Below, in pieces: positions 1 to 64,000 of a stretch of 64,000 bases of DNA. This DNA is from Pseudomonadota bacterium. Lineage in GTDB: Bacteria; Pseudomonadota; Alphaproteobacteria; Rhizobiales; Hyphomicrobiaceae. The position numbers and the translations under genes are program-made. The stretch spans positions 248,001-312,000 of the forward strand of contig JAFECE010000002.1 of assembly GCA_018242295.1 (NCBI GenBank), in the 5' to 3' direction. A model generated the notes under the pieces. The model was not told the DNA's origin, did not search any database, and was given only the letters and a program-made list of their open reading frames with translations. Within the stretch, counting starts at the first letter, position 1; each line of letters starts with the position of its first letter.

Positions 1-2
1 CC

Positions 3-425
3 ACCACACCCCTCGCGCTTGCCGTTCAGCCGGGCGAGATGCTCGCCGATCCCGCGCTCGAACATCGGGCCCGGACGATCTCGGCCGAGCTGCGCTGCCT
101 CGTCTGCCAAAATCAGTCGATCGACGATAGCGACGCCCCGCTTGCGGGCGATCTCCGCCGGCTCGTGCGCGAACGTCTCGAGGCAAAAGATTCCGACCAG
201 CAGGTCCTCGACTATGTCGTCGCCCGCTACGGCGAATTTGTTCTCTTGAAGCCGCGTTTCGAGCTATCGACACTTCTGCTTTGGTTGACGCCCGTCCTGG
301 TTCTGATCGGTGGCCTCGCACTGGTTCTGCGCGCCGGGAAAAAGGATGTATCCAACCCGAGCGCGCCACTGACCGAGCAGGAAAAAGCCAAGCTCGACAC
401 GATCCTTACGGACGACCGGCAGTAG
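3..425 (+). CDS. ccmH: Cytochrome c-type biogenesis protein CcmH (5' end outside window)
   Basis: The frame is open to the left edge, so this is the C-terminal part of the gene. CcmH is the membrane-anchored periplasmic thiol protein that reduces apocytochrome c or hands it to the haem ligation machinery. The visible peptide begins with the end of a signal sequence ([11 protein letters not shown]), then carries the family motif [10 protein letters not shown] with its CxxC pair, and ends with one transmembrane helix ([19 protein letters not shown]) and a short polar tail. An internal ATG at 39 lies inside the exported N-terminus and is unlikely to be the start. degP follows on the same strand after 128 bases. 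Confidence 0.93.
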
Positions 426-553
426 CCCGAAATCGTCGTCTCAGAAGGCTAGATTACCAACAGTTAACGTCCCTGACATGCTGCCGTAATCCCGTGTTCG
501 CTACGCCTCGTATTAAGGCTAGCGAAGCCTTTATTCATGTGGAGACCCTTGGG

Positions 554-2161
554 ATGCGATTGCCCCGCCGTACGTCGACGACCTCACCTTACAAAATAGC
601 TTCAAGAATTGCGCCGGCATCGCTTGCCATGGCGGCCGCAGCGGTGGTGGGTATTGGGCTCTTCACGCCATCCTCTCCCGCTCTCGCCGATACCGCCGGC
701 CAAACCATTCAGACCCCGTTCGGGAATGCGCCTATCTCGTTTGCCGACATCGTCGACAAGGTCAAACCGGCCGTCGTCTCCGTCTCGGTCGTGAACGATG
801 GCGGCGCTTCCAAGCTCGCGTCGAACGACAAGAACGACAAGAACGACAAGAGCGGCAAGAAGGGCGACAAGGGTTTCACGCTCCCCGATTTGCCGCCGGA
901 TCATCCGCTCCACGACTTCTTCAAGAATCTGCCGAAGGAATTCGGTCAGCAGGAGCAGCGTCCGAAGATCGTCCAAGGCCAGGGTTCAGGCTTCGTCATC
1001 ACGCCTGATGGCTACGTCGTGACCAACAATCACGTCATCGACGGCGCGACGAAGATCCAGGTCACTTTCGACAACGACGATACGAAGTACGACGCCAAGC
1101 TGATCGGCACCGACCAGCGCACCGACATCGCCGTCATCAAGATCGAGAGCAACAAGACGTTCCCGACGCTGAAGCTCGCGGAAAAGGAATCCCGCGTTGG
1201 TGACTGGGCGCTGGCTGTCGGCAATCCGTTTGGCCTCGGCGGCACCGTCACCGCAGGCATCGTTTCGGCGCTGGCACGCGATATCGGCTCAGGCCCCTAC
1301 GATTATCTGCAGATCGACGCCGCCGTGAACCGTGGCAACTCGGGTGGCCCGACGGTCAACATCAACGGCGAAGTCATCGGTGTGAACACCGCGATCTTCT
1401 CGCCGTCGGGCGGCAACGTCGGCATCGCCTTCGCGGTGCCCGCAAAAACCGTCAAGGAAGTCGTTCAGCAGCTGAAGGCTGGCGGCACGGTCAATCGTGG
1501 CTGGCTCGGCGTCAAGATTCAGAACGTCGATGAAGACACCGCCGCAAGCGTTGGGCTTGCCGACGCGCACGGCGCCCTCGTCAGCGAAGTGACGCCGAAC
1601 GGTCCGGCCGCGAAATCGGGCATCAAAGCCCAGGACGCGATCATCCAGGTGAATGGCGAAAAGATTGCTGACAGTCGCGATCTCGCGCGGAAGATCGCCG
1701 AACTCGCGCCTGACACCTCGGTCGACGTCAAGGTATGGCGCAACAACGCCGAACAAACGATCAAGGTGAAGCTGGGGCTGTTCCCGAAGAACGCCGAAGC
1801 CGCCATGAAAGGCGATAACGACGACGACAACAATGGCAACAGCGAGGACGATAGCGCCAAGCCGTCGTCCATCGAACTGAGCCAGCTCGGCCTGACGTTG
1901 ATGCCGGCCCGTACCGGCAAGGACGCCGGCGAGGGTGTTGCGATCGCCGAGGTTGATCCCTCTTCGGATGCGGCTCAGAAGGGCCTGAAGCCGGGCGACG
2001 TAATCCTCGAGGTATCGGGCCAGACGGTCGGATCTCCGGACGACGTCCTCGCAGGGGTCAAGAAGGCCCAGGACCTAAAGCGCACGGCGGTTCTCCTCCA
2101 CATCAAGTCGTCGGATCAGAAGCGCTTCGTTGCCGTTCAGATCAGCACCAAGAAAGGCTGA
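554..2161 (+). CDS. degP: Periplasmic serine endoprotease DegP/HtrA (Do family)
   Basis: Envelope quality-control protease and chaperone, 535 aa. I chose the ATG at 554 because GGAG lies 8 bases upstream and a signal peptide follows at once (about residues 1-46, ending PALAD). An in-frame upstream ATG at 281 would run through the end of ccmH. The trypsin-like domain carries the full triad: His160 (TNNHV), Asp191 (RTDIAV) and Ser263 (RGNSGGP). Two PDZ domains follow, roughly residues 310-400 and 440-530. Two low-complexity linkers stand out: a Lys/Asp/Asn-rich stretch near residues 93-108 and an acidic Asp/Asn stretch between the PDZ domains. A two-component system follows closely, which fits an envelope-stress module. 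Confidence 0.95.
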   Translation: MRLPRRTSTTSPYKIASRIAPASLAMAAAAVVGIGLFTPSSPALADTAGQTIQTPFGNAPISFADIVDKVKPAVVSVSVVNDGGASKLASNDKNDKNDKSGKKGDKGFTLPDLPPDHPLHDFFKNLPKEFGQQEQRPKIVQGQGSGFVITPDGYVVTNNHVIDGATKIQVTFDNDDTKYDAKLIGTDQRTDIAVIKIESNKTFPTLKLAEKESRVGDWALAVGNPFGLGGTVTAGIVSALARDIGSGPYDYLQIDAAVNRGNSGGPTVNINGEVIGVNTAIFSPSGGNVGIAFAVPAKTVKEVVQQLKAGGTVNRGWLGVKIQNVDEDTAASVGLADAHGALVSEVTPNGPAAKSGIKAQDAIIQVNGEKIADSRDLARKIAELAPDTSVDVKVWRNNAEQTIKVKLGLFPKNAEAAMKGDNDDDNNGNSEDDSAKPSSIELSQLGLTLMPARTGKDAGEGVAIAEVDPSSDAAQKGLKPGDVILEVSGQTVGSPDDVLAGVKKAQDLKRTAVLLHIKSSDQKRFVAVQISTKKG

Positions 2162-2281
2162 GGTTAACCAGCCATGAAAAACTCGGGCAGCTCCGTCGAT
2201 CAAACGGCGGGGCTGCCTCGACGTCCGGCGCACGGCCAGCTAAACAGTGAACGGAGAGAAGACGAAAGTCGGACATACACC

Positions 2282-2962
2282 ATGCGCGTGCTCGTGATAG
2301 AAGACGATAAAGAAACCGCGCTTTTCCTTCAGAAATCCTTGAAAGAGAACGGCCATACGGCTGATCTTGCGCATGACGGTGAAGCTGGGCTGGCGCTCGC
2401 GACCGAGGGCGCCTACGACGTCCTGATCGTCGACCGGATGCTGCCGCGCCTCGACGGACTCTCACTCATCAAATCGCTGCGGGCAGAGGGCAATCGCACG
2501 CCCGTGCTCATCCTCTCCGCGTTGGGCGAGGTCGACGATCGCGTTAAGGGCCTGCGCGCCGGCGGCGACGACTATCTGACGAAGCCCTACGCCTATTCCG
2601 AACTCCTGGCACGCGTCGAAGCACTCGGCCGGCGAACCGCGCCGGAAGAGCAGCAAACCCGTTACACCGTCGGCGATCTCGTGCTCGATCGGCTCTCGCA
2701 CCGCGTCACGCGCGGCGGCGAGCACATTCTCCTGCAGCCGCGCGAGTATCGGCTGCTCGAATATCTCATGCAGCATGCCGGTCAGGTCGTAACGCGCACG
2801 ATGCTGCTCGAGCATGTCTGGGATTATCACTTCGATCCGCAAACAAACGTCATCGACGTCCACGTTTCCCGTCTTCGCGCCAAGATCGACAAGAACTTCG
2901 ACAGGCAATTGCTGCACACGGTCCGGGGCGCAGGATATACAATTCGTGACGGCCCTGCTTGA
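2282..2962 (+). CDS. OmpR/PhoB-family two-component response regulator
   Basis: DNA-binding response regulator, 226 aa. The receiver domain (residues 1-115) has the acidic pair at 8-9 (VIEDD), the phosphoacceptor Asp51 (LIVDRMLP) and Lys101 (YLTKPY). The winged-helix output domain is residues 125-222 (LLQPREYRLLEYLM, VDVHVSRLRAKID). The start at MRVLVIEDD is set by homology; an in-frame ATG at 2174 would add 36 residues that do not look like receiver sequence. The gene overlaps the downstream kinase by 17 bases, so the two are translationally coupled and form a cognate pair. Target genes cannot be told from the sequence; the degP neighbour suggests envelope stress. Confidence 0.93.
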   Translation: MRVLVIEDDKETALFLQKSLKENGHTADLAHDGEAGLALATEGAYDVLIVDRMLPRLDGLSLIKSLRAEGNRTPVLILSALGEVDDRVKGLRAGGDDYLTKPYAYSELLARVEALGRRTAPEEQQTRYTVGDLVLDRLSHRVTRGGEHILLQPREYRLLEYLMQHAGQVVTRTMLLEHVWDYHFDPQTNVIDVHVSRLRAKIDKNFDRQLLHTVRGAGYTIRDGPA

Positions 2963-4394
2963 CCGCGTCGCGAAAGCGGCCTCGACGACAGCTTTTGGAC
3001 TGAGCGCGTTAGCGGTAGCCTTTTTCCTGTTCGCTGCCGCCATCGTCGTCGGCGTTCTCTTCTGGCAGACCAACAATCTGCTGACCGAACAGGTACTCGC
3101 CACGCTCACCGGCGAAGCCCGCATCCTGACCTCCGAAATGAAAGTCGGCGGGCAAGGCAAGTTGATCGAGACGGTGACAGCCCTGTCCCGTCCGCAAGGC
3201 ACCGGCCTTTATTATCTCGCCGATCCCAATGGGACGAAGATCGCCGGAAATCTCAACCGCATTCCGCCCGAGCTCGAAGCCGAGGGACACGGCGGCGTTT
3301 TCACCTATCAGCAAATGGTCGACGGCAAAGAGAAAACGCATCTCGCCGTTGCCATTCCCGTCGATCTCGGACCGGGTTTGCGTCTCATCATCGGCCGCGA
3401 CGTCGAGGATCAGCGCGCATTTGCGGACTCCGTCCGGACCACGTTTCTTCTCGGATTTGGCGTGCTGTCGATCCTCGGCCTCCTCGGCGGTCTGGCCGTC
3501 AGCCGCCTCATCGTCAATCGCATGGACGAAATCACCGCGACTAGCCGGCAGATCATGGACGGTGATCTTTCGCGCCGCATTCCGACGTCGGGCAAAGGCG
3601 GCGAACTGGATAGCCTCGCGGCCAGCCTCAACCAGATGTTGGACCGCATCGAAAACCTGATGAGCGGCCTTCGCGAAGTTTCCGACAACATCGCCCACGA
3701 TCTGAAGACGCCGCTCAACCGCTTGCGTAATTCGGCCGAGGCCGCGCTTCGCGATCCGCGTGGCGGCGAAGCCTATCGCGAAGGCCTAGAGCGGACGATC
3801 GAGAAGGCCGACGAGCTGATCAAGACCTTCAACGCGCTCCTCCTTATCGCCCGTCTCGAGGCGGGCGCCCTGGAAGAAAGTACCGAGACGTTCGATCTCG
3901 GCCGCTTCGCCGCCGACGTCAGCGAGCTTTACGCACCGGCAGCCGAAGAAGTGGGCTTCGTCCTGTCGATCGATATGGAGCAGGGCTTGTTCGTCTCGGG
4001 CAACCGGCAATTGATCGGACAGGCGATCGCCAACCTGATCGACAACGCGATCAAATACTCGCGCGGCGGCGAGCCCGGGAGCGTCATTACCGTTCGTGCC
4101 TGCCTGTTGGAGGGACGCCCCGCCATCTCCGTTGGCGACCATGGCCCCGGCATCGACGCCGCCGATCGGGAAAAAGCGCTGAAACGCTTCGTGCGGCTCG
4201 AAGCCAGCCGCACCAAGCCGGGCACCGGCCTCGGGCTGAGCCTCGTCGCGGCTGTCGCCCGCCTCCATCACGGCGAAGTCCGCCTCGAAGACAATCAGCC
4301 GGGATTGCGGGTCGTGCTCTTGCTGTCGAACAAATGCTTGATCGCAGCACCGCAACACGAAGGTGACGCCGAGCCCGGTCTTGCGGCACAATGA
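2946..4394 (+). CDS. Sensor histidine kinase, partner of the upstream response regulator
   Basis: Membrane histidine kinase, 482 aa from a GTG start inside the 3' end of the response regulator. Layout: TM1 (about 18-40), a periplasmic sensor region of roughly 130 residues, TM2 (LLGFGVLSILGLLGGLAV), HAMP, HisKA with the phosphoacceptor in NIAHDLKTPLNRL, and a complete HATPase domain with N box (NLIDNAIKYS), G1 box (GDHGPGID) and G2 box (GTGLGLSL). The overlap with the regulator and the glnE start only 4 bases after its stop suggest one transcript. Confidence 0.93.
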   Translation: MTALLDRVAKAASTTAFGLSALAVAFFLFAAAIVVGVLFWQTNNLLTEQVLATLTGEARILTSEMKVGGQGKLIETVTALSRPQGTGLYYLADPNGTKIAGNLNRIPPELEAEGHGGVFTYQQMVDGKEKTHLAVAIPVDLGPGLRLIIGRDVEDQRAFADSVRTTFLLGFGVLSILGLLGGLAVSRLIVNRMDEITATSRQIMDGDLSRRIPTSGKGGELDSLAASLNQMLDRIENLMSGLREVSDNIAHDLKTPLNRLRNSAEAALRDPRGGEAYREGLERTIEKADELIKTFNALLLIARLEAGALEESTETFDLGRFAADVSELYAPAAEEVGFVLSIDMEQGLFVSGNRQLIGQAIANLIDNAIKYSRGGEPGSVITVRACLLEGRPAISVGDHGPGIDAADREKALKRFVRLEASRTKPGTGLGLSLVAAVARLHHGEVRLEDNQPGLRVVLLLSNKCLIAAPQHEGDAEPGLAAQ

Positions 4395-4398
4395 AGGT

Positions 4399-7353
4399 AT
4401 GGACCAGATCGTTTCCCCAAGTCTCGCCGCCCAGATTGCCGAATGGCCGCAATCGTCACCGGCCGGCATCGGCGCTGAACACTTCACGGCGCTGAAGGCC
4501 GAAGCCGAAAGCCACTGCCCACCGCTCGCCGGCCTCCTGAGCGATCCGAAAGTCGAAAGCCTGCTAAAGGGCACCTTCGACGGCTCGCCCTATCTCGCCG
4601 CGCTCGCGAACCGGGATCTCGCGCGTTTGGCTCGCATCCTTGGTGAGGCACCCGAAGCACGCTTCCGGAAGGCGACCGAAGTCCTGACCGCCGGAATGCG
4701 CGCGGCACCCGATCTCGTCACGGCGAAACGCGTGCTCCGCCTCTACAAGTCGGAAATCGCGCTGCTAACCGCGCTCGCCGATCTCGCGGGCGTCTGGCCC
4801 GTGATGACCGTGACGCGGACGCTTTCGGAATGTGCGGACGCCGCCGCCGCGACGGCCGTGCGCCTCCTGTTTCGCCTCGCATCCGCGCGAGGACTTTGGC
4901 AGCCGCTCGATAGCGAAGAGCCGGAGCGCGAGTCCGGATACTTCGTGCTCGCCATGGGGAAGCACGGCGCCTTCGAGCTCAATTATTCGAGCGACATCGA
5001 TTTGACGGTCTTCTTCGACCGCGACAAATCCCGCCTCATCGGCGACGGCGATCTGCAATCCTTCTTCGTGCGGCTCACGCGTGACCTCGTGCTGCTGCTC
5101 GATGAGCGGACAGCCGACGGCTACGTCTTCCGCACGGATCTCCGTCTGCGGCCCGACGCTGGCGCAACGCAGATCGCGCTCTCCACCGCCGCCGCGCACG
5201 GCTATTACGAAACCGTTGGCCAGAACTGGGAACGCTCCGCCATGATCAAGGCGCGCCCGGTGGCGGGCGACCTCGAAGCGGGCGAAACATTTCTTGCCGA
5301 ACTCGCACCCTTCATTTGGAGGAAGTATCTCGATTTCGCAGCGATCGCCGACATCCACGCGATGAAGCGGCAGATCCATGCCCACAAAGAAATCGGCGCG
5401 ATTGCCGTCGCCGGACAGAATCTCAAACTCGGCCGCGGCGGCATTCGCGAGATCGAGTTCTTCGCCCAAACGCAGCAGTTGATTGCTGGAGGCCGCCAGC
5501 CTGATCTCCGCGTCCGCGCGACGCTCGACGCTTTGGTGGCGCTCGAACGGCGCGGCTGGGTCAAGGCAGACGTGCGAGCCGAACTCGACGATGCGTACCG
5601 CTTCCTGCGGCGCCTCGAGCACCGCCTGCAAATGATCGCCGACGAGCAGACGCACGAGGTGCCGTCAAATCCGGTTGCGCTCGATGCGTTCGCACGCTTC
5701 TCCGGCTACGCCGGCACGCCCGAGCTTTCGCGCGCGCTGCTGGCGACGCTCGAGACCGTGGAGAAGCTTTACGATGGCCTCTTCGAAGAAGCGCCGCAGC
5801 TGACGCCAGCCGGTTCGAACCTCGTTTTCGCAGGCGCGGAAGACGATCCACGCACGCTCGCGGAGCTGAAGCGCCTCGGCTATTCGCAACCCGCGCAAGT
5901 GTTGGCGATCGTGCGGGGCTGGCATCATGGCCGTTCGCCCGCAGTGAGATCGCCGCGCGCTCGTGAACGCCTGACGGAAGTGCAGCCGCTGTTGATCGAA
6001 GCGCTCGCCGATACCGTGGATCCCGACGCCGCGATCGCGAGTTTCGACCGTTTCATCGCCGAGCTTCCGTCGGGGGTTCAGCTCTTCTCGTTGCTGAAGG
6101 CGCAGCCGAGGCTCATCCGCCTCTTTGCCGACATCATGGGTTCCGCTCCGCGCCTGGCGAGCATTCTTTCACGCCGCCGCCGGCTGCTGGACGCCGTGCT
6201 CGATCCGCAGGTTCACGGCGGCGACCTTAATGGCGCGGCGATCGACGAGCTTGTGATGAAGGCGTTCCGGGCCGCGCGCGCCACGGCTGTCGGCGACCCG
6301 ATGCAGGAAATTCTCGACACGGCGAGACGGATCGGCAGCGAGCAGGGATTTCTCGTCGGCGTCAGAATCCTGGCAGGCAGCATATCGGCGACCGAAGCAG
6401 GCTCCGCCTACGCGACCATCGCGGAACGGCTGATCGCAGCACTCTTCGCCGAGGTCACGCGCGAGATGGAGGAGGATCACGGCCGCGTGCCGGGCGGAGC
6501 CGCTGTCGTCGTCGCGATGGGAAAGCTCGGCGGCCGCGAAATGACGGCGGCGTCCGACGTCGATCTGATCCTGATCTACGATTTCAATACTGATGCCGAG
6601 CAGTCGGACGGCGCCAAGCCGCTATACCCATCGCATTACTACACACGGCTGACGCAGCGCCTCATCACCGCCATTTCGGCACGAACCGCCGAGGGCGCGC
6701 TGTACGACGTCGATATGCGTCTTCGTCCTTCCGGGCAGCAGGGCCCCGTCGCGACGCGCCTGTCGAGCTTCACCAATTATCAGGCGAACGAAGCCTGGAC
6801 CTGGGAGCACATGGCGCTGACGCGGGCACGCGTCATCGCAGGCTGTCGAGAGTTGGGTGCGCACGTCGAAGCTGAGATCCGCAAGGTCCTGATGGCGCGG
6901 CGCGATCCAGTCAAAATCACGGCCGATATTCGCGACATGCGCGAGCGCATCGAAGCCGAAAAGGCGACGACCGATATCTGGGACCTGAAGCAGGTGAGGG
7001 GTGGGCTCGTCGACCTGGAGTTCATTACGCAGCATATCCAACTCGTCCACGCCCCGGACCACCCGGGAATTCTCAGTCAGACGACCCTTGTCGCGCTCGC
7101 GGCCGCCGCCGCCGAGGGCGTCATCAATGAGGCCGACTATCGGCTTCTCTCGGAAGCGGGCGAACTCCTGCACGACCTGACCCAGGTGCTGCGGTTAACG
7201 CTCGAAGGCCGGTTTGAGCCGGCGGAAGCCCCGGAAGGCCTTAAGGCGTTACTGGTCCGCTCGGGGGGGACGGCCTCGTTCCCGGACCTGGAAACGAAGC
7301 TGGAGCGGACACTTGGCGAGGTCCACGCGGCGTTCAACCGCCTGATTGCATAG
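4399..7353 (+). CDS. glnE: Bifunctional glutamine synthetase adenylyltransferase / adenylyl-removing enzyme
   Basis: Controls glutamine synthetase by attaching and removing AMP in response to the PII protein and glutamine. The 984-aa product has the two nucleotidyltransferase domains of GlnE: the N-terminal deadenylylation domain with Asp199 and Asp201 (YSSDIDLTVFFD) and the C-terminal adenylylation domain with Asp720 and Asp722 (ASDVDLILIYDF), separated by the central helical regulatory region. Length fits the family. The start is uncertain: a GTG at 4363 in the same frame would add 12 residues and overlap the kinase gene; I prefer the ATG 4 bases after the kinase stop. Neither has a strong ribosome site. 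Confidence 0.95.
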   Translation: MDQIVSPSLAAQIAEWPQSSPAGIGAEHFTALKAEAESHCPPLAGLLSDPKVESLLKGTFDGSPYLAALANRDLARLARILGEAPEARFRKATEVLTAGMRAAPDLVTAKRVLRLYKSEIALLTALADLAGVWPVMTVTRTLSECADAAAATAVRLLFRLASARGLWQPLDSEEPERESGYFVLAMGKHGAFELNYSSDIDLTVFFDRDKSRLIGDGDLQSFFVRLTRDLVLLLDERTADGYVFRTDLRLRPDAGATQIALSTAAAHGYYETVGQNWERSAMIKARPVAGDLEAGETFLAELAPFIWRKYLDFAAIADIHAMKRQIHAHKEIGAIAVAGQNLKLGRGGIREIEFFAQTQQLIAGGRQPDLRVRATLDALVALERRGWVKADVRAELDDAYRFLRRLEHRLQMIADEQTHEVPSNPVALDAFARFSGYAGTPELSRALLATLETVEKLYDGLFEEAPQLTPAGSNLVFAGAEDDPRTLAELKRLGYSQPAQVLAIVRGWHHGRSPAVRSPRARERLTEVQPLLIEALADTVDPDAAIASFDRFIAELPSGVQLFSLLKAQPRLIRLFADIMGSAPRLASILSRRRRLLDAVLDPQVHGGDLNGAAIDELVMKAFRAARATAVGDPMQEILDTARRIGSEQGFLVGVRILAGSISATEAGSAYATIAERLIAALFAEVTREMEEDHGRVPGGAAVVVAMGKLGGREMTAASDVDLILIYDFNTDAEQSDGAKPLYPSHYYTRLTQRLITAISARTAEGALYDVDMRLRPSGQQGPVATRLSSFTNYQANEAWTWEHMALTRARVIAGCRELGAHVEAEIRKVLMARRDPVKITADIRDMRERIEAEKATTDIWDLKQVRGGLVDLEFITQHIQLVHAPDHPGILSQTTLVALAAAAAEGVINEADYRLLSEAGELLHDLTQVLRLTLEGRFEPAEAPEGLKALLVRSGGTASFPDLETKLERTLGEVHAAFNRLIA

Positions 7354-7475
7354 GCCTTTGCACTCTGGCGACGGATTGTGGCAGGTTATGACGTTCTTGC
7401 GATGACCGACACGGATCCGGGGCCTCAGGGCCGCACACATCCGCGGCGTTGAGGCGCGAGGCAGGCTAAACAGGC

Positions 7476-8108
7476 ATGTCGAGAGGATTTGTGGCGGCGA
7501 CGAGGACCGACGGCGGTCAAGCTGCTCCGCGGCTGGCGGCCGAGACCCGGACGGACGAAGCTGAGCTTGTTGCCGCTGTCGGCCGCGGCGACGGCGATGC
7601 ATTTCGCCTGCTGATGGGGCGCCATCTTGGCAGCATTGTCGCCGTGGCGCGCCGGATGCTGCGGGATGACGCGGAGGCGGAGGATGCGGCGCAGGAGGCG
7701 TTCTTGCGGCTTTGGCGTTCGAGCGGAACGCTGGAAATTGGACCGGCGGGGATCAGGCCTTGGCTTCGCCGCGTGGTCTCGAACCTGTGCCTCGATCGCG
7801 TCCGTGGCCAGAGCCGGGTGAAGGTCGTTGATGAATTGCCCGAGGTCCCCGAGCCGGCGCGACAGCTGGCGGGCCTCGAGAGCCAGGATACGCAGCGCCG
7901 GGTCGAGATGGCGATGCAGAAATTGCCGGACCGGCAGCGACTGGCGCTGACCCTCTTTCACTTCGAGGGCCTCAGCCAGATCGAGATCGGGCAGGTCATG
8001 GGAGTATCCGACGAAGCGGTCGAGTCGCTCCTTAGCCGGGCGCGGCGGCAGCTGAAGGCGGAACTGAGATCGGATTGGGAGTCGCTGCGTAATGATGGCG
8101 AACTCTGA
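7476..8108 (+). CDS. ECF-family RNA polymerase sigma factor (sigma-70 group 4)
   Basis: Alternative sigma factor of 210 aa. Region 2 is visible at about residues 25-95 (LLMGRHLGSIVAVARRML, DAEDAAQEAFLRLW, PWLRRVVSNLCLDRVR) and region 4 at about 140-200 (LPDRQRLALTLFHFEGLSQIEIGQVM, VESLLSRARRQLKAEL). A purine-rich site (GAGGCAGG) precedes the ATG. The next gene, 20 bases on, encodes a one-TM protein, and the third a periplasmic sensor-like protein. The order sigma, anti-sigma candidate, periplasmic sensor recalls the cnr/ncc metal-response systems, but the inducer is unknown. Confidence 0.9.
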   Translation: MSRGFVAATRTDGGQAAPRLAAETRTDEAELVAAVGRGDGDAFRLLMGRHLGSIVAVARRMLRDDAEAEDAAQEAFLRLWRSSGTLEIGPAGIRPWLRRVVSNLCLDRVRGQSRVKVVDELPEVPEPARQLAGLESQDTQRRVEMAMQKLPDRQRLALTLFHFEGLSQIEIGQVMGVSDEAVESLLSRARRQLKAELRSDWESLRNDGEL

Positions 8109-8128
8109 ATGCGGGAGACGGCAGAACG

Positions 8129-8641
8129 ATGTCACGCAATAGTCTAGGCCCCGTAGGGCTCGACAAACTGGAGGCCGCGCTCGACGCATATGGTGCGGAC
8201 CGCACGCGATGGCCGGCGCCCTTGCGGCTCGCTCTGTCGGGCCTGATCGCGGGCAATAGCAAAGCGCAGAGGATGCTGCGGGACGCCGAGGCTTTCGATC
8301 GTCTGCTCGATCAGGCGCCGCAGTATGACCAGAGCCGCCTCGACGGCTTGAGCCAGCGGATCTTGGCGACGGCGGAACGCCAGCCGCGCGTCATGACGAA
8401 CCGTTCGAGGATCACTCGCGAATCTGCTGGGCGCCCGGCGGCGTGGAGCTGGCAGCGGCGTCATCAGGGCTTCGCCGCGACCGCGCTTGCAGCCTCGTTG
8501 GTGCTTGGGGTGTTCGCAGGTCAATTGAATGTGCTGAACTCGAGCGCCGACGTCCTGCTCGGCGGCAATGCGAACGCCAGCAGCACCCGAATTGCGCAGT
8601 CAGACGATGCTGATGTTTTGCTGGATGAGGATCTACTGTGA
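8129..8641 (+). CDS. Single-TM protein, candidate anti-sigma factor
   Basis: A 170-aa protein I do not recognise by family. It has a soluble N-terminal part of about 112 residues (beginning MSRNSLGPVG, rich in Arg, Leu and Asp), one hydrophobic segment at about 114-132 (GFAATALAASLVLGVFAG) and a short acidic C-terminal tail. This is the topology of an anti-sigma factor: cytoplasmic sigma-binding part, one membrane helix, short periplasmic part. There is no obvious zinc-binding ZAS motif. Position between an ECF sigma gene and a periplasmic sensor gene, with a GTGA overlap onto the latter, supports the role. This is inference from context. Confidence 0.6.
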   Translation: MSRNSLGPVGLDKLEAALDAYGADRTRWPAPLRLALSGLIAGNSKAQRMLRDAEAFDRLLDQAPQYDQSRLDGLSQRILATAERQPRVMTNRSRITRESAGRPAAWSWQRRHQGFAATALAASLVLGVFAGQLNVLNSSADVLLGGNANASSTRIAQSDDADVLLDEDLL

Positions 8642-9150
8642 CGGTCGAAGTGAATAAACTCGCGCCTGCTCGCCGAGGATACCTCTATCCGGCCCTCATC
8701 GCGTCGCTCGCGCTGAACCTCTTGTTCGTCGGCTTGTTTGCCGCCGCTGCCTGGCATCATTACCAGAAAAGCCAGTCCGCCAATGAGCCTGGTCTGTTGG
8801 CCTTCGTGAGACAGCTTCCTGAAAACCGTCAGGACGCGGTCAGGAACGAGATCACGGGCGCGCGGGCCGCAATGAAGGACCTTCGAGCCAACGTCAGAAA
8901 AGCATGGATCGACGCCAATGCGATGTTGACGGAGGAGCCGTTCGACAAGGCAAAGTTCGCTGAGGCGCTGGCAAAACTGCGCGAGACGGAGAACGTCTAT
9001 AAGACGGCCCTCAACGGCGCTTTGGCGGACACGGCTGCAAGCCTTAGCCCCGAGGAACGGAAAATTCTGCAGTCCTGGCGCGAGAAGCGCCGTCCAAACG
9101 TACTGAGATCGCAAGGCGAGCCTGCAAAGGACGGCGCCAAGTCGGACTGA
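8638..9150 (+). CDS. Periplasmic heavy-metal-sensor-like protein (CnrX/Spy-type fold)
   Basis: A 170-aa protein anchored by one N-terminal helix (YPALIASLALNLLFVGLFAAAA) with an all-helical periplasmic domain rich in Ala, Glu, Arg and Lys, as in the periplasmic heavy metal sensor family related to CnrX, ZraP and Spy. The GTG start overlaps the upstream stop (GTGA) and has GAGGAT just before it. The domain has hardly any His, Cys or Met that could form a metal site, so metal sensing should not be assumed; it may instead sense misfolded protein or only hold the anti-sigma candidate. It ends 17 bases before the converging kinase gene. Confidence 0.75.
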   Translation: MTVEVNKLAPARRGYLYPALIASLALNLLFVGLFAAAAWHHYQKSQSANEPGLLAFVRQLPENRQDAVRNEITGARAAMKDLRANVRKAWIDANAMLTEEPFDKAKFAEALAKLRETENVYKTALNGALADTAASLSPEERKILQSWREKRRPNVLRSQGEPAKDGAKSD

Positions 9151-9167
9151 ATAACGGTGCCGCTGCG

Positions 9168-10196
9168 TCAGGCGGCCAGGAAGAGATCGTGCTGTGCTGC
9201 TGGGAGCAGGCGCACGGTCCATCGGCACTCGCCGTCGGCCGCGGATGTCGTAAGTTCCGCACCCGAAAGCTCCGAGAGCGTGCGCGCCAGGATCATGCCG
9301 AAGCCATCCTCGCGCGTCGCGCCAGTTTTGGCGGCGGGAATAGCGAGCGAAACATCCATCGCGCCCGGGTGAGATTTTGTTTCGATCCGGAGCGCGCAAT
9401 CCGAGGTACCATGACGGACGGCCTCGCCGATGAGGTTGATCAGCAACTGCCGCATGGCCTGATGGTCGCCGAGAATATTGCAGCCGGCATCGATGTCCCT
9501 GACGAGTGAAATCGAGCGCGCCGCGAGGTCGGGTGCTGCAAAGGCACACGCTTCATCGAGAACAGCCGTGAGGCGGCTCGTCTGACGGCTCGGACATTCG
9601 GGAGCCGTCAGCAGTGCCGTGATCGCGAGCGCATCCTCAGCGCTTTTGAGCAGGATACGGCCACTCGCATGAATGTCCCGGGCGTAAGGGCCGTAATTCG
9701 AACCAAGCGGGCCGAAGACCTCTTTCGTCATGATCTCCGAGAAGCCCAACACCGCGTTGAGCGGCGTCCTGAGCTCGTGGCTCATGTGCGCGGTGAGTTT
9801 CGCCCAGGCCGCCCGATCGAGAGCGGCGTCAGCAGCGCCCGCGCCGAAAAGTTCCGGAAGGCGAACTTGCCCGCCGCGCGCGTCGAAGGCAGACGGTGGC
9901 GAAGAGCTTTGCGGATCGCGCAGAGGGCGCTTGTCTTGCTGTCTGGAACTCTTCGGCGGGAGCACGACCACCATTGCGGCAAGGCCGGCGCCCACAACGA
10001 ACAGCAATGTCGAAAGTCGATCCGGGTCGAGCTGCGGAACGACCGCGCCAGCCCCCGTGAGAAGACCGGCAAGCAGCAAAATCAGTCCGCGCCGCGAGAA
10101 GATATGCCCGTTCACGACCTCGCCGGCAGACTGTTGCCGCGAGCCGCTGAAGCCGGCAAAGCTCTCCCGTTGAGGAACGGACCAAGTCCGAGCCAT
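9168..10196 (-). CDS. Membrane histidine kinase-like protein with degenerate ATP-binding motifs
   Basis: 342 aa from an ATG with AAGGAA 7-8 bases upstream. Two N-terminal membrane helices (about 37-55 and 61-80) are followed by a clear HisKA domain with His140 (HMSHELRTPLNAVLGFSEIM) and the sequence FGPLGSNYGPYARDI, as in PdhS/PleC/DivJ-like kinases. The ATPase domain is short and eroded: the N box reads NLIGEAVRHG, with Glu258 where the Mg-binding Asn is expected, and no DxGxG G1 box is visible. It may be a pseudokinase, a phosphatase or a phospho-sink rather than an active kinase. No response regulator gene is adjacent. Confidence 0.8.
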   Translation of the reverse strand: MARTWSVPQRESFAGFSGSRQQSAGEVVNGHIFSRRGLILLLAGLLTGAGAVVPQLDPDRLSTLLFVVGAGLAAMVVVLPPKSSRQQDKRPLRDPQSSSPPSAFDARGGQVRLPELFGAGAADAALDRAAWAKLTAHMSHELRTPLNAVLGFSEIMTKEVFGPLGSNYGPYARDIHASGRILLKSAEDALAITALLTAPECPSRQTSRLTAVLDEACAFAAPDLAARSISLVRDIDAGCNILGDHQAMRQLLINLIGEAVRHGTSDCALRIETKSHPGAMDVSLAIPAAKTGATREDGFGMILARTLSELSGAELTTSAADGECRWTVRLLPAAQHDLFLAA

Positions 10197-10353
10197 CTCG
10201 AATTCCTTCGCTGAGTTTTGTCTAAGTGCTCGGCCCCAAAAAAGCGTTGGACGATCATGTCCACGAGCGTGATTCGACAATCGCCGATTTGCGACTCACC
10301 TGTCGAGGGAGAAAAAATGGCGAAGGAATCAATTTTGTTCCGATGACGGCAGC

Positions 10354-10392
10354 CTGAGCATAAGAGCCGCCGGGTGTGGCGGAAATGCTCAG
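10354..10392 (-). terminator. Hairpin directly after the pepN stop codon
   Basis: An 8-bp perfect outer stem (CTGAGCAT at 10354-10361 against ATGCTCAG at 10385-10392) encloses a second 5-bp GC stem (10367-10371 with 10378-10382). It begins at the base after the pepN stop. There is no run of T on the 3' side, so it may end transcription weakly, or only protect the 3' end of the mRNA. Confidence 0.45.
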
Positions 10393-13047
10393 TCAGTCCT
10401 CTAGCATCCGCGAGACGATCTCGTGGCAATCGCGCGAAATAGAAGCGCTGGAGACGCGCTTTAGCGCCGCCTTTGCCAAGCCTTTGCGGCCGGGTTCAAG
10501 CGCCCGGTAGCTGCGGAATGCGCCGAGCATCCGCGCCGCGACTTGCGGGTTGAACTGATCGATTTCGAGCACCTTGTCGGCAAGGAAGTCATAGCCCGCA
10601 CCATCGGCGCGATTGAACTGCAAGGGATTGCCCAACGCGAACGTCCCGATGAGCGCGCGAACTTTATTCGGCGTCGTGATCTTGAAGAGCGGATGCCGGC
10701 AAAGCGTCTTGACCTCGTCGAGCACGCTCGGCCGCGGCGACTGAGCCTGCGCCGCGAACCACATATCGATGACGAGATGATCGTCCTTCCAGCGTTGGAA
10801 GAAATCCTGAAGGATGTCCTCGCGCCCGGGCGCGTCGAGGCCCGCAATCAGAAATAGCGCGTGGCATGCGTCGGTCATATTCGAGGCTTTGCGATAATGC
10901 GCCTCTACCCGCTCGAAGTCGTCGCCGGTTTCGCGCGTCGTCAGCAGCGTCAGCGCCGCATTGCGCAATGCGCGCCTGCCGGCACTTTTGGAGCTCGGTG
11001 AAAATTTCTTTTCCCGCGAGGCATCCGCGTAGAGAGTTTCGAGATCGTCCGCCAGCTTGTCGCCGACAGTACGGCTGAACAACCGGTGGGCGTTGTAAAT
11101 GCCCTCGTGATCGACGCGGCTCGCCTTCTCGCGCGCGATGTCCGCAACCGAGGGCAGCTTCAGCAACTCGGCCTTATAGGCGTCGTCGAGTTCGCCGTCC
11201 CGCAAAGCGTACCGCAACGCATCCACGAGCTTGGCGGATTTTGATCCAACGACGGACTTCGGGCGCTTGGAGTCGAGCAAGCCGATGATGCTGCGCGTCG
11301 TATAGGCATTGCTCGCCTGCCACCGATTGAACAGGTCGCTATCGTGATGCATCAGGAATGCCAGATCCTGATCCGAGAGAGGCATCGTGATCGTGACCGG
11401 CGCCGAGAAGCCGCGCAGCAGCGACGGAACCGGCCGCGAGGTGACGCCTTTGAATTTGAAGTTCGTTGTTCGCTCGGCAACGGCCATGACGCCGTCCCGG
11501 ATCTTGATGCCGCCGGAAACCTCGAGATCCATCTCTTTGCCGTTCTCGCCGAGCAGCGCCATGCTGATCGGAATGAAATGCGGCTGCTTCCTTACCTTCC
11601 CGGGCGACGGCTTCAGCACCTGATGCACGGTGAGCTCGGCCGACTTCTTGCGGCGGTCGTATGAGAGATCGCAAACGAGTTCCGGCGTACCGGCCTGCGA
11701 ATACCAGCGATGGAACTGGGAAAAATCTTCCCCGCTCACATCCGCGAAGCAGGCGATGAAATCTTCGATGGTCACGGCCTGTCCGTCGTGGCGCTCGAAA
11801 TATAGGTCCATCCCCTCACGGAATTTGCGGGGTCCGAGGATCGTTCGCATCATCCGGACGACTTCGGCACCCTTCTCGTAGACCGTCGGCGTATAGAAGT
11901 TATTGATCTCGACGTAGCTCTCGGGCCGCACCGGATGCGCGAGCGGTCCCTGGTCTTCCGGAAACTGCAGCGCTTTCAGTTGCCGCACGTCGGAGATGCG
12001 CTGCACGGTCGCGCTGCGCAGATCGGCCGAGAACTCCTGGTCCCGGTAAACGGTCAGGCCCTCTTTCAGGCAGAGTTGGAACCAGTCGCGGCACGTGATG
12101 CGGTTGCCGGTCCAGTTATGGAAGTATTCATGCGCGACGACGCTTTCGATCGATTCATAATTCGCGTCGGTTGCGGTTTCCGGCGAAGCGAGGATCAGGC
12201 GATCGTTGAAGATGTTGAGGCCCTTGTTCTCCATGGCCCCCATGTTGAAGTCCGAGACGGCGACGATATTGAAGACATCGAGATCGTATTCGCGTCCGAA
12301 CCGCTCTTCATCCCAACGCATGGCGCGCTTCAAGGACTCCATCGCCCAATGCGCGCGGGGTTCCTTGCCGCGTTCGACATAAATGCGGAGATCGACTTCG
12401 CGTCCCGACTGGGTCGTGAAGGTGGAGGCGACGGGGGAAAGATTGCCGCCGACGATCGCGAAAAGATATGAGGGCTTCGGATGCGGATCGTGCCAGATCG
12501 CGTAGTGGCGTTCGCCGCCCGCAAACGTCCCGCGTTCGACCGGGTTGCCATTCGCGAGAAGAACTGGCGCCGTCTCGACATCCGCCTCGAGACGGACCGT
12601 GTACTTGGCGAGCACGTCGGGACGATCGAGAAAATACGTGATGCGCCGGAAGCCTTGCGCCTCGCATTGCGAGCAGTAGATCCCGCGCGAGAGATAGATC
12701 CCCTGAAGCGCCGTGTTGCCCTTAGGGTTGACCGCCGTCTCGATTTCTAGCGTGAACGGCTCCTTCGGCGGCGCGAGGATCGTCAGGCTGGTGTCATCGA
12801 CACGATACGATGATGGCTTAAGCTCTTTCCCATCAAGCGCGACGCTTTCGAGTTTCAGAAGCTCGCCATCGAGACGAAGCGGAACCTTGCCGCTCGCATC
12901 TAAATTCGGATTACGGCGTATGGCCAGTTTCGAGATCACACGCGTCTTAGACGGCGCGAGCGCGATGTCGAGGTGGACGGTATCGATCAGAAATTCCGGC
13001 GGGCGATAGTCGGCAAGTAGGACTGGCTTGGGATTTTCTGACTTCAT
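10393..13047 (-). CDS. pepN: Aminopeptidase N (M1 zinc metallopeptidase)
   Basis: Cytoplasmic aminopeptidase that removes N-terminal residues from peptides, 884 aa, a normal length for the bacterial PepN group. The exopeptidase motif GAMEN is at 270-274, and the zinc site is HEYFH at 306-310 with the third ligand Glu329 eighteen residues on (LKEGLTVYRDQEF). The N-terminal beta-domain and long C-terminal helical domain are complete. It lies 77 bases downstream of the polyamine decarboxylase gene on the same strand and may be read from that transcript, though the functions are unrelated. Confidence 0.96.
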   Translation of the reverse strand: MKSENPKPVLLADYRPPEFLIDTVHLDIALAPSKTRVISKLAIRRNPNLDASGKVPLRLDGELLKLESVALDGKELKPSSYRVDDTSLTILAPPKEPFTLEIETAVNPKGNTALQGIYLSRGIYCSQCEAQGFRRITYFLDRPDVLAKYTVRLEADVETAPVLLANGNPVERGTFAGGERHYAIWHDPHPKPSYLFAIVGGNLSPVASTFTTQSGREVDLRIYVERGKEPRAHWAMESLKRAMRWDEERFGREYDLDVFNIVAVSDFNMGAMENKGLNIFNDRLILASPETATDANYESIESVVAHEYFHNWTGNRITCRDWFQLCLKEGLTVYRDQEFSADLRSATVQRISDVRQLKALQFPEDQGPLAHPVRPESYVEINNFYTPTVYEKGAEVVRMMRTILGPRKFREGMDLYFERHDGQAVTIEDFIACFADVSGEDFSQFHRWYSQAGTPELVCDLSYDRRKKSAELTVHQVLKPSPGKVRKQPHFIPISMALLGENGKEMDLEVSGGIKIRDGVMAVAERTTNFKFKGVTSRPVPSLLRGFSAPVTITMPLSDQDLAFLMHHDSDLFNRWQASNAYTTRSIIGLLDSKRPKSVVGSKSAKLVDALRYALRDGELDDAYKAELLKLPSVADIAREKASRVDHEGIYNAHRLFSRTVGDKLADDLETLYADASREKKFSPSSKSAGRRALRNAALTLLTTRETGDDFERVEAHYRKASNMTDACHALFLIAGLDAPGREDILQDFFQRWKDDHLVIDMWFAAQAQSPRPSVLDEVKTLCRHPLFKITTPNKVRALIGTFALGNPLQFNRADGAGYDFLADKVLEIDQFNPQVAARMLGAFRSYRALEPGRKGLAKAALKRVSSASISRDCHEIVSRMLED

Positions 13048-13124
13048 GACTCTCGCCGTAATGTTTATCGGCGGCCGTCGAACGTCGGCGTGTTAACCGG
13101 TATGCGAAAGCCGCCCCCTTGCTT

Positions 13125-14294
13125 CTACCCCAGCCGGTGGCGGAAATCATCGTAGCCAAATGACCGAAGTGTCCGTGTCGTTCCATCCTCCTCGAGAATG
13201 GCGAGATCAGGGAGCGGCACGCCGTTGAACGTGTTGTTCTTGACGAATGAATATTGCATCATATCGGTAAAAATGACCCGATCGCCAACCTTGAGCGGCT
13301 GGTCGAATGAGTATTCTCCGATGATGTCGCCGGTCATGCAGGTTTTCCCGCCAAGGATGTAGGTGTGCGGCTTTTCACCGGACGCCGCGGCACCGACCAC
13401 TTCCGGAGTGTAAGGCACTTCCAGAACGTCGGGCATGTGCGTCGAAGCGGAGGCATCAAGTATGGCGATGTCCTTGCCGTTGTGGTGAATGTCGAGGACG
13501 CTGCCGACGAGATAGCCCGTGTTGACGACAAGACCGGCGCCGGGCTCCAGAACGACGTCGACCTGAAACGTACTTTTGAACGCCTTGATGGCGGCGATGA
13601 GTTTGCCGATATCGTAGCCCGGCTTGTTGATGAAATGCCCGCCGCCGAAATTGACGGTTTTGACGCGGCGGACATAGTCGCCGAACACGCGCCCGACATG
13701 CTCGATAAGACCCACGGATCCCTCGTGGCCCGACTCGCAGAGAGCGTGTGCGTGGAGAATGTCGACTTCTTCCCACGGCACGCGGTCAAGAGTCTCCGGT
13801 GTGGCACCGAAGCGCGAGTTGGGGGCGCAAGGATCGTAAAGCGCGCCGCCGAGCGTCGCGTTGGAATAGCCGGGATTGATCCGGATGCCGATTTTGACCT
13901 CCGGATGCTTCCGGATCACCGGAAGGTTTTTCGCAATCTGCTCGGGTGAGTTGAAATAGATGTGCTGCGCGAGCTTCGTGAGCCGCTCCACCTCGCCGGT
14001 CGCATAGGCAGGCGAATAGACGTGCACTTCCTTGCCGAACTCGGCGTGGCCGAGCCGCGCCTCATATTCACCGCTTGCGGTCGTACCGTCGAGAACGTCG
14101 CGCATCAGGGGAAAGGCAGCCGGAAGCGCGAACGCCTTCGTGGCGAGAAGAATCTTAGCGCCGGTCTCGCGCTTGATCTCCGCAGCGCGCGCCAGGTTAC
14201 GCTTCAGCGCCGCAACATCGAGAACGTACGCGGGCGTTGCGATCGATTGTGCCCAACCGAACGAGGCCAATTTCAGGTTTGAATGTTCTGACAA
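13125..14294 (-). CDS. nspC: Carboxynorspermidine/carboxyspermidine decarboxylase
   Basis: PLP-dependent fold-III decarboxylase of 389 aa that converts carboxyspermidine (or carboxynorspermidine) to spermidine (or norspermidine). Lys53 in LLATKAFALP is the expected PLP lysine. Other family segments are IRINPGYS, NFGGGHFINKPGYD and the C-terminal site GKTCMTGDIIGEY. The partner dehydrogenase gene lies two genes upstream on the same strand, which is strong support. In alphaproteobacteria this pair usually makes spermidine from putrescine and aspartate semialdehyde; norspermidine as product is less likely here, but the sequence cannot separate the two. Confidence 0.92.
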   Translation of the reverse strand: MSEHSNLKLASFGWAQSIATPAYVLDVAALKRNLARAAEIKRETGAKILLATKAFALPAAFPLMRDVLDGTTASGEYEARLGHAEFGKEVHVYSPAYATGEVERLTKLAQHIYFNSPEQIAKNLPVIRKHPEVKIGIRINPGYSNATLGGALYDPCAPNSRFGATPETLDRVPWEEVDILHAHALCESGHEGSVGLIEHVGRVFGDYVRRVKTVNFGGGHFINKPGYDIGKLIAAIKAFKSTFQVDVVLEPGAGLVVNTGYLVGSVLDIHHNGKDIAILDASASTHMPDVLEVPYTPEVVGAAASGEKPHTYILGGKTCMTGDIIGEYSFDQPLKVGDRVIFTDMMQYSFVKNNTFNGVPLPDLAILEEDGTTRTLRSFGYDDFRHRLG

Positions 14295-14325
14295 TTCGGG
14301 TCACCGGTCGAGTTAGCGAAAGCGT

Positions 14326-14763
14326 TCAAGGCGAGACGCGCACAGGTCCCGCAGTCGAGCCCGGCCATCTGTAAATGAAAGTCAGATAGGCGAGCGAGAC
14401 ATAGATGGCCCCAAATGCCAAAGTTCCAAGGAGCGCAGATGCCTCATAGAGGGTGAACCCGTGAAGCCAATCCGGCCGCGCGTTGCCGAAGCCGGAAATC
14501 TCGCTCGCAGGGCTCGCAAGCTTTGACCAGGCGTGGTCCGTCCCGATCAGAAGCCCGTTGAGACCGGCGGTCAGTGCGCCCATGAAAGCAAGGCCGCACG
14601 ACAGTAAGCCGAAGGCGAGCAAGCGGAGCGAGATCGGCGCTTCCCGAAGGAAGAGCCAGAGCCCCGCGATGTACGCCGAAATCATTCCGAAGCTCACCGA
14701 AACGACGGAGACGACGAGGCCCGTCAGCTCGTTGCGGATCGAAAGGATTTCGGCTTCGCTCAT
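14326..14763 (-). CDS. Small membrane protein of unknown function between polyamine genes
   Basis: A 145-aa protein with three clear hydrophobic segments: about residues 11-35 (LVVSVVSVSFGMISAYIAGLW), 42-67 (ISLRLLAFGLLSCGLAFMGA) and 105-130 (ALLGTLAFGAIYVSLAYLTF). Its ATG overlaps the stop of the upstream dehydrogenase (TGATG), so translation is coupled, and nspC follows after 31 bases. I recognise no family. The tight placement suggests a link with polyamines, for instance a transport or regulatory subunit, but nothing in the sequence proves it. Confidence 0.7.
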   Translation of the reverse strand: MSEAEILSIRNELTGLVVSVVSVSFGMISAYIAGLWLFLREAPISLRLLAFGLLSCGLAFMGALTAGLNGLLIGTDHAWSKLASPASEISGFGNARPDWLHGFTLYEASALLGTLAFGAIYVSLAYLTFIYRWPGSTAGPVRVSP

Positions 14764-15977
14764 CAGGTTTCGACCGCGAAAAGCTTTTTCTGGTCGGACT
14801 TCTCGATTTCCTTCACCTGCCAGGGGAGGCCCTGTTCGGCGAGCTCTTCGAGGAACGGCTCCGGCGGCAACTGCTCGACGTTGAAAACGCCTTTGCCCTT
14901 CCAGATGCCCTTGAACATCATGATCGCACCGGTGACGGCCGGGACGCCGGTCGTGTAGGAAACCGCTTGAGCGCCGACCTCTTTGTTGGTCTCGGCGTGG
15001 TCGCACACGTTCCAGATCATGTAGCGCTTCTTCTTGCCCTTCTTTTCGCCCTTGAGGACGACGCCGATCGAAGTTTTGCCGGTGTAGTTCTCGGCAAGCG
15101 AGGACGGCTCCGGAAGAACGGACTTCAGGAACTCCATCGGAACGACCGAATTGCCCTTGTACATGACGGGGTCGATGCGGGTCATGCCGACGTTCTGCAG
15201 CACTTCGAGATGCTTGATGTAATTGTCGGAGAAGGTCATCCAGAAGCGGATCTGCTTCAGGCCTTTGATATTCTCGACGAGGCTCTCTTCCTCCTCATGA
15301 TAGATGAGGTAGGATTTGACCGGGCCGACTTCCGGATAGTCGATCATCGTCGAAATCGACAACGGATCGATCTCGATCCATTCGCCGTCTTTCCAGTATT
15401 TGCCGCGCTGCGTCACCTCGCGGAGATTGATCTCCGGATTGAAGTTGGTCGCGAAGGCCTTGCCGTGGCTGCCAGCGTTGCAGTCGATGATGTCGATCGT
15501 GTGGATCTCGTCGTAAAGGTTCTCCTGCGCGTAGGCGCAGAAGATGTTCGTGACGCCCGGATCGAAACCGCAGCCGAGAACGGCCATGAGCCCCTTGGCC
15601 TTGAACTTGTCGCCATACGGCCACTGATATTTGTAGGTGAATTTTGCTTCGTCGCGCGGCTCGTAGTTCGCGGTGTCCATGTAGTTGACGCCGGCCTCGA
15701 GGCACGCGTCCATGATCGCGAGATCCTGGTACGGGAGCGCCATGTTGATCACGAGGTCAGGCTTGACCTTGTTCAACAGCGCAACCGTATCGGCGACGTT
15801 GTCGGCATCGAGCTGCGAAATCTCGATAGGAGTTTTGCACTCGGCCTGGACCTTTTTGCAGCTTTCGAGACGGCGCGAGGCAAGGTGGATCTTTTTGAAG
15901 ACGTCCCGGTTCATCGCGCATTTCTTCGCAACGACCGAGCCTGCAGCGCCTGCACCGATGATAAGTACGTTGTCCAA
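14763..15977 (-). CDS. Carboxynorspermidine/carboxyspermidine dehydrogenase (saccharopine dehydrogenase family)
   Basis: NAD(P)H-dependent reductase of 404 aa, expected to condense putrescine (or diaminopropane) with aspartate semialdehyde to form the carboxy-polyamine that nspC decarboxylates. I chose the TTG at 15977: GGGAG lies about 7 bases upstream and the Rossmann motif VLIIGAGAAGSV starts at residue 4. An ATG 99 bases further upstream would add an atypical Cys/Pro-rich stretch. Other family sequence includes MALPYQDLAIMDACLEAGVNYMD with CGFDPGVTNIF. The first gene of a run with the membrane protein and nspC. A lysine-degradation role (true saccharopine dehydrogenase) is unlikely given nspC. 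Confidence 0.88.
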   Translation of the reverse strand: MDNVLIIGAGAAGSVVAKKCAMNRDVFKKIHLASRRLESCKKVQAECKTPIEISQLDADNVADTVALLNKVKPDLVINMALPYQDLAIMDACLEAGVNYMDTANYEPRDEAKFTYKYQWPYGDKFKAKGLMAVLGCGFDPGVTNIFCAYAQENLYDEIHTIDIIDCNAGSHGKAFATNFNPEINLREVTQRGKYWKDGEWIEIDPLSISTMIDYPEVGPVKSYLIYHEEEESLVENIKGLKQIRFWMTFSDNYIKHLEVLQNVGMTRIDPVMYKGNSVVPMEFLKSVLPEPSSLAENYTGKTSIGVVLKGEKKGKKKRYMIWNVCDHAETNKEVGAQAVSYTTGVPAVTGAIMMFKGIWKGKGVFNVEQLPPEPFLEELAEQGLPWQVKEIEKSDQKKLFAVET

Positions 15978-16275
15978 CGAACGCTCCCAGAAATGAAATG
16001 CCGGTGACGCCGGCTCCAGCAAGCGCTTAAAGGTGCGCTGGGGGCCCGAAATAGGGCACGCCGGACAATAATTCAATACTTACTAGAACTTGTTCTTCCC
16101 GGGTCGGCGAAGGCCAAGCAAATACTGTAAAATAATCATTTGTGACAGAGCCAGTCCCGGGCTTTCCAGCGTCAAGCCGAGTACTCTCCTTCCCTCTGAG
16201 GCAGAGATTCACGATGGCTGGCGCACGGCAGCGGCCCGGCGCGTCGGGGCGGCGGCGCCGGGTCGCGTCTTGGCG
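15978..16275. other. Intergenic region upstream of the polyamine genes
   Basis: About 300 bases between two genes on the minus strand. The left half (around 16060-16145) is AT-rich and should hold the promoter for the polyamine genes. The right half holds a GC-rich inverted repeat (CCCGGCGC at 16235-16242 with GCGCCGGG at 16255-16262) just past the stop of the small exported protein, a possible weak terminator without a T run. No convincing gene. Confidence 0.5.
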
Positions 16276-16665
16276 TTACAGAACCTTGAAGCTTTGCTCT
16301 GCCGGTCCGTCGGCATTTGTGAAGGCATTACCGCTCGTGCCTTCGATCACTGCCCACAATTTCTCACCCGCCTTGGGTTCGCCGGCGAGCTTGATGCTGA
16401 CGTTCCGGTGATCCCCATGCGGAAGCGCAGCTTTACCGAGCAGCTTGGCGTGAGAGCGATTTGCCGGATCGCCTGAGTAGACGGCCAAGATCCCGTCCTT
16501 CGGAACAAAGACATAGGTTATGGAGACGGAATCTCCCTTGGGCTTTTGGTTCATCGCCAGAACCGATGCCGGCGTTCCCAGCTCAGCTGCGAAGGCGTTG
16601 CAGGCAACGGCAAAGCTTGCCGCCACCGCGCTCGCGGCGACGATCAATACGCGTGACGATTTCAT
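16276..16665 (-). CDS. Small exported protein, DUF7282-like
   Basis: A 129-aa protein with a signal peptide of about 27 residues (LIVAASAVAASFAVACNAFAA). The mature part has a beta-rich pattern (SITYVFVPKDGILAVYSGD, then KLLGKAALPHGDHRNVSIKL, then KLWAVIEGTSG) that resembles the DUF7282 domain found in small secreted proteins; this match is from memory and is tentative. The start is the ATG at 16665 because the signal peptide begins there. No function is known. It is transcribed away from the porin gene. Confidence 0.65.
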   Translation of the reverse strand: MKSSRVLIVAASAVAASFAVACNAFAAELGTPASVLAMNQKPKGDSVSITYVFVPKDGILAVYSGDPANRSHAKLLGKAALPHGDHRNVSIKLAGEPKAGEKLWAVIEGTSGNAFTNADGPAEQSFKVL

Positions 16666-17127
16666 TTGTTTTAGACCTTGTGACTGAGTTGCGGCGGGCA
16701 GGCTTTGCGCACAACGCCCGTCAGCAGTCATGATGGTGGCGCCCGGTGCGTGCCCCGTCCATCGGCACGTCGCCACTCTGCATGAAATAATATTTGGAAG
16801 CGTAATTGGAATTGCAATATGTGAACGTAGAGCCTTACGAATTTTTGAAGTTCAAAAGGGCTCCAATTGATGCTTTCTCGGGATGCTCGCGAGATAAGAG
16901 CTACGGCGCGAATTGCATTTAAATGGGGACATCTAAATGTCTCCTGTGCAATTCAAAAAATTGCAAAGTCCCGAAGATAATCTGCAGGCGTCCGATTCGG
17001 TTTCTGTGAATAATAGCTTTTGCGTTACACTCAATTTTCATCCTGAAATTGCTGTCCGTTCGTCATTGCTCGACGCATTGCGCGCATATTATCAGTGAGA
17101 AGATCGGTTGTCCGGGGGGTGCCACTC
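16666..17127. other. AT-rich divergent promoter region of the porin gene
   Basis: 462 bases without a gene, clearly richer in A and T than the surroundings. The motif GAATTGCA or its core occurs four times: 16809-16816, 16910-16917, in reverse at 16947-16954, and AATTGCAA at 16959-16966. Two copies form the arms of the large hairpin listed separately. The region should contain the promoters for the porin gene on the right and the small exported protein on the left. No coding sequence looks real. Confidence 0.6.
16910..16954. repeat. 45-base nested inverted repeat upstream of the porin gene
   Basis: Outer arms GAATTGCA (16910-16917) and TGCAATTC (16947-16954) are a perfect inverted repeat. 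Inside, GGGGACAT (16925-16932) pairs with ATGTCTCC (16937-16944) with one mismatch around the loop CTAA. It could be a regulator-binding operator or an RNA hairpin in the porin leader. It lies 174 bases before the porin start and has no T run, so a terminator is unlikely. Confidence 0.6.
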
Positions 17128-18507
17128 ATGAGAATATCTCGTGCGTTTGGAAGCGGCTTCGGCGGTATTGCGATCGCCTTGGCCCTGATGTCGCCTGCTG
17201 CAGCTGCAGACCTGGGTGGAAATTGCTGCGCCGATCTCGAGGAGCGTATCGCCGAATTGGAAGCGACCACCGCGCGCAAAGGCAACCGCAAAGTCAGTCT
17301 GACGATTTCGGGCTGGGTCAACGAAGCCGTGTTCGCCTGGGATGACGGTACGCAACGCGATGTCTATGTCGGCACGAACTCTGTCGAGCAGTCGCGCTTC
17401 AGGTTTGTCGGCGAGGCAAAGATCACGTCCGACTGGTCGGCTGGTTACACGCTCGAGATCGGGACGCAGGGACACCCCTCCAGTCAATGGAATCAGAACT
17501 CTCCGAGTTCTTCGAGCAGCAATCCAAATAACCAGGATAATCAGCTCCTGGTTCGCAAAAGCTATTGGTACGTCAAGAATAAGGACTGGGGCCAAGTTGC
17601 TGTCGGACTGAACGGCACCGCGACTTACCACATTCTCGACGACGCCGATTTTACGTTGACACGCAACATAGATGACGCTGAAGCCCCTGCAATCTACCTG
17701 TCGCAGTTTCAATTGAGGGCTGACGGCCAAGCAATAGGCAGTCCGGCGCTCAAATGGACCGACATAATGCGCGGCTTCAATAATTCGACGCCCGGCCAAA
17801 GCGGTCGTCGCAATGTGGTTCGCTACGACACCCCGACTTACGAAGGCTTTTCCGCCGCTGCTGCTTGGGGCGAAGCCAGCTTATGGGATGTGGCGCTTAT
17901 CTACAAAAACGATATCCATGATTTCCGTGTTCTGGCCCGTGCCGGTTATGGCCAAAGCAATAATCCGGGCACCCAGTTCACCGGTACGCCGAGCACGTAC
18001 GTCACGGGAGGAACGGCCTGCATATCGTCGAGCACGACGACGGCATCATTGCCGAACTTCCGATGCGACTGGGAAGGTGCTGCAGCCACAATCATGCACA
18101 AACCGACCGGGCTGTTCGTATTCGGCGGCTGGGGTAAGCAACACATTGATACCGGCAACGCGACCACCGAGAACCTGCTCGTAGAGCCCGATAGCACGAC
18201 ATGGTTCATCCAACCGGGTATCGAACAGAAGTGGTTTTCGCTCGGCAAGACGAACATTTTTGCTGAGTATCGCCATGACGATGCCGGTTCCAATCCCGGG
18301 AAGACAGTCTCCTCGAGCATCAATTTTTGGCAGGGTGGCATCATTCAATATATCGACGCGGCTCAAATGTCGCTCTACGCCGTCTACCAGCACACCGATG
18401 GAGATATCTTCGGCGACAGCGCGACGGCTACGGTTGGCGCCCCTGTAGGAAGGACCTCTCTGGACTCTTTTCAGGAAGGCATCATCGGGGCACTGATCGA
18501 ATTCTGA
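17128..18507 (+). CDS. Outer-membrane porin (alphaproteobacterial Porin_2 family)
   Basis: A 459-aa outer-membrane beta-barrel for general diffusion of small solutes. The signal peptide (about residues 1-27, IAIALALMSPAAAADL) is followed by ADLGGNCCADLEERIAELE, a short coiled-coil-like segment typical of this family, and then alternating beta-strand sequence. The protein ends IIGALIEF, with the C-terminal Phe needed for barrel insertion. The start at 17128 follows a G-rich site (GGGGGGT) 8 bases away. Base composition is lower in GC than its neighbours, common for porins. Expression is probably controlled from the long AT-rich region upstream. Confidence 0.88.
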   Translation: MRISRAFGSGFGGIAIALALMSPAAAADLGGNCCADLEERIAELEATTARKGNRKVSLTISGWVNEAVFAWDDGTQRDVYVGTNSVEQSRFRFVGEAKITSDWSAGYTLEIGTQGHPSSQWNQNSPSSSSSNPNNQDNQLLVRKSYWYVKNKDWGQVAVGLNGTATYHILDDADFTLTRNIDDAEAPAIYLSQFQLRADGQAIGSPALKWTDIMRGFNNSTPGQSGRRNVVRYDTPTYEGFSAAAAWGEASLWDVALIYKNDIHDFRVLARAGYGQSNNPGTQFTGTPSTYVTGGTACISSSTTTASLPNFRCDWEGAAATIMHKPTGLFVFGGWGKQHIDTGNATTENLLVEPDSTTWFIQPGIEQKWFSLGKTNIFAEYRHDDAGSNPGKTVSSSINFWQGGIIQYIDAAQMSLYAVYQHTDGDIFGDSATATVGAPVGRTSLDSFQEGIIGALIEF

Positions 18508-18577
18508 TCTCGCAGCGCGCGATGACATGAATCGTGAAGACCGTCGTAAAGGTAACGTTTGAAACGCAGAGCGACGC

Positions 18578-19117
18578 TCACGGCTTCACATCGATCCAGA
18601 TGAAGCCGTCGCGGTTCGGCATGTGCACGGCCGCCAGCGTCTTCGCGTTCATCTCATCGCCTTCGCCGATGACGCCGTTGGCGGCAAGCAGGTAAGCTGT
18701 CAGAGCGTAGGTCTCATTGGCGGTGAGTGTCCCGGCGGCTGCAGGCGGCATGCTACGCCGAACGAAATCGAAGATCGTCGGCGCGAACGGCCAGTAAGAT
18801 CCGATGGCCTTGCTCGGATAGTCGCCCGATGGAGGCTTCGGCTCGCTGACAAGTTCTTCCGCCGTGCCGCCTTCGCCGCGCAAACCGTGACAGTCCGCAC
18901 ATTTCTGCTCGTAGATCACGCGGCCGTCTTTCGCGGCGCCTTTTCCAGGCGGCAGTCCACGCCCATCGGCGAAAATCGTGCGATCCCATTTCGCGATTTC
19001 GCCGGTGCTCAACGGCGTACCGAGACGGGGAGCCTTGACGTCCGTATCGGCGGCAATGGCCGACGTCGCCACAACCGGAACGAAAATCGCAGCCGCGGCG
19101 CGCCTAAGCATAGACAT
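18578..19117 (-). CDS. soxD: SoxD-type c-type cytochrome
   Basis: A 179-aa exported monohaem cytochrome c. After the signal peptide (cut near AIAAD), the haem site CADCH is at 73-77 (QKCADCHGLRGEGG), with a likely Met ligand in RRSMPPAAAG. It overlaps the end of soxC by 14 bases, so it should be the electron-accepting subunit of the SoxCD sulfane dehydrogenase. It has one haem and is shorter than the di-haem SoxD of Paracoccus. The start could be either Met at 19117 or 19111. Confidence 0.85.
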   Translation of the reverse strand: MSMLRRAAAAIFVPVVATSAIAADTDVKAPRLGTPLSTGEIAKWDRTIFADGRGLPPGKGAAKDGRVIYEQKCADCHGLRGEGGTAEELVSEPKPPSGDYPSKAIGSYWPFAPTIFDFVRRSMPPAAAGTLTANETYALTAYLLAANGVIGEGDEMNAKTLAAVHMPNRDGFIWIDVKP

Positions 19118-20396
19118 GGCTGATCGTACCATCTTCATCGACGGCCCAGCAGACGATAGCATTGTAATGAAAGTAGCCCTCACGCCCGCGCTCTTTCACC
19201 AACACGTCGCGTTCGGGTTGGACGTATCCGGTCTCGTCGGTCGCACGGCTTTTGAGGAGCGCAGACTGTCCATTCCAGGCCCACGGAGATCGAAATCGCG
19301 TGAAGCACTGGGCCATCACAGGCTCCTGCAAATGCGCCTCGGCCCACGATTTTCCGCCATCCGCCGAAACCTCGACCTTTGCGATCTTTCCGCGCCCGCT
19401 CCAGGCGATTCCGCGAATTTCATAAATATTCGCGCCGTGCATCTTCTGCCCCGGCGACGGCGAAGTGATCAGCGATTTCGCATCCATGACGAACGTAAAC
19501 ATCCGTGCTTTGCCCGAAGGCTGAAGCTCGGTGTATTTCGCCGTTTCGTTGCGCGTCATTGCGGGAGCATCGGTGACATGCAGACGCCGCAACCATTTGA
19601 CGTTCGTGATACCTTCCCAGCCCGGTACGATGAGCCGGATCGGATAACCGTTCTCCGGCCGCACGCGCTCGCCGTTCTGGTAGAGTGCGACGATCGCATC
19701 ATCCATCAGCTTCGCGAGCGGCAGACTGACGTTCAGAAGCCCGGCATCCGCCCCTTCTGCGATCACCCACGAAGCCTTCGCATCGACGCCGGCTTCGTCG
19801 AGCAGGATCGAAAGCGGCACGCCCGTCCATTCTGAGCATGAAACAAGCCCATGAAAATCGCCAACAGGCCGCTGGATCGGTTCTTCATGCCACCCGGCAT
19901 TGCTGTTGCCGCCGCATTCGATGAACAGAAAGCGCGAGCGCATCGGATATCGAAGCAGGTCGGAGACCGTGAATTCCAGCGGCTGCCGCACGAGCCCATG
20001 GATGACGAGCCGATGCGCGGCCGGATCAATGTCGGGGACCCCGTCATGATGGCGCTCGAAGTGCAGGCCGCTCGGCGTGACGATACCCTCGAGATCTTCG
20101 AGCGGCGTCCAGGAAACGCCATCACCCGCAGGCGTGCGGTTGCCGCCTATGTTGCGAGCGACGTACTTCTCGTATTTGGATGGCGTCCCATAGCCGCTGA
20201 AAGGGAGCCCAGTCCTATGGATCCAGGAAGGGTCGGTCGGGTCTTCGGCCCGAGGTTTCGCCTCTTCTTCTGCCCCGAGCGATGTGGCCGTCTGCGCTGT
20301 CGCCAGAACGAGGCCGCCCTGAAGAAAAAGGCGGCGATGCAAAAGCCCGCCGCCCGCAACTGGCGCTAAATCGTCTTCTGTGAGCTTGCCGGCCAT
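19104..20396 (-). CDS. soxC: SoxC, molybdopterin subunit of sulfane dehydrogenase
   Basis: A 430-aa sulfite-oxidase-family enzyme. In the Sox pathway SoxCD oxidises the sulfane sulfur on SoxY by six electrons. The N-terminus has a Tat-like signal (HRRLFLQGGLVLATAQ). The molybdenum ligand Cys161 sits in FIECGGNSNAGWHEEPIQ, and the substrate-side sequence PGWEGITNVKWLRRLHV is present; the C-terminal domain is the Mo-co dimerisation fold. SoxC is favoured over a sulfite dehydrogenase (SorA) because of the SoxD-type cytochrome and the SoxYZ-like carrier on either side. The carrier gene ends 23 bases upstream. Confidence 0.92.
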   Translation of the reverse strand: MAGKLTEDDLAPVAGGGLLHRRLFLQGGLVLATAQTATSLGAEEEAKPRAEDPTDPSWIHRTGLPFSGYGTPSKYEKYVARNIGGNRTPAGDGVSWTPLEDLEGIVTPSGLHFERHHDGVPDIDPAAHRLVIHGLVRQPLEFTVSDLLRYPMRSRFLFIECGGNSNAGWHEEPIQRPVGDFHGLVSCSEWTGVPLSILLDEAGVDAKASWVIAEGADAGLLNVSLPLAKLMDDAIVALYQNGERVRPENGYPIRLIVPGWEGITNVKWLRRLHVTDAPAMTRNETAKYTELQPSGKARMFTFVMDAKSLITSPSPGQKMHGANIYEIRGIAWSGRGKIAKVEVSADGGKSWAEAHLQEPVMAQCFTRFRSPWAWNGQSALLKSRATDETGYVQPERDVLVKERGREGYFHYNAIVCWAVDEDGTISHVYA

Positions 20397-20419
20397 GCGG
20401 CCGTTCCACTGGCGTGATG

Positions 20420-21241
20420 TCAGGATTGGTTCGGAGCCGAATTGCCCTTGAACACGTTGCCTTTCGAATCCTCTGCCTCGACGCTCATAACATCGGCCGG
20501 GCTGCCCTGATAGGTGAAGCGGAAATTCGGGTTCTCGCTGATCGAGATGCCGCCCGTCATTGTGAAGACGGTTTTGCCGCCGGTCTTCACTGCCACCTTG
20601 TCCACGAAGTGTGTCGGGATATAGAGGCCGGTCAGCTGATCCATCTGCATACCGGAGCTGTTCGGATGCCGGATCATCACCTGCGCTTCCTGCGCTTTGG
20701 CGTCCTCAGGATCCTTGAAGGCCGTTATGACCCTCATCTTGCCCAGCGTCTTTGCCGCTTCCTCGGGGTCTTTACCGGCGGGCGCTGAGCAGCCGCCAGA
20801 GGCTTTGACGAACTTCATCGTCATGAACAGCTTGCCGTCGTTTGTCTCGGCGATAGCACGCACGTTCGAATATTGATCGATGCGGACGCGCGTTGCCAAG
20901 ACGCGCTCACCCGTGCCGGCCGCGTCGCCGTAAGCGAAGCTCGCCACGACGGGGGAGGGGTTCTTGTCGATGACGAGCGTCAGCGATTTCACATCCTTGG
21001 CGAATTCGGCCGGCAGGCGAACGGTCAGCGGAACTGTTGACGCGTCTTCTGCCCGATACGGGGCCTCGAGCAGCACTTTTCCGGTCCCATCCGCGACGTC
21101 GCGGGTACCGAAAAGGTCTGTCCGAACGCCATCCCAAATCACGGATGTATCGTCGGCCCGTGCGCTCGGCTGCGCCGACACGAGACCAAGGATTGCCGCC
21201 GCCCCGGCGAAAACACTGGCCCGGATAAAGTTGCTCTGCAT
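20420..21241 (-). CDS. SoxYZ-like fused sulfur carrier protein (quinoprotein dehydrogenase-associated type)
   Basis: A 273-aa exported protein in which a SoxY-like N-terminal domain and a SoxZ-like C-terminal domain are fused. A good ribosome site (GGAGGA) is 5 bases before the ATG at 21241, and a signal peptide ends near ARADD. Cys151 in KASGGCSAP corresponds to the sulfur-carrying cysteine at the end of SoxY, here internal because SoxZ follows. It matches the family named quinoprotein dehydrogenase-associated SoxYZ-like carrier, usually near PQQ alcohol dehydrogenases; here it leads an operon with soxC and soxD. No soxA, soxB or soxX lies in the window. Confidence 0.88.
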   Translation of the reverse strand: MQSNFIRASVFAGAAAILGLVSAQPSARADDTSVIWDGVRTDLFGTRDVADGTGKVLLEAPYRAEDASTVPLTVRLPAEFAKDVKSLTLVIDKNPSPVVASFAYGDAAGTGERVLATRVRIDQYSNVRAIAETNDGKLFMTMKFVKASGGCSAPAGKDPEEAAKTLGKMRVITAFKDPEDAKAQEAQVMIRHPNSSGMQMDQLTGLYIPTHFVDKVAVKTGGKTVFTMTGGISISENPNFRFTYQGSPADVMSVEAEDSKGNVFKGNSAPNQS

Positions 21242-21418
21242 CGCTTCCTCCGCTTGCCGCCTTGAGGGCGGTCTCACGCGTTCAAACCTCAACCCCGAAT
21301 AAAATACTACATTAACATGGTGATCAGGTCATCAATTTCGCAAGACGCAGCTTCGCAACCGCGGTCGATATCCTAAAGCACGGCATTTGCAGCATATTAT
21401 TTCAGGTTTGCCCGCGGG

Positions 21419-23203
21419 TCAGGCTACGGCGGTCCGGTTCAGCCAAGCCCGCCAGCCCCCGAACTCGGTGATATCTTCGGCGCCGCGAAGCGCATGGCTT
21501 TCGCACAGGAAGCCCTTAACTTGGCGGCCGTCGTCAAGAATAAGGGTGCCGAAGCTGAGCGGCGGCGGGATTAGCGCCACGAATGAGCCGAAAGCGGCTT
21601 CGTCCATTTCCCAGATTTCGACTTCTATGCCACCGGGTCCGCTGCCGTCGAAGACAAGGCCCGGCTTCGGCGGCGTCGTTCCTGGCAAGGCATAAAGCCG
21701 GTACCCCTCGGCGGTACGGGACGTTTCGCGATAGATCGCGTTACGCTCCGTCAGCTGGCCATTGAGAGGCTGGCCCCTGAGATGTGCGCCGACAACGGCA
21801 ACCTCAACGGTTCGCTTCTTGACCGGCCGTGCCGTGGCGGGTGCAGTGCCGGATAAGGCCGCTTGCGTAGCGCCGAGCTTTGCGCCATCGAGCGCGCGAT
21901 GGAGTATGTCGCCCATTGCCGCGAGCTGTCCGTCGGAGAATGCACGGCCGATCAACGTTACGCCGAACGGGATGCCGTCATCGCGAAAGCCGGCCGGAAC
22001 GGCGAGCGCCGACAGATCAAGCAGATTGACGAAATTCGTATAGGCGCCGAGGTTGGAATTGAGCCGGATCGGGTCGGCCAGCATGTCGGCGATCTTGTAG
22101 ATCGTGCCGGCTGTCGGCAGCACCATCACGTCCATGCGTTTCCATTCTGCATCCGCGGCGCGGCGAAACTCCGCCAGGCGATAGAAGCCCTCGAATGCCG
22201 AGAGAGCGGATTTGTTTTTCCCGCTTCGAATGACGTCCCCGACGACGGGATTGAGATCGTTCTCGTTCAGATCGTCGGCGGCGAATAGGCGTTCGGCGAC
22301 CCATGGACCGTCATAGAGCAGCTCAGCCGTATCGCGAAAAGGTGCGAAGTTGAACGGCGTGATCTCCGCACCAAGTTCCGCAAGACGATCGATCGTCTGA
22401 TGATAGAGGCGCTGGTACTCGCTATCTTCAAAGAACGATAGCGGCGCATTGGGAATGCCGGCTCGTAGCGGCCGCGCGAAATCTGTGACCGCGAACGGCG
22501 GCGCGTCCGCTCGTGCGTAGCAGTCGTCCTTGTCGAACGCGATGGCTGTTTCTGCAATCTTTGCCGCGTCTGCAACGGTGAGCGCAAAAATCGAGACGGC
22601 ATCTTGGCTCTTGCACGCAGGCACGACGCCACGCGTCGAGATCATGCCCTTGGTCGGCTTCAGACCGACGATGTTATTGAAGGCCGCCGGGACGCGCCCC
22701 GAACCTGCGGTGTCGGTGCCGAGCGAAAACGAAACGAGGCCCGCGGCGACTGCGACAGCCGATCCCGAACTCGATCCGCCCGAAATGTAATCCGCATCGA
22801 AAACGTTCGTTGGAATGCCGTAGGGCGAGCGGGTGCCGTTCAATCCGGTCGCGAACTGGTCGAGGTTCGTTTTGCCGATCAGGATCGCGCCAGCGGCTTC
22901 GAGCCGTTCGACGACGATTGCCGAGCGCTCCGGCGTATAGGCAAACGCCGGGCAAGCACATGTCGTGGGCATTCCACCGACATCGATATTGTCCTTCACC
23001 GCAAACGGGATGCCGTAAAGGGGGCCACGCGGCGCATGGCGGACGCGATAGAGAACGCTCGCCTTATCGCGCAGCGCGATCCAGTCCGGCGCAACGCCCC
23101 TCTTGCCAATGCGCGCGAAGACCTCTTCGATGATGGCTTCGGGCGTGGCTTTCCCTTGCTCGTAGAGCGCGGTGAGATGAGCGATGTCGAGCGATAAGGT
23201 CAC
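21419..23203 (-). CDS. atzF: Allophanate hydrolase
   Basis: Amidase-signature enzyme of 594 aa that splits allophanate into two ammonia and two CO2. The GTG start overlaps the stop of the carboxylase (GTGA). The amidase domain shows the Ser-Ser-Lys system: Lys in LIGKTNLDQFATG and the serines of GGSSSGSAVAVAAGLVSFSLG. The C-terminal 120 or so residues form the second domain typical of full-length allophanate hydrolase (VGAHLRGQPLNGQL and later GYRLYALPG). It is the last gene of the operon headed by the guanidine riboswitch, so allophanate here most likely comes from carboxyguanidine. Confidence 0.94.
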   Translation of the reverse strand: MTLSLDIAHLTALYEQGKATPEAIIEEVFARIGKRGVAPDWIALRDKASVLYRVRHAPRGPLYGIPFAVKDNIDVGGMPTTCACPAFAYTPERSAIVVERLEAAGAILIGKTNLDQFATGLNGTRSPYGIPTNVFDADYISGGSSSGSAVAVAAGLVSFSLGTDTAGSGRVPAAFNNIVGLKPTKGMISTRGVVPACKSQDAVSIFALTVADAAKIAETAIAFDKDDCYARADAPPFAVTDFARPLRAGIPNAPLSFFEDSEYQRLYHQTIDRLAELGAEITPFNFAPFRDTAELLYDGPWVAERLFAADDLNENDLNPVVGDVIRSGKNKSALSAFEGFYRLAEFRRAADAEWKRMDVMVLPTAGTIYKIADMLADPIRLNSNLGAYTNFVNLLDLSALAVPAGFRDDGIPFGVTLIGRAFSDGQLAAMGDILHRALDGAKLGATQAALSGTAPATARPVKKRTVEVAVVGAHLRGQPLNGQLTERNAIYRETSRTAEGYRLYALPGTTPPKPGLVFDGSGPGGIEVEIWEMDEAAFGSFVALIPPPLSFGTLILDDGRQVKGFLCESHALRGAEDITEFGGWRAWLNRTAVA

Positions 23204-26200
23204 GCCGTCGCCTCCGCATGTTCTTTCAAAATCACGAGCGTCTGACCGAGCGCCACCGGCCGACCCTCGGCGCACCGCACCTCGTGAACAATACCGCTTT
23301 GCGTCGCCGTCACCGCCATCTCCATTTTCATGGATTCAACGATAATCAGCGTCTCACCCTCGGTGACCTTGGCCCCGGGCTCGACAAGGACTTTCCAAAC
23401 GCTTCCGGGCACCGGACTTTCGACGGCCGTGGCCCCGAGTGGCAATACTGAAGCAGCATCGTTGTCGTCGCCGATATCCGATGCGGCTGCTGCACCGTCT
23501 TGGTCGACTTGCTGCCAGCGCGCCCGCTCCGCCTCGAATGCCGCCTGCTGACGCGACTTGAACGCCCCGATCGCCTCGGCATTGTCGCGAAGGAAAGCCT
23601 GATAATCGTTAAGACGAAACGTCGTCTCCTCGAATGTAACGTTCGCCTGGCCTTCGAGAAATCCGTCGCGGAACGCCAGCAGCGCTTCACTTGAAACGGG
23701 ATAGAAGCGGATTTGATCGAAGAAACGCAGGAGCCACGGCGAACCCTCTTTGAAGGCATCCGTTGTCCGGTATGTATTCCAGACTTGGCACGTTCGCCCG
23801 AACAGCTGATACCCTCCGGGTCCTTCCATGCCGTAGATGCACATGTAGGCGCCGCCGATGCCGACGACGTTATCCGGCGTCCATGTGCGCGCAGGATTGT
23901 ATTTCGTCGTAACGAGCCGGTGCCGCGGATCGACTGGCGTCGCAACCGGCGCGCCGAGATAGACGTCGCCAAGACCGAGAACGAGATACGTCGCGTCGAA
24001 CACAATCCGCAGCACGTCCTCGATGGAATCGAGGCCGTTGATGCGCCGAATGAACTCGATATTCGACGGACACCACGGCGCATCGGGTCGGACGCCGTGC
24101 ATGTATTTGTCGATTGTCTTCTGCACCGCTGCGTCGTTCCACGACAACGGCAGATGCACGATGCGCGACGGAACCTCGATGTCGCTCAAGTCTCCGAGCG
24201 AATCCTCGATCCTCGACAGCTCGGCCAGCAGGTCTTCGAGCGGCAGCGTCGCGCCGTCGTAATGCACCTGCAGCGACCGGATGCCGGGCGTAAGATCGAC
24301 AATGCCGGGAAGCTTTCGTTTTTCGAGAGCAGCCATCAGTGCATGCACGCGGAAACGCAGGGTGAAGTCGAGGACGATCGGTCCATATTCGACCAGCATA
24401 TAGGCGTCGCCCGCCCGCCGGTAGACAACGCGCGGTTTGTCGCCTGATGCCTCGCGGCCGCCGACGATGCAATCATCCGCGCCCCATTTCGCGTGCGGAA
24501 ACGATGGCGCCGCGATTGGTCTCAGCATCGCAATTTCCGCATTCTGTTTCGTGAGACGCGCTGCGGCCTCTGCCGGAGTGAGACGCACGAAGCGAATTTT
24601 GTCGCCCGGCCGGAGCTGCCCCATCTTCCAAAGTTCGGCCTGGATGATCGTCGCTGGACATACGAAGCCACCGAGCGATGGGCCGTCGGGACCGAGAATG
24701 ACAGGCATGTCGCCGGTGAAATCGATCGTGCCGATGGCATAGGCGTTGTCGTGAATGTTGCTCGGATGCAGTCCGGCTTCGCCGCCGTCGGTGCGCGCCC
24801 AGACTGGCTTCGGTCCGATCAAGCGAATGCCCGTCGGGTTCGAATTGTAATGAACCTCCCAGTCGCTGGCGAAGAACGTATCGATGTACTCGGGCGCGAA
24901 GAAATCGGGCGCGCCATGCGGGCCGTAGAGGACGCCGATGTCCCAGGTGTGGACGAGGCGAGGTTTGAGCTCTTCCGGAAGGCACGCCGAAGGAAAGCTC
25001 GTCGCGTCCTTGCCGATATGAAGGACGTCGCCGGTCATGAGCACGCGGCCGCCGTGGCCGCCAAACTTCCCGAGCGTAAACGTCGATTTGCTACCGAGAT
25101 AGGACGGAACGTCGATGCCGCCGCGAACCGCGATGCAGGCGCGTACGCCCGGTCCTGTGACGCCGCCGATTTTTAGAACTTGTCCCGCCTTCACCTGAAT
25201 GGCTTGCCAGTAGCCCGCAGGCGCGTCTTCGATCGTCGCCGTCAACTCGGCGCCCGCGAGACAAATGACAGCATCGGTGTTGAATTTGAGCGAAGGCCCG
25301 GCGAGCGTCGTCTCGATCCCGGCGGCGCCTTCCTCGTTGCCGACGATGCGATTGGCCAGACGAAACGACAGTGCATCCATCGGCCCGGACGGCGGCACGC
25401 CGACCGCCCAATAACCGATGCGTCCCGGCCAATCCTGGATCGTCGTCTGCGTGCCAGGCGATAGAATTTCGATGGTGTCCGCTTTATAGGCGAACGTATG
25501 CAATGTCCGCGTCAGCACTTCGCCATTCGCGAACACGCTGGCGCCTGCGAGCTGCCGTAGATAATCGAGGTTGGTTTCGAGGCCGCCGATGCGCGTTTGA
25601 TCGAGCGCCGATTTGAGGCGCGCCAACGCATCCGTGCGTGATGTGCCGTTGACGATGATCTTCGCAATCATCGGATCGTAGTAGGGCGAAACCTCCGACC
25701 CACTTTGCACCCACGTCTCTATGCGGGCGCCAGCCGGCCACGAGACTTCTGTCAGCCGGCCGGAGCTTGGGCGGAAATCGCGCGCAGGGTCTTCCGCATA
25801 AAGCCGGACTTGGATCGATGCGCCTTTCGGCGAAATTGCGGCTTGATCGAGAGGCGGCAGTTCTCCTGCCGCCTGCCGCACCATCCACTCGACGAGATCG
25901 GTGCCTGTGACCTCCTCGGTGACACCATGCTCGACCTGAAGCCGGGTATTGACCTCAAGGAAATAGAATTCGTCCGTCTCGGAATCGTAGAGATATTCGA
26001 CCGTGCCGGCGCTTTCGTATTGGACCGATTGTCCAAGACGCCGCGCCGTTTCCCACAGCGCCGCGCGCGTCTTCTCAGGAAGATTGGGCGCGGGCGTCTC
26101 CTCGATGACCTTCTGATTGCGCCGCTGCGCCGAGCAATCGCGCTCGCCGAGCGAAACGACGTTGCCGCGGCCGTCGCCGAAAATCTGCACCTCGATGTGG

Positions 26201-26817
26201 CGGCCGCGCGCGACGTACTTCTCGATGAAGATGCCTGCGTCCTTGAAGTTGTTGCGCGCGAGACGCTCGACACGTTCGAACATCGGCGCGATTTCTTCCG
26301 CGTTCGAAACGAGCTGCAGCCCGATGCCGCCGCCGCCCGCCGTGCTCTTGATCATCACCGGATAGCCGATGCGCTGGGCTTCGAACTTCGCATGCTCCAC
26401 ATCGCGGATGAGGCCTGAGCCCGGCGCGAGAGGCACGTTCGCTTGCAGCGCGAGTTCACGCGCCTTGTGCTTCAATCCGAAGGCTCGCATGTGCTTCGCC
26501 TTCGGACCGATGAAGACAATGCCGGCCGCTTCGCACGCCTCCGCGAAATCCGGGTTTTCCGACAGGAAGCCGTAGCCCGGATGAATGGCTTCCGCGCCTG
26601 TCCTCTTCGCGGCGTCGAGGATCGCATCGAACTTTAGATAGCTTTCGGCAGCAGGCGAGGGACCGATGGCGACAGCTTCGCCGGCCTGCATGACATGCAT
26701 CGAATGCCGGTCGGCTTCAGAGTACACGGCGACGCTCGCAATTCCCATGCGATCGAGTGTTCTGATGACACGGCACGCGATGGCGCCGCGATTGGCTATT
26801 AGAACTTTGCGGAACAT
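23200..26817 (-). CDS. Biotin-dependent urea/guanidine carboxylase
   Basis: A 1205-aa multidomain carboxylase. Domains in order: biotin carboxylase (about 1-450, with FRKVLIANRGAIACRVIRTL and the ATP-grasp KSTAGGGGIGL), a KipA-like (AHS2) carboxyltransferase part (about 470-780), a KipI-like (AHS1) part (about 800-1040), and a C-terminal biotinyl domain with Lys in VESMKMEMAV. The family is annotated as urea carboxylase, but members behind guanidine-I riboswitches have been shown to be guanidine carboxylases, producing carboxyguanidine. The riboswitch at 31.2 kb and the two adjacent deiminase-type proteins make guanidine the better prediction. The substrate-specificity residues were not checked. 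The start follows GGGAG and fits the family N-terminus. Confidence 0.92.
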   Translation of the reverse strand: MFRKVLIANRGAIACRVIRTLDRMGIASVAVYSEADRHSMHVMQAGEAVAIGPSPAAESYLKFDAILDAAKRTGAEAIHPGYGFLSENPDFAEACEAAGIVFIGPKAKHMRAFGLKHKARELALQANVPLAPGSGLIRDVEHAKFEAQRIGYPVMIKSTAGGGGIGLQLVSNAEEIAPMFERVERLARNNFKDAGIFIEKYVARGRHIEVQIFGDGRGNVVSLGERDCSAQRRNQKVIEETPAPNLPEKTRAALWETARRLGQSVQYESAGTVEYLYDSETDEFYFLEVNTRLQVEHGVTEEVTGTDLVEWMVRQAAGELPPLDQAAISPKGASIQVRLYAEDPARDFRPSSGRLTEVSWPAGARIETWVQSGSEVSPYYDPMIAKIIVNGTSRTDALARLKSALDQTRIGGLETNLDYLRQLAGASVFANGEVLTRTLHTFAYKADTIEILSPGTQTTIQDWPGRIGYWAVGVPPSGPMDALSFRLANRIVGNEEGAAGIETTLAGPSLKFNTDAVICLAGAELTATIEDAPAGYWQAIQVKAGQVLKIGGVTGPGVRACIAVRGGIDVPSYLGSKSTFTLGKFGGHGGRVLMTGDVLHIGKDATSFPSACLPEELKPRLVHTWDIGVLYGPHGAPDFFAPEYIDTFFASDWEVHYNSNPTGIRLIGPKPVWARTDGGEAGLHPSNIHDNAYAIGTIDFTGDMPVILGPDGPSLGGFVCPATIIQAELWKMGQLRPGDKIRFVRLTPAEAAARLTKQNAEIAMLRPIAAPSFPHAKWGADDCIVGGREASGDKPRVVYRRAGDAYMLVEYGPIVLDFTLRFRVHALMAALEKRKLPGIVDLTPGIRSLQVHYDGATLPLEDLLAELSRIEDSLGDLSDIEVPSRIVHLPLSWNDAAVQKTIDKYMHGVRPDAPWCPSNIEFIRRINGLDSIEDVLRIVFDATYLVLGLGDVYLGAPVATPVDPRHRLVTTKYNPARTWTPDNVVGIGGAYMCIYGMEGPGGYQLFGRTCQVWNTYRTTDAFKEGSPWLLRFFDQIRFYPVSSEALLAFRDGFLEGQANVTFEETTFRLNDYQAFLRDNAEAIGAFKSRQQAAFEAERARWQQVDQDGAAAASDIGDDNDAASVLPLGATAVESPVPGSVWKVLVEPGAKVTEGETLIIVESMKMEMAVTATQSGIVHEVRCAEGRPVALGQTLVILKEHAEATA

Positions 26818-26822
26818 CGGCC

Positions 26823-27470
26823 TCAGCTCCCCTTGGCCCAGATGAGAACTTCGATCGGCGTGGGGTTGTAAGCGTTGCAAGGATTGTTGAGCTGCGGACA
26901 GTTCGAGATCAGCACGATGACGTTCATGTGCGCGGTCATTTCGACGTATTTTCCCGGTGCGGAGAGCCCGTCCTCGAACGTCAGGCCGCCATCCGGCGTC
27001 ACCGGCACGTTCATGAAGAAATTGATGTTGTGGCCGATGTCGCGCTTCGAAAGTCCGTATTGCTCATTCTCGGCGATGGCGAGCAGATAGCTGTCGCGGC
27101 ACGCGTGCATCGACTTCTTCTCGAGTGCGTAGCGAACCGTGTTGCTCTCCGTCGCGCAGGCGCCGCCGAGCGTGTCGTGGCGGCCAACCGTATCGGCCGT
27201 GATCGTCAGCATCGGACGGCAGACATCCGAAAGAAGCACCGATCCCGCTGTCAGATAGATATTCCTTTGTTCGCGGATGGTGTCGGAAGCCGAGTACCGT
27301 TCGCCCGGATCGTCGGCATTGAAGAACAACGTATCCGCAGCCTGATTTCCCTCGAGATCAAGAAGGCGGAGCGTCTGGCCCTTTTGAACGATATGCATCC
27401 AGTAATTGCCGGCTGGAATGACACGGCGATAAATCGCGTCGACGTCGCGCAGAGTGCTTTCCTTGATCAT
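26823..27470 (-). CDS. Urea-carboxylase-associated protein (DUF1989), probable carboxyguanidine deiminase subunit
   Basis: A 215-aa cytoplasmic protein of the DUF1989 family. By length it fits urea-carboxylase-associated protein 1; the numbering is uncertain. Members of the pair have been shown to act together as carboxyguanidine deiminase (CgdA/CgdB), turning carboxyguanidine into allophanate and ammonia. Visible family features are [37 protein letters not shown] and the C-terminal [20 protein letters not shown] with its Cys. The ATG overlaps the stop of the upstream paralogue (ATGA) and the carboxylase gene starts 5 bases after its end. Confidence 0.88.
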
Positions 27471-28201
27471 TGGTGTGTGTCTCCGCAGCAGCCGGCGAGG
27501 AAGATGCGATTGTTTTCGAAGCCGCGCGCGTTCTCAGGCGCCGAGAGCCGGGCGGGATCATCAAGGCCAGCGGGTGGTCCTTCGAATATTTCGAATTGCG
27601 CCGGCTTCCTCGGGTAGGTGTTCGCGAAGTTCAACGGATGCGGGCACGTGTGAAGGAGAACGAGGGTATCGATCTCGAAACGCAACTCGACCTGCGCGCC
27701 CGCCTTCGCGGCCGTCGTGTCGAGCGACATTGCACCATCGGAGGCGACCGCAATCTTGCTGAACCAGTTGACGTTCGCCGCAAGATCGCGCCGGGTCAGT
27801 CCATATTTGGCGCCCTCGACGAGAAAGCTGTCGTGGCCGTTCTGCTGCCAGTCGTTGCGCGCCGTCTGATAGCTCTTTTCGCCCCACTTCCGCGCGATGA
27901 TCGCCTTTGTCGTATTGCCGGAAACCGTGTCGTGCCAGCCGAAGGTATCCGACACCACCGAGCAAAAGATGCGGCCCATATCGGAATAGAGGCAATGACC
28001 GGCCGTAATTTTAAACGTGTGCTGACATTTGAGCGTGTCGGGCGCGTTATAGCGTTCGAGTAGGTTCTGCGGATTGTAGAAGAGCATGCCGATGTTGGCG
28101 CCGCCCTCGACGTCGGTAAGCCGCAGTCGGGTGTTTCGGCGCATGAGCAGCGACCAGTGCTTACCACCGGGCAGCGTATCGCTGTAGATCAGGTTCCCCA
28201 T
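27467..28201 (-). CDS. Urea-carboxylase-associated protein (DUF1989), second probable carboxyguanidine deiminase subunit
   Basis: A 244-aa paralogue of the next gene, matching the longer of the two associated families. Shared features are [34 protein letters not shown] and, near the C-terminus, [25 protein letters not shown]. The ATG at 28201 has GGGGAG 8 bases upstream. Expected partner of the 215-aa protein in the deimination of carboxyguanidine to allophanate. It lies between the ABC transporter genes and the enzyme genes, 114 bases after the ATPase gene. Confidence 0.88.
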
Positions 28202-28315
28202 TTCCAACTCCCCACGCAGAGGCATCCTTTGAAGACGCTGATTGCGTGCCAGTCCGGGCCGTCCCGGGTTAGCGAGATGCCGTCGAAGGTCGTCCCTCGC
28301 GGCAAGCGTGATGGT

Positions 28316-29155
28316 CTAGGACCGCGGTGCAGAATGCCCATGACGCGTTAGAACGCCCGGGCTCCCTGCAACTTTTTTGGGCCAGATCTCGATGTCCTTG
28401 GTGACCGTCGCACCCTTCGGAACCGTGGGCGCACTCGGAGGCGGTGTCGGGATATCGGCCGAGAGCCGCGCGCCATAGCGCTCGGCCTCTTCGGGGCGGT
28501 TGCGAGGCCGCTCAAAAGCGATGATGCGCGTACCGAGTTCGAAAGCTTCGCTCAGGTCGTGCGTGACCATGACGACGGTTAGCGACGATTCATTCCAGAT
28601 GCGCCGCATCAGGACGTGAATGTCCGACCGGATGCCGGGATCGAGTGCGCCGAATGGTTCGTCCAGCAGCAGCACCTTTGGCCGCCGCATCAGCGCCTGC
28701 GCCAGCGCCAGCCGCTGCTGCATACCGCCCGAAAGCGCCGACGGATATTTCTTCTCCTGCCCCGCAAGTCCGACGGCGGATAGAAGTGCGCCCGCTTCTT
28801 CCTCGGCTTGCTTGCGCGCGCGTCCGAACAGGCGGCCGAAAGGACCGGCCTTTTCGAACTCTCGCCCGATGATGACATTGCCGAGCACGGTCAGGTGCGG
28901 AAAGACGGAATAGCGCTGGAAGACGACGCCTCGATCCGCGTCGGGTTCGGGTTTGAGCGGAAGACCATCGACGAGAATGCTTCCGCGCGTCGGCCGCTCT
29001 TCACCGAGCAACATTCGCAGGAACGTCGTCTTGCCACATCCTGATGGACCGACGAGCGCCACGAACGAGCGTTCCACGATCTCGAGATTGATCTGCTCGA
29101 GCACGACGTGATCGCCGTATTCCTTCCAGACTTTGTCGAAGACGATGGCGTTCAT
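28316..29155 (-). CDS. ABC transporter ATP-binding protein (nitrate/taurine type), guanidine/urea operon
   Basis: A 279-aa ATPase. Walker A is GPSGCGKTTFLRML, the signature is LSGGMQQRLALAQAL, and Walker B is VLLLDEPFGALD. It belongs to the SsuB/TauB/NrtD class that serves small solutes. The C-terminal 40 or so residues are Pro/Thr-rich beyond the conserved core. Its ATG overlaps the permease stop by 4 bases. With the permease and binding protein it should import guanidine or a related nitrogen compound. Confidence 0.92.
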   Translation of the reverse strand: MNAIVFDKVWKEYGDHVVLEQINLEIVERSFVALVGPSGCGKTTFLRMLLGEERPTRGSILVDGLPLKPEPDADRGVVFQRYSVFPHLTVLGNVIIGREFEKAGPFGRLFGRARKQAEEEAGALLSAVGLAGQEKKYPSALSGGMQQRLALAQALMRRPKVLLLDEPFGALDPGIRSDIHVLMRRIWNESSLTVVMVTHDLSEAFELGTRIIAFERPRNRPEEAERYGARLSADIPTPPPSAPTVPKGATVTKDIEIWPKKVAGSPGVLTRHGHSAPRS

Positions 29156-29970
29156 GCTGTTCTCGCTTCGGCAAACCAGGGAAACGCCCTGTGCTGGAGA
29201 AGCCGGAGGCCGAGATCCATCAGGAAGGCCAGCAGCGTGATCCACACGACATAGGGCAGGATCACATCCATCGAGAGATACCGGCGAACGAGGAAGATGC
29301 GGTAGCCGAGACCTGAATCGGCGGCGATCGCCTCGGCGGCAATCAGGAACAGCCACGCCGGACCGATTTCCAGCCGGACGGAATCGATCAATCGCGGCAG
29401 GATTTGTGGCAGCACGACTCGCAAGGCGATCTGCGGCGTCGACGCCCCGAGCGTTTGTGCTTTGATGAGCTGCTCGCGCGGAATGTCTTTAACCCGGAGG
29501 GCAATGTCGCGAATGAGCTTCAGCGACGTGCCAACGACGATCAGAGTGATCTTCGAAGCTTCGCCAAGCCCCATGACGATGAAAAGAATGGGAAGCAAAG
29601 CGAGTGGCGGCACCATCGATAACACCGACACGACCGGCCCGAGCGTCGCTCCCATAACCGGCAACAGTCCGATAACGATGCCGAGAACCAGTGCGAAAGC
29701 AGTCGAGATCGTAAGGCCAATGACGAGGCGCGTCAGGCTAGCCGACGTATCGTTCCAAAGCAGGTAATCGCCGGTGCGCGGATCGGGCTTCATCGCATAA
29801 GCGTCGATCGCTTCCCCCATCCTCGCGAACGATGGAAGTAGCTTGTCGTTCGGATTTTCGGTCAGACGAATGTCGGAAGCGATGATGTAGGTGAGTAAAA
29901 GCAACGCGAATGGTAGGAAGGCGAGCGCTAGACGCCAGGTCTTGTCCGGCCGGTAGTTGATAGCGCGCAT
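29152..29970 (-). CDS. ABC transporter permease (nitrate/taurine type), guanidine/urea operon
   Basis: A 272-aa inner-membrane permease with about six hydrophobic segments and the BPD_transp_1 coupling loop (EQLIKAQTLGASTPQIALRVVLPQILP). The first helix (LALAFLPFALLLLTYIIA) is followed by a periplasmic stretch of about 60 residues. It lies 38 bases after the binding-protein gene and overlaps the ATPase gene, so the three form a complete importer. Confidence 0.92.
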   Translation of the reverse strand: MRAINYRPDKTWRLALAFLPFALLLLTYIIASDIRLTENPNDKLLPSFARMGEAIDAYAMKPDPRTGDYLLWNDTSASLTRLVIGLTISTAFALVLGIVIGLLPVMGATLGPVVSVLSMVPPLALLPILFIVMGLGEASKITLIVVGTSLKLIRDIALRVKDIPREQLIKAQTLGASTPQIALRVVLPQILPRLIDSVRLEIGPAWLFLIAAEAIAADSGLGYRIFLVRRYLSMDVILPYVVWITLLAFLMDLGLRLLQHRAFPWFAEARTA

Positions 29971-30008
29971 GCGGTCGCCTTCCTTCGGTGCGTTGAGAGA
30001 AGCGGCGC

Positions 30009-31073
30009 TTAAAGCTTGCCGTCTTCCGCCTCTTTCATGAACGTCGCGTCGTAGCGGAACTTGACGTTCGCCTTGTCACCGAAGACCGTTTTGTCGGGGA
30101 ACTCGACGCCGATCGCGCCGTCGGATTTCGCCTCTTTGCCGAGAAGCGATTTCTCGAACAGGAATTTGGATACGCGTTCGGTCGTTGTCTTCAGATCCTT
30201 GCCGGTGGTGAAGGCCACGGCATCCTTCGAATCGGCGTAGAGCTTCGTCGTCGCGAGCTGTTCGTCGAAGCCTTTGAGGTCCGTGCCCGACGCCTTGGCC
30301 ATCGCTTCTTTCGACTTGGTGCCGTCTTTCATCGTCGCGAGCGTCTCGTACCAGATGCCGACGAGCGCCTTGGCGAACTTCGGATTGTCCTTGAGGACGC
30401 CCGTGTTGACGACCATGAGGTCGATGATCTCACCCGGAATCTGCGAGCTGTCGAAGACCTTCTTCGCGTCCGGCGATTCAAGGATGGTCGAGACGATCGG
30501 CTTCCACGTTACGACGGACGTGACGTCAGGAGTTTTGTAGGCGGCCGCCATGTCGGCATCGGACGTATTGACGACCTTGAGGTCCTTCTCCGCGAGGCCA
30601 ATGCTTTCGAGGCCGCGCGCGAGGAGGTAATGCGAAACCGAGAACTCGACGAGATTGACGTTCTGGCCCTTGATATCCGCAAGCTTGTCCTTGCCCTTCA
30701 GAATGACGGCGTCGTTCCCGTTCGAGAAGTCGCCGACGATCACCGCCGTTGTGTCGACGCCGCCAGCCGCAGGAATCGAAAGGGCGTCCATGTTCGTCAC
30801 GGTGACTGCGTCGAACGAGCCGGCCGTATACTGATTGATGGATTCAACGTAGTCGTTGAACTGCTTGACCTCGATATTGATGCCATACTTGTCGGCCCAC
30901 TTTTTCACGATGCCGGAATCGGCCGCATAGCCCCAAGGCATCCAGCCGACGTAAATCGACCAGGCGACCTTGAAGTCCTTCTTCTCGGCCGCCTGTGCGG
31001 GCGACAGGGCGAACCCTGTCACGACCGCGAGGCCGATCGCAGCTTTTAAAACTTGCTTGACGGAAGAGCGCAT
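30009..31073 (-). CDS. Periplasmic solute-binding protein, urea-carboxylase-region type
   Basis: A 354-aa exported binding protein: signal peptide of about 28 residues (AAIGLAVVTGFALSPAQAA), then KDFKVAWSIYVGWMPWGYA, which is characteristic of the ABC binding-protein family found next to urea carboxylase genes. The ATG at 31073 is used; a TTG two codons upstream is possible. First gene of the operon, with a leader of about 245 bases that holds the guanidine-I riboswitch. The ligand is predicted to be guanidine or a close relative. Confidence 0.92.
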   Translation of the reverse strand: MRSSVKQVLKAAIGLAVVTGFALSPAQAAEKKDFKVAWSIYVGWMPWGYAADSGIVKKWADKYGINIEVKQFNDYVESINQYTAGSFDAVTVTNMDALSIPAAGGVDTTAVIVGDFSNGNDAVILKGKDKLADIKGQNVNLVEFSVSHYLLARGLESIGLAEKDLKVVNTSDADMAAAYKTPDVTSVVTWKPIVSTILESPDAKKVFDSSQIPGEIIDLMVVNTGVLKDNPKFAKALVGIWYETLATMKDGTKSKEAMAKASGTDLKGFDEQLATTKLYADSKDAVAFTTGKDLKTTTERVSKFLFEKSLLGKEAKSDGAIGVEFPDKTVFGDKANVKFRYDATFMKEAEDGKL

Positions 31074-31211
31074 CGCCAACCCCTATCCTCGTGCTGACCA
31101 TCAGTGTCGGCCGCAAGGAACCTCGGGTCGGAAGCGGAAGACCTCGAATGAGCACGCTAGGAGCGCGCGGAGGGAGGCCTGTCCGTTCGAGCGCCGAAGC
31201 ATCTCGCGGTG

Positions 31212-31312
31212 TAGGTCTCCCGGGCTTTTATCCCGCCGTGGCTCCGCCACGCGTCACGCGCAGCGGGAGAGCCTCTCTCGGACCTGACGCTTGTGCAGCC
31301 GGAACCCTAGAG
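31212..31312 (-). ncRNA. Guanidine-I (ykkC) riboswitch
   Basis: Read on the minus strand, the leader of the carboxylase operon contains the conserved ykkC elements in order: CTAGGGTTCCGGC (starting at 31310), AGGTCCGAGAGAGGC, then ACGGCGGGATAAAAGCCC followed by GGGAGACC (ending near 31214). These are the hallmark segments of the guanidine-I class, which turns genes on when free guanidinium binds. It lies about 140 bases before the first gene. Boundaries are approximate. No clear terminator was traced downstream, so the switch may act by a weak terminator or on translation. From here to 31490 there is only the promoter region. Confidence 0.93.
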
Positions 31313-31329
31313 GCGTTATGCACGATGCT

Positions 31330-31347
31330 CTGCACGCGGCGTGCCAA
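31330..31347 (-). promoter_or_regulatory. Sigma-54 (-24/-12) promoter of the guanidine operon
   Basis: On the minus strand the sequence TTGGCACGCCGCGTGCAG has GG and GC separated by exactly 10 bases, as RpoN promoters require, and TTGGCAC matches the -24 box perfectly; the -12 box is GTGC instead of TTGC. Transcription would begin near 31319, about 8 bases before the riboswitch. Sigma-54 control fits nitrogen-source genes under NtrC. Confidence 0.7.
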
Positions 31348-31490
31348 GGCGTTTTCGCTAAAAAAGCAGGAATTTCGTCGAGTGTTGGTGATTGTGCTGC
31401 CAGCCGCTTGTGCTGAACGCCTAGTAGCTAGGCAGTTTCATTCGTTCCCCGCGTGCTGTGCGCTGTCACGGAGGCGATGCATGTCGGCGG

Positions 31491-32105
31491 TCAGACTTCC
31501 ACCAGCCGAGGGCGCGACGCTAGGAGTCCGCGCAGCATCCCTACGACACGTGACGCCGGGCCTTTGCCGCCGCATTGAATGCTGATCCGCGCGCCTTCGA
31601 AAAGGAGAAAGACTTCATCGGCAAGCTGATTGGGGTCGTGATATCGGGCAGCTCGGAAAAGCTCGACGAGCCGGTCATGCTTTCGCTGCTTGTAGGCTTC
31701 GATCACGGCGCGGGCAGGGTGGCCGGTATCGAGCTCGACGGCTGCATTCGCCAGCGCGCAGCCGCGTTCGAATTTATTCGTCAGCACGTCTTCGACAAAG
31801 TCGACCCAGGCATCGACCTGCTTTTGCGGACTATCGAGGTTCTCGGCGAGGATGCGATCGAGGACTTCGTTGCCTTCGGTTGCAAGCTGTTGGACATAAG
31901 CGACGATCAGATCGTCTTTCGATCTAAAGTGCCTGTATAGTGTCATCTTATTTGTAAGTGCAGTCTCTGCGATCGCCTCGACCCCAACTGCGTGCACACC
32001 GTGCCGGTAGAAAAGTTCGCGAGCCGCGATCAGAATCCGTTCCCGAGGCGACTTGGCAGCTCGTTGCCCCTCTGAGATTGCCTCTGATCCGCCAGCGCAG
32101 CGCAA
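31491..32105 (-). CDS. TetR-family transcriptional regulator of the RND pump
   Basis: A 204-aa repressor. The N-terminal helix-turn-helix is at about residues 20-66 (RERILIAARELFYRHGVHAVGVEAIA, TLYRHFRSKDDLIVAYV); the C-terminal ligand domain is TetR_C-like. I use the TTG at 32105 because GGAGA lies 6 bases upstream; no ATG occurs in frame before the DNA-binding domain. It is divergent from the efflux genes and two palindromic operators lie between them, so it most likely represses both itself and the pump until a toxic ligand binds. Confidence 0.88.
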   Translation of the reverse strand: MRCAGGSEAISEGQRAAKSPRERILIAARELFYRHGVHAVGVEAIAETALTNKMTLYRHFRSKDDLIVAYVQQLATEGNEVLDRILAENLDSPQKQVDAWVDFVEDVLTNKFERGCALANAAVELDTGHPARAVIEAYKQRKHDRLVELFRAARYHDPNQLADEVFLLFEGARISIQCGGKGPASRVVGMLRGLLASRPRLVEV

Positions 32106-32144
32106 ATCTTTCTCCCGCGCAGTGCTAATGCGCTCTTGACGAGA

Positions 32145-32181
32145 ATGTTACCGATCGGTAGCAGTATGTTACCGGTCGGTA
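32145..32181. promoter_or_regulatory. Twin TetR operators between regulator and RND pump
   Basis: ATGTTACCGATCGGTA (32145-32160) and ATGTTACCGGTCGGTA (32166-32181) are direct repeats, 21 bases apart, each containing a 12-base palindrome or near-palindrome (TACCGATCGGTA; TACCGGTCGGTA). Twin sites on the same helix face about two turns apart are typical for cooperative TetR binding. They lie just upstream of the TetR gene and 190 bases before the pump genes. Confidence 0.75.
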
Positions 32182-32373
32182 TCGGGTAACATGACTCTGT
32201 CATCCCTGTCATTCGGTACTTACAGCGCGCGGCATATATGGCACGCGCGCCCTTGAGGTGGGGTCATAACGATAAATCACGTGCGCCGAACGCATTTGAC
32301 GCCCGGCGCAACTGGACGCTGGCGCTCGAAATGGAATGCAATCGGTTCCTTCGTGCGCCGACAGCAAACATAA

Positions 32374-33582
32374 ATGACGGAGACAGCACGCGTGTTTCAA
32401 CGGTCCGCCTCAATCGCTGCGGTTTTGCTAGCTTTATCGGCAGGTCTTTCCGCGTGCAGCGAAGAGAAATCCGCGGCTCAAGCAGCGCCGCCGCCTCCGC
32501 CACAGGTCACTGTGGCGAAGCCGACCAAGAAGGTCATTGCAGACTACGACGAATACGTCGGGCGGTTCGTCGCGCTCGACTTTGTCGAAGTCCGCGCGCG
32601 GGTTTCCGGCTACCTCGACAAGATCCACTTCACCGACGGCCAGATGGTCAAGGTCGGCGATCCGCTCTTCACGATTGATCGTCGCCCCTTCCAGGCAGCG
32701 GTGGATCAGGCGAGCGCATCCATCGCGCAAGCGCAGGCGAACGTCGCCTTCGCGCAGTCCGACTTGGAGCGCGGTGAAAGTCTTGTGCGCGGAACGACGA
32801 TCACGCAGCAATCGCTCGACCAGCGCCTTCAGGCCAAGCGCGTCGCTGAAGCGAATTTGACCGCGCAGCAGGCCGCGTCGAGGCAGATGACGCTCGATTT
32901 GGAATTCACCGAGCTTTCGGCGCCGATCGCGGGCCGCATCGGCGATCGCCGCGTGTCGGTTGGAAACCTCGTCACCGGCGGCACCACCGGAAACACGACG
33001 CTGCTCGCGACGATTGCCTCCGTCGATCCAATCCGCTTCGAGTTCACGATGGATGAGGCATCGTATCTCCGCTATCTCAAGGCTGCCTCGTCGAAGGCTG
33101 CCGACAGCTCGGGTCGTGGACTTAGCATGGCTGCTCAGCTGAAGCTTATCGATGAGAAAGACTTCGTCCACCAAGGCCAGATCGACTTCATCGATAACGC
33201 CATCGACAAGTCGTCCGGCACGATCCGCGGCCGCGCCATTTTCAAGAATGCCGATGGCCGCCTCACGCCGGGCATGTTCGGCCGCATCAGACTTGCCGCC
33301 TCCGAACCGGCTGAAGCTCTGCTTGTGCCCGACGCTGCCGTCGGCACCGAGCAGGTCAGGAAATTCGTCTATGCGGTCGACGGCGACAACATCGCCAAGC
33401 CGAAGTACGTCACGCTCGGGCCGTTGGTTGATGGTCTCCGGGTCATCACGGCCGGCCTTTCTCCCGACGACACGGTCATCGTCAATGGCCTGATGCGCAT
33501 TAGACCCGGCGCGAAGGTTACGCCGCAGCAAGCCGCTGCGGACGCCACCAACCCGAAGGACCAGACGGTCCGGACCAACTGA
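32374..33582 (+). CDS. RND efflux periplasmic adaptor (membrane fusion) lipoprotein
   Basis: A 402-aa adaptor that links an inner-membrane RND pump to an outer-membrane channel. The lipobox LSAC places the lipidated Cys at 28. A Pro-rich linker follows (QAAPPPPPQVTV), then the lipoyl half-motifs (VEVRARVSGYLDKIHFTDGQ and LSAPIAGRIGDRRV) around a helical hairpin (about 110-180), and the beta-barrel and membrane-proximal domains. It belongs to the AcrA/MexE group. The pump gene begins 15 bases on. No outer-membrane channel gene is present. Confidence 0.93.
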   Translation: MTETARVFQRSASIAAVLLALSAGLSACSEEKSAAQAAPPPPPQVTVAKPTKKVIADYDEYVGRFVALDFVEVRARVSGYLDKIHFTDGQMVKVGDPLFTIDRRPFQAAVDQASASIAQAQANVAFAQSDLERGESLVRGTTITQQSLDQRLQAKRVAEANLTAQQAASRQMTLDLEFTELSAPIAGRIGDRRVSVGNLVTGGTTGNTTLLATIASVDPIRFEFTMDEASYLRYLKAASSKAADSSGRGLSMAAQLKLIDEKDFVHQGQIDFIDNAIDKSSGTIRGRAIFKNADGRLTPGMFGRIRLAASEPAEALLVPDAAVGTEQVRKFVYAVDGDNIAKPKYVTLGPLVDGLRVITAGLSPDDTVIVNGLMRIRPGAKVTPQQAAADATNPKDQTVRTN

Positions 33583-33597
33583 GAACGGCCCGTCCCA

Positions 33598-36500
33598 ATG
33601 CGCATTTCACACTTCTTCATCGACCGCCCGATCTTCGCGGCCGTCATCTCCATCGTGTTCGTGATTATCGGCCTGGTCTCCGTTACGCGCCTGCCGATCG
33701 CGCAATATCCGGAAATTGCGCCGCCGGTCGTGAACGTCACGGGGCAATATCCGGGCGCCAGCGCCGAGGTTGTCGCCGCCACGGTTGCGACGCCGCTCGA
33801 ACAGCAGATCAACGGCGTCGAGCACATGCTGTTCATATCGTCGAACTCGACGAATGACGGCCGCTTCTCGATCTCGGTCACCTTCGATATCGGCACCAAT
33901 CTGGATATCGCGCAGGTTCAGGTTCAGAACCGCGTTGCCATAGCGCAGCCGAGACTGCCCGCAGACGTGCGCAACATCGGCGTCACGGTGGCGAAAGCGT
34001 CGCCCGATCTCATGATGGTCGTGCATCTGCTGTCGCCGGACAACTCGCGCGACACGCTTTTCATTTCGAACTACGCGAGCGTGAACATCGTCGACGCGCT
34101 CACCCGCGTCCAAGGCGTCGGCTCGATCACCGTCTTCGGCGGCCGCGATTATTCGATGCGCGTCTGGCTTGACCCCGACCGCCTCCAATCGCTGGCGCTG
34201 ACGGCAAGCGACGTCGTGACGGCCTTGCAGGGACAGAACGTCCAGGTTGCAGCCGGTGTGCTCAACCAGCCGCCGCTCGAAAAGCCGGGGGCGTTCCAAA
34301 TTACGGTACAGACGCAAGGGCGCCTGATAGATCCGGATCAATTCGGAAACATCGTCGTCAAACAAACGGCTAACGCCGTCGTTCGCGTAAAGGACGTGGC
34401 GAAAGTCGAGCTGGCAGCCCTAGATTACGGCATCAATTCGTACCTCGATAAGCAGGCGGCTGTCGGACTTGGCATCTTCCAGCTGCCCGGTTCGAACGCC
34501 ATCGACACCGCGAAGAACATCAAAGAAGCCATGGCGGAAATGTCGAAAAGCTTTCCGTCGGGGCTCGAGTACACCATCGTCTATAACCCGACCGACTTCA
34601 TTCAGCAGTCGGTCGATGCGGTCGTTCACACCATCCTAGAAGCCATCGTGCTAGTGGTGATCGTCGTCCTGCTCTTCTTGCAGACGTGGCGTGCGGCAAT
34701 CATTCCGATCGTGGCAATCCCTGTTTCGCTCATCGGCACCTTCTTCCTGATGTCGATGTTCGGCTTTTCGCTGAATAACCTGTCGCTCTTCGGTCTCGTT
34801 CTGGCGATCGGCATCGTCGTCGACGACGCGATCGTCGTGGTCGAGAACGTCGAACGCAACATGGCGAACGGACTGAGCCCGAGAGAGGCCTCTTACCGGA
34901 CCATGGAGGAGGTGGGCACGGCGCTCATCGCCATCGCGCTCGTTTTGAGCGCTGTGTTCGTTCCATCGGCATTCATCACCGGCATCTCAGGTCAGTTCTA
35001 CCGCCAGTTCGCGCTGACGATCGCTGGCGCGACGGTGATTTCGCTGATCGTCTCCTTGACGCTGTCGCCCGCACTCTGCGCTTTGCTGCTGAAACCGCAT
35101 TCCAACGAGCACCGCCACAGCCCGCTCACGTGGCCGATCCGCGCCTTCTTCAAGTTGTTCAACTGGAGCTTCGATCGGCTGTCGCAAGGCTATGGCTGGC
35201 TGGCCGGCCGCGCCGTCCGGTTCTCGGTGCTGATGCTGATCCTTTACGCTGGGCTCATTGCGTTCGGCCTGAATGAATTCCGCAAAACGCCGATCGGCTT
35301 CATTCCCGACCAGGACGGCGGCTATCTGATCACCATTACGCAGCTTCCACCGGCCGCGTCGTTGGCTCGGACCAATGACGTCAACAAGCGCGCCGTTGAA
35401 CTCGCGCTTACCGTTCCGGGCGTCGCCCACGCCGTCAACATCGTCGGCTTTTCGGGCGCAACGCGCGTCAACGCCTCGAACGCCGGCGCGGTTTTCGTAA
35501 CGCTGAAGCCGTTCGAAGAGCGCGCCAAAGATCCGAACATGTCGGCGAAGGCCATTCAGGGGAATCTCCTCAAGAAATTTTCGGAGATCCAGGAAGCGCT
35601 GGTGCTTGTCGTGGCGCCGCCCCCCGTTCGCGGTCTTGGTAGCTCCGGCGGCTTCCGCATGATGGTAGAGGACCGGTCGGGGGCTGGCCCGCAGGCGTTG
35701 CAGGCGGCCGTCAATGCGATGATGGGCAAGGCAGCTCAGACCACCGGCGTGAGACAGGTGTTTTCGCTCTTCGAAACATCCACGCCTCAGCTGTATCTCG
35801 ACATTGATCGCGTCAAGGCGCAGATGCTGGGCATCCGCATCCCGGACGTGTTTACTGCACTGCAGACCTACCTCGGCTCGATCTACGTGAACGACTTCAA
35901 CTTGCTCGGTCGAACCTTCCGCGTCACAGCCCAGTCCGACGCTGATTATCGTCTGACGGCGAAAGATGCGTTGAGCATTCGCGTGCGCAATACTAACGGC
36001 GATGCCGTTCCGCTCGGATCGTTCACGACCGTGAGCGATATTTCGGGCCCGGCGCGCGTTCCCCGCTACAATCTCTATCCGGCAGCCGAACTCGATGGTT
36101 CGGCGGCTCCGGGATATTCGCAAGGGCAGGCCATCGACATTATGCAAAAACTGGCAGCCGAGACGCTGCCGCCCGGCTTCAGCTATGAATGGACCGATCT
36201 TGCCTACCAGCAGATTCGCGCAGGAAACACGGCCATCTTTGCCTTCGCTCTGGGCGTCGCGTTCGTGTTCCTCGTCCTCGCCGCGCAGTTCGAAAGCCTG
36301 ACACTGCCATTGGCCGTCATCCTGATCGTCCCAATGAGCCTCATCGCATCGATCAGCGGCGTCATCATCCGGGGTATGGACAACAACATCCTGACCCAGG
36401 TCGGCTTCATCGTGCTGATAGGTCTCGCTGCGAAGAACGCCATTCTGATCGTCGAATTCGCAGAGCAACTCGAAGCTCAGGGCCGTTCCCGATTCGAGGC

Positions 36501-36774
36501 CGCGACCGAAGCCGCGCGGCTCAGAATGCGGCCGATCATTATGACGTCGCTCGCATTTATTCTTGGCGTGGTGCCGCTGGTTTGGGCCGTCGGCGCCGGT
36601 GCCGAGCTCCGGCAGGCCCTCGGAACGGCCGTGTTCGCCGGCATGATCGGCGTCACGTTCTTTGGTCTGATCTTCACGCCGGTCTTCTATGTGGTGTGCC
36701 GCTGGCTCTCCGGCCTCGGCCGCCGCAGATCGGGGGAGCCGTCGCACGAACCGCCGCTCCACGCGGCGGAATAG
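33598..36774 (+). CDS. RND multidrug efflux transporter (HAE1 family, AcrB/MexF-like)
   Basis: A 1058-aa proton-driven inner-membrane pump, normal length for the family. It begins MRISHFFIDRPIFAAVI as HAE1 pumps do, and the proton-relay aspartates are at 409 and 410 in TM4 (GIVVDDAIVVVENVERNM). The two large periplasmic loops and 12 TM segments are present; C-terminal LIGLAAKNAILIVEFAEQL is the usual TM10-11 sequence. Substrates cannot be predicted with confidence; the MexEF/BpeEF group exports amphenicols, quinolones and similar compounds. Followed by a strong terminator. Confidence 0.96.
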   Translation: MRISHFFIDRPIFAAVISIVFVIIGLVSVTRLPIAQYPEIAPPVVNVTGQYPGASAEVVAATVATPLEQQINGVEHMLFISSNSTNDGRFSISVTFDIGTNLDIAQVQVQNRVAIAQPRLPADVRNIGVTVAKASPDLMMVVHLLSPDNSRDTLFISNYASVNIVDALTRVQGVGSITVFGGRDYSMRVWLDPDRLQSLALTASDVVTALQGQNVQVAAGVLNQPPLEKPGAFQITVQTQGRLIDPDQFGNIVVKQTANAVVRVKDVAKVELAALDYGINSYLDKQAAVGLGIFQLPGSNAIDTAKNIKEAMAEMSKSFPSGLEYTIVYNPTDFIQQSVDAVVHTILEAIVLVVIVVLLFLQTWRAAIIPIVAIPVSLIGTFFLMSMFGFSLNNLSLFGLVLAIGIVVDDAIVVVENVERNMANGLSPREASYRTMEEVGTALIAIALVLSAVFVPSAFITGISGQFYRQFALTIAGATVISLIVSLTLSPALCALLLKPHSNEHRHSPLTWPIRAFFKLFNWSFDRLSQGYGWLAGRAVRFSVLMLILYAGLIAFGLNEFRKTPIGFIPDQDGGYLITITQLPPAASLARTNDVNKRAVELALTVPGVAHAVNIVGFSGATRVNASNAGAVFVTLKPFEERAKDPNMSAKAIQGNLLKKFSEIQEALVLVVAPPPVRGLGSSGGFRMMVEDRSGAGPQALQAAVNAMMGKAAQTTGVRQVFSLFETSTPQLYLDIDRVKAQMLGIRIPDVFTALQTYLGSIYVNDFNLLGRTFRVTAQSDADYRLTAKDALSIRVRNTNGDAVPLGSFTTVSDISGPARVPRYNLYPAAELDGSAAPGYSQGQAIDIMQKLAAETLPPGFSYEWTDLAYQQIRAGNTAIFAFALGVAFVFLVLAAQFESLTLPLAVILIVPMSLIASISGVIIRGMDNNILTQVGFIVLIGLAAKNAILIVEFAEQLEAQGRSRFEAATEAARLRMRPIIMTSLAFILGVVPLVWAVGAGAELRQALGTAVFAGMIGVTFFGLIFTPVFYVVCRWLSGLGRRRSGEPSHEPPLHAAE

Positions 36775-36811
36775 GCGCCGCCCTATAGGTTCGCGCAAGC
36801 CTCGCACATGA

Positions 36812-36842
36812 CGCCGGAGTCAGAACAGACTCCGGCGTTTTT
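36812..36842 (+). terminator. Rho-independent terminator of the RND operon
   Basis: A perfect 10-bp stem, CGCCGGAGTC (36812-36821) with GACTCCGGCG (36828-36837), loop AGAACA, followed by TTTTT. It lies 37 bases after the pump stop and before the next gene on the same strand, which therefore needs its own promoter or read-through. Confidence 0.92.
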
Positions 36843-36871
36843 CATTGGCCGATGCGAATCAGGACCGCGAC

Positions 36872-39800
36872 ATGAACCGAAGAGACCGGCGGGTGGCACT
36901 TGCGACGTCCCGAACCGCACCTCAGCGCGTAGGCAATCCCGAGGCCACTCGGGATTATCAGCAGGCAGTCGAACTCCTCAAAAGCGGTCGCCTGGCGGAA
37001 TCGGAAGCCGCCCACCGCCGCGTCCTCGCTCACCTCCCGGCCCATGCACCGAGCCTGCACCACCTGGGCCTGATTGCGTATAAGCGGCAGGAAACGGCCG
37101 ACGCGGTCGACTACATCCGGCAAAGCGTTGCGGCTCAGCCCGATTACCACGAAGCGTGGCTCAATCTGGCGATCATCCTGGGCGAGATGCGACGTTCTCA
37201 AGAGGCGATCGTTGCTTGCCGCGAATGCCTAGCGCTGCAGCCGCGCAACTCGGAAGTTCACACGGTTTTGGGCAACCTCCTGACCGTCGTGGAGAACGAA
37301 TCCGAGGCCATGACGGCATATATCAAATCGCTTGAGCTGAAGCCCGATCAGCCCACCGTGTTGACCCGCCTTGGCGTCTTGATGTTGAAGACCGGTCAGG
37401 CCGAAGCGGCGGCGGCGCGCTGTCGCCAGGCCCTCGATCTCGATCCAAGCCTGGAGGAAGCGCGCGTTCTCGAGCGCCGGATCGCGGCATCGCTGCGTTC
37501 CATCGGGTCGCTCGTGGCCGACATCGAGGCGAAATCGAAAAACGACGCTGACCGCGCCAAGGGGCTGGACGAACTGGCCGTCTATCTTCGTCAGGATCGC
37601 CGATTTGATGAAGCGATCGAACTTTGCCGCCGCGCCGTTGAAATCAAACCTGGCAATGCCGACTACCAGTTCAACCTAGCCCTTGCGCTCGAAGGACGAG
37701 GCCTTATCCAGGAAGCTCTTGCGAGCTATCAGGACGGTCTCGCGATCGAGCCGAACCGTGCCGAAGCATACATCGGCGTTGGCGGCGTGCTGAGGTCGTT
37801 GAACATGCAGGCCGGCGCCATCCAGGCATTCGAGCATGCGATCAAGCTCGACCCGGCGTCCGCCCACGCGCACTACAATCTGGCGATCACACTCAAGACG
37901 ATGGACCGCTACGATGAAGCGGACACCGCCTTCCAGAAATGCCTCGAATGCGCACCTGACGCGTTCGTCAATCGCTTCGAGTACCTGAACCTCCTCCATT
38001 TTCAATGCGATTGGCCGGGTGTCGATGAGGAGGGGCGCTACTGCCTCGAAAATTTCCGCACGAGGTCGATGCATATCGCGCCGTTCCAGCTCATTTCACT
38101 GTGGGCGACGCGCGCCGATCAACGAAGAGCGGCTGAAAACTACATCAAGCCCATGGCCGTTCCGCAGCAGATGCGGTTCAAAACCTACCAGAATCGGCTT
38201 GGCGTGGGGCAGCGGATCCGCCTCGGTTTCCTCTCCTGCGATTACTTCGAGCACGCGACAGCAATGCTGTTCTCCGAAGTCTTGGAGAAGCTCGATCGCA
38301 CCCGCTTCGAGATCTTCGGATACTGCTTCAGTCCCGAAGATGGCAGCACCATGCGTCAGCGTATGCTGAAGGCATTTGAGCATGTGCGGAAAATCGGTCC
38401 GATGACCCACCACGATGTGGCCGCAGCAATCAACGCCGATGCGATCGACATCCTCGTCGATCTCAAGGGCTATACAAAGGATGGACGTCCGGAAATTCTC
38501 AGCTATCGCCCGGCGCCGATCCAGGTGAACTACCTCGGCTATCCGGGGACGATGGGAGCCGACTTCATCGACTATATCATCGCCGATGCCATCGTTGCGC
38601 CGATGGAGCACCAGGCCGACTATTCCGAAAAAATCGTCCACCTCCCGAATACGTACCAGCCGAACGACCGGCAGCGGAAAATCTCGGATGAACCCATAAC
38701 GCGTGCTGATTTCGGGCTGCCGGAAAACGCCTTCGTATTCTGTTCGTTCAACAATAGCTACAAGTTCAACCCGACGATGTTCGACGTCTGGATGCACCTT
38801 TTGAGAAAGGTGCCGGGCTCCGTTCTGTGGCTACTCGTACCGAACACGACCTGCGCCAGCAATTTGAGACGGGAAGCGACGGCCCGCGACATAGATCCGG
38901 ACCGGCTCTTATTTGCTGAACGCACGCGAGTCGAGAAACATCTCGCCCGTCACCGCCTCGCTGATCTCTTCCTGGATGCGCTGCCTTGTAACGCACACAC
39001 GACGACGAGCGATGCCCTTTGGGCCGGATTACCCGTTCTAACATGCCTCGGCGAAACGTTTTCCGGCCGCGTCGCGGGTAGTCTCCTGACCGCCATGGGC
39101 GTGCCGGAACTCGTCACCACCGACCTCGACGCCTATACCGCTCTCGCGCTCGAACTCGCGCGCGACAAGGAGAAGCTCGGTCGGATTCGGAGCAAACTCG
39201 CATCGATGAGAGATACCGCACCGTTATTCGACTCCACGCGCTACACGCGCAACCTCGAAGCCTCGTTTGAGAAGATGGTGGAAATCATGCGATCTGGCGA
39301 AACGCCACGGGCTTTTGCAGTTGTCGAACGCGACGGTACTGCCGCGCCAGCGCAAATGCCAAAGCCGGAGAGCCTAGGGCCGAGGGCAATTTACGATGCC
39401 TGCCCACTTTGCGAGAACCGCGATATTTCGCACGCGCAGGAGGCACGGATAACGAACCATCCGTCCTACAACTCGATGCTCCCGACGATGTTGAAGTGGT
39501 GCCGTTGCGAATCATGCGCCCACGTCTTCACGGAAGGTTATCTGACGCCCGAAGGCTACGAGATCATCCATCCCGCTGCGAAGGCGGAGCAGAAGGTCGG
39601 AAAGGACGCTGAAAACCAGCGCAAGGTGTCTGCGAAAATCGTAGCGCGCGTGGCCCGGCACATGCCGCAAGGCAACTGGCTCGACGTTGGCATCGGCAAC
39701 GCGTCGCTCCTTTTCACCGCGGCCGAATGGGGATTTTCACCCGTCGGAGTCGATGCAAACGTCGAGCGCGTCACGAAGCTGAAGAAATTCGGATACGAGG

Positions 39801-40147
39801 CGCATCATGCCATCGAGACACTCGCCGCCGAGGAGCGTTTCAGTGTCGTCAGTTTGGTAGACATCTTGGACAGAACGCCTTTCCCAGCAGCAATGCTTCG
39901 TTCCGTCAATCAAAGGATGAAGCGCGGAGGCGCGCTTTTCCTATCAATGCTCAACCGCGACACCATCGTCTGGCGCGCGCTCGACGCGACGGGCACCAAC
40001 CCATATTGGGCGGAACTCGAGCACTACCATCACTTTACGCGAGCGCGGCTCGTGCAGTTGCTCGAGGCGGAAGGTTTCAGGTTCGCCGAATACGACATCG
40101 GCGAGCGCCATCGCAGCTCCATGGACATCATCGCAATAAAGATTTGA
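36872..40147 (+). CDS. TPR - O-GlcNAc-transferase-like (GT41) - zinc-binding methyltransferase fusion protein
   Basis: A 1091-aa cytoplasmic protein with three parts. Residues about 30-400 are TPR repeats (for example AEAYIGVGGVLRSLNMQAGAI). About 440-806 is a SPINDLY/OGT-type GT41 domain (IRLGFLSCDYFEHATAMLFS, VNYLGYPGTMGADFIDYIIAD, CNAHTTTSDALWAGLPVLT), which transfers a sugar to Ser/Thr of proteins. The end has a cysteine cluster, C844-x2-C847 and C877-x-C879-x2-C882, then a class I SAM methyltransferase with motif I at 935-942 (NWLDVGIG). The ATG at 36872 is preceded by CAGGA; an upstream TTG falls inside the terminator. Substrate unknown; flagellin, surface proteins or glycans are possible targets. 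Confidence 0.85.
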   Translation: MNRRDRRVALATSRTAPQRVGNPEATRDYQQAVELLKSGRLAESEAAHRRVLAHLPAHAPSLHHLGLIAYKRQETADAVDYIRQSVAAQPDYHEAWLNLAIILGEMRRSQEAIVACRECLALQPRNSEVHTVLGNLLTVVENESEAMTAYIKSLELKPDQPTVLTRLGVLMLKTGQAEAAAARCRQALDLDPSLEEARVLERRIAASLRSIGSLVADIEAKSKNDADRAKGLDELAVYLRQDRRFDEAIELCRRAVEIKPGNADYQFNLALALEGRGLIQEALASYQDGLAIEPNRAEAYIGVGGVLRSLNMQAGAIQAFEHAIKLDPASAHAHYNLAITLKTMDRYDEADTAFQKCLECAPDAFVNRFEYLNLLHFQCDWPGVDEEGRYCLENFRTRSMHIAPFQLISLWATRADQRRAAENYIKPMAVPQQMRFKTYQNRLGVGQRIRLGFLSCDYFEHATAMLFSEVLEKLDRTRFEIFGYCFSPEDGSTMRQRMLKAFEHVRKIGPMTHHDVAAAINADAIDILVDLKGYTKDGRPEILSYRPAPIQVNYLGYPGTMGADFIDYIIADAIVAPMEHQADYSEKIVHLPNTYQPNDRQRKISDEPITRADFGLPENAFVFCSFNNSYKFNPTMFDVWMHLLRKVPGSVLWLLVPNTTCASNLRREATARDIDPDRLLFAERTRVEKHLARHRLADLFLDALPCNAHTTTSDALWAGLPVLTCLGETFSGRVAGSLLTAMGVPELVTTDLDAYTALALELARDKEKLGRIRSKLASMRDTAPLFDSTRYTRNLEASFEKMVEIMRSGETPRAFAVVERDGTAAPAQMPKPESLGPRAIYDACPLCENRDISHAQEARITNHPSYNSMLPTMLKWCRCESCAHVFTEGYLTPEGYEIIHPAAKAEQKVGKDAENQRKVSAKIVARVARHMPQGNWLDVGIGNASLLFTAAEWGFSPVGVDANVERVTKLKKFGYEAHHAIETLAAEERFSVVSLVDILDRTPFPAAMLRSVNQRMKRGGALFLSMLNRDTIVWRALDATGTNPYWAELEHYHHFTRARLVQLLEAEGFRFAEYDIGERHRSSMDIIAIKI

Positions 40148-40180
40148 GGCGCCGACGCAGATCATTCGCGCGTAAGCAAG

Positions 40181-41380
40181 CTATTGACACAGCGAACGCT
40201 GTTCCCGGCGCACTTTCATATCGAGATGGAAATGATCGTGGTGCGCGTCGTTGGTGTCCGGCCCAAGCACGGTCCCGAAGATCTCGCAAGCGCTGTCGTG
40301 TGCGTGATGAAGAAACGACGATAGGGCTAATTTCGCGGCGGCTTCCTTCTCCGCTTCCGGCGACTTCGGCTTGTCTTCGCCGTGCTTCGCGATGTCGATG
40401 GCGCCAAGCTTCGAAGCCGCGACGAGTAATTTTTCGCCTTTGACCTTATTGACTGTTGGTTGTTCGCTGGCCTTGGCAGCTGCTCGTTTCAGTTGCGCCG
40501 TGGTCGGACCCCATCCCTTGGAAATTCGGATGACCTTGCCGTCTGCGAGGACGAATGCTGCAATGTCCATGGCATCCATCAGCGCATGCTCGCTGAGCGG
40601 TGCGCGCGCAAGCCCATAGCGATTCCGGCAGGAGTAGGATGCGCCGATGACCCGGGCGATCGGCGAACCGAAGCTCCGCTGGGCAGCCGGCTGCAGCTTG
40701 TCGTTGATCCAGGTGGCGAGCCCAGCGATCATCGGGCAATTGAGCGTGGCGGGCGGTTCAAATTTTACCTTGCCTTCACCGACGCTCCTGAGTTCGCGTG
40801 GCGCCGGCGCTCCGCAAATTCCCTCACGCGCGGGCGGGAGTTCTTCCGTTACGGCCGTGATATTCGTGAGCAGCCGTCCACATTCCGCCTTCGCATCGGC
40901 TATTTCGGCGTCCGTCCACGGCAGCGCCGCCTGCTTTGAAGGTGGAAGCGGCTTGCCATCCGGCGCCACGGGTTCCGCCTGCAATGCATCTGGCTCGGCC
41001 GGCCGCGCAGGCAGCAGCGGCGTCGGCATTTCAACCGGCGGCAAAGTGGGCACCTTGCTATCGGTTGCCTTCGTCGACGGCGATTCAGATTCGGCTGCCG
41101 AAGGCGGTAGGTCGGCTTCGGCGGTAACCCCTGGCGCAATTTCAGGCGCCGCGGTGCCAACCTCAGATCGTGCATGCAACTCCATCTCCGGCGGCGACGT
41201 CACACGGCCAGCGCGAATGACATAGAAGCTGTTGGGCTCGAGCAGCGGAAGCAGCAAAAGGCCGAGAAAAGCAACGCGGGTGAGAATGACGGAATAGCGA
41301 ACGGCCAGGCGATGCGCCTTGGCGATGGCCTTCGATCGAAGCGCCATGGCACGGGCTAACAATTCCTGTTGCGCGCTCAA
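40181..41380 (-). CDS. Extensin-like family protein, membrane-anchored
   Basis: A 399-aa protein with one N-terminal helix (VILTRVAFLGLLLLPLLE), a long Pro/Ala/Glu-rich low-complexity linker (about 65-150), and a C-terminal extensin-like domain (about 165-397) with LSEHALMDAMDIAAF, HDSACEIFGTVLGPD and AHHDHFHLDM. The His/Asp pattern resembles LAS-type zinc peptidases that act on peptidoglycan, so a cell-wall hydrolase or binder in the periplasm is likely; the domain itself is uncharacterised. I use the TTG at 41380 with AGG upstream; an internal ATG at 41347 is possible. Confidence 0.85.
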   Translation of the reverse strand: MSAQQELLARAMALRSKAIAKAHRLAVRYSVILTRVAFLGLLLLPLLEPNSFYVIRAGRVTSPPEMELHARSEVGTAAPEIAPGVTAEADLPPSAAESESPSTKATDSKVPTLPPVEMPTPLLPARPAEPDALQAEPVAPDGKPLPPSKQAALPWTDAEIADAKAECGRLLTNITAVTEELPPAREGICGAPAPRELRSVGEGKVKFEPPATLNCPMIAGLATWINDKLQPAAQRSFGSPIARVIGASYSCRNRYGLARAPLSEHALMDAMDIAAFVLADGKVIRISKGWGPTTAQLKRAAAKASEQPTVNKVKGEKLLVAASKLGAIDIAKHGEDKPKSPEAEKEAAAKLALSSFLHHAHDSACEIFGTVLGPDTNDAHHDHFHLDMKVRREQRSLCQ

Positions 41381-41531
41381 GACGGACCTACAAGCTGCTA
41401 ACCCTTACAATGCGCCCGCGCGCATGAAGCTTAAAATTTAGACCCGAAATTTGACCACAGATGGTCTCGAAGCAAAAGAAAAGCAAAATGACGGGCGTAT
41501 GGTTCCGCGATCACAGATCGCTAGCAGGAAT

Positions 41532-42545
41532 TTATTCAGATTTCGTCAACGCGGTGAGGTTGAACTTTTTGTAATCGCGCGGCGTCATGCCGGTCATCGC
41601 CTTGAAGAGGCGGCCGAAGTGCGAGACGTCGCCGAAGCCCCACGAATACGCGATATCGCTGATCTGGCGATGGGCTTGCGCAGGGTCGGCAAGTGCCGCC
41701 TGGCATTTTTCTATCCGCCGGTTGAACAGCAATTTCTGCAGCGACGTCTGCTCCGCGTCGAGCAACTGGTTGGCATACCGGACCGAAATGCCGGCCGCGG
41801 CGGCAAGCTCCTCGCATGTTGCATTGCAGTTCGTCAGGTTGGCATCGACCACGGATTTGAGACGAAGCAGCGATGCGAGCCGGGCCGACGAGTGAGAAAA
41901 AGCGGCGCCTTCGATTTCTTTCACAGCCAAGGCGACGAGATCTAGGAATTGCCGCGCGATCTCGGCCTGTGTCGGACCGCTCATGAAGGAAAGCTGGTCG
42001 GGAAGCTGTCTTGCGAACATTGATGCGAGCGCGCCGCCTCCTTGCTTGCCGTTGACACACCGCGCCGTCCACCGGGTGAGCGGCCCGAGACGAGCCTCGC
42101 ACTCGCGCCGCGGAAATTCGACGACAAGACAACGGGCCTGCGACGATTGAATAAGCGTAGATGCCCGTCCGGCATCGATGAGACAGAGGTCTCCGGTCTC
42201 CAGCTCCGCCTCCCGGCCGTCCTGCCTGAGCTTCACGGAGCCGAAGAGGGGGATGGTAATATGGACGAAATCGCCGAACAGGTTAGCCTGACGCTCTGTG
42301 CGCCATGCCCGCATGCCGTTGCAACGGAAGATAATGAGCGACATCCCAGGCATCGTGAGATAGCGCAAGTCTCCTTCGAAACGCGCACGCTGGTTTGGTC
42401 GGTTTTCGTAGGGCCCAAAAACGCGTCGCGTCGACTCGAACCAATATTGGAATCGGTCGCGCGGATGCACATCGGATGTGTGGATGGAATACTCGGCCAA
42501 CTCGTCTGATGACGAATTAGCCCAGTCAACTGGCGTGCGCAACAT
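41532..42545 (-). CDS. AraC-family transcriptional regulator
   Basis: A 337-aa regulator with an N-terminal AraC-binding-like cupin domain (about 20-200; FGDFVHITIPLFGSVKLRQDG) and a C-terminal double helix-turn-helix (about 235-330; CEELAAAAGISVRYANQLL, ISDIAYSWGFGDVSHFGRLFKAMTGMTPRDYKK). The effector is unknown. It lies 128 bases downstream of the marR-like gene on the same strand, and no metabolic operon is next to it, so its targets are probably elsewhere. Confidence 0.9.
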   Translation of the reverse strand: MLRTPVDWANSSSDELAEYSIHTSDVHPRDRFQYWFESTRRVFGPYENRPNQRARFEGDLRYLTMPGMSLIIFRCNGMRAWRTERQANLFGDFVHITIPLFGSVKLRQDGREAELETGDLCLIDAGRASTLIQSSQARCLVVEFPRRECEARLGPLTRWTARCVNGKQGGGALASMFARQLPDQLSFMSGPTQAEIARQFLDLVALAVKEIEGAAFSHSSARLASLLRLKSVVDANLTNCNATCEELAAAAGISVRYANQLLDAEQTSLQKLLFNRRIEKCQAALADPAQAHRQISDIAYSWGFGDVSHFGRLFKAMTGMTPRDYKKFNLTALTKSE

Positions 42546-42673
42546 AGCCCTCGTCCCCTATCATTTCTAAGATAGGTGGCAATCGCGACACGTCAATTGC
42601 AAAGTCTACTGGGCCGCCCAACATTCTACGATTGATGTGGGCGGCCTATATATGGCAGGCAAACGTGCGGAAG

Positions 42674-43138
42674 TTACGCAGACGCGCCGGTTTGCCCATC
42701 GTCAGCGTGCGCTGAGAGGATCGTCTTCAAGGTCGAAACGAACTTGGACGCCTCCGCTGCCGGAACCGATGCGAGAAGCTTCTTTTCCACGCGCGAGTAA
42801 AGACGGTCGGCGCCGGAAACGGCCTTTTGGCCGCGCTTCGACAGACGGACGCAGTAGGCCCGGCCATCGAGTGGCGAACGCTTGCGTTCCAGAAGTCCTT
42901 TGCGAAGCAGACGGCTAACGATGCCAGCTACGGTAGAGCGGTCGATCCCGGTCATCGCGACGAGATCGGTCTGGCTCAGGTTCTCCTGACGAGAGATCGC
43001 CGTCAGGATCGCAAGCTGGCGGAGCGTGAGATCGTTGTCGGCACTTTCGGTCGTATAAAGCTGAGCAGCGCACTGATCAACGCGGCGAAGAAGATGGATG
43101 ACCGAGCGCTGGGGTTTCGTGGACGGCGATTGACTCAT
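42674..43138 (-). CDS. MarR-family transcriptional regulator
   Basis: A 154-aa winged-helix regulator. The DNA-binding part is at about residues 45-110 (LTLRQLAILTAISRQENLSQTDLVAMTGIDRSTVAGIVSRLLRKGLLERKR in pieces), including the wing DGRAYCVRLSKRG. The ATG at 43138 is preceded by AAGGA at some distance. Ligand and targets unknown; the nearest gene in the other direction encodes the membrane hydrolase at 43.5 kb, across a 398-base gap, which it might control. Confidence 0.88.
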   Translation of the reverse strand: MSQSPSTKPQRSVIHLLRRVDQCAAQLYTTESADNDLTLRQLAILTAISRQENLSQTDLVAMTGIDRSTVAGIVSRLLRKGLLERKRSPLDGRAYCVRLSKRGQKAVSGADRLYSRVEKKLLASVPAAEASKFVSTLKTILSAHADDGQTGASA

Positions 43139-43536
43139 TGCAGATTTTTTCCTTGGTTTTTGTATGCGCGTGAGTTGGTCAGCACGCAAATACTCAGTGA
43201 AGAAAACAGCTTTCAGGCGCCGCCGTCTCTTCTGGTGTGGGTATGAAAGTCGGATGTGCGGGAGATAAGGTCGAAGGCGCGTCAAACGATCACAGAGACC
43301 CGCGTGCCTATCCTCGAAGCGAGGCAAAGTGGCCGCCAGCGTCGTCGCGCAAAGCACCAAGGCCACATCGCCAAACATTCGTGACGTCTGAGATTTTGCC
43401 CTGATGCTACCGTTGGTGGGATGCGGCATCATCCGCCGCCGTTCGGGCATAGGGACGTCATGCAGAATTCGTAATAGCGGCTCACGACCCCGGCGAGTGG
43501 GTTTGAGGCCGTCGCGTAAGGACGGAGGAGGGGGCT
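43139..43536. other. Intergenic region between the MarR gene and the membrane hydrolase gene
   Basis: 398 bases between divergent genes, expected to hold both promoters. The MarR-proximal part (43140-43215) is AT-rich and carries an imperfect inverted repeat around GCGTGAGTTGGTCAGCACGC, a possible operator. The distal part has ordinary GC and ends in the strong ribosome site GGAGGAGGGGG before the hydrolase. No gene is convincing. Confidence 0.4.
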
Positions 43537-45453
43537 TTGGCGACGATTATTGCGGTGCACGGCACGTTCGCGGGGCCAACGGCTGCGAATCCTGACGGTA
43601 GCCCTCCGCCCGAGTTGCAATGGTGGGAAAAAGGCAGCGTCTTCGAGAAGGATATGCGCGATCTCATCGATGCGCGTGACGGCGAGCTGAATTTCGTGCC
43701 CTTTCCCTGGGCGGGAGATAATAGCGAGACCCAGCGGCGCGACGCCGGCGAGCGGCTTACCAAGTTCATGCGCGAGCTCGAGGCCAAAAGTGAGCCCTAT
43801 TGCCTCATAGGTCATAGCCACGGCGGCTCGATCCTCTCCGATGCGCTGCTCGAAAGCGCCGCACGTAAGAGACCTCTCGCGAACCTGAAGCGCTGGATCA
43901 CCGTCGGCACGCCATTTCTCAAATTGCGGAAAGAGGTTTTTCTGCTGACCAGATTGAGCTTGATGCGCAAGGTCATCTTCGTCGCGTCGATGATGCTGCT
44001 GTTGATGTTTATCGTCTACGTGTTGGCGACCCAGCTCGGCAACGCGCGGACGCTTTTCGGAAATACCTTTCCGCGTGTATGGATCCTGACAGGCGTCCTC
44101 GCCAGCCTGCCTGCGCTCACGTTCTATATAGTGCTACACTGGCTCGATAGCCGGAGCTTGCTAAGCTACCATTCTCGAATAACGAGGCGCGCGAAAAACA
44201 ACTTCGGGTCGCGCTGGCTGCCGTTGTCTCATCCCGAAGACGAAGCCATTCAGGGCCTCGCGCTCTTACCCGATGCCCGGCTCGAATTTTTCGACAAGTC
44301 GTTCGCTGTCTCCTCGATCACCTTGCTGTCCGTCATAGCGCTGCCGGTGATTTATTTTTTCATCCTGTTTTCGCCTCCCGCGATGGTCAGCATAGCGGAA
44401 TGGCTTAAAACGGAAATTTACGATGAGAACGCATCACCCGAAGCCGAAGCGGCGTTGATCGCGCTGCGCAGTCAGCTCATCGTTGCCCGCAAGGGTGATG
44501 GCGAAGAAGTGACGACCGAAAGCGGCGCGCCCGTTCAACCGCCCCAAGACCGCAATGCGGCCTGGCAGCAGTATCGTGAAAAGCGCGAGGCGCTCGAGGC
44601 GCAATATCCGAACCTTGACGCCATCGAGCGGGGCATACGCTTCAAAAGGCGCTTCTTTGAAGCCGGAGGCCAGCCCTGCCCCAGCGGTACATTGTGCGGA
44701 GGCGGACACGATCTCTCGATCAACAGCGGCCTACTGCTTCACGTCGTGACCGACGAGCTTTCCTGGGCCCTCGGAGCCGCCGATTTCCAAGATCGGCGAA
44801 AACGCTGGTTCTGGTCGCTGTTCGTCCCCGCGATCATCGTGCCGGCGATCTTGGGAATCTTGGCGCTGCTCCTGATGGTTGTGATTCAAGCCCTGGCGAC
44901 ATTCATCAGCGCCGTTGCGAGCAAGTTTTTAAACAACATCACGAATTCTGAGGTAAAGCGCGCTGCTTACGGCAACGACACGGCGGGCGAAATTGCCATA
45001 GGTGCGCTGGATCGTCCCATGTGGCTCGAAAAATCGTTGCCCCGGCTTCCGGCGGCCGTCGCAGACATTATCACCGACTATAGCAATGCGGCCGCGAGCC
45101 TCTCGATCGCCAAGTTTCGCCGCGCCATCGGACAAATCAGGTTTGCGGTTCCCACCCATACGGCAGACACCGCCATCAGCACGTACTTCACGTGGAAGGA
45201 GCTCGTGCACGCGTCGTATTTCGACGTTCCTGAATTTCGCAAGCTCATCGCGCAGGCCATCAGCCGTTCCGAAGGTTTTGCGCCGAGCGAACGGTTCACG
45301 GCCGATCCCGATTTCACGCGAACGGTCGGATGGCTGAACGAAATCGAGAACGCCCCGGGCACGACCGATGAACCTTCCGATCGCGAGCCCGGCCCTAAAG
45401 ATTCAAAAGTAGTGGCGGCCGTTGTCGGCTCGACCGTGAAGGCATCGCCATGA
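43537..45453 (+). CDS. Integral membrane alpha/beta-hydrolase-fold protein of unknown function
   Basis: A 638-aa protein that I cannot place in a named family. It starts with a TTG after a very strong ribosome site (GGAGGAGGGG). The N-terminal 120 residues look like an alpha/beta hydrolase: oxyanion strand IIAVHGTF at 4-11, and nucleophile elbow GHSHGG with Ser94. No later Asp/His pair is obvious. At least four hydrophobic segments follow (about 145-167, 182-204, 262-285 and 428-465), separated by a charged soluble region (about 290-420). It may be a membrane lipase or esterase. The next gene, 142 bases on, also encodes an unassigned membrane-anchored protein. Confidence 0.75.
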   Translation: MATIIAVHGTFAGPTAANPDGSPPPELQWWEKGSVFEKDMRDLIDARDGELNFVPFPWAGDNSETQRRDAGERLTKFMRELEAKSEPYCLIGHSHGGSILSDALLESAARKRPLANLKRWITVGTPFLKLRKEVFLLTRLSLMRKVIFVASMMLLLMFIVYVLATQLGNARTLFGNTFPRVWILTGVLASLPALTFYIVLHWLDSRSLLSYHSRITRRAKNNFGSRWLPLSHPEDEAIQGLALLPDARLEFFDKSFAVSSITLLSVIALPVIYFFILFSPPAMVSIAEWLKTEIYDENASPEAEAALIALRSQLIVARKGDGEEVTTESGAPVQPPQDRNAAWQQYREKREALEAQYPNLDAIERGIRFKRRFFEAGGQPCPSGTLCGGGHDLSINSGLLLHVVTDELSWALGAADFQDRRKRWFWSLFVPAIIVPAILGILALLLMVVIQALATFISAVASKFLNNITNSEVKRAAYGNDTAGEIAIGALDRPMWLEKSLPRLPAAVADIITDYSNAAASLSIAKFRRAIGQIRFAVPTHTADTAISTYFTWKELVHASYFDVPEFRKLIAQAISRSEGFAPSERFTADPDFTRTVGWLNEIENAPGTTDEPSDREPGPKDSKVVAAVVGSTVKASP

Positions 45454-45595
45454 GCGAGCCTGATGAAGGAAAATTGACAAAATGCGCTAATCGCAGAGCG
45501 CGTTTAAAAGACACGAGAGATCGCAATCGTCCCGCCGTGCCTTGACGTCCGTCGAGCATGCTGGTTGCTTGCCGCGGGGGACTTGAGATTGGGGG

Positions 45596-46303
45596 ATGTC
45601 GGATATGGCGAAGGCTCAACACGAGCTGGCAGGTGCCGGCTTGGAAAACGATGCAAGCGAGTCATCCGGACATAGCCGCGGCACGCTTTCGGCGATGATC
45701 TCGGTGCTGGCGCTCGTCTTCTCGGGCTACAGTCTTTGGGAAAGTTCTCTTAAGGCGCCGGAGATCAAACTCTTCGTGCCGTCTGTCATTCAATTCAGCG
45801 CACCTTACAACAATAGCAATTTCGAGGTCATTGAGGTGCCCGTCACGCTCCTGAACGATGGGGGCCGCACCGGGACGATCCTATCGATGGATCTCGAAGC
45901 GACAAACCCCAAGACCGGCGACACGAAACGTTTCTACGCCGCCGATCTCGGCAGGTGGACGATGGATAAAGCCCGCTCCAACGGCTTTGAACCATTTGCG
46001 CCGATCCCCCTGTCCGGCAAGTCAAGCAAGACGCAGACGGTGCTGTTCTACACGAACGGCCCGGCCCAAAAGCCCGATCAGCTCATTCGCGAGCCTGGCT
46101 CTTACAACTTTCGTCTGGTGCTCGATCAGGCAGAGGTTAACGATTTCGGACCCCTCGACCATATTCTTCGGCGTGGTCCCGCGCAGGTGACGTTTACAAT
46201 GGAGCTGCGCGACTACGACGCGCGTGCTTTCCAGACTGGAACGCTTCCGCTTTATTCGACGACAGGGCGCTCCGCCAAAGGCGGAGAACCCGCACAACCA
46301 TAA
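45596..46303 (+). CDS. Membrane-anchored protein of unknown function
   Basis: A 235-aa protein: a polar N-terminus of about 30 residues, one TM helix (about 30-50; LSAMISVLALVFSGYSLWES) and a beta-rich outer part of about 185 residues (VIEVPVTLLNDGGRTGTILSMDLEA, FRLVLDQAEVNDFGP) that looks like an immunoglobulin-type sandwich. No family recognised. The start could be 45596 or the ATG at 45605. Close, same-strand placement after the membrane hydrolase suggests they work together, but that is inference. Confidence 0.7.
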   Translation: MSDMAKAQHELAGAGLENDASESSGHSRGTLSAMISVLALVFSGYSLWESSLKAPEIKLFVPSVIQFSAPYNNSNFEVIEVPVTLLNDGGRTGTILSMDLEATNPKTGDTKRFYAADLGRWTMDKARSNGFEPFAPIPLSGKSSKTQTVLFYTNGPAQKPDQLIREPGSYNFRLVLDQAEVNDFGPLDHILRRGPAQVTFTMELRDYDARAFQTGTLPLYSTTGRSAKGGEPAQP

Positions 46304-46338
46304 TTGAGACGTTCATAACGCATTGCAGAGCCAGCCAA

Positions 46339-46358
46339 GTCCCACTATTTCGTGGGAC
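46339..46358 (+). other. Short perfect hairpin upstream of dusA
   Basis: GTCCCAC (46339-46345) and GTGGGAC (46352-46358) form a 7-bp perfect stem with a 6-base loop. It lies 35 bases after the preceding stop and lacks a T run. Weak terminator or mRNA structure. Confidence 0.35.
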
Positions 46359-46419
46359 GAGTTACGCGCGCGTGGGCCGTAGGTCAGTGTCCGATGCCCG
46401 CTGAAAGCAGGACCCCGGT

Positions 46420-47424
46420 TTGCAATATCAAGCCCACAGATTCTGCATTGCACCCATGATGGACTGGACTGACCGGCATTGCCGCGTCTTCCACCGTGGG
46501 CTGACGAAGCGTGCGCTGCTCTATACGGAGATGGTTACCGCCGATGCCGTCATCCACGGCGATCGCCAGCGCCTGCTCGGCTTCTCAGCCATCGAGCACC
46601 CGATCGCTCTGCAGCTTGGCGGCTCGGACCCGGCAAAGCTCGCGGAAGCGGCGGCCATTGGCGCCGGCCTCGGCTACGACGAAATCAATCTCAACATCGG
46701 CTGCCCTTCGGACCGCGTTCAGGAGGGGCGCTTCGGTGCCTGCCTGATGGCCGAGCCTGAACTGGTCGCCGCATGTGTATCAGCGATGCGCAACAGCCAG
46801 TCGAAGCCTGTCACCGTAAAATGCCGCATCGGCATCGACGATCAGGACGCGGAGGCTGACCTGCAGCGTTTCATCGACGTCGTGGCGGCGACCGGCGTCA
46901 GCACGTTTATCGTGCACGCGCGCAAGGCATGGCTGAAGGGATTATCGCCGAAAGAGAACCGCGAGGTTCCACCGCTCGATTATCAGCGCGTTTATCGCTT
47001 GAAGGCGAAGCATCCCGAACTCACCATAGTCATCAATGGTGGCATCGAGACGCTTGATGATGCGTGTCGCCACCTCGAGCATCTCGACGGCGTCATGCTC
47101 GGCCGCGCCGCCTATCAAAATCCTTACGTCCTTGCGGATGTCGATCAGAGGATTTTCGGAGATAACGACGTTGCGCCGGGAAGAGGGGAAGCGTTGTCTC
47201 GCCTGCTTCCCTACGCGGCCGAGCACATTCGCAACGGCGGCCGGTTGTCAAACATCACACGGCATGTCCTTGGTCTTTATCATGGTCAGCCGCGCGGCCG
47301 CGCATTCCGCCGCCTGCTTAGCGAGCGCGCGACGAACGCAGCGGCAACGACCGGCGTGTTGGAAGACGCGATCGCTCTCGCCGAGCACGGATACGGCCGC
47401 GAAGACCAATCGGACGCGGCGTAG
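46420..47424 (+). CDS. dusA: tRNA dihydrouridine synthase DusA
   Basis: FMN enzyme, 334 aa, that reduces U20/U20a in the D-loop of tRNA. Key features: RFCIAPMMDWTDRHCR near the N-terminus, the catalytic Cys95 in NLNIGCPSDRVQEGRFGACLM, FIVHARKAWLKGLSPKENR, and the FMN-phosphate site NGGIETLDD. The Dus group A is indicated by SPKENR. The start is a TTG with AGGA 8 bases upstream; an in-frame stop lies 18 bases before it. The permease gene follows after two bases. Confidence 0.94.
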   Translation: MQYQAHRFCIAPMMDWTDRHCRVFHRGLTKRALLYTEMVTADAVIHGDRQRLLGFSAIEHPIALQLGGSDPAKLAEAAAIGAGLGYDEINLNIGCPSDRVQEGRFGACLMAEPELVAACVSAMRNSQSKPVTVKCRIGIDDQDAEADLQRFIDVVAATGVSTFIVHARKAWLKGLSPKENREVPPLDYQRVYRLKAKHPELTIVINGGIETLDDACRHLEHLDGVMLGRAAYQNPYVLADVDQRIFGDNDVAPGRGEALSRLLPYAAEHIRNGGRLSNITRHVLGLYHGQPRGRAFRRLLSERATNAAATTGVLEDAIALAEHGYGREDQSDAA

Positions 47425-47426
47425 GA

Positions 47427-48254
47427 ATGCACGCAGCGATTTCGCCTGAACATCTGTTCGCATTGCTGGCTCTGCTTGCGATCGCCGGCCTTCTCGCGGG
47501 CTTTCTGTCGGGTCTCCTCGGCATCGGCGGCGGTGGGGTCATCGTCCCGGTGCTTTACGAGGTCTTCGGAGCGGCAGGTGTTTCCGAAGACGTCAGGATG
47601 CACGTAACGCTCGGGACGACGCTCGCCGTCATCGCGCCGACAGTGTTTCGATCATTTTCAGCATTCCGGGCACGCGGCACCGTCGATATCGAAGTCGTGA
47701 AACGCATGGGTCCCTGGATCGTCTTGGGCGTGATCGCGGGGATCGTCATTGCGCATTACGCCAGCAGCGAAGCACTTCGCTGGATATGGGTCATCTTCGG
47801 CACGGCACTCGCGGCGAAAATGTATCTCGGCAGGGATGATTGGCGGATTGCCGATAAGCTTCCTCGGCCGCCCTGGCTCGAGGGCGCAGCTGCGATCATC
47901 GGCCTCATTTCGACGCTGATGGGCATCGGCGGCGCGACGTTCACCGTTCCGCTTCTCACGCTCTACGGTATGCCGCTCCTCCGAGCCGTCGGAACAGCGA
48001 CCGGCATCGGCACGGCCATCGCCATTCCGGGCATCGCCGGATACATCATCTCTGGATGGGGCGAACCAAACCTGCCGCCGCTATCGCTGGGCTATGTCAA
48101 CCTCGGCGCATGCGTTATCGCTCCGCTGGCGGTGTTGATGGCGCCCTGGGGCGTGAAGGTTGCGCACGGCATCTCGAAACGTAAGCTCGAACTAGCGTTC
48201 GCCGTCTTCATCACGACCGTCGTCGCGCGCTTCCTTTGGACGTTGCTGACTTGA
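47427..48254 (+). CDS. TauE/SafE-family membrane permease (TSUP)
   Basis: A 275-aa inner-membrane protein with about eight hydrophobic segments in two related halves. Each half begins with the glycine-rich motif of the family (FLSGLLGIGGGGVIVPVL near residue 28 and LISTLMGIGGATFTVPLL near 152). Members export sulfite, sulfoacetate or other organosulfonates, but substrates vary widely. Its ATG lies 2 bases after dusA, so both are probably co-transcribed without a functional link. The Sox genes in the window are 27 kb away. Confidence 0.9.
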   Translation: MHAAISPEHLFALLALLAIAGLLAGFLSGLLGIGGGGVIVPVLYEVFGAAGVSEDVRMHVTLGTTLAVIAPTVFRSFSAFRARGTVDIEVVKRMGPWIVLGVIAGIVIAHYASSEALRWIWVIFGTALAAKMYLGRDDWRIADKLPRPPWLEGAAAIIGLISTLMGIGGATFTVPLLTLYGMPLLRAVGTATGIGTAIAIPGIAGYIISGWGEPNLPPLSLGYVNLGACVIAPLAVLMAPWGVKVAHGISKRKLELAFAVFITTVVARFLWTLLT

Positions 48255-48264
48255 TGCAATGCGC

Positions 48265-48295
48265 CGGCGGCTGGCTCCCGAAAGCAATGCCGCCG
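48265..48295. terminator. Hairpin between convergent genes
   Basis: CGGCGGC (48265-48271) and GCCGCCG (48289-48295) form a 7-bp GC stem between the stops of the permease and phosphomutase genes. No T run is present on either side, so termination is only suggested by position. Confidence 0.35.
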
Positions 48296-48304
48296 TCGCC
48301 CTGA

Positions 48305-49810
48305 TTAAACGGCGATCTTCTGATTGTACTCGCCGACTTCGGGAAAGCGCGCGAGCTGCTGGTCGATGTCCTTGAAGATCGCTTTCATGTTTGCTTCCGA
48401 CGTCGGACTTTCGACGACGACCACCAGCTCCGGCTTGTTCGACGATGCGCGGACGAGGCCCCAGGTTCCATCCTCGAGCATCACGCGCACGCCATTGACA
48501 GTGATGAGATCGCGGATCGCCTGACCGGCGACGCGTCCACCGGTCTCCTGCTGGCGCTTGTAATGCTCGGTAACGCGATCGACGACGTTGTACTTCTTCT
48601 CGTCGTCGCAATGCGGCGACATCGTCGGCGAGCCATAGGTCTTGGGCAACGCATCGCGAAGATCCGCAACCGTTTTTCCGGGGCTACGGTCGAGCATGTC
48701 GCAAACCGCAAGGGCCGATACCAGACCGTCGTCGTAGCCGCGGCCGAGCGGCTCGTTGAAGAAGAAGTGGCCGGACTTCTCGAAGCCCACGAGCGTCTTG
48801 TGCTCGAAATTGTAGCGCTTGATGTAGCTGTGGCCCGTCTTCCAGTAGCTGGTCGTTGCGCCGTTTGCGAGCAGCACCGGGTCGGTCGAGAACAGGCCCG
48901 TCGATTTGACGTCGACGACGAATTTGGCGTTCGGATAGATCGAAGAAATATCGCGCGCCAGCATCACGCCGACCTTGTCCGCGAAGATCTCATGCCCGTC
49001 GTTGGCGACAACGCCGCAACGATCGCCGTCGCCGTCAAAGGCGAGACCGACATCCGCGCCGGTTTCGAGCACCTTTGCCGAAACCGCATGCAGCATCTTC
49101 ATGTCTTCGGGATTGGGATTGTGGTTCGGAAATGTGTAGTCGAGGTCGGCGTTAAGCGGCACGACTTCGCAGCCGAGTGCCTCGAGAACCTTCGGAGCGA
49201 ATGCACCCGCCGTGCCGTTGCCGCTTGCAGCGACGACCTTGAGGCGACGCTTGAACTTCGGACGGTTGGTCAGTGCCTTGATGTAACGCGCTTCGAGGTC
49301 GGGAACGAAAATATACTTGCCGCCCGAGCCTTCCTGGAACTCGCCGTTGAGAACGATCGACTTCAATTCGGACATGTCATCGGGCCCGAACGTCAGCGGA
49401 CGCGACAATCCCATCTTGATGCCGGTCCAGCCGTTGTCGTTGTGGCTCGCCGTGACCATCGCGACGCCTTCGACGCCGAGCTCGAACTGCGCAAAGTAGG
49501 CCATCGGCGAAAGCGCGAGCCCGATGTCGTGAACTTCACAGCCTCCGGCCAGAAGACCCGTCATCAGCGCTTGCTTTACGGCGGCGGAATACGACCGATA
49601 GTCGTGCCCGACTACGAGACGCTTCGGAACGCCGCGCCGGGCGAAGAGCGTCGCCATGCCGAGGCCCACGGCGTTGAGGCCCATGAGGTTGATTTCTTGC
49701 GGGTAGAGCCATCGCGCATCGTATTCGCGGAAGCCGGTCGGCTTGACGAGCGGGAAGCGCTCAAAGTCGGCGGTATTCGGCTTCAGGTCGGCGCGTGGCT
49801 TCGGCAACAT
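48305..49810 (-). CDS. Phosphomannomutase/phosphoglucomutase
   Basis: A 501-aa alpha-D-phosphohexomutase that interconverts hexose 6- and 1-phosphates, giving precursors for surface polysaccharides. The phosphoserine is Ser122 in VTASHNDNGWTGIK, the metal loop is FDGDGDRCG, the sugar loop is GFEKSGHFFFNEPLGRGYDDG, and the phosphate site RASSNKPELVVVVE is near the C-terminus. AGGAGAGG lies just before the ATG. Close to AlgC/ManB-type bifunctional enzymes; the preferred sugar is not evident. Confidence 0.93.
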   Translation of the reverse strand: MLPKPRADLKPNTADFERFPLVKPTGFREYDARWLYPQEINLMGLNAVGLGMATLFARRGVPKRLVVGHDYRSYSAAVKQALMTGLLAGGCEVHDIGLALSPMAYFAQFELGVEGVAMVTASHNDNGWTGIKMGLSRPLTFGPDDMSELKSIVLNGEFQEGSGGKYIFVPDLEARYIKALTNRPKFKRRLKVVAASGNGTAGAFAPKVLEALGCEVVPLNADLDYTFPNHNPNPEDMKMLHAVSAKVLETGADVGLAFDGDGDRCGVVANDGHEIFADKVGVMLARDISSIYPNAKFVVDVKSTGLFSTDPVLLANGATTSYWKTGHSYIKRYNFEHKTLVGFEKSGHFFFNEPLGRGYDDGLVSALAVCDMLDRSPGKTVADLRDALPKTYGSPTMSPHCDDEKKYNVVDRVTEHYKRQQETGGRVAGQAIRDLITVNGVRVMLEDGTWGLVRASSNKPELVVVVESPTSEANMKAIFKDIDQQLARFPEVGEYNQKIAV

Positions 49811-49938
49811 ATGCCTCTCCTCGAACAGGATTCATTCGGGAACCTAACGCGCTGATACCAGGGCCGGGTTCCGGGGTGCGCTCTATCAGCAATGTTATGG
49901 GCGGAATAGTGGAATATTGAAGTGGCGATTGCGGATAG

Positions 49939-50514
49939 TTACTCTTGCAGCACCAGGGTGCCACCCCGCATTTCGACACGGGAAAGCCGCCCGAGGAACG
50001 ACATTCCAAGCAGCGTCCGCTCGGAAGCGCCACGCTCCGATACGACGCCTGCAACGTTTCGGACGGTAATATCGCCGATGCTGATGCGCTGAATTGTGAC
50101 AGGTGCAACTCGCGCAACGCCGTTCGCAGTCTGGGCCGTATGCGTGAAGTCGGAGGGCGTCACGGAAATCCCCGCTCGGCGTGCATCCTCGTAGGTGAGC
50201 GCGACGAGCGATGCCCCTGTATCGACCATCACATCGATATCGCGTCCGTTGATATCGGCCTCAGCCTGGAAGTGCCCATAGTTGCCAGCGGGCAGGGTCA
50301 CGACGCCGGATTGTCGACGCGGAGATTCTTCCGTGCTGGGGAGAGCGCCGTCGCTTTGTCTTAAGGACGCTTGCTGCGAAAAACCGGATGTCGCTTTTGC
50401 GCGTTCAACAAAACCGGCAAGAACCCCCGGATGCGTCAACGTATATGCAAGACCGGCGGCCCCTACCGCCGCAAGAGCGAAGGACCCGAACAAACTGACC
50501 GTTGCCGATGACAT
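49939..50514 (-). CDS. Retropepsin-like aspartic protease (TIGR02281 type), copy 1
   Basis: A 191-aa protein with one N-terminal TM helix (about 5-27) and a periplasmic retropepsin-like domain. Catalytic Asp98 is in VMVDTGASLVALTYEDA; the flap and C-terminal region (ISIGDITVRNVAGVVSERG, TLLGMSFLGRL) match the family. Such proteins act as dimers, since each chain has a single Asp. It lies 47 bases downstream of a longer homologue. Confidence 0.88.
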   Translation of the reverse strand: MSSATVSLFGSFALAAVGAAGLAYTLTHPGVLAGFVERAKATSGFSQQASLRQSDGALPSTEESPRRQSGVVTLPAGNYGHFQAEADINGRDIDVMVDTGASLVALTYEDARRAGISVTPSDFTHTAQTANGVARVAPVTIQRISIGDITVRNVAGVVSERGASERTLLGMSFLGRLSRVEMRGGTLVLQE

Positions 50515-50561
50515 TCCGGACGCCCTTGTCCAAGAGAGCAGTGCAAACCGTGATCGGCGTT

Positions 50562-51254
50562 CTATTGCCGAAGCGTCGCAAAATTGCCGGTAACTTGATA
50601 AGACGCCAAACGTCTTAAGAAACTCGTACCGAGCAGGTTTTCGTTAAGAGTTCCGGGCCGCGCGACAAGCCCTTCGACGTCGTCGATCGCCAATGGTCCA
50701 ATACGCACCGACTTCAGCCGGACCGGCGCAAGATAGTTCGTTCCGTTCGCTGTCTTGAGCGGCGTATCGAAAGTGAGATGGCTGACGTCGATGCCGGCCT
50801 TTTCGGCGTCCGATTGCCGGAGAACGACCGTCGCGGAGCCTGTGTCGATCCGCACTGTCATCGGTTGTCCGTTGACCTCGGAGTTGGCGAGAAACGTGCC
50901 GTCGTCGTTCTGGCGGATGCGCACCGAAGCAGACGTATCGCGTCGCGCCGGTGCCGCATCCGCGCTGCTTCTTTCGCTGGGGAAGAGATCCGTCAACGAG
51001 AACGAGGTGCTCTTGTTGAATGCCCCCGCGACAAGAACCGCGCCGGAGAAGCACGCAGCAATCGTCGGCCACAAGGCAAGCCGCCGTTCGCCCCGGTGAT
51101 TGAGCAGCGTCGCCATGTAGAGTGCGACGAGAATCGCGATCACTGTTGCCGCAACAGGCAGGTCGGGAACAGCGTCCAGTTTCAGCCCGCCAAACACCGT
51201 CGCGGCGAGCAGCGCGCCAAGTCCCAGAATGACCGTTAGCAGAAAGCCGAGCAT
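50562..51254 (-). CDS. Retropepsin-like aspartic protease (TIGR02281 type), copy 2
   Basis: A 230-aa homologue of the next gene with three N-terminal hydrophobic segments (about 3-22, 34-51 and 62-78) and the same protease domain: Asp137 in VRIDTGSATVVLRQSDAEKAG and the end segment LLGTSFLRRLASYQV. Sequence divergence from copy 1 is large, so the duplication is old. Function in alphaproteobacteria is unknown; a role in envelope proteolysis is inferred. Confidence 0.88.
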   Translation of the reverse strand: MLGFLLTVILGLGALLAATVFGGLKLDAVPDLPVAATVIAILVALYMATLLNHRGERRLALWPTIAACFSGAVLVAGAFNKSTSFSLTDLFPSERSSADAAPARRDTSASVRIRQNDDGTFLANSEVNGQPMTVRIDTGSATVVLRQSDAEKAGIDVSHLTFDTPLKTANGTNYLAPVRLKSVRIGPLAIDDVEGLVARPGTLNENLLGTSFLRRLASYQVTGNFATLRQ

Positions 51255-51275
51255 CGGACCCCGAATAGCAATGGA

Positions 51276-52910
51276 CTATCGCGCCTCGCCTGCGGCCTTG
51301 TAGGCCACAGTCTCGGGCACAAACGGTGAAACGGGACGCATGCGCGGTTGCCGGGCCGGACGCGGTGCGGGATCGCGGTGACGTTCCTGGCCGAGCGGCT
51401 GCAACGGTGCAATCGCGTGCAGAACGCGCTGGGGCGGAAGCATGACGGTCACTTCCGTTCCCTTCCTGAGCTCTGACTGCAGGTCGAACGTGCCGCCATG
51501 CAAGTGGATGAGGTTTTGCACGATCGGAAGCCCGAGGCCGGTGCCGCCCTCCGCGGTTTCATGCGCGAGCGAACCCTGGCCGAAAGCCTGCAGCACGCGC
51601 GGAATCTCTTCCTTCGGAATTCCCGGCCCCGTGTCCGCAACCGTCATGAATTGCCCGCCGTCCTGTGTGTGACCGACGATCAGCGTGATGCGGCCGCCTT
51701 TCGGCGTGAACTTCAAGGCATTGGAGAGCAGATTGAGGCAGATCTGGCGGAGCGCCCTGGGATCGGCCCAGACATGAGGCAAGTCCGGGGCAAAATCCTC
51801 GACGATCGTCAGAGCTTTCGCGTCGGCCTTGATCTTGACGAGGCGCTGGCAATCTGCCGCGATGTCCGTCAGACGCATCGTCTCTTCGTGCAAATCGTAG
51901 CGGCCCGCTTCGATGCGCGAGAGATCGAGAATCTCATTGATGATGCAAAGCAGGTGGTCGCCGCTCTGATAAATGCTGCGCGCATAATCGCGATAGATGT
52001 CGCTGCCGATCGGCCCGAGAAGCTCTTTCTCCATGACCTCGGAAAAGCCCATGATCGCGTTGAGCGGCGTGCGCAGTTCATGGCTCATCGTCGCGAGAAA
52101 GCGCGATTTCGCCTTATTGGCAGCTTCCGCGCGGCGACGCGCTTCGTCCGAAATGGCACCGGCCTCTTCCAGTTCCGAGATCAGGCCGTCCTTCTCGGCG
52201 CGAAATTCGACCATCGCCAGAGCGGTCGAGTGCAGGCCGCGCGCAAGATAGACGAAGAAAACGTGAATGCCGATCGCCATCGAAGCGAGCGCGAAATAGA
52301 AGGGATCGCCGAGCGTGAAGAGTCGGCCGGCCACGGCAACGGTCATCGGTACGGTGCCAGCAAGGAAGAGGCGAGGGAGCGTCGAGGCGAACGTCATCCG
52401 GATCGCGAGCACGACCATCAGCGTCGCGAATATGAAAACGTGCGAGGAAAACGTCGCGGGCGAAACGCCGTTCGGATTGTTGATCGAGATGCCGATGAGC
52501 GCGAATGCGGCGAGTGCAAAACCGTTGACGAGTTCGATCCGGTTGAAGTGGCGGCGCCATTGGCCGACGTTGACTTCGGTCCGAGGAATGGAAAGCAGCC
52601 GCCGGCATTGATCGAGCATGTAGACGCGAGAAATCGAGACGATGGCGATCCAGGTCGTCGCCTCGGTGAACGACGCCCAGAACATCGACGTGATGTAGAA
52701 GATGAAACAAAGCGCTGGCATCGCAAAGGGCGCGCTGGTCTCGTTGCGCGCGAACATCGTCAGCAGTTCGTATTCGAACTCGGGCTTATGAACGGTGCCG
52801 TGCGTCAGCCTCTCCCGGAATGATTTGAGCTCATCCCGAGAACGGCCTCGTCTTGCCGGACGTTCTGGCTGTTCAGCCGCCGGCTCGACGCTGTAGGCGT
52901 TGTCGTCCAT
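51276..52910 (-). CDS. Multi-TM sensor histidine kinase, PdhS/DivJ-like
   Basis: A 544-aa kinase. Five or six hydrophobic segments occupy about residues 63-225, then a coiled coil (about 235-265), HisKA with His277 (FLATMSHELRTPLNAIMGFSEVM) followed by ELLGPIGSDIYRDYARSIYQSGDHLL as in cell-cycle kinases of the PleC/DivJ/PdhS group, and a full HATPase domain (NLLSNALKFTPKGG, DTGPGIPKEE, GTGLGLPI). A role toward a DivK-like regulator is a reasonable guess but not shown. The start may instead be the ATG at 52943, adding 11 residues; neither has a good ribosome site. Unlike the kinase at 9.2 kb, its ATP site is intact. Confidence 0.88.
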   Translation of the reverse strand: MDDNAYSVEPAAEQPERPARRGRSRDELKSFRERLTHGTVHKPEFEYELLTMFARNETSAPFAMPALCFIFYITSMFWASFTEATTWIAIVSISRVYMLDQCRRLLSIPRTEVNVGQWRRHFNRIELVNGFALAAFALIGISINNPNGVSPATFSSHVFIFATLMVVLAIRMTFASTLPRLFLAGTVPMTVAVAGRLFTLGDPFYFALASMAIGIHVFFVYLARGLHSTALAMVEFRAEKDGLISELEEAGAISDEARRRAEAANKAKSRFLATMSHELRTPLNAIMGFSEVMEKELLGPIGSDIYRDYARSIYQSGDHLLCIINEILDLSRIEAGRYDLHEETMRLTDIAADCQRLVKIKADAKALTIVEDFAPDLPHVWADPRALRQICLNLLSNALKFTPKGGRITLIVGHTQDGGQFMTVADTGPGIPKEEIPRVLQAFGQGSLAHETAEGGTGLGLPIVQNLIHLHGGTFDLQSELRKGTEVTVMLPPQRVLHAIAPLQPLGQERHRDPAPRPARQPRMRPVSPFVPETVAYKAAGEAR

Positions 52911-53032
52911 ACCGCGCGTTGCGTCCTTTAGATGAAATGGCACGAGTTGGCGAAACCCGGGCCGCGCCGGTAAATTGGCGTCAATTTGTTAAAGCAAGAC
53001 TTAAAATCTCGCGGATTGGTTGAGGGTCTGCA

Positions 53033-53617
53033 ATGCTACCCAACCCGCCCAAGCGGCGGACCGCGGCGTCGGCGCGCCGCATAAACGGCCATTTAGCACG
53101 CTGGGGGCCCTATGTAAGGCTCGCGCTGACGTTAATTGTTGCCGCAACGGCCATTTTCACCGGCCGCGACCATTGGCGCTTGTCTCGAGGCCAGTATGAC
53201 CCGTTCCCGCCCAGTGTGAGCGGGCCCGGCCGCCCGATTGACGGCGACAGCTTGTGGGTGAACGGAAACGAGGTCAGGCTTCAGGGAATAGATGCGCCGG
53301 AAGGCCGCCAGACATGCTGGCGCGGCGGCGAGGTCTGGAAGTGCGGCGAAGACGCTTATCTCGCCCTGGCTCGCGCCATCGGCGGCGAGACCGTTACCTG
53401 CGATGTCTCCCAGAGAGATGTCTACGGTCGGCTGCTTGCCCGCTGCACCGCCGGCGGCCGCAATCTCAATGCCGGTATGGTAGCGGCCGGTATGGCGGTC
53501 GCATACGGCTCTTACAATGCAGAGGAAGCCGCCGCGCGGTCTGCCCGGCGTGGCCTGTGGGCGGGCGAATTCGACTCGCCGGCCAAATGGCGCGCTGAGA
53601 ATAAAACAGGGAGGTAA
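53033..53617 (+). CDS. Exported thermonuclease-family (SNase-like) protein
   Basis: A 194-aa protein with one N-terminal helix (about 25-45; LALTLIVAATAIFT) and an SNase-like domain (about 65-185). The staphylococcal nuclease catalytic pattern is visible: DGDSLWV, RLQGIDAPEGRQTC (Arg and Glu) and SQRDVYGRLLARC. The many Cys suggest disulfides. It probably cuts DNA or RNA in the periplasm or outside. GAGGG precedes the ATG. The gene ends 3 bases before the glutathione transferase gene. Confidence 0.88.
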   Translation: MLPNPPKRRTAASARRINGHLARWGPYVRLALTLIVAATAIFTGRDHWRLSRGQYDPFPPSVSGPGRPIDGDSLWVNGNEVRLQGIDAPEGRQTCWRGGEVWKCGEDAYLALARAIGGETVTCDVSQRDVYGRLLARCTAGGRNLNAGMVAAGMAVAYGSYNAEEAAARSARRGLWAGEFDSPAKWRAENKTGR

Positions 53618-53620
53618 GAA

Positions 53621-54232
53621 TTGCGGATCATCGAAACGCATGCAGCCCCAAGCCCGCGAAGGGTCAACATCTTCCTCGCCGAGAAAGGCATCGACGTTCC
53701 GCGCGAAGAGCTGAACATGATGGTCGATGACCTCAAGACCGGCGACTTCGCGAAGCTCAATCCCTGGGCTCGCGTGCCGGTGTTAATTCTCGATGATGGC
53801 CGCGCGATCTCCGAGACCGTCGCCATCTGCCGCTATTTCGAAGAGGTTTCGCCCGAGCCCGCATTGTTCGGCAGCGGGGCTGTCGGCAGGGCCGAGGTCG
53901 AGATGTGGAACCGGCGCATCGAGTTCGGACTCTTCAATGCGGTGTTCGCCGTTTTCCGGCATTTGCACCCGAAAATGGCGCATCTCGAAGTCCCGCAAAT
54001 CGCGGCGTGGGGCGAAGCCAACAAGGAAAAGGTCGCGCACGAATTGAAGCTGATCGATGCGCGCTTGGCGGCAAGCGCGTTTATCGCCGGCGAAAGCTAT
54101 TCGATTGCCGACATTACCGCTCTCGTCGCCATCGATTTCATGAAACCTGCACGCCTCGGACAACCCGAAGGTTTCAGCAACGTCTTGCGCTGGCATGGCG
54201 AGGTTTCAGCGCGACCGAGCGCGAAGGCCTGA
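53621..54232 (+). CDS. Glutathione S-transferase family protein
   Basis: A 203-aa protein with a thioredoxin-like N-terminal domain (about 1-80; PSPRRVNIFLAEKGIDVP, PWARVPVLILDDGRAISETVAI) and a helical C-terminal domain (about 90-200; FIAGESYSIADITALVAIDF). The start is a TTG with GGGAGG 6 bases upstream. Substrate unknown. Ends 32 bases before a convergent gene. Confidence 0.92.
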   Translation: MRIIETHAAPSPRRVNIFLAEKGIDVPREELNMMVDDLKTGDFAKLNPWARVPVLILDDGRAISETVAICRYFEEVSPEPALFGSGAVGRAEVEMWNRRIEFGLFNAVFAVFRHLHPKMAHLEVPQIAAWGEANKEKVAHELKLIDARLAASAFIAGESYSIADITALVAIDFMKPARLGQPEGFSNVLRWHGEVSARPSAKA

Positions 54233-54264
54233 CCGGTGTTCACGCCGGCAGGAGCGGCGTCCGA

Positions 54265-54711
54265 TCATCCGGGCGACTGCTGCGCGCGAACTGCCTGTGC
54301 CTCGAGATCGTCGCGGATGAGCCGCAGGTCAAAGCCGCAGCCGCCAGCCGAGGAAAGCACCTCGTCAACCGGATGAGACCGCGCCGTCGCAGCCGCCCAG
54401 ACGATGGCCGCGCGCTGACCGGAGGCACAATACGCCAGGGTCCGTTCTCCAGATGCGAATTCCTGCGCGGCCTTACCTACCACGTCGTCGGTGAAGAGGT
54501 TCTTCCGCGTTACAGGAATGTGCATATAGTCCAGACCGGCCTCGCGGGCGGCGGCCTCCGCCTCGGTGCTCGGTATCTGATCTTGTGCTTCATTGTCTGG
54601 ACGGAAATTGACCACCTTCTGAAAGCCGAGCGCCTTCACGTCGGTGAAGTCGTTTTTGCCCAGCCAGCTGCTTATGCACACTCTGTCGGAAATGGACCTG
54701 ATGGGGGGCAT
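54265..54711 (-). CDS. TIGR01244-type small phosphatase (beta-lactamase hydrolase-like domain)
   Basis: A 148-aa protein related to dual-specificity phosphatases. The phosphate loop is YCASGQRAAIVWA with the Cys and Arg expected for the family, and the N-terminus carries VVNFRPDNEAQDQIPS. Relatives are often fused or adjacent to persulfide dioxygenase genes and have been linked to sulfide metabolism, but none is adjacent here. Transcribed away from the Lrp-type regulator. Confidence 0.82.
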   Translation of the reverse strand: MPPIRSISDRVCISSWLGKNDFTDVKALGFQKVVNFRPDNEAQDQIPSTEAEAAAREAGLDYMHIPVTRKNLFTDDVVGKAAQEFASGERTLAYCASGQRAAIVWAAATARSHPVDEVLSSAGGCGFDLRLIRDDLEAQAVRAQQSPG

Positions 54712-54899
54712 CTTGATGATCCGGAGACTGATTTGTTGGGAACGCCTTAGATGTGTGAAGGAACGCGCCTGATCAAGGGAAGCCGTCGCAAAAAACGAAA
54801 AAAAATACTAACATCATCGTTGACACCGCTAAATTAGAAAATATTAATTCCAAAATTGCAGATTGAGCAAAACATGTTTCTTGATCAGAGAGCGGACGA

Positions 54900-55400
54900 A
54901 TGTTGGATGAAATGGATGTGAAGATCCTGCGCATTCTACAGCAGGATTGCACCCGCCCGGTGGCCGATATCGGCAAGGAGGTCGGGTTATCGACGACGCC
55001 ATGCTGGCGCCGCGTCCAGAAGCTCGAAGAATCCGGTGTCATCCAGCGCCGTGTCGCGATCCTGGACGCCCAGCAGGTGAACGCCGGCGTCATGGTGTTC
55101 GTGTCTATCAAGACCGACAAACATTCGCTGGCATGGCTGGAGAAATTCCACGCCGCGGTCGCCGAGTTCCCGGAGGTCGTCGAATTCTATCGTATGTCGG
55201 GGGATATCGACTATCTGCTCCGCGTCGCGGTCCCTGACATCGCCGCCTACGATGTCTTCTACAAGAAGCTCATCTCACGCATCGATATCGCCAAGGTCTC
55301 GTCGGCCTTTGCGATGGAGCAGATCAAGTACACCACCGCATTGCCGTTGCAGTACGCGATTACCGAACGCTCAGCGAAGAGCGAGCGCGCCGAAGTCTGA
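54900..55400 (+). CDS. Lrp/AsnC-family transcriptional regulator
   Basis: A 166-aa regulator with an N-terminal helix-turn-helix (about 5-60; MDVKILRILQQDCTRPVADIG, LSTTPCWRRVQKLEESGVI) and a C-terminal RAM ligand domain (about 70-150; VEFYRMSGDIDYLLRVAVPDIAAYDVFYKKL). The 188-base region upstream is strongly AT-rich, as for genes bound by Lrp proteins, so autoregulation is likely. An amino acid is the usual effector. Its stop is 2 bases from that of the convergent dehydrogenase gene. Confidence 0.93.
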   Translation: MLDEMDVKILRILQQDCTRPVADIGKEVGLSTTPCWRRVQKLEESGVIQRRVAILDAQQVNAGVMVFVSIKTDKHSLAWLEKFHAAVAEFPEVVEFYRMSGDIDYLLRVAVPDIAAYDVFYKKLISRIDIAKVSSAFAMEQIKYTTALPLQYAITERSAKSERAEV

Positions 55401-55402
55401 GT

Positions 55403-56289
55403 TCATTGGACGTCCTTCTTCGGTTGCAACCTCGCGATGAGGCTCGACGTGTCCCAACGCCGGCCGCCGCGTTCCTGCACCTCGGCGTAGAACCGGTCGA
55501 CAAGCTGCGCCACCGTCAGGTCGGCGCCGTTCGCCGCCGCTTCCTCGAAGCAGATGGCGAGATCCTTGCGCATCCAATCGACCGCGAAGCCGAAGTCGAA
55601 CTTTCGCTCGTGCATCGTCTTCCAGCGGTTGTCCATCTGCCACGATTGCGCCGCGCCCTTGGAAATCGTTCCCATCAGTGCTTCGATATCGAGCCCTGCG
55701 CATTCCGCGAAGTGAATGGATTCCGCTAATCCCTGAACCAGCCCGGCAATGGCAATCTGGTTCGCCATCTTGGCGAGCTGGCCCGAACCGGACGGACCCA
55801 TTCTGCGAACGCTTCGCGCATAACTCTTGATCAAATGCTCTGCAGCGGCGAACGCATCTTCAGTGCCGCCCGCCATCACAGTCAGCGTGCCGCCTTCGGC
55901 GCCCGCCTGTCCGCCAGAGACCGGGCAATCGAGAAAGTGGAAGCCTCGCTTTTCTGCAGCCGCTGAGAGTTCGCGCGCGACCTTCGCCGACGCCGTCGTA
56001 TGGTCGATGAAAATTGCGCCCGCCCGCATTGTCTCAAAGGCCCCGCCGCGCCCGGTCGTGACGCTGCGCAGATCGTCGTCATTGCCGACGCAGGCGAACA
56101 CGGCATCGCAGTCCCGCGCCGCTTCTGCGGGAGATGCGGCGACAGTACCGCCAAACTGCTCTTTCCACTTTTCGGCTTTAGCAGCAGTTCGATTGTAGAC
56201 GACCACATCGTGGCCGCCGCGCACCCTCAAATGGCCCGCCATGGGATAGCCCATCACACCCAATCCCAGCCACGCTACTTTCGCCATGT
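55403..56289 (-). CDS. Beta-hydroxyacid dehydrogenase (3-hydroxyisobutyrate dehydrogenase family)
   Basis: A 295-aa NAD(P)-dependent oxidoreductase. The Rossmann motif is VAWLGLGVMGYPMAGHL, the substrate-binding segment is FLDCPVSGGQAGAEGGTLTVM, and the catalytic Lys lies in GSGQLAKMANQIAIAG. It may act on 3-hydroxyisobutyrate, tartronate semialdehyde, succinic semialdehyde or another short acid; the sequence does not decide. The ATG at 56289 is chosen for GGGA 9 bases upstream and its closeness to the Rossmann motif; one at 56304 is possible. Confidence 0.9.
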
Positions 56290-56427
56290 TGTGATTTCCC
56301 ATCTGCGCCGATCGACCGGAGAGCGAGCGCCAGCGACGCTCGGTCCTACCCCTGCGGCAGATCGCAAAAAGAAGCTCCAGGATCAACCAGGATTGTTTGC
56401 TGCGGCGATGATGCCGGCGCCGGACGC

Positions 56428-57117
56428 TTAGTCGCGGCCATCCCGGCGCGATCGCCCGTAACGGGCAAGCCCGCGCACCGGCAGCGCGCTGGCGATGCAA
56501 ACGAGGCCTTCGCGGCGATCCGGCATGCAGTCAACGCGCTTGGCTGCGGCCGTGCGCCAATGGGCAAATTCGGGCCCAAAACGATCCGCGACCTTGCGGC
56601 GCCAGGCTATGATCGCGGCATGCCGCGCGTCATGCTCGCGGATTTCGTAGGGAACACTGCTGTCGGGAGCGCTGGCACGGACCTCGACACGAGACAGCCC
56701 GCCTTCGAAATTGCCCGCTGGCGGAGAAGCGGTGGCATCGCCAGGCCCTGGCTCTTGTCCATTCCCAGGTGGCGGACGATAGGCATCGGAAGGTGGACCG
56801 TCGGCCGCGTCCTCGTCATCATCCGCATCGGTTCCGGAAGGCGCGCGTGCCTCGTCCCCGTTATCCCTGACCTCACTCGGCCCATCGGAGGCCGGTCGCG
56901 TGGCGTCGCCGCCGCGGTAGACCGGAGCCGGTGGCTCGTTTTGCGGGGCTGTTTGGTTGCTGCTGGGATTGCTCTCTGACCCGTATGGGCCATATTCGAA
57001 TTTCTGGCCCGTCGCGCCAGTGTACGAGCTGCTGGGATCCGCTCGCAAAGGGCTTGCGAGTACTGCGGACAGCATAGCAGCGACGGCAAAAGCAATCTTT
57101 GCGGGCAGGTGAGCCAT
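56428..57117 (-). CDS. Exported protein of unknown function with disordered linker
   Basis: A 229-aa protein. The signal peptide (about 1-27; IAFAVAAMLSAVLASPLRAD) is followed by some 120 residues of low complexity rich in Pro, Gly, Asp, Ser and Asn, probably disordered. The last 80 residues appear folded (EIREHDARHAAIIAWRRKVADRFGPEFAHWRTA, with CMPDRREGLVCIASALPV and a possible Cys pair). The ATG at 57117 has GGAGA 7 bases upstream. Family not recognised; the C-terminal domain recurs, in my memory, in hypothetical proteins of Hyphomicrobiales. Confidence 0.7.
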   Translation of the reverse strand: MAHLPAKIAFAVAAMLSAVLASPLRADPSSSYTGATGQKFEYGPYGSESNPSSNQTAPQNEPPAPVYRGGDATRPASDGPSEVRDNGDEARAPSGTDADDDEDAADGPPSDAYRPPPGNGQEPGPGDATASPPAGNFEGGLSRVEVRASAPDSSVPYEIREHDARHAAIIAWRRKVADRFGPEFAHWRTAAAKRVDCMPDRREGLVCIASALPVRGLARYGRSRRDGRD

Positions 57118-57299
57118 GCAATATCTCCGCATCGGGAATCACCGGCGAAACGAATGAGCCAGCCTCGGCGGAAACTAGACAATAAAACGCCTGGGCTTCG
57201 GCAAGTGCGCGCGCTAGATCTCTTCGCCAATGGCTTGAAGGCGAACCTCAAGCCGGTGTGTTAAGAACTTCAAATCTGCAATAAACCTGCCCAAAGATA

Positions 57300-58565
57300 A
57301 TGACCAAATTAGCGACGACGAAACCTCCTCAGCTTGCTGTCGCCTATGACGACATTAAGCGTGCCGCCGATGCCATCCGCGGCGCCGTAGTCGCAACACG
57401 ATTTGAGCAAAGCCGCACGCTTGGCGCGCTGCTGAATGCCGAAATCTGGCTCAAGTTCGAAAACTTGCAGTTCACTGCGGCGTACAAGGAGCGCGGCGCG
57501 CTGAACAAGCTCCTGACGCTACCGCCCGAGCAGCGCCTGAACGGGGTGATCGCAATGTCGGCCGGCAATCACGCGCAAGGCGTCGCCTACCACGCCCATC
57601 GCCTTGGCATTCCTGCGACGATCGTCATGCCCGCCTGGACGCCGACCATCAAAGTCGAAAATACCCGTAGCCACGGAGCGAACGTCATCCTTGAAGGGCA
57701 AAGCCTGGAGGAAGCTTACGGCTTCGCCGTCGGCTACGGCGCCGAACATGGGCTGACCTTCGTCCATCCCTATAACGATCCCGCGATTATCGCCGGGCAG
57801 GGAACGGTTGCGATCGAAATGCTCGAGACGGCGCCCGACCTCGACGTGCTGATCGTTCCGATCGGCGGTGGCGGCTTGATCTCGGGGATGGCGGTCGCCG
57901 CAAAGGCGATCAATCCGAAGATCAAAGTGATCGGCGTCGAAGCCCAGCTTTATCCCTCGATGCTCAATGCGGTGAAAAAGACATCTCTTCCAGTTGGCGG
58001 AGATACGCTCGCGGAAGGCATCGCCGTCACCGCGCCGGGCAGCTTCACGCAGCAGATCATCGAAGAACTCGTCGATGATATCCTGCTCGTTTCGGAAGCC
58101 GACCTCGAACGCGCCGTCTCATTGCTGATTACGATCGAGAAGACGGTCGTCGAAGGCGCCGGCGCGGCCGGTCTCGCAGCGCTGATCGGCGGAGCCAACA
58201 GGCTTTATAAGGGCAAGAAGATCGGGCTTGTGCTCTGCGGAGGCAACATCGACACCCGGCTGCTCGCCAGCGTATTGACGCGCGAACTCGCGCGCGATGG
58301 GCGTCTGTCGCGGCTCGCCATCGATATTCCCGATCGTCCCGGCCAGCTGGCGAGAGTTTCTGGCATCATCGGTAAGGCCGGCGCCAACGTCGTCGAGGTT
58401 TATCATCAGCGCGTTTTCACCGATGTGCCCGCGAAGGGCACCGAGCTTAATCTCGTCATCGAAACGCGCGACCGAAGGCATCTGGAGCAAGTCGTCTCCG
58501 AACTCAAGGCCAACGGCTATGTCGTGCTTGTCAAAAGCTCAGGGGCTGGTGCCGGTGCGCCTTGA
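57300..58565 (+). CDS. ilvA: Threonine ammonia-lyase (threonine dehydratase) with ACT domain
   Basis: PLP enzyme of 421 aa that converts threonine to 2-oxobutyrate, the first step of isoleucine synthesis, or serves in degradation. Lys63 in FTAAYKERGALNK is the PLP lysine, and the phosphate-binding glycine loop appears as VPIGGGGLISGMAVA. A C-terminal ACT domain (about 340-415; LAIDIPDRPGQLARVSGIIGKAGANVVEVYHQR) suggests allosteric control. The length and single ACT domain fit the short biosynthetic or TdcB-like group, so the symbol is not certain. Confidence 0.92.
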   Translation: MTKLATTKPPQLAVAYDDIKRAADAIRGAVVATRFEQSRTLGALLNAEIWLKFENLQFTAAYKERGALNKLLTLPPEQRLNGVIAMSAGNHAQGVAYHAHRLGIPATIVMPAWTPTIKVENTRSHGANVILEGQSLEEAYGFAVGYGAEHGLTFVHPYNDPAIIAGQGTVAIEMLETAPDLDVLIVPIGGGGLISGMAVAAKAINPKIKVIGVEAQLYPSMLNAVKKTSLPVGGDTLAEGIAVTAPGSFTQQIIEELVDDILLVSEADLERAVSLLITIEKTVVEGAGAAGLAALIGGANRLYKGKKIGLVLCGGNIDTRLLASVLTRELARDGRLSRLAIDIPDRPGQLARVSGIIGKAGANVVEVYHQRVFTDVPAKGTELNLVIETRDRRHLEQVVSELKANGYVVLVKSSGAGAGAP

Positions 58566-58593
58566 CGAGGAATCGCGCGGAACCGAATGGCGC

Positions 58594-58628
58594 AAAAAAT
58601 GGGCCCCGCGCTAATTGGCGAGGGGCCC
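58594..58628 (-). terminator. Rho-independent terminator of the small membrane protein gene
   Basis: On the minus strand GGGCCCC and GGGGCCC (58622-58628 and 58601-58607) form a 7-bp stem, extended inside by CGC/GCG, followed by ATTTTTTG. The T run is only on the minus-strand side, so it ends transcription coming from the gene at 58.7 kb. Confidence 0.8.
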
Positions 58629-58690
58629 AGGTGGATCGTTAGGATACAAAAAATAACAGGATCAAGATTGGGAAGTGCAAAAAACAAGTG

Positions 58691-58876
58691 CTAGTGAGAC
58701 GTGGTCGTGTTCGGGATCGTTGCGTGGCGGTTCTGATCAAGAGAACCCGCGGCAAGCGTGCCGATGAGAAGCGCTCCCGTCGCGAGGAAGCACACCATCA
58801 TGCTTGCTAATGCCAGACGGTCAGCTGTCGAATTCCGATCGCTCGCTGCCTTAAGGTCCATCGGTCGTGCCTGCAT
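58691..58876 (-). CDS. Small single-TM protein
   Basis: A 61-aa protein with one hydrophobic segment (about 24-46; LASMMVCFLATGALLIGTLAAG), a charged N-terminus and a polar Asn/Thr-rich end. A second Met at residue 6 could be the start. The main support for a real gene is the strand-specific terminator 62 bases after its stop and a 212-base upstream gap that can hold a promoter. No family recognised. Confidence 0.55.
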   Translation of the reverse strand: MQARPMDLKAASDRNSTADRLALASMMVCFLATGALLIGTLAAGSLDQNRHATIPNTTTSH

Positions 58877-59088
58877 TCGCTGTACTAATGAAGTAAGGTT
58901 CTTGTAACCGAACTTTGCTTAGCGGTCGATTTTGAACTCCCGGAATGCCTAACTCGCAGTCGAGCAATTTAACGAATTCTTCATCTGTGTTAACGGCGCC
59001 GCTTCCCATGCGTCGCCGCCACGATGGTGCCGCGCCTCGGCGTTAGGAGCGGCGAATAAGAAAAAGAAACGGGCGGGACTCCAAAAAG

Positions 59089-61416
59089 GTGCGGTCGAGA
59101 TACCTGATCATTTTCGCGTGTCTGGCCGCGATTCCAATTGGATTCGCGCTCCCAAGCGCGCGCGTCATTGCGCAGACGACCGCTAATCCGGGAAGCAACG
59201 CGTCCGCGCCGCTTCCATCGCGCCCCGACGAGCCGCGCGCGGCGAAGGCCTATACGGTCCTCGAAACCTATTGCGCCAGTTGTCATCAGACGGGAAAGCT
59301 TGAACGGCCTCTCGCGTCCGGGGACCTGGCAAACATCTTGGGCGTCGATGAGCTGGCGCGCGATCCCGTTCTGGTGAAACCAGGCCTTCCCGACGCGTCA
59401 CGCCTCTATGATGTATTTGAAACGCGTCACGCGCCGCTCGACGTCTTTACCGGACCCGACGCCAAGCCCGAGCCGCAGCCCGATGATATTCAGGCCATCC
59501 GCCGCTGGCTCAAGGATTTGCCTCCCGCTGTACAGAGCTGCCCGTCGCGCCAGCCCGTGCGTCCGGCCGAGATCGACAAATTGATGCGCGAGGCGCAGCA
59601 CCTCGAGCGCGACCAGGGCAAGGACGTGCGCTTCATCTCGCTGGTTCATCTCTACAACTCCTGTGCGACGCCAGGCGAAATGACCGACTACCGAAAAGCG
59701 CTCGACAAATTAATGAACAGCCTCTCCTGGGCTGCAGAGCCGGTAAGGCTGACGCCGCTCGACGAGGCCGGCACGCTTCTGTCGTTTCGTCTCGCCGATT
59801 TCGGCTGGGATGGCGCGCGCTGGAAGCTGATTGAAAAGGCCTATCCGCACGCGCTTATCCACGCCATCGCGCCCGATGTCGTAAAGACTGCGGGCAGCAA
59901 CGTTGTCGTCGTCAACGGCGATTGGCTTGCCGCAACAGCCGGAGACACGCCGCTCTATTACGCGCTGCTCGGACTTCCCGCCAAGCTCTCCGAGCTTGCG
60001 AAGATGAATGGAACCGATCTCGATGCGAACATTCGAGCCGGCTCCGTACGCCGCCTTGCGGTTCGCGAAAGCGCCATTACGCGCGGTAACCGTTTGATCG
60101 AAAGACATCCCGGGAAGCACTCCGGACTCTGGCTCGCCTACGACTTCGCAACGAGCAACGGCGAACAAAATGTCTTCGAGCATCCGCAAGGACCGAAATC
60201 GGCGACGACGGCGAAGTCGCCGTTCCGGCCGGATCAGATCCGCGCGCTCTTCGCGCTTCCGAACGGGTTTTATGCGTTCGCGCTATTCGATGCCGCCGGG
60301 AACCGCATCGACCGCTCGTTGCCCGGCATCGAGAAGCCATATGCCGGTATCGAAGCCAACGCCGTCGAGCCCGCGACGAAAGCGGGCATCAATTGCTTCG
60401 CCTGTCATACCGAAGGCTTGGTCCAGGCGAAGGATGATTTCCGCGCTGCCGGGCCGCTCGATATTTCCGCAGGCCCCATGACGCCTGACCGCCGCGCCGT
60501 GCTGCCGCTCTTCGGCACCGATAGCGAGAACGCGCTGCTGATGCTCGGCGGTTGGGACCGTTATCGCGCGGCGGCTAAAACTGCAGGGATCGATCTCGAC
60601 ATGCGCGTGCATGGCGACGAAATCGTCTCGGGGTTGGCGCGACGCTATCGCGAAGGCGCCGACTTCGAGATTGCGCTGGGCGAGACGGGCCTTGAGCGCC
60701 CGGAATTCCTGAAGGAGCTGGCAGATGCGAAAGGTGCCGCCGCACCGCTGTCGCGCCGCCTCTTGCACGGAGTCCTATCGCGCCAGGAGCTCGAGCATCT
60801 CTTTTCGCTTTTGAAGGGAACGGACACGCCGAGCCAAACGACCGCGTCGGCAGGCTTTCTGCGCGAGGTCAAATCCGCGATCGGACTGACGATGTGGATC
60901 GACAAGCCGCGTCCAGTGCCGGGCGATCTCGTGACGATCAAGGCCGAGGCCGATAACGCCTGCTATCTGACCGTGATCAGCGTCGATTCAGCGGGCATCG
61001 CAACGGTTCTCTTTCCGAGCGATTTTCAACCCGACAACCTGATCCAACCAGGCGAGGCCGTCAGCATTCCCCCGGCTGATGCGCCGTTTCAGTTGCGTTA
61101 CAAAGCGGAGGGCAGCGAGACGATCCTCGGCCGCTGCTCGACGCGCGCAGCACCGCCCGTCGGTATCGAGCACGATTTCGAACGCCAGCGTTTCACCGTT
61201 CTCGGCAATTGGGAGAATTTCCTCCGGGACACGCTCGTCACCGATTGGGAAATGCGAACGAGCCCCGAAAAGGCCGAACGTGCCCGCATCGCGCGAACGG
61301 GCGCCATCCGCCGTCAGCAGGACCGGGGCGAACGCATCCCCGCGCCGCGTCCGGATGTGGCCAGCGAGACATCTCTCCGCGATGGGCGTGCGATTCTCGT
61401 CCTCGGCCGGAGTTAG
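59089..61416 (+). CDS. Exported protein with two c-haem motifs and a C-terminal DUF4384-like domain
   Basis: A 775-aa exported protein starting at a GTG (GGGA about 10 bases upstream) with a signal peptide of about 29 residues. It has two haem c sites: CASCH at about residues 62-66 and CFACH near 440. The C-terminal part (about 600-720; TMWIDKPRPVPGDLVTIKAEADNACYLTVISVDSAGIATVLFPS in pieces) resembles DUF4384, a domain often found in peptidase- or kinase-linked proteins. The middle (about 130-430) is unassigned. The two haems far apart suggest an electron-transfer or peroxidase-like role in the periplasm. No enzyme activity can be assigned. Confidence 0.8.
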   Translation: MRSRYLIIFACLAAIPIGFALPSARVIAQTTANPGSNASAPLPSRPDEPRAAKAYTVLETYCASCHQTGKLERPLASGDLANILGVDELARDPVLVKPGLPDASRLYDVFETRHAPLDVFTGPDAKPEPQPDDIQAIRRWLKDLPPAVQSCPSRQPVRPAEIDKLMREAQHLERDQGKDVRFISLVHLYNSCATPGEMTDYRKALDKLMNSLSWAAEPVRLTPLDEAGTLLSFRLADFGWDGARWKLIEKAYPHALIHAIAPDVVKTAGSNVVVVNGDWLAATAGDTPLYYALLGLPAKLSELAKMNGTDLDANIRAGSVRRLAVRESAITRGNRLIERHPGKHSGLWLAYDFATSNGEQNVFEHPQGPKSATTAKSPFRPDQIRALFALPNGFYAFALFDAAGNRIDRSLPGIEKPYAGIEANAVEPATKAGINCFACHTEGLVQAKDDFRAAGPLDISAGPMTPDRRAVLPLFGTDSENALLMLGGWDRYRAAAKTAGIDLDMRVHGDEIVSGLARRYREGADFEIALGETGLERPEFLKELADAKGAAAPLSRRLLHGVLSRQELEHLFSLLKGTDTPSQTTASAGFLREVKSAIGLTMWIDKPRPVPGDLVTIKAEADNACYLTVISVDSAGIATVLFPSDFQPDNLIQPGEAVSIPPADAPFQLRYKAEGSETILGRCSTRAAPPVGIEHDFERQRFTVLGNWENFLRDTLVTDWEMRTSPEKAERARIARTGAIRRQQDRGERIPAPRPDVASETSLRDGRAILVLGRS

Positions 61417-61689
61417 AACGGCGAACGCGGCAGCCGAACCCGCCTCCGTTTTTTTCATCAAACTGTCATCGCAACAGGTGCCGAAAGGTACCGCTCGGTG
61501 CGTCATTCGCAACAGGTACTCGCTTTGCTGAGAGAATCCGGCAACCATTGCGAGCGTTTGGGTTCGGAAAGGCTTTACAGCGGGGGCCGAGATACCTAAA
61601 TGCACCCCTTCAATATATCATCCAGAGCCGACATAGCTCGGCTGCCGCGAGCGAAACCGGATAGTTCTTCCTTGGGAGGTTCTTTCGCG
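61417..61689 (+). promoter_or_regulatory. Structured leader of the ornithine/lysine decarboxylase gene
   Basis: 273 bases. A GNRA-type hairpin (GGTGCC-GAAA-GGTACC, 61477-61492), a larger stem (CTCGC at 61519-61523 with GCGAG about 30 bases on, with an inner TGC/GCA pairing) and a hairpin AGCCGA/TCGGCT (61626-61643) just before the ribosome site suggest a folded RNA. A 15-base direct repeat, GTCAT(T)CGCAACAGGT, occurs at 61465 and 61502. Alphaproteobacterial ornithine decarboxylase genes are known to carry the speF leader RNA; this may be one, not verified. Confidence 0.45.
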
Positions 61690-62868
61690 ATGGAGAAGTT
61701 TGCCACCGCCCTCGAAATGGTCACCGAGCTGAAGCCGGATCTGCCGGTCTTCGCCGCGCGCCCTCATGCGGCCGGTCGTGCCGCCCGCTGGTTCATCAAC
61801 AATTTCCCCGGCGAAGTCGCATATGCCTACAAGGCGAACAGCTCGGTCTTTCTGCTGGGCGCACTCTACGGTGCGGGCATCACGCAATTCGACGTAGCCT
61901 CCGTGGCAGAGCTCGAGGACGCCGCGACGATCCCCGGCGTGCGTCTCCACTTCATGCATCCGGTCAAATCGCGCTACGCCATCCGCCGCGCCTATTTCGA
62001 CTACGATATCAAATGCTTCGCCCTCGACAGCGAGGATGAGCTGCAGAAAATCGTCGAGGAAACCGACGGCGCGAAAGATCTCGAGCTGTTCGTCCGTATC
62101 TCGGTGCCGGCCAAGAACAGCCGCGTTCCACTCGAACATAAATTCGGGATCACGGGGCAGCGCGCGCAGCGCCTGCTCATCAAGGCACGCCAAGTCGCCG
62201 ACGAACTCGGCATCACGTTCCACGTCGGCTCGCAGACGGTGACGCCGGATGCCTACGCGATGGCATTCGAGGAAGTGAAGAAGCACATCGTGAAAGCCGG
62301 CGTCGTCGTCGACGCGATCGACATCGGCGGCGGATTCCCGTCGCGCTACACCGACAGCGTTCCCGCGCGCCTCTCCGACTTCATGGAGGTCATCAAATCA
62401 TCGATGGCGAAGATGCCGGTGACCGAGCACTGCCGCCTGATCTGCGAACCGGGCAGGGCGCTCGTCGCCGAGGCCGAGAGCTTGATCGTGAAGGTCGATC
62501 TCAGGAAGCCCGGCAATCAGCTCTATATCAATGATGGTTCCTATGGCGCGCTCTTCGACAGCGCCCATTTGGGCTTCATTTTCCCTGTACGGCTGATCCG
62601 TCCAGACCTCAATCCGAACGAGCCGCTCGAACCGTTCGAGTTCTGGGGGCCGACCTGTGACTCGATCGATCGCATGAAGGGACCCTTCATGCTGCCCGCT
62701 TCCGTTCGCGAAGGCGACTATATCGAGATTGGCAACCTCGGTGCCTATGCGCGCGCCATGGCGACGCGCTTCAACGGCTACGGCGAATACACCGACGTTA
62801 TCCTGCAGGATGAGCCGATGTATTCGATCTATACCGAGGATCTCGAGCCGATTGCTCGCAACGCCTGA
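61690..62868 (+). CDS. Ornithine/lysine decarboxylase (PLP fold III)
   Basis: A 392-aa eukaryotic-type decarboxylase that makes putrescine from ornithine, or cadaverine from lysine. Lys48 in VAYAYKANSS binds PLP; HVGSQTVTPDAY and DIGGGFPSRY are the conserved middle segments, and the active-site Cys lies in WGPTCDSIDRM. GGGAGG is 9 bases before the ATG at 61690; the frame stays open upstream to 61600, but that part belongs to the leader. With the dehydrogenase and decarboxylase at 13-16 kb it could complete a spermidine pathway. Confidence 0.94.
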   Translation: MEKFATALEMVTELKPDLPVFAARPHAAGRAARWFINNFPGEVAYAYKANSSVFLLGALYGAGITQFDVASVAELEDAATIPGVRLHFMHPVKSRYAIRRAYFDYDIKCFALDSEDELQKIVEETDGAKDLELFVRISVPAKNSRVPLEHKFGITGQRAQRLLIKARQVADELGITFHVGSQTVTPDAYAMAFEEVKKHIVKAGVVVDAIDIGGGFPSRYTDSVPARLSDFMEVIKSSMAKMPVTEHCRLICEPGRALVAEAESLIVKVDLRKPGNQLYINDGSYGALFDSAHLGFIFPVRLIRPDLNPNEPLEPFEFWGPTCDSIDRMKGPFMLPASVREGDYIEIGNLGAYARAMATRFNGYGEYTDVILQDEPMYSIYTEDLEPIARNA

Positions 62869-62897
62869 GCAGACGAAGTCGAAGCATCTTCCACAAC

Positions 62898-62985
62898 GTC
62901 ATCCCGGCGCAGGCCGGGATCCAGACAGCTATCAAATTCGTTACTGTTAAAAACTGCCTGGATGCCGACCTTCGTCGGCATGACG
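62898..62985. repeat. REP-like palindromic element
   Basis: An 88-base element bounded by CGTCAT and ATGACG, with one GC hairpin in each half (CCCGGC-GCAG-GCCGGG, 62903-62918; GCCGAC-CTTC-GTCGGC, 62964-62979) and matching inner arms (ATCCAGACAG against CTGCCTGGAT). This form, with GTCATCCCGG at one end, is a very common scattered repeat in alphaproteobacterial genomes. It lies between the convergent ends of the decarboxylase and msrA genes and may also stop transcription. Confidence 0.8.
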
Positions 62986-63012
62986 GGGCGGAAAGAATAG
63001 CAACTTGCGGCT

Positions 63013-63756
63013 TCAATTCGACGGCTTAGCGACCGCGACCAGAACCGGCTCCGCCCGGTAGTTTTCCGGAAAGCGCTTACTCAGGTTCGCGATCTTCGGC
63101 ATGTCGTTGATGGCGATATAGGGATACGCCGGATTGAGCGTCAGAAAATTCTGATGGTAGTCCTCGGCCGGATAGAACGTGCGGCCGGGTTCCACGGTTG
63201 TCGCAATCGCTGCCGGGAAGATATGAGCCCCGTCAAGCTGCGCAATATACGCTTCCGCGATTTTGACCTGCTCCGCCGTCTGCGGGAAAATCGTTGAGCG
63301 GTATTGCGTGCCCGAGTCCGGTCCCTGGCGGTTGAGCAATGTTGGATCGTGCGCGACCGAGAAGTAGATCTGTAAAAGCTTCCCGTAGCTGATCGTCTTC
63401 GGATCGAATTTTATTTGCACCGACTCGGCATGGCCCGTCGCGCCCGTGCCGACGACGTTGTAGTGCGCATCTTGCTGCTTGCCGCCGGTATAACCCGAGG
63501 TTGCGCTTTGGATGCCTTTGACGTGTTGAAAGACGCCTTGAACGCCCCAAAAGCAGCCGCCCGCCAAAACAGCCGTTTCGGACCCGGTTTCCGGCGCCGC
63601 TCGCTCATCCAGGGCGGGTGAGGGGATGGATACGCCTTCCTCCGCGATGAGCCGCGATCCGTTGAAAGCCATGAAGATGCCGAAGATCGCAGCCGTCGCG
63701 GTAAGCCAGTAAAACCATCGATCGGCTTTCCAAAATGATTGGCTGTTCAATGACAT
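63013..63756 (-). CDS. msrA: Membrane-anchored peptide-methionine (S)-S-oxide reductase
   Basis: A 247-aa MsrA that repairs oxidised methionine. The catalytic Cys68 is in AVLAGGCFWGVQGVFQ, and GYTGG, GHAESVQIKFDP and QYRSTIFP are family sequence. An N-terminal TM helix (about 14-31; WFYWLTATAAIFGIFMAF) and a 30-residue linker place the enzyme in the periplasm. The ATG at 63756 has GGAG 9 bases upstream; a longer start at 63798 lacks proper spacing. The catalytic domain ends with the motif GRTFYPAEDYHQNF. Electron donor unknown. Confidence 0.94.
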   Translation of the reverse strand: MSLNSQSFWKADRWFYWLTATAAIFGIFMAFNGSRLIAEEGVSIPSPALDERAAPETGSETAVLAGGCFWGVQGVFQHVKGIQSATSGYTGGKQQDAHYNVVGTGATGHAESVQIKFDPKTISYGKLLQIYFSVAHDPTLLNRQGPDSGTQYRSTIFPQTAEQVKIAEAYIAQLDGAHIFPAAIATTVEPGRTFYPAEDYHQNFLTLNPAYPYIAINDMPKIANLSKRFPENYRAEPVLVAVAKPSN

Positions 63757-63790
63757 AACCGTCGCTCCGCAGTGGCGCTGCACTGATGCG

Positions 63791-63827
63791 GTACTCATTC
63801 CTTTGAGTACGTAGCGACGAGTACGTA
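63791..63827. promoter_or_regulatory. Repeat cluster upstream of msrA
   Basis: GAGTACGTA occurs twice as a direct repeat (63805-63813 and 63819-63827), and GTACTC at 63791-63796 forms an inverted repeat with GAGTAC at 63805-63810. This could be an operator for msrA. No known consensus was matched. Confidence 0.4.
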
Positions 63828-63890
63828 TGTGTCCAAGGCTTCGTTACCGGCCTTGCCGCTTGGAAAAACAGACCTCAGTGCGTCGCGGCC

Positions 63891-63920
63891 GCTGGGCTGA
63901 TCACGGCCGAACAGCCCAGC
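63891..63920 (-). terminator. Hairpin after the partial gene at the right edge
   Basis: GCTGGGCTG (63891-63899) and CAGCCCAGC (63912-63920) form a perfect 9-bp stem 15 bases after the stop of the partial gene. There is no immediate T run on the minus strand, though GTTTTT follows some 27 bases later. Possible terminator. Confidence 0.5.
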
Positions 63921-63935
63921 AATTGCCGCAACGGA

Positions 63936-64000
63936 CTATTTCGAAATCCGCGAGATCTTCGATCCCTCGAGGGTCAGATTGTACATCAGGCCCTTGGGAT
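63936..64000 (-). CDS. C-terminal fragment of an unidentified gene (5' end outside window)
   Basis: An open frame on the minus strand enters from the right edge and ends with a TAG at 63936. The visible peptide is PKGLMYNLTLEGSKISRISK. This is too short for identification; the hairpin just after the stop supports a real gene end. Confidence 0.5.
   Translation of the reverse strand, partial: PKGLMYNLTLEGSKISRISK

What the first reader, a model, noticed from the sequence alone, without database searches (positions are those of the whole stretch)
21419..31347. Urea-carboxylase operon is probably a guanidine assimilation operon under a guanidine-I riboswitch
Seen: the minus-strand leader at 31212-31312 has the conserved ykkC segments in order, followed by genes for an ABC importer, two DUF1989 proteins, a biotin carboxylase and allophanate hydrolase. 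Known: guanidine-I riboswitches bind free guanidinium; carboxylases behind them act on guanidine, and the two associated proteins are carboxyguanidine deiminase subunits. Inferred: the operon imports guanidine and converts it to ammonia and CO2, so the usual labels urea carboxylase and urea transporter would mislead.
Basis: partly seen in the sequence, partly recalled or inferred. Interest (0 to 1): 0.85.

Follow-up and report, generated by a model that had tools for sequence, protein, structure and literature searches.

The report
Guanidine-eating operon with two riboswitches
A Hyphomicrobium-like bacterium carries genes that take up guanidine and break it down to ammonia, switched on by two different RNA sensors for guanidine; the system is of a known type, but the second sensor sits in a different place than in the examples described so far.

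Summary
Confirmed and extended. The minus-strand leader is a guanidine-I riboswitch (RF00442, 31215-31321, 74.4 bits, cut-off 63), followed by an ABC importer, two DUF1989 genes, a biotin carboxylase and allophanate hydrolase. The carboxylase has Asp at the published guanidine/urea position and no urease alpha subunit reaches the cut-off in the genome. Guanidine assimilation is well supported but not assayed, and the pathway is known. Published two-riboswitch operons have it just before the carboxylase gene. Among 58 placed elements it precedes the deiminase genes in 26 (all alphaproteobacterial) and the carboxylase gene in 32 (none alphaproteobacterial), one change on the carboxylase tree. 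In the window's genus 17 of 22 genomes have the deiminase gene, and all 17 operons have both switches in these places; 3 of the 17 carboxylases have Asn at the specificity position beside intact deiminase genes, which the one-residue rule does not predict. Known kind of system; apparently undescribed placement; testable exception in sister species.

The parts
31215..31321 (-). guanidine-I (ykkC) riboswitch aptamer in the operon leader
   Evidence: RF00442 74.4 bits, cut-off 63; only such match in the genome
30009..31073 (-). substrate-binding protein of the importer (ATG at 31073)
   Evidence: TIGR03427 540 bits, cut-off 333.9, named putative urea ABC transporter substrate-binding protein
29152..29970 (-). 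importer permease
   Evidence: PF00528; best NCBIfam TauC-like, below cut-off
28316..29155 (-). importer ATPase (start overlaps the permease stop)
   Evidence: PF00005; frames
28254..28301 (-). guanidine-II (mini-ykkC) riboswitch between importer and deiminase genes; two hairpins with ACGA and ACGG loops
   Evidence: RF01068 37.7 bits, cut-off 32; family alignment of 30 elements: 93.5% of pair cells standard, covariation score 0.523 against 0.139 in shuffles
28213..28248 (-). hairpin between the second aptamer stem and the ribosome-binding site of cgdA; suggestive only
   Evidence: fold, z -1.88; four other relatives folded the same way gave z -2.32, -2.41, 0.24 and -1.08; variable hairpins in genus relatives
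27467..28201 (-). cgdA (UAAP1, DUF1989); likely start ATG 28201 with GGGGAG at 28208-28213
   Evidence: TIGR03425 318.7 bits; sequence read; the longer frame from 28225 is
26823..27470 (-). cgdB (UAAP2, DUF1989); start overlaps the cgdA stop
   Evidence: TIGR03424 338.9 bits
23200..26817 (-). guanidine carboxylase (annotated type: urea carboxylase), ATG 26817, 5 bases after the cgdB stop; Asp at the specificity position
   Evidence: TIGR02712 1891 bits; Asp at position 701 and Asp at 953 of the translation of 23200-26823, aligned with K. lactis 1330 (Asn) and 1584
21419..23203 (-). allophanate hydrolase; likely GTG start at 23203 overlapping the carboxylase stop
   Evidence: TIGR02713 775.3 bits, PF01425 and AH_C

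Best explanation
This is a guanidine uptake and assimilation operon with two guanidine-sensing gates. Guanidine bound by the guanidine-I aptamer lets the operon be expressed, importer genes first. A second, guanidine-II element heads the tightly packed block cgdA-cgdB-carboxylase-allophanate hydrolase and, when it binds guanidine, exposes the cgdA ribosome-binding site; downstream genes overlap or nearly touch, so translation of the whole block probably follows. The enzymes turn guanidine into carboxyguanidine, allophanate, and then ammonia and CO2. Shown here: both aptamers, gene families, specificity residue, gene spacing, conservation of the layout. Inferred: ligand binding, the two-step gating, translational coupling, substrate and transport specificity.
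For: Both riboswitches over Rfam cut-offs. Gene families. Asp at the specificity position. Of 48 loci with the two DUF1989 genes, 41 have guanidine-I, 33 guanidine-II, 32 both and 6 neither by Rfam listing; 0 of 11 Asn loci without DUF1989 genes have either (rescans of those 11 found none). 17 of 22 genomes of the genus have cgdA over cut-off and all 17 operons have both elements. No urease alpha over cut-off. In Vreelandella boliviensis both classes bind guanidine in one operon, apparent KD 44 uM (I) and 93 uM (II), and growth on guanidine raises the operon's proteins (PMC12508155, section 6 and passages).
Against: No assay. No intrinsic terminator was found after guanidine-I in the window, so the usual class-I termination mechanism is not shown. 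Linker pairing with the ribosome-binding site (4 pairs) is in the minimum-energy fold but not in the centroid, and the fold's z-score is only -1.59. The whole guanidine-I leader folds by energy alone into a structure that is not the aptamer. The importer's curated name is urea. Three genus relatives have Asn at the specificity position with the same operon, so the residue is not a perfect guide.
Confidence: 0.87

Rival explanations
1. A urea assimilation operon, as the database names say: urea import, carboxylation to allophanate, hydrolysis.
For: Curated names TIGR02712 urea carboxylase, TIGR03427 putative urea transporter protein; no urease alpha over cut-off in the genome, so a urea route would be useful.
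Against: Two guanidine riboswitches; Asp where urea carboxylases have Asn; urea-type loci in the survey lack DUF1989 genes and riboswitches (11 of 11); deiminases would have no substrate in a urea route.
Confidence: 0.04
2. Guanidine operon under guanidine-I alone; the guanidine-II match is a decayed or chance element.
For: The match is only 5.7 bits over cut-off, and the two outermost pairs of its first stem are not standard pairs (alignment).
Against: Same place in all 17 operons of the genus, and 38 to 54 bits with a model built from relatives in the 15 fetched last, 13 of which are not otherwise in this set; strong covariation in the family alignment; both loops intact.
Confidence: 0.03
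3. The true inducer and import substrate is another guanidino compound, such as methylguanidine, which is converted to guanidine.
For: Guanidine-II of V. boliviensis does not tell guanidine from methylguanidine (PMC12508155, section 6); relatives G001, G545 and G547 have a dioxygenase and a 312-315 aa partner in guanidine-I loci.
Against: No dioxygenase of that type in this window; the rest of this genome was not searched for it.
Confidence: 0.06

Closest known systems
Guanidine carboxylase operon of Vreelandella boliviensis (PMC12508155: section 6 and passages seen)
   Same: Guanidine-I at the operon head, internal guanidine-II, ABC importer, cgdA-cgdB, gca, allophanate hydrolase.
   Different: There guanidine-II lies between cgdB and gca and two demethylation genes follow gca; here it lies before cgdA and those genes are absent from the window.
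Operons of Raoultella terrigena, Klebsiella michiganensis and Erwinia rhapontici (as described in review PMC12186494; passages seen)
   Same: Importer and deiminase genes with guanidine-I, carboxylase and allophanate hydrolase with guanidine-II.
   Different: Deiminase genes are on the guanidine-I side there and on the guanidine-II side here.
Urea carboxylase / urea amidolyase of Kluyveromyces lactis (3va7, 5i8i)
   Same: Homologous over the full carboxylase (1250.7 bits to 3va7).
   Different: Asn 1330 there, Asp here; no DUF1989 partners in the Asn-type bacterial loci surveyed without riboswitches.

Membership tests
Guanidine-I riboswitch (RF00442) | Covariance score at or over the gathering score | tested here: met
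   74.4 against 63 bits
Guanidine-I riboswitch (RF00442) | Guanidine-dependent intrinsic terminator | tested here: inconclusive
   No terminator-like site on the minus strand between 31073 and 31215; best 10-pair anti-aptamer arm has 2 T in the next 8 bases (no null model). Not required for Rfam membership
Guanidine-II riboswitch (RF01068) | Covariance score at or over the gathering score, two stems with ACGR loops | tested here: met
   37.7 against 32 bits; loops ACGA and ACGG
Guanidine-II riboswitch (RF01068) | Binding of guanidine; release of the ribosome-binding site | not testable with these tools
   Fold gives a linker to ribosome-binding-site pairing in the minimum-energy structure only
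Guanidine carboxylase | TIGR02712 member with Asp at K. lactis 1330 and Asp at 1584 (rule in PMC11410670, passages) | tested here: met
   1891 bits; both Asp
Guanidine carboxylase | Higher catalytic efficiency with guanidine than with urea | not testable with these tools
   Needs purified enzyme
Urea carboxylase | Asn at K. lactis 1330 | tested here: not met
   Asp
Carboxyguanidine deiminase CgdA/CgdB | Two DUF1989 proteins of the UAAP1 and UAAP2 families beside the carboxylase | tested here: met
   TIGR03425 and TIGR03424 over cut-off; equating UAAP1/2 with CgdA/B is recalled and fits the gene order in PMC12508155
Two-riboswitch guanidine operon of the Vreelandella type | Internal guanidine-II between cgdB and gca | tested here: not met
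   It lies before cgdA; the cgdB-gca gap is 5 bases

The most novel reading that the evidence does not exclude
Moving guanidine-II ahead of a translationally coupled cgdAB-gca-atzF block gives alphaproteobacteria a two-threshold gate over the whole catabolic block rather than over the ATP-using carboxylase alone; and in a sister lineage of the same genus the operon's carboxylase has switched to the urea-type Asn while still carboxylating guanidine (or both guanidine and urea, in cells without urease), so that the accepted one-residue rule for telling guanidine from urea carboxylases fails in nature.
Probability: 0.3. Interest if true: 0.6.

Novelty: new variant of a known kind. Interest (0 to 1): 0.4.

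Why it matters
It corrects the labels urea carboxylase and urea transporter for a nitrogen-acquisition operon that is common in this genus (cgdA in 17 of 22 genomes). The class-specific placement of the second riboswitch is a natural experiment on how one ligand read twice, in transcription and in translation, shapes an operon; PMC12508155 calls that double control a subject for further study. The Asn-type carboxylases in intact guanidine operons of sister species make the one-residue specificity rule, which is used to annotate genomes, directly testable.

Tried and rejected
Chance guanidine-II match: rejected, because relatives keep it at the same place and the stems covary. A second guanidine-II-like site elsewhere in the genome (C4:98033-98073, 31.2 bits, cut-off 32; 22.2 bits with my model): left open, below cut-off, no guanidine gene beside it. 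Intrinsic terminator after guanidine-I: none found in the window; across 60 elements given to the tail after the best pairing arm had 4 or more T of 8 in 0 of 28 alphaproteobacterial and 6 of 32 other elements, but the arm search has no null model and I draw nothing firm from it. Energy fold of the guanidine-I leader: not informative. Hairpin between guanidine-II and the cgdA start: present in the fold of the window, but z-scores over five relatives run from -2.41 to 0.24, so only suggestive. Rfam scan of six loci in which I had seen no guanidine riboswitch (L067, L073, L076, L100, L131, L145): no guanidine family found. Structure prediction was not run: all families are known.

Rows dropped: I left out weak model hits away from the operon position or on the other strand (L076 20.0 bits, L075 17.6 and 16.6; L108 17.5) and kept weak ones at it (L105 18.6, L053 20.6, L097 23.5, L095 25.5). 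The 26 loci before cgdA are 13 unnamed and 13 named ones, the 32 others 23 and 9. Other species may also occur in both the named and unnamed sets. The tree holds 104 carboxylases; 9 partial loci, 7 further rows left out as near-copies or to save time, and any under 1100 aa were left out. Of 80 named loci (best 80 of a capped list) residue 701 could be read in 60: 53 Asp, 7 Asn; of the 7, L093 and L155 have the two DUF1989 genes and 5 show none (L113 starts close upstream of the carboxylase, so it tells little).

Papers: Nelson 2017, Sherlock 2017, Sinn 2021 and Schneider 2020 are not held and were not read; their content is known to me only by recall and through the papers cited. That the before-cgdA placement and the Asn exceptions are undescribed rests only on literature searches in an open-access library.
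Full report
Observation. Rfam gives two guanidine riboswitches in the window and nothing else over threshold: guanidine-I at 31215-31321 (-), 74.4 bits (cut-off 63), and guanidine-II at 28254-28301 (-), 37.7 bits (cut-off 32). The genes between and behind them are, in order, a substrate-binding protein, a permease, an ATPase, then guanidine-II, then UAAP1 and UAAP2 (both DUF1989), the carboxylase and allophanate hydrolase. From the sequence, the permease and ATPase frames overlap, cgdA and cgdB overlap, the carboxylase starts 5 bases after the cgdB stop, and allophanate hydrolase can start at a GTG overlapping the carboxylase stop. Guanidine-II starts 14 bases after the ATPase stop.

What the enzymes act on. 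The carboxylase aligns over its full length with K. lactis urea carboxylase. At K. lactis 1330 the yeast enzyme has Asn and the window has Asp; at 1584 both have Asp. The methods of PMC11410670 (passages) use exactly these two positions to tell guanidine from urea carboxylases; review PMC12186494 (passages) states the same rule. No urease alpha subunit reaches the cut-off in this genome, whose completeness is given as 99.99% (28.6 bits, cut-off 680), nor in G053 or G001. Substrate preference, transport specificity and growth were not and could not be measured.

Survey. I searched 150 genomes of the order and 398 of the phylum for the carboxylase and both riboswitches and fetched the surroundings of every carboxylase over the cut-off: 59 loci (window included) in 52 genomes. 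All 11 loci without DUF1989 genes have Asn, stand next to an allophanate hydrolase gene, and have no guanidine riboswitch in the fetched stretch. All 48 loci with two DUF1989 genes were read: 47 have Asp and one, L086 from the window's own genus, has Asn. Of the 48, 41 have guanidine-I, 33 guanidine-II, 32 both, and 6 neither by the Rfam listings.

Placement of guanidine-II. Of the 33, 12 lie before cgdA and all 12 are in the window's class; 21 lie between cgdB and the carboxylase gene and none of these is in the class. I built a model from 30 elements and scanned 61 named loci and 26 of the unnamed ones that had no Rfam-listed guanidine-II. Together 26 elements lie before cgdA, all alphaproteobacterial, and 32 before the carboxylase gene, none alphaproteobacterial. 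On a tree of the carboxylases the position changes once, over 55 rows. Gene order is the same in both groups, so it is the switch that differs in place. In the alphaproteobacterial layout the deiminase genes come under the second switch; in the other they do not. The six loci L067, L073, L076, L100, L131 and L145, of the sphingomonad, caulobacter and acetobacter branches of that tree as far as named, have no guanidine riboswitch family over threshold.

Two-switch operons are not new. PMC12508155 (section 6 and passages) shows guanidine-I at the head and guanidine-II between cgdB and gca in Vreelandella boliviensis, with apparent KD of 44 and 93 uM, and calls the double control a subject for further study. 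The review PMC12186494 (passages) describes enterobacteria with carboxylase and hydrolase genes under guanidine-II. I found no description of the before-cgdA layout in the library searched, but four primary papers are not held.

Mechanism. Guanidine-II is proposed in the literature to act on translation and guanidine-I on transcription (PMC12508155, PMC12186494, passages). In the window the minimum-energy fold pairs the guanidine-II linker with the ribosome-binding site of cgdA through four pairs, but the centroid does not, and the fold is only slightly better than shuffles (z -1.59). No intrinsic terminator was found after guanidine-I, so how that switch acts here is open. My best reading is a two-step gate: importer genes need guanidine-I only, the coupled catabolic block needs both. 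That is inference.

Genus. Of 22 genomes of the window's genus, 17 have cgdA over the cut-off. I fetched 15 of these operons and had the other two (window, L086): all 17 have guanidine-I and guanidine-II at the same places. Two of these genomes are MAGs titled Hyphomicrobium sp. (contig lengths equal those), so the window is Hyphomicrobium or close to it. Residue 701 is Asp in 14 and Asn in 3 (L086, L192, L193).

The Asn exceptions. On the carboxylase tree Asn needs three changes: the urea-carboxylase clade, the Hyphomicrobium pair L086/L093, and Alicyclobacillus mali (L155). L086 and L093 are well apart (76% identical) and nested with an Asp enzyme (L092) at full support. L155 also has the DUF1989 genes and a guanidine-I match. 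In the L086/L093 pair cgdA and cgdB change no faster relative to the carboxylase than in the Asp pair window/L052 (amino-acid-changing differences per site: cgdA 0.146 to carboxylase 0.165 against 0.180 to 0.199; cgdB 0.121 to 0.165 against 0.132 to 0.199); synonymous sites are near saturation, so ratios to these are rough. Kept deiminases suggest that carboxyguanidine is still made, hence that the Asn enzymes still use guanidine. The alternative is that the operon has turned to urea and the deiminases serve something else. Two of the three Asn operons lack the permease gene between binding protein and ATPase; a 57-59% permease relative lies elsewhere in both genomes, in a second guanidine-I locus with another binding protein, a 2-oxoglutarate/Fe(II) dioxygenase and a 312 aa protein, which resembles the methylguanidine demethylation pair of V. 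boliviensis by context; I did not compare it with those proteins.

Verdict. The system is a known kind; the placement of the second riboswitch is a variant that marks a class, and the Asn exceptions are the most surprising by-product.

Noticed in passing
L086, L192 (= L093), L193: carboxylase position 701: Asn instead of Asp in three genomes of the window's genus, inside intact two-riboswitch guanidine operons with cgdA and cgdB kept. Alicyclobacillus mali (L155) shows the same residue with guanidine-I and DUF1989 genes.
   Followed up: partly
L192 9177-9201 and L193 5532-5556: The permease gene is missing between binding protein and ATPase; a 57-59% relative lies in a second guanidine-I locus elsewhere in both genomes.
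   Followed up: partly
L207 7323-11590 and L208 5222-9484: Guanidine-I locus with binding protein, 2-oxoglutarate/Fe(II) dioxygenase, a 312 aa protein without Pfam match, and permease; resembles the methylguanidine demethylation genes of Vreelandella by context. Relatives also in L052 (68% and 56%), L066, L080 and others. Not compared with the proven proteins.
   Followed up: partly
genome C4:98033-98073 (L003 1499-1542): Second guanidine-II-like pair of hairpins just below the cut-off (31.2 of 32 bits), beside a globin-like gene and an open frame without Pfam match.
   Followed up: partly
window 18578-21292 (-): Sulfur-oxidation-type genes (cytochrome c, molybdopterin oxidoreductase, a SoxY-SoxZ fusion frame) follow the operon on the same strand.
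   Followed up: no
window 31491-32105 (-): TetR-family regulator gene on the same strand upstream of the riboswitch; whether it bears on the operon is unknown.
   Followed up: no
window 28213-28248 (-): Extra hairpin between guanidine-II and the cgdA ribosome-binding site; variable hairpins at this place in genus relatives.
   Followed up: partly
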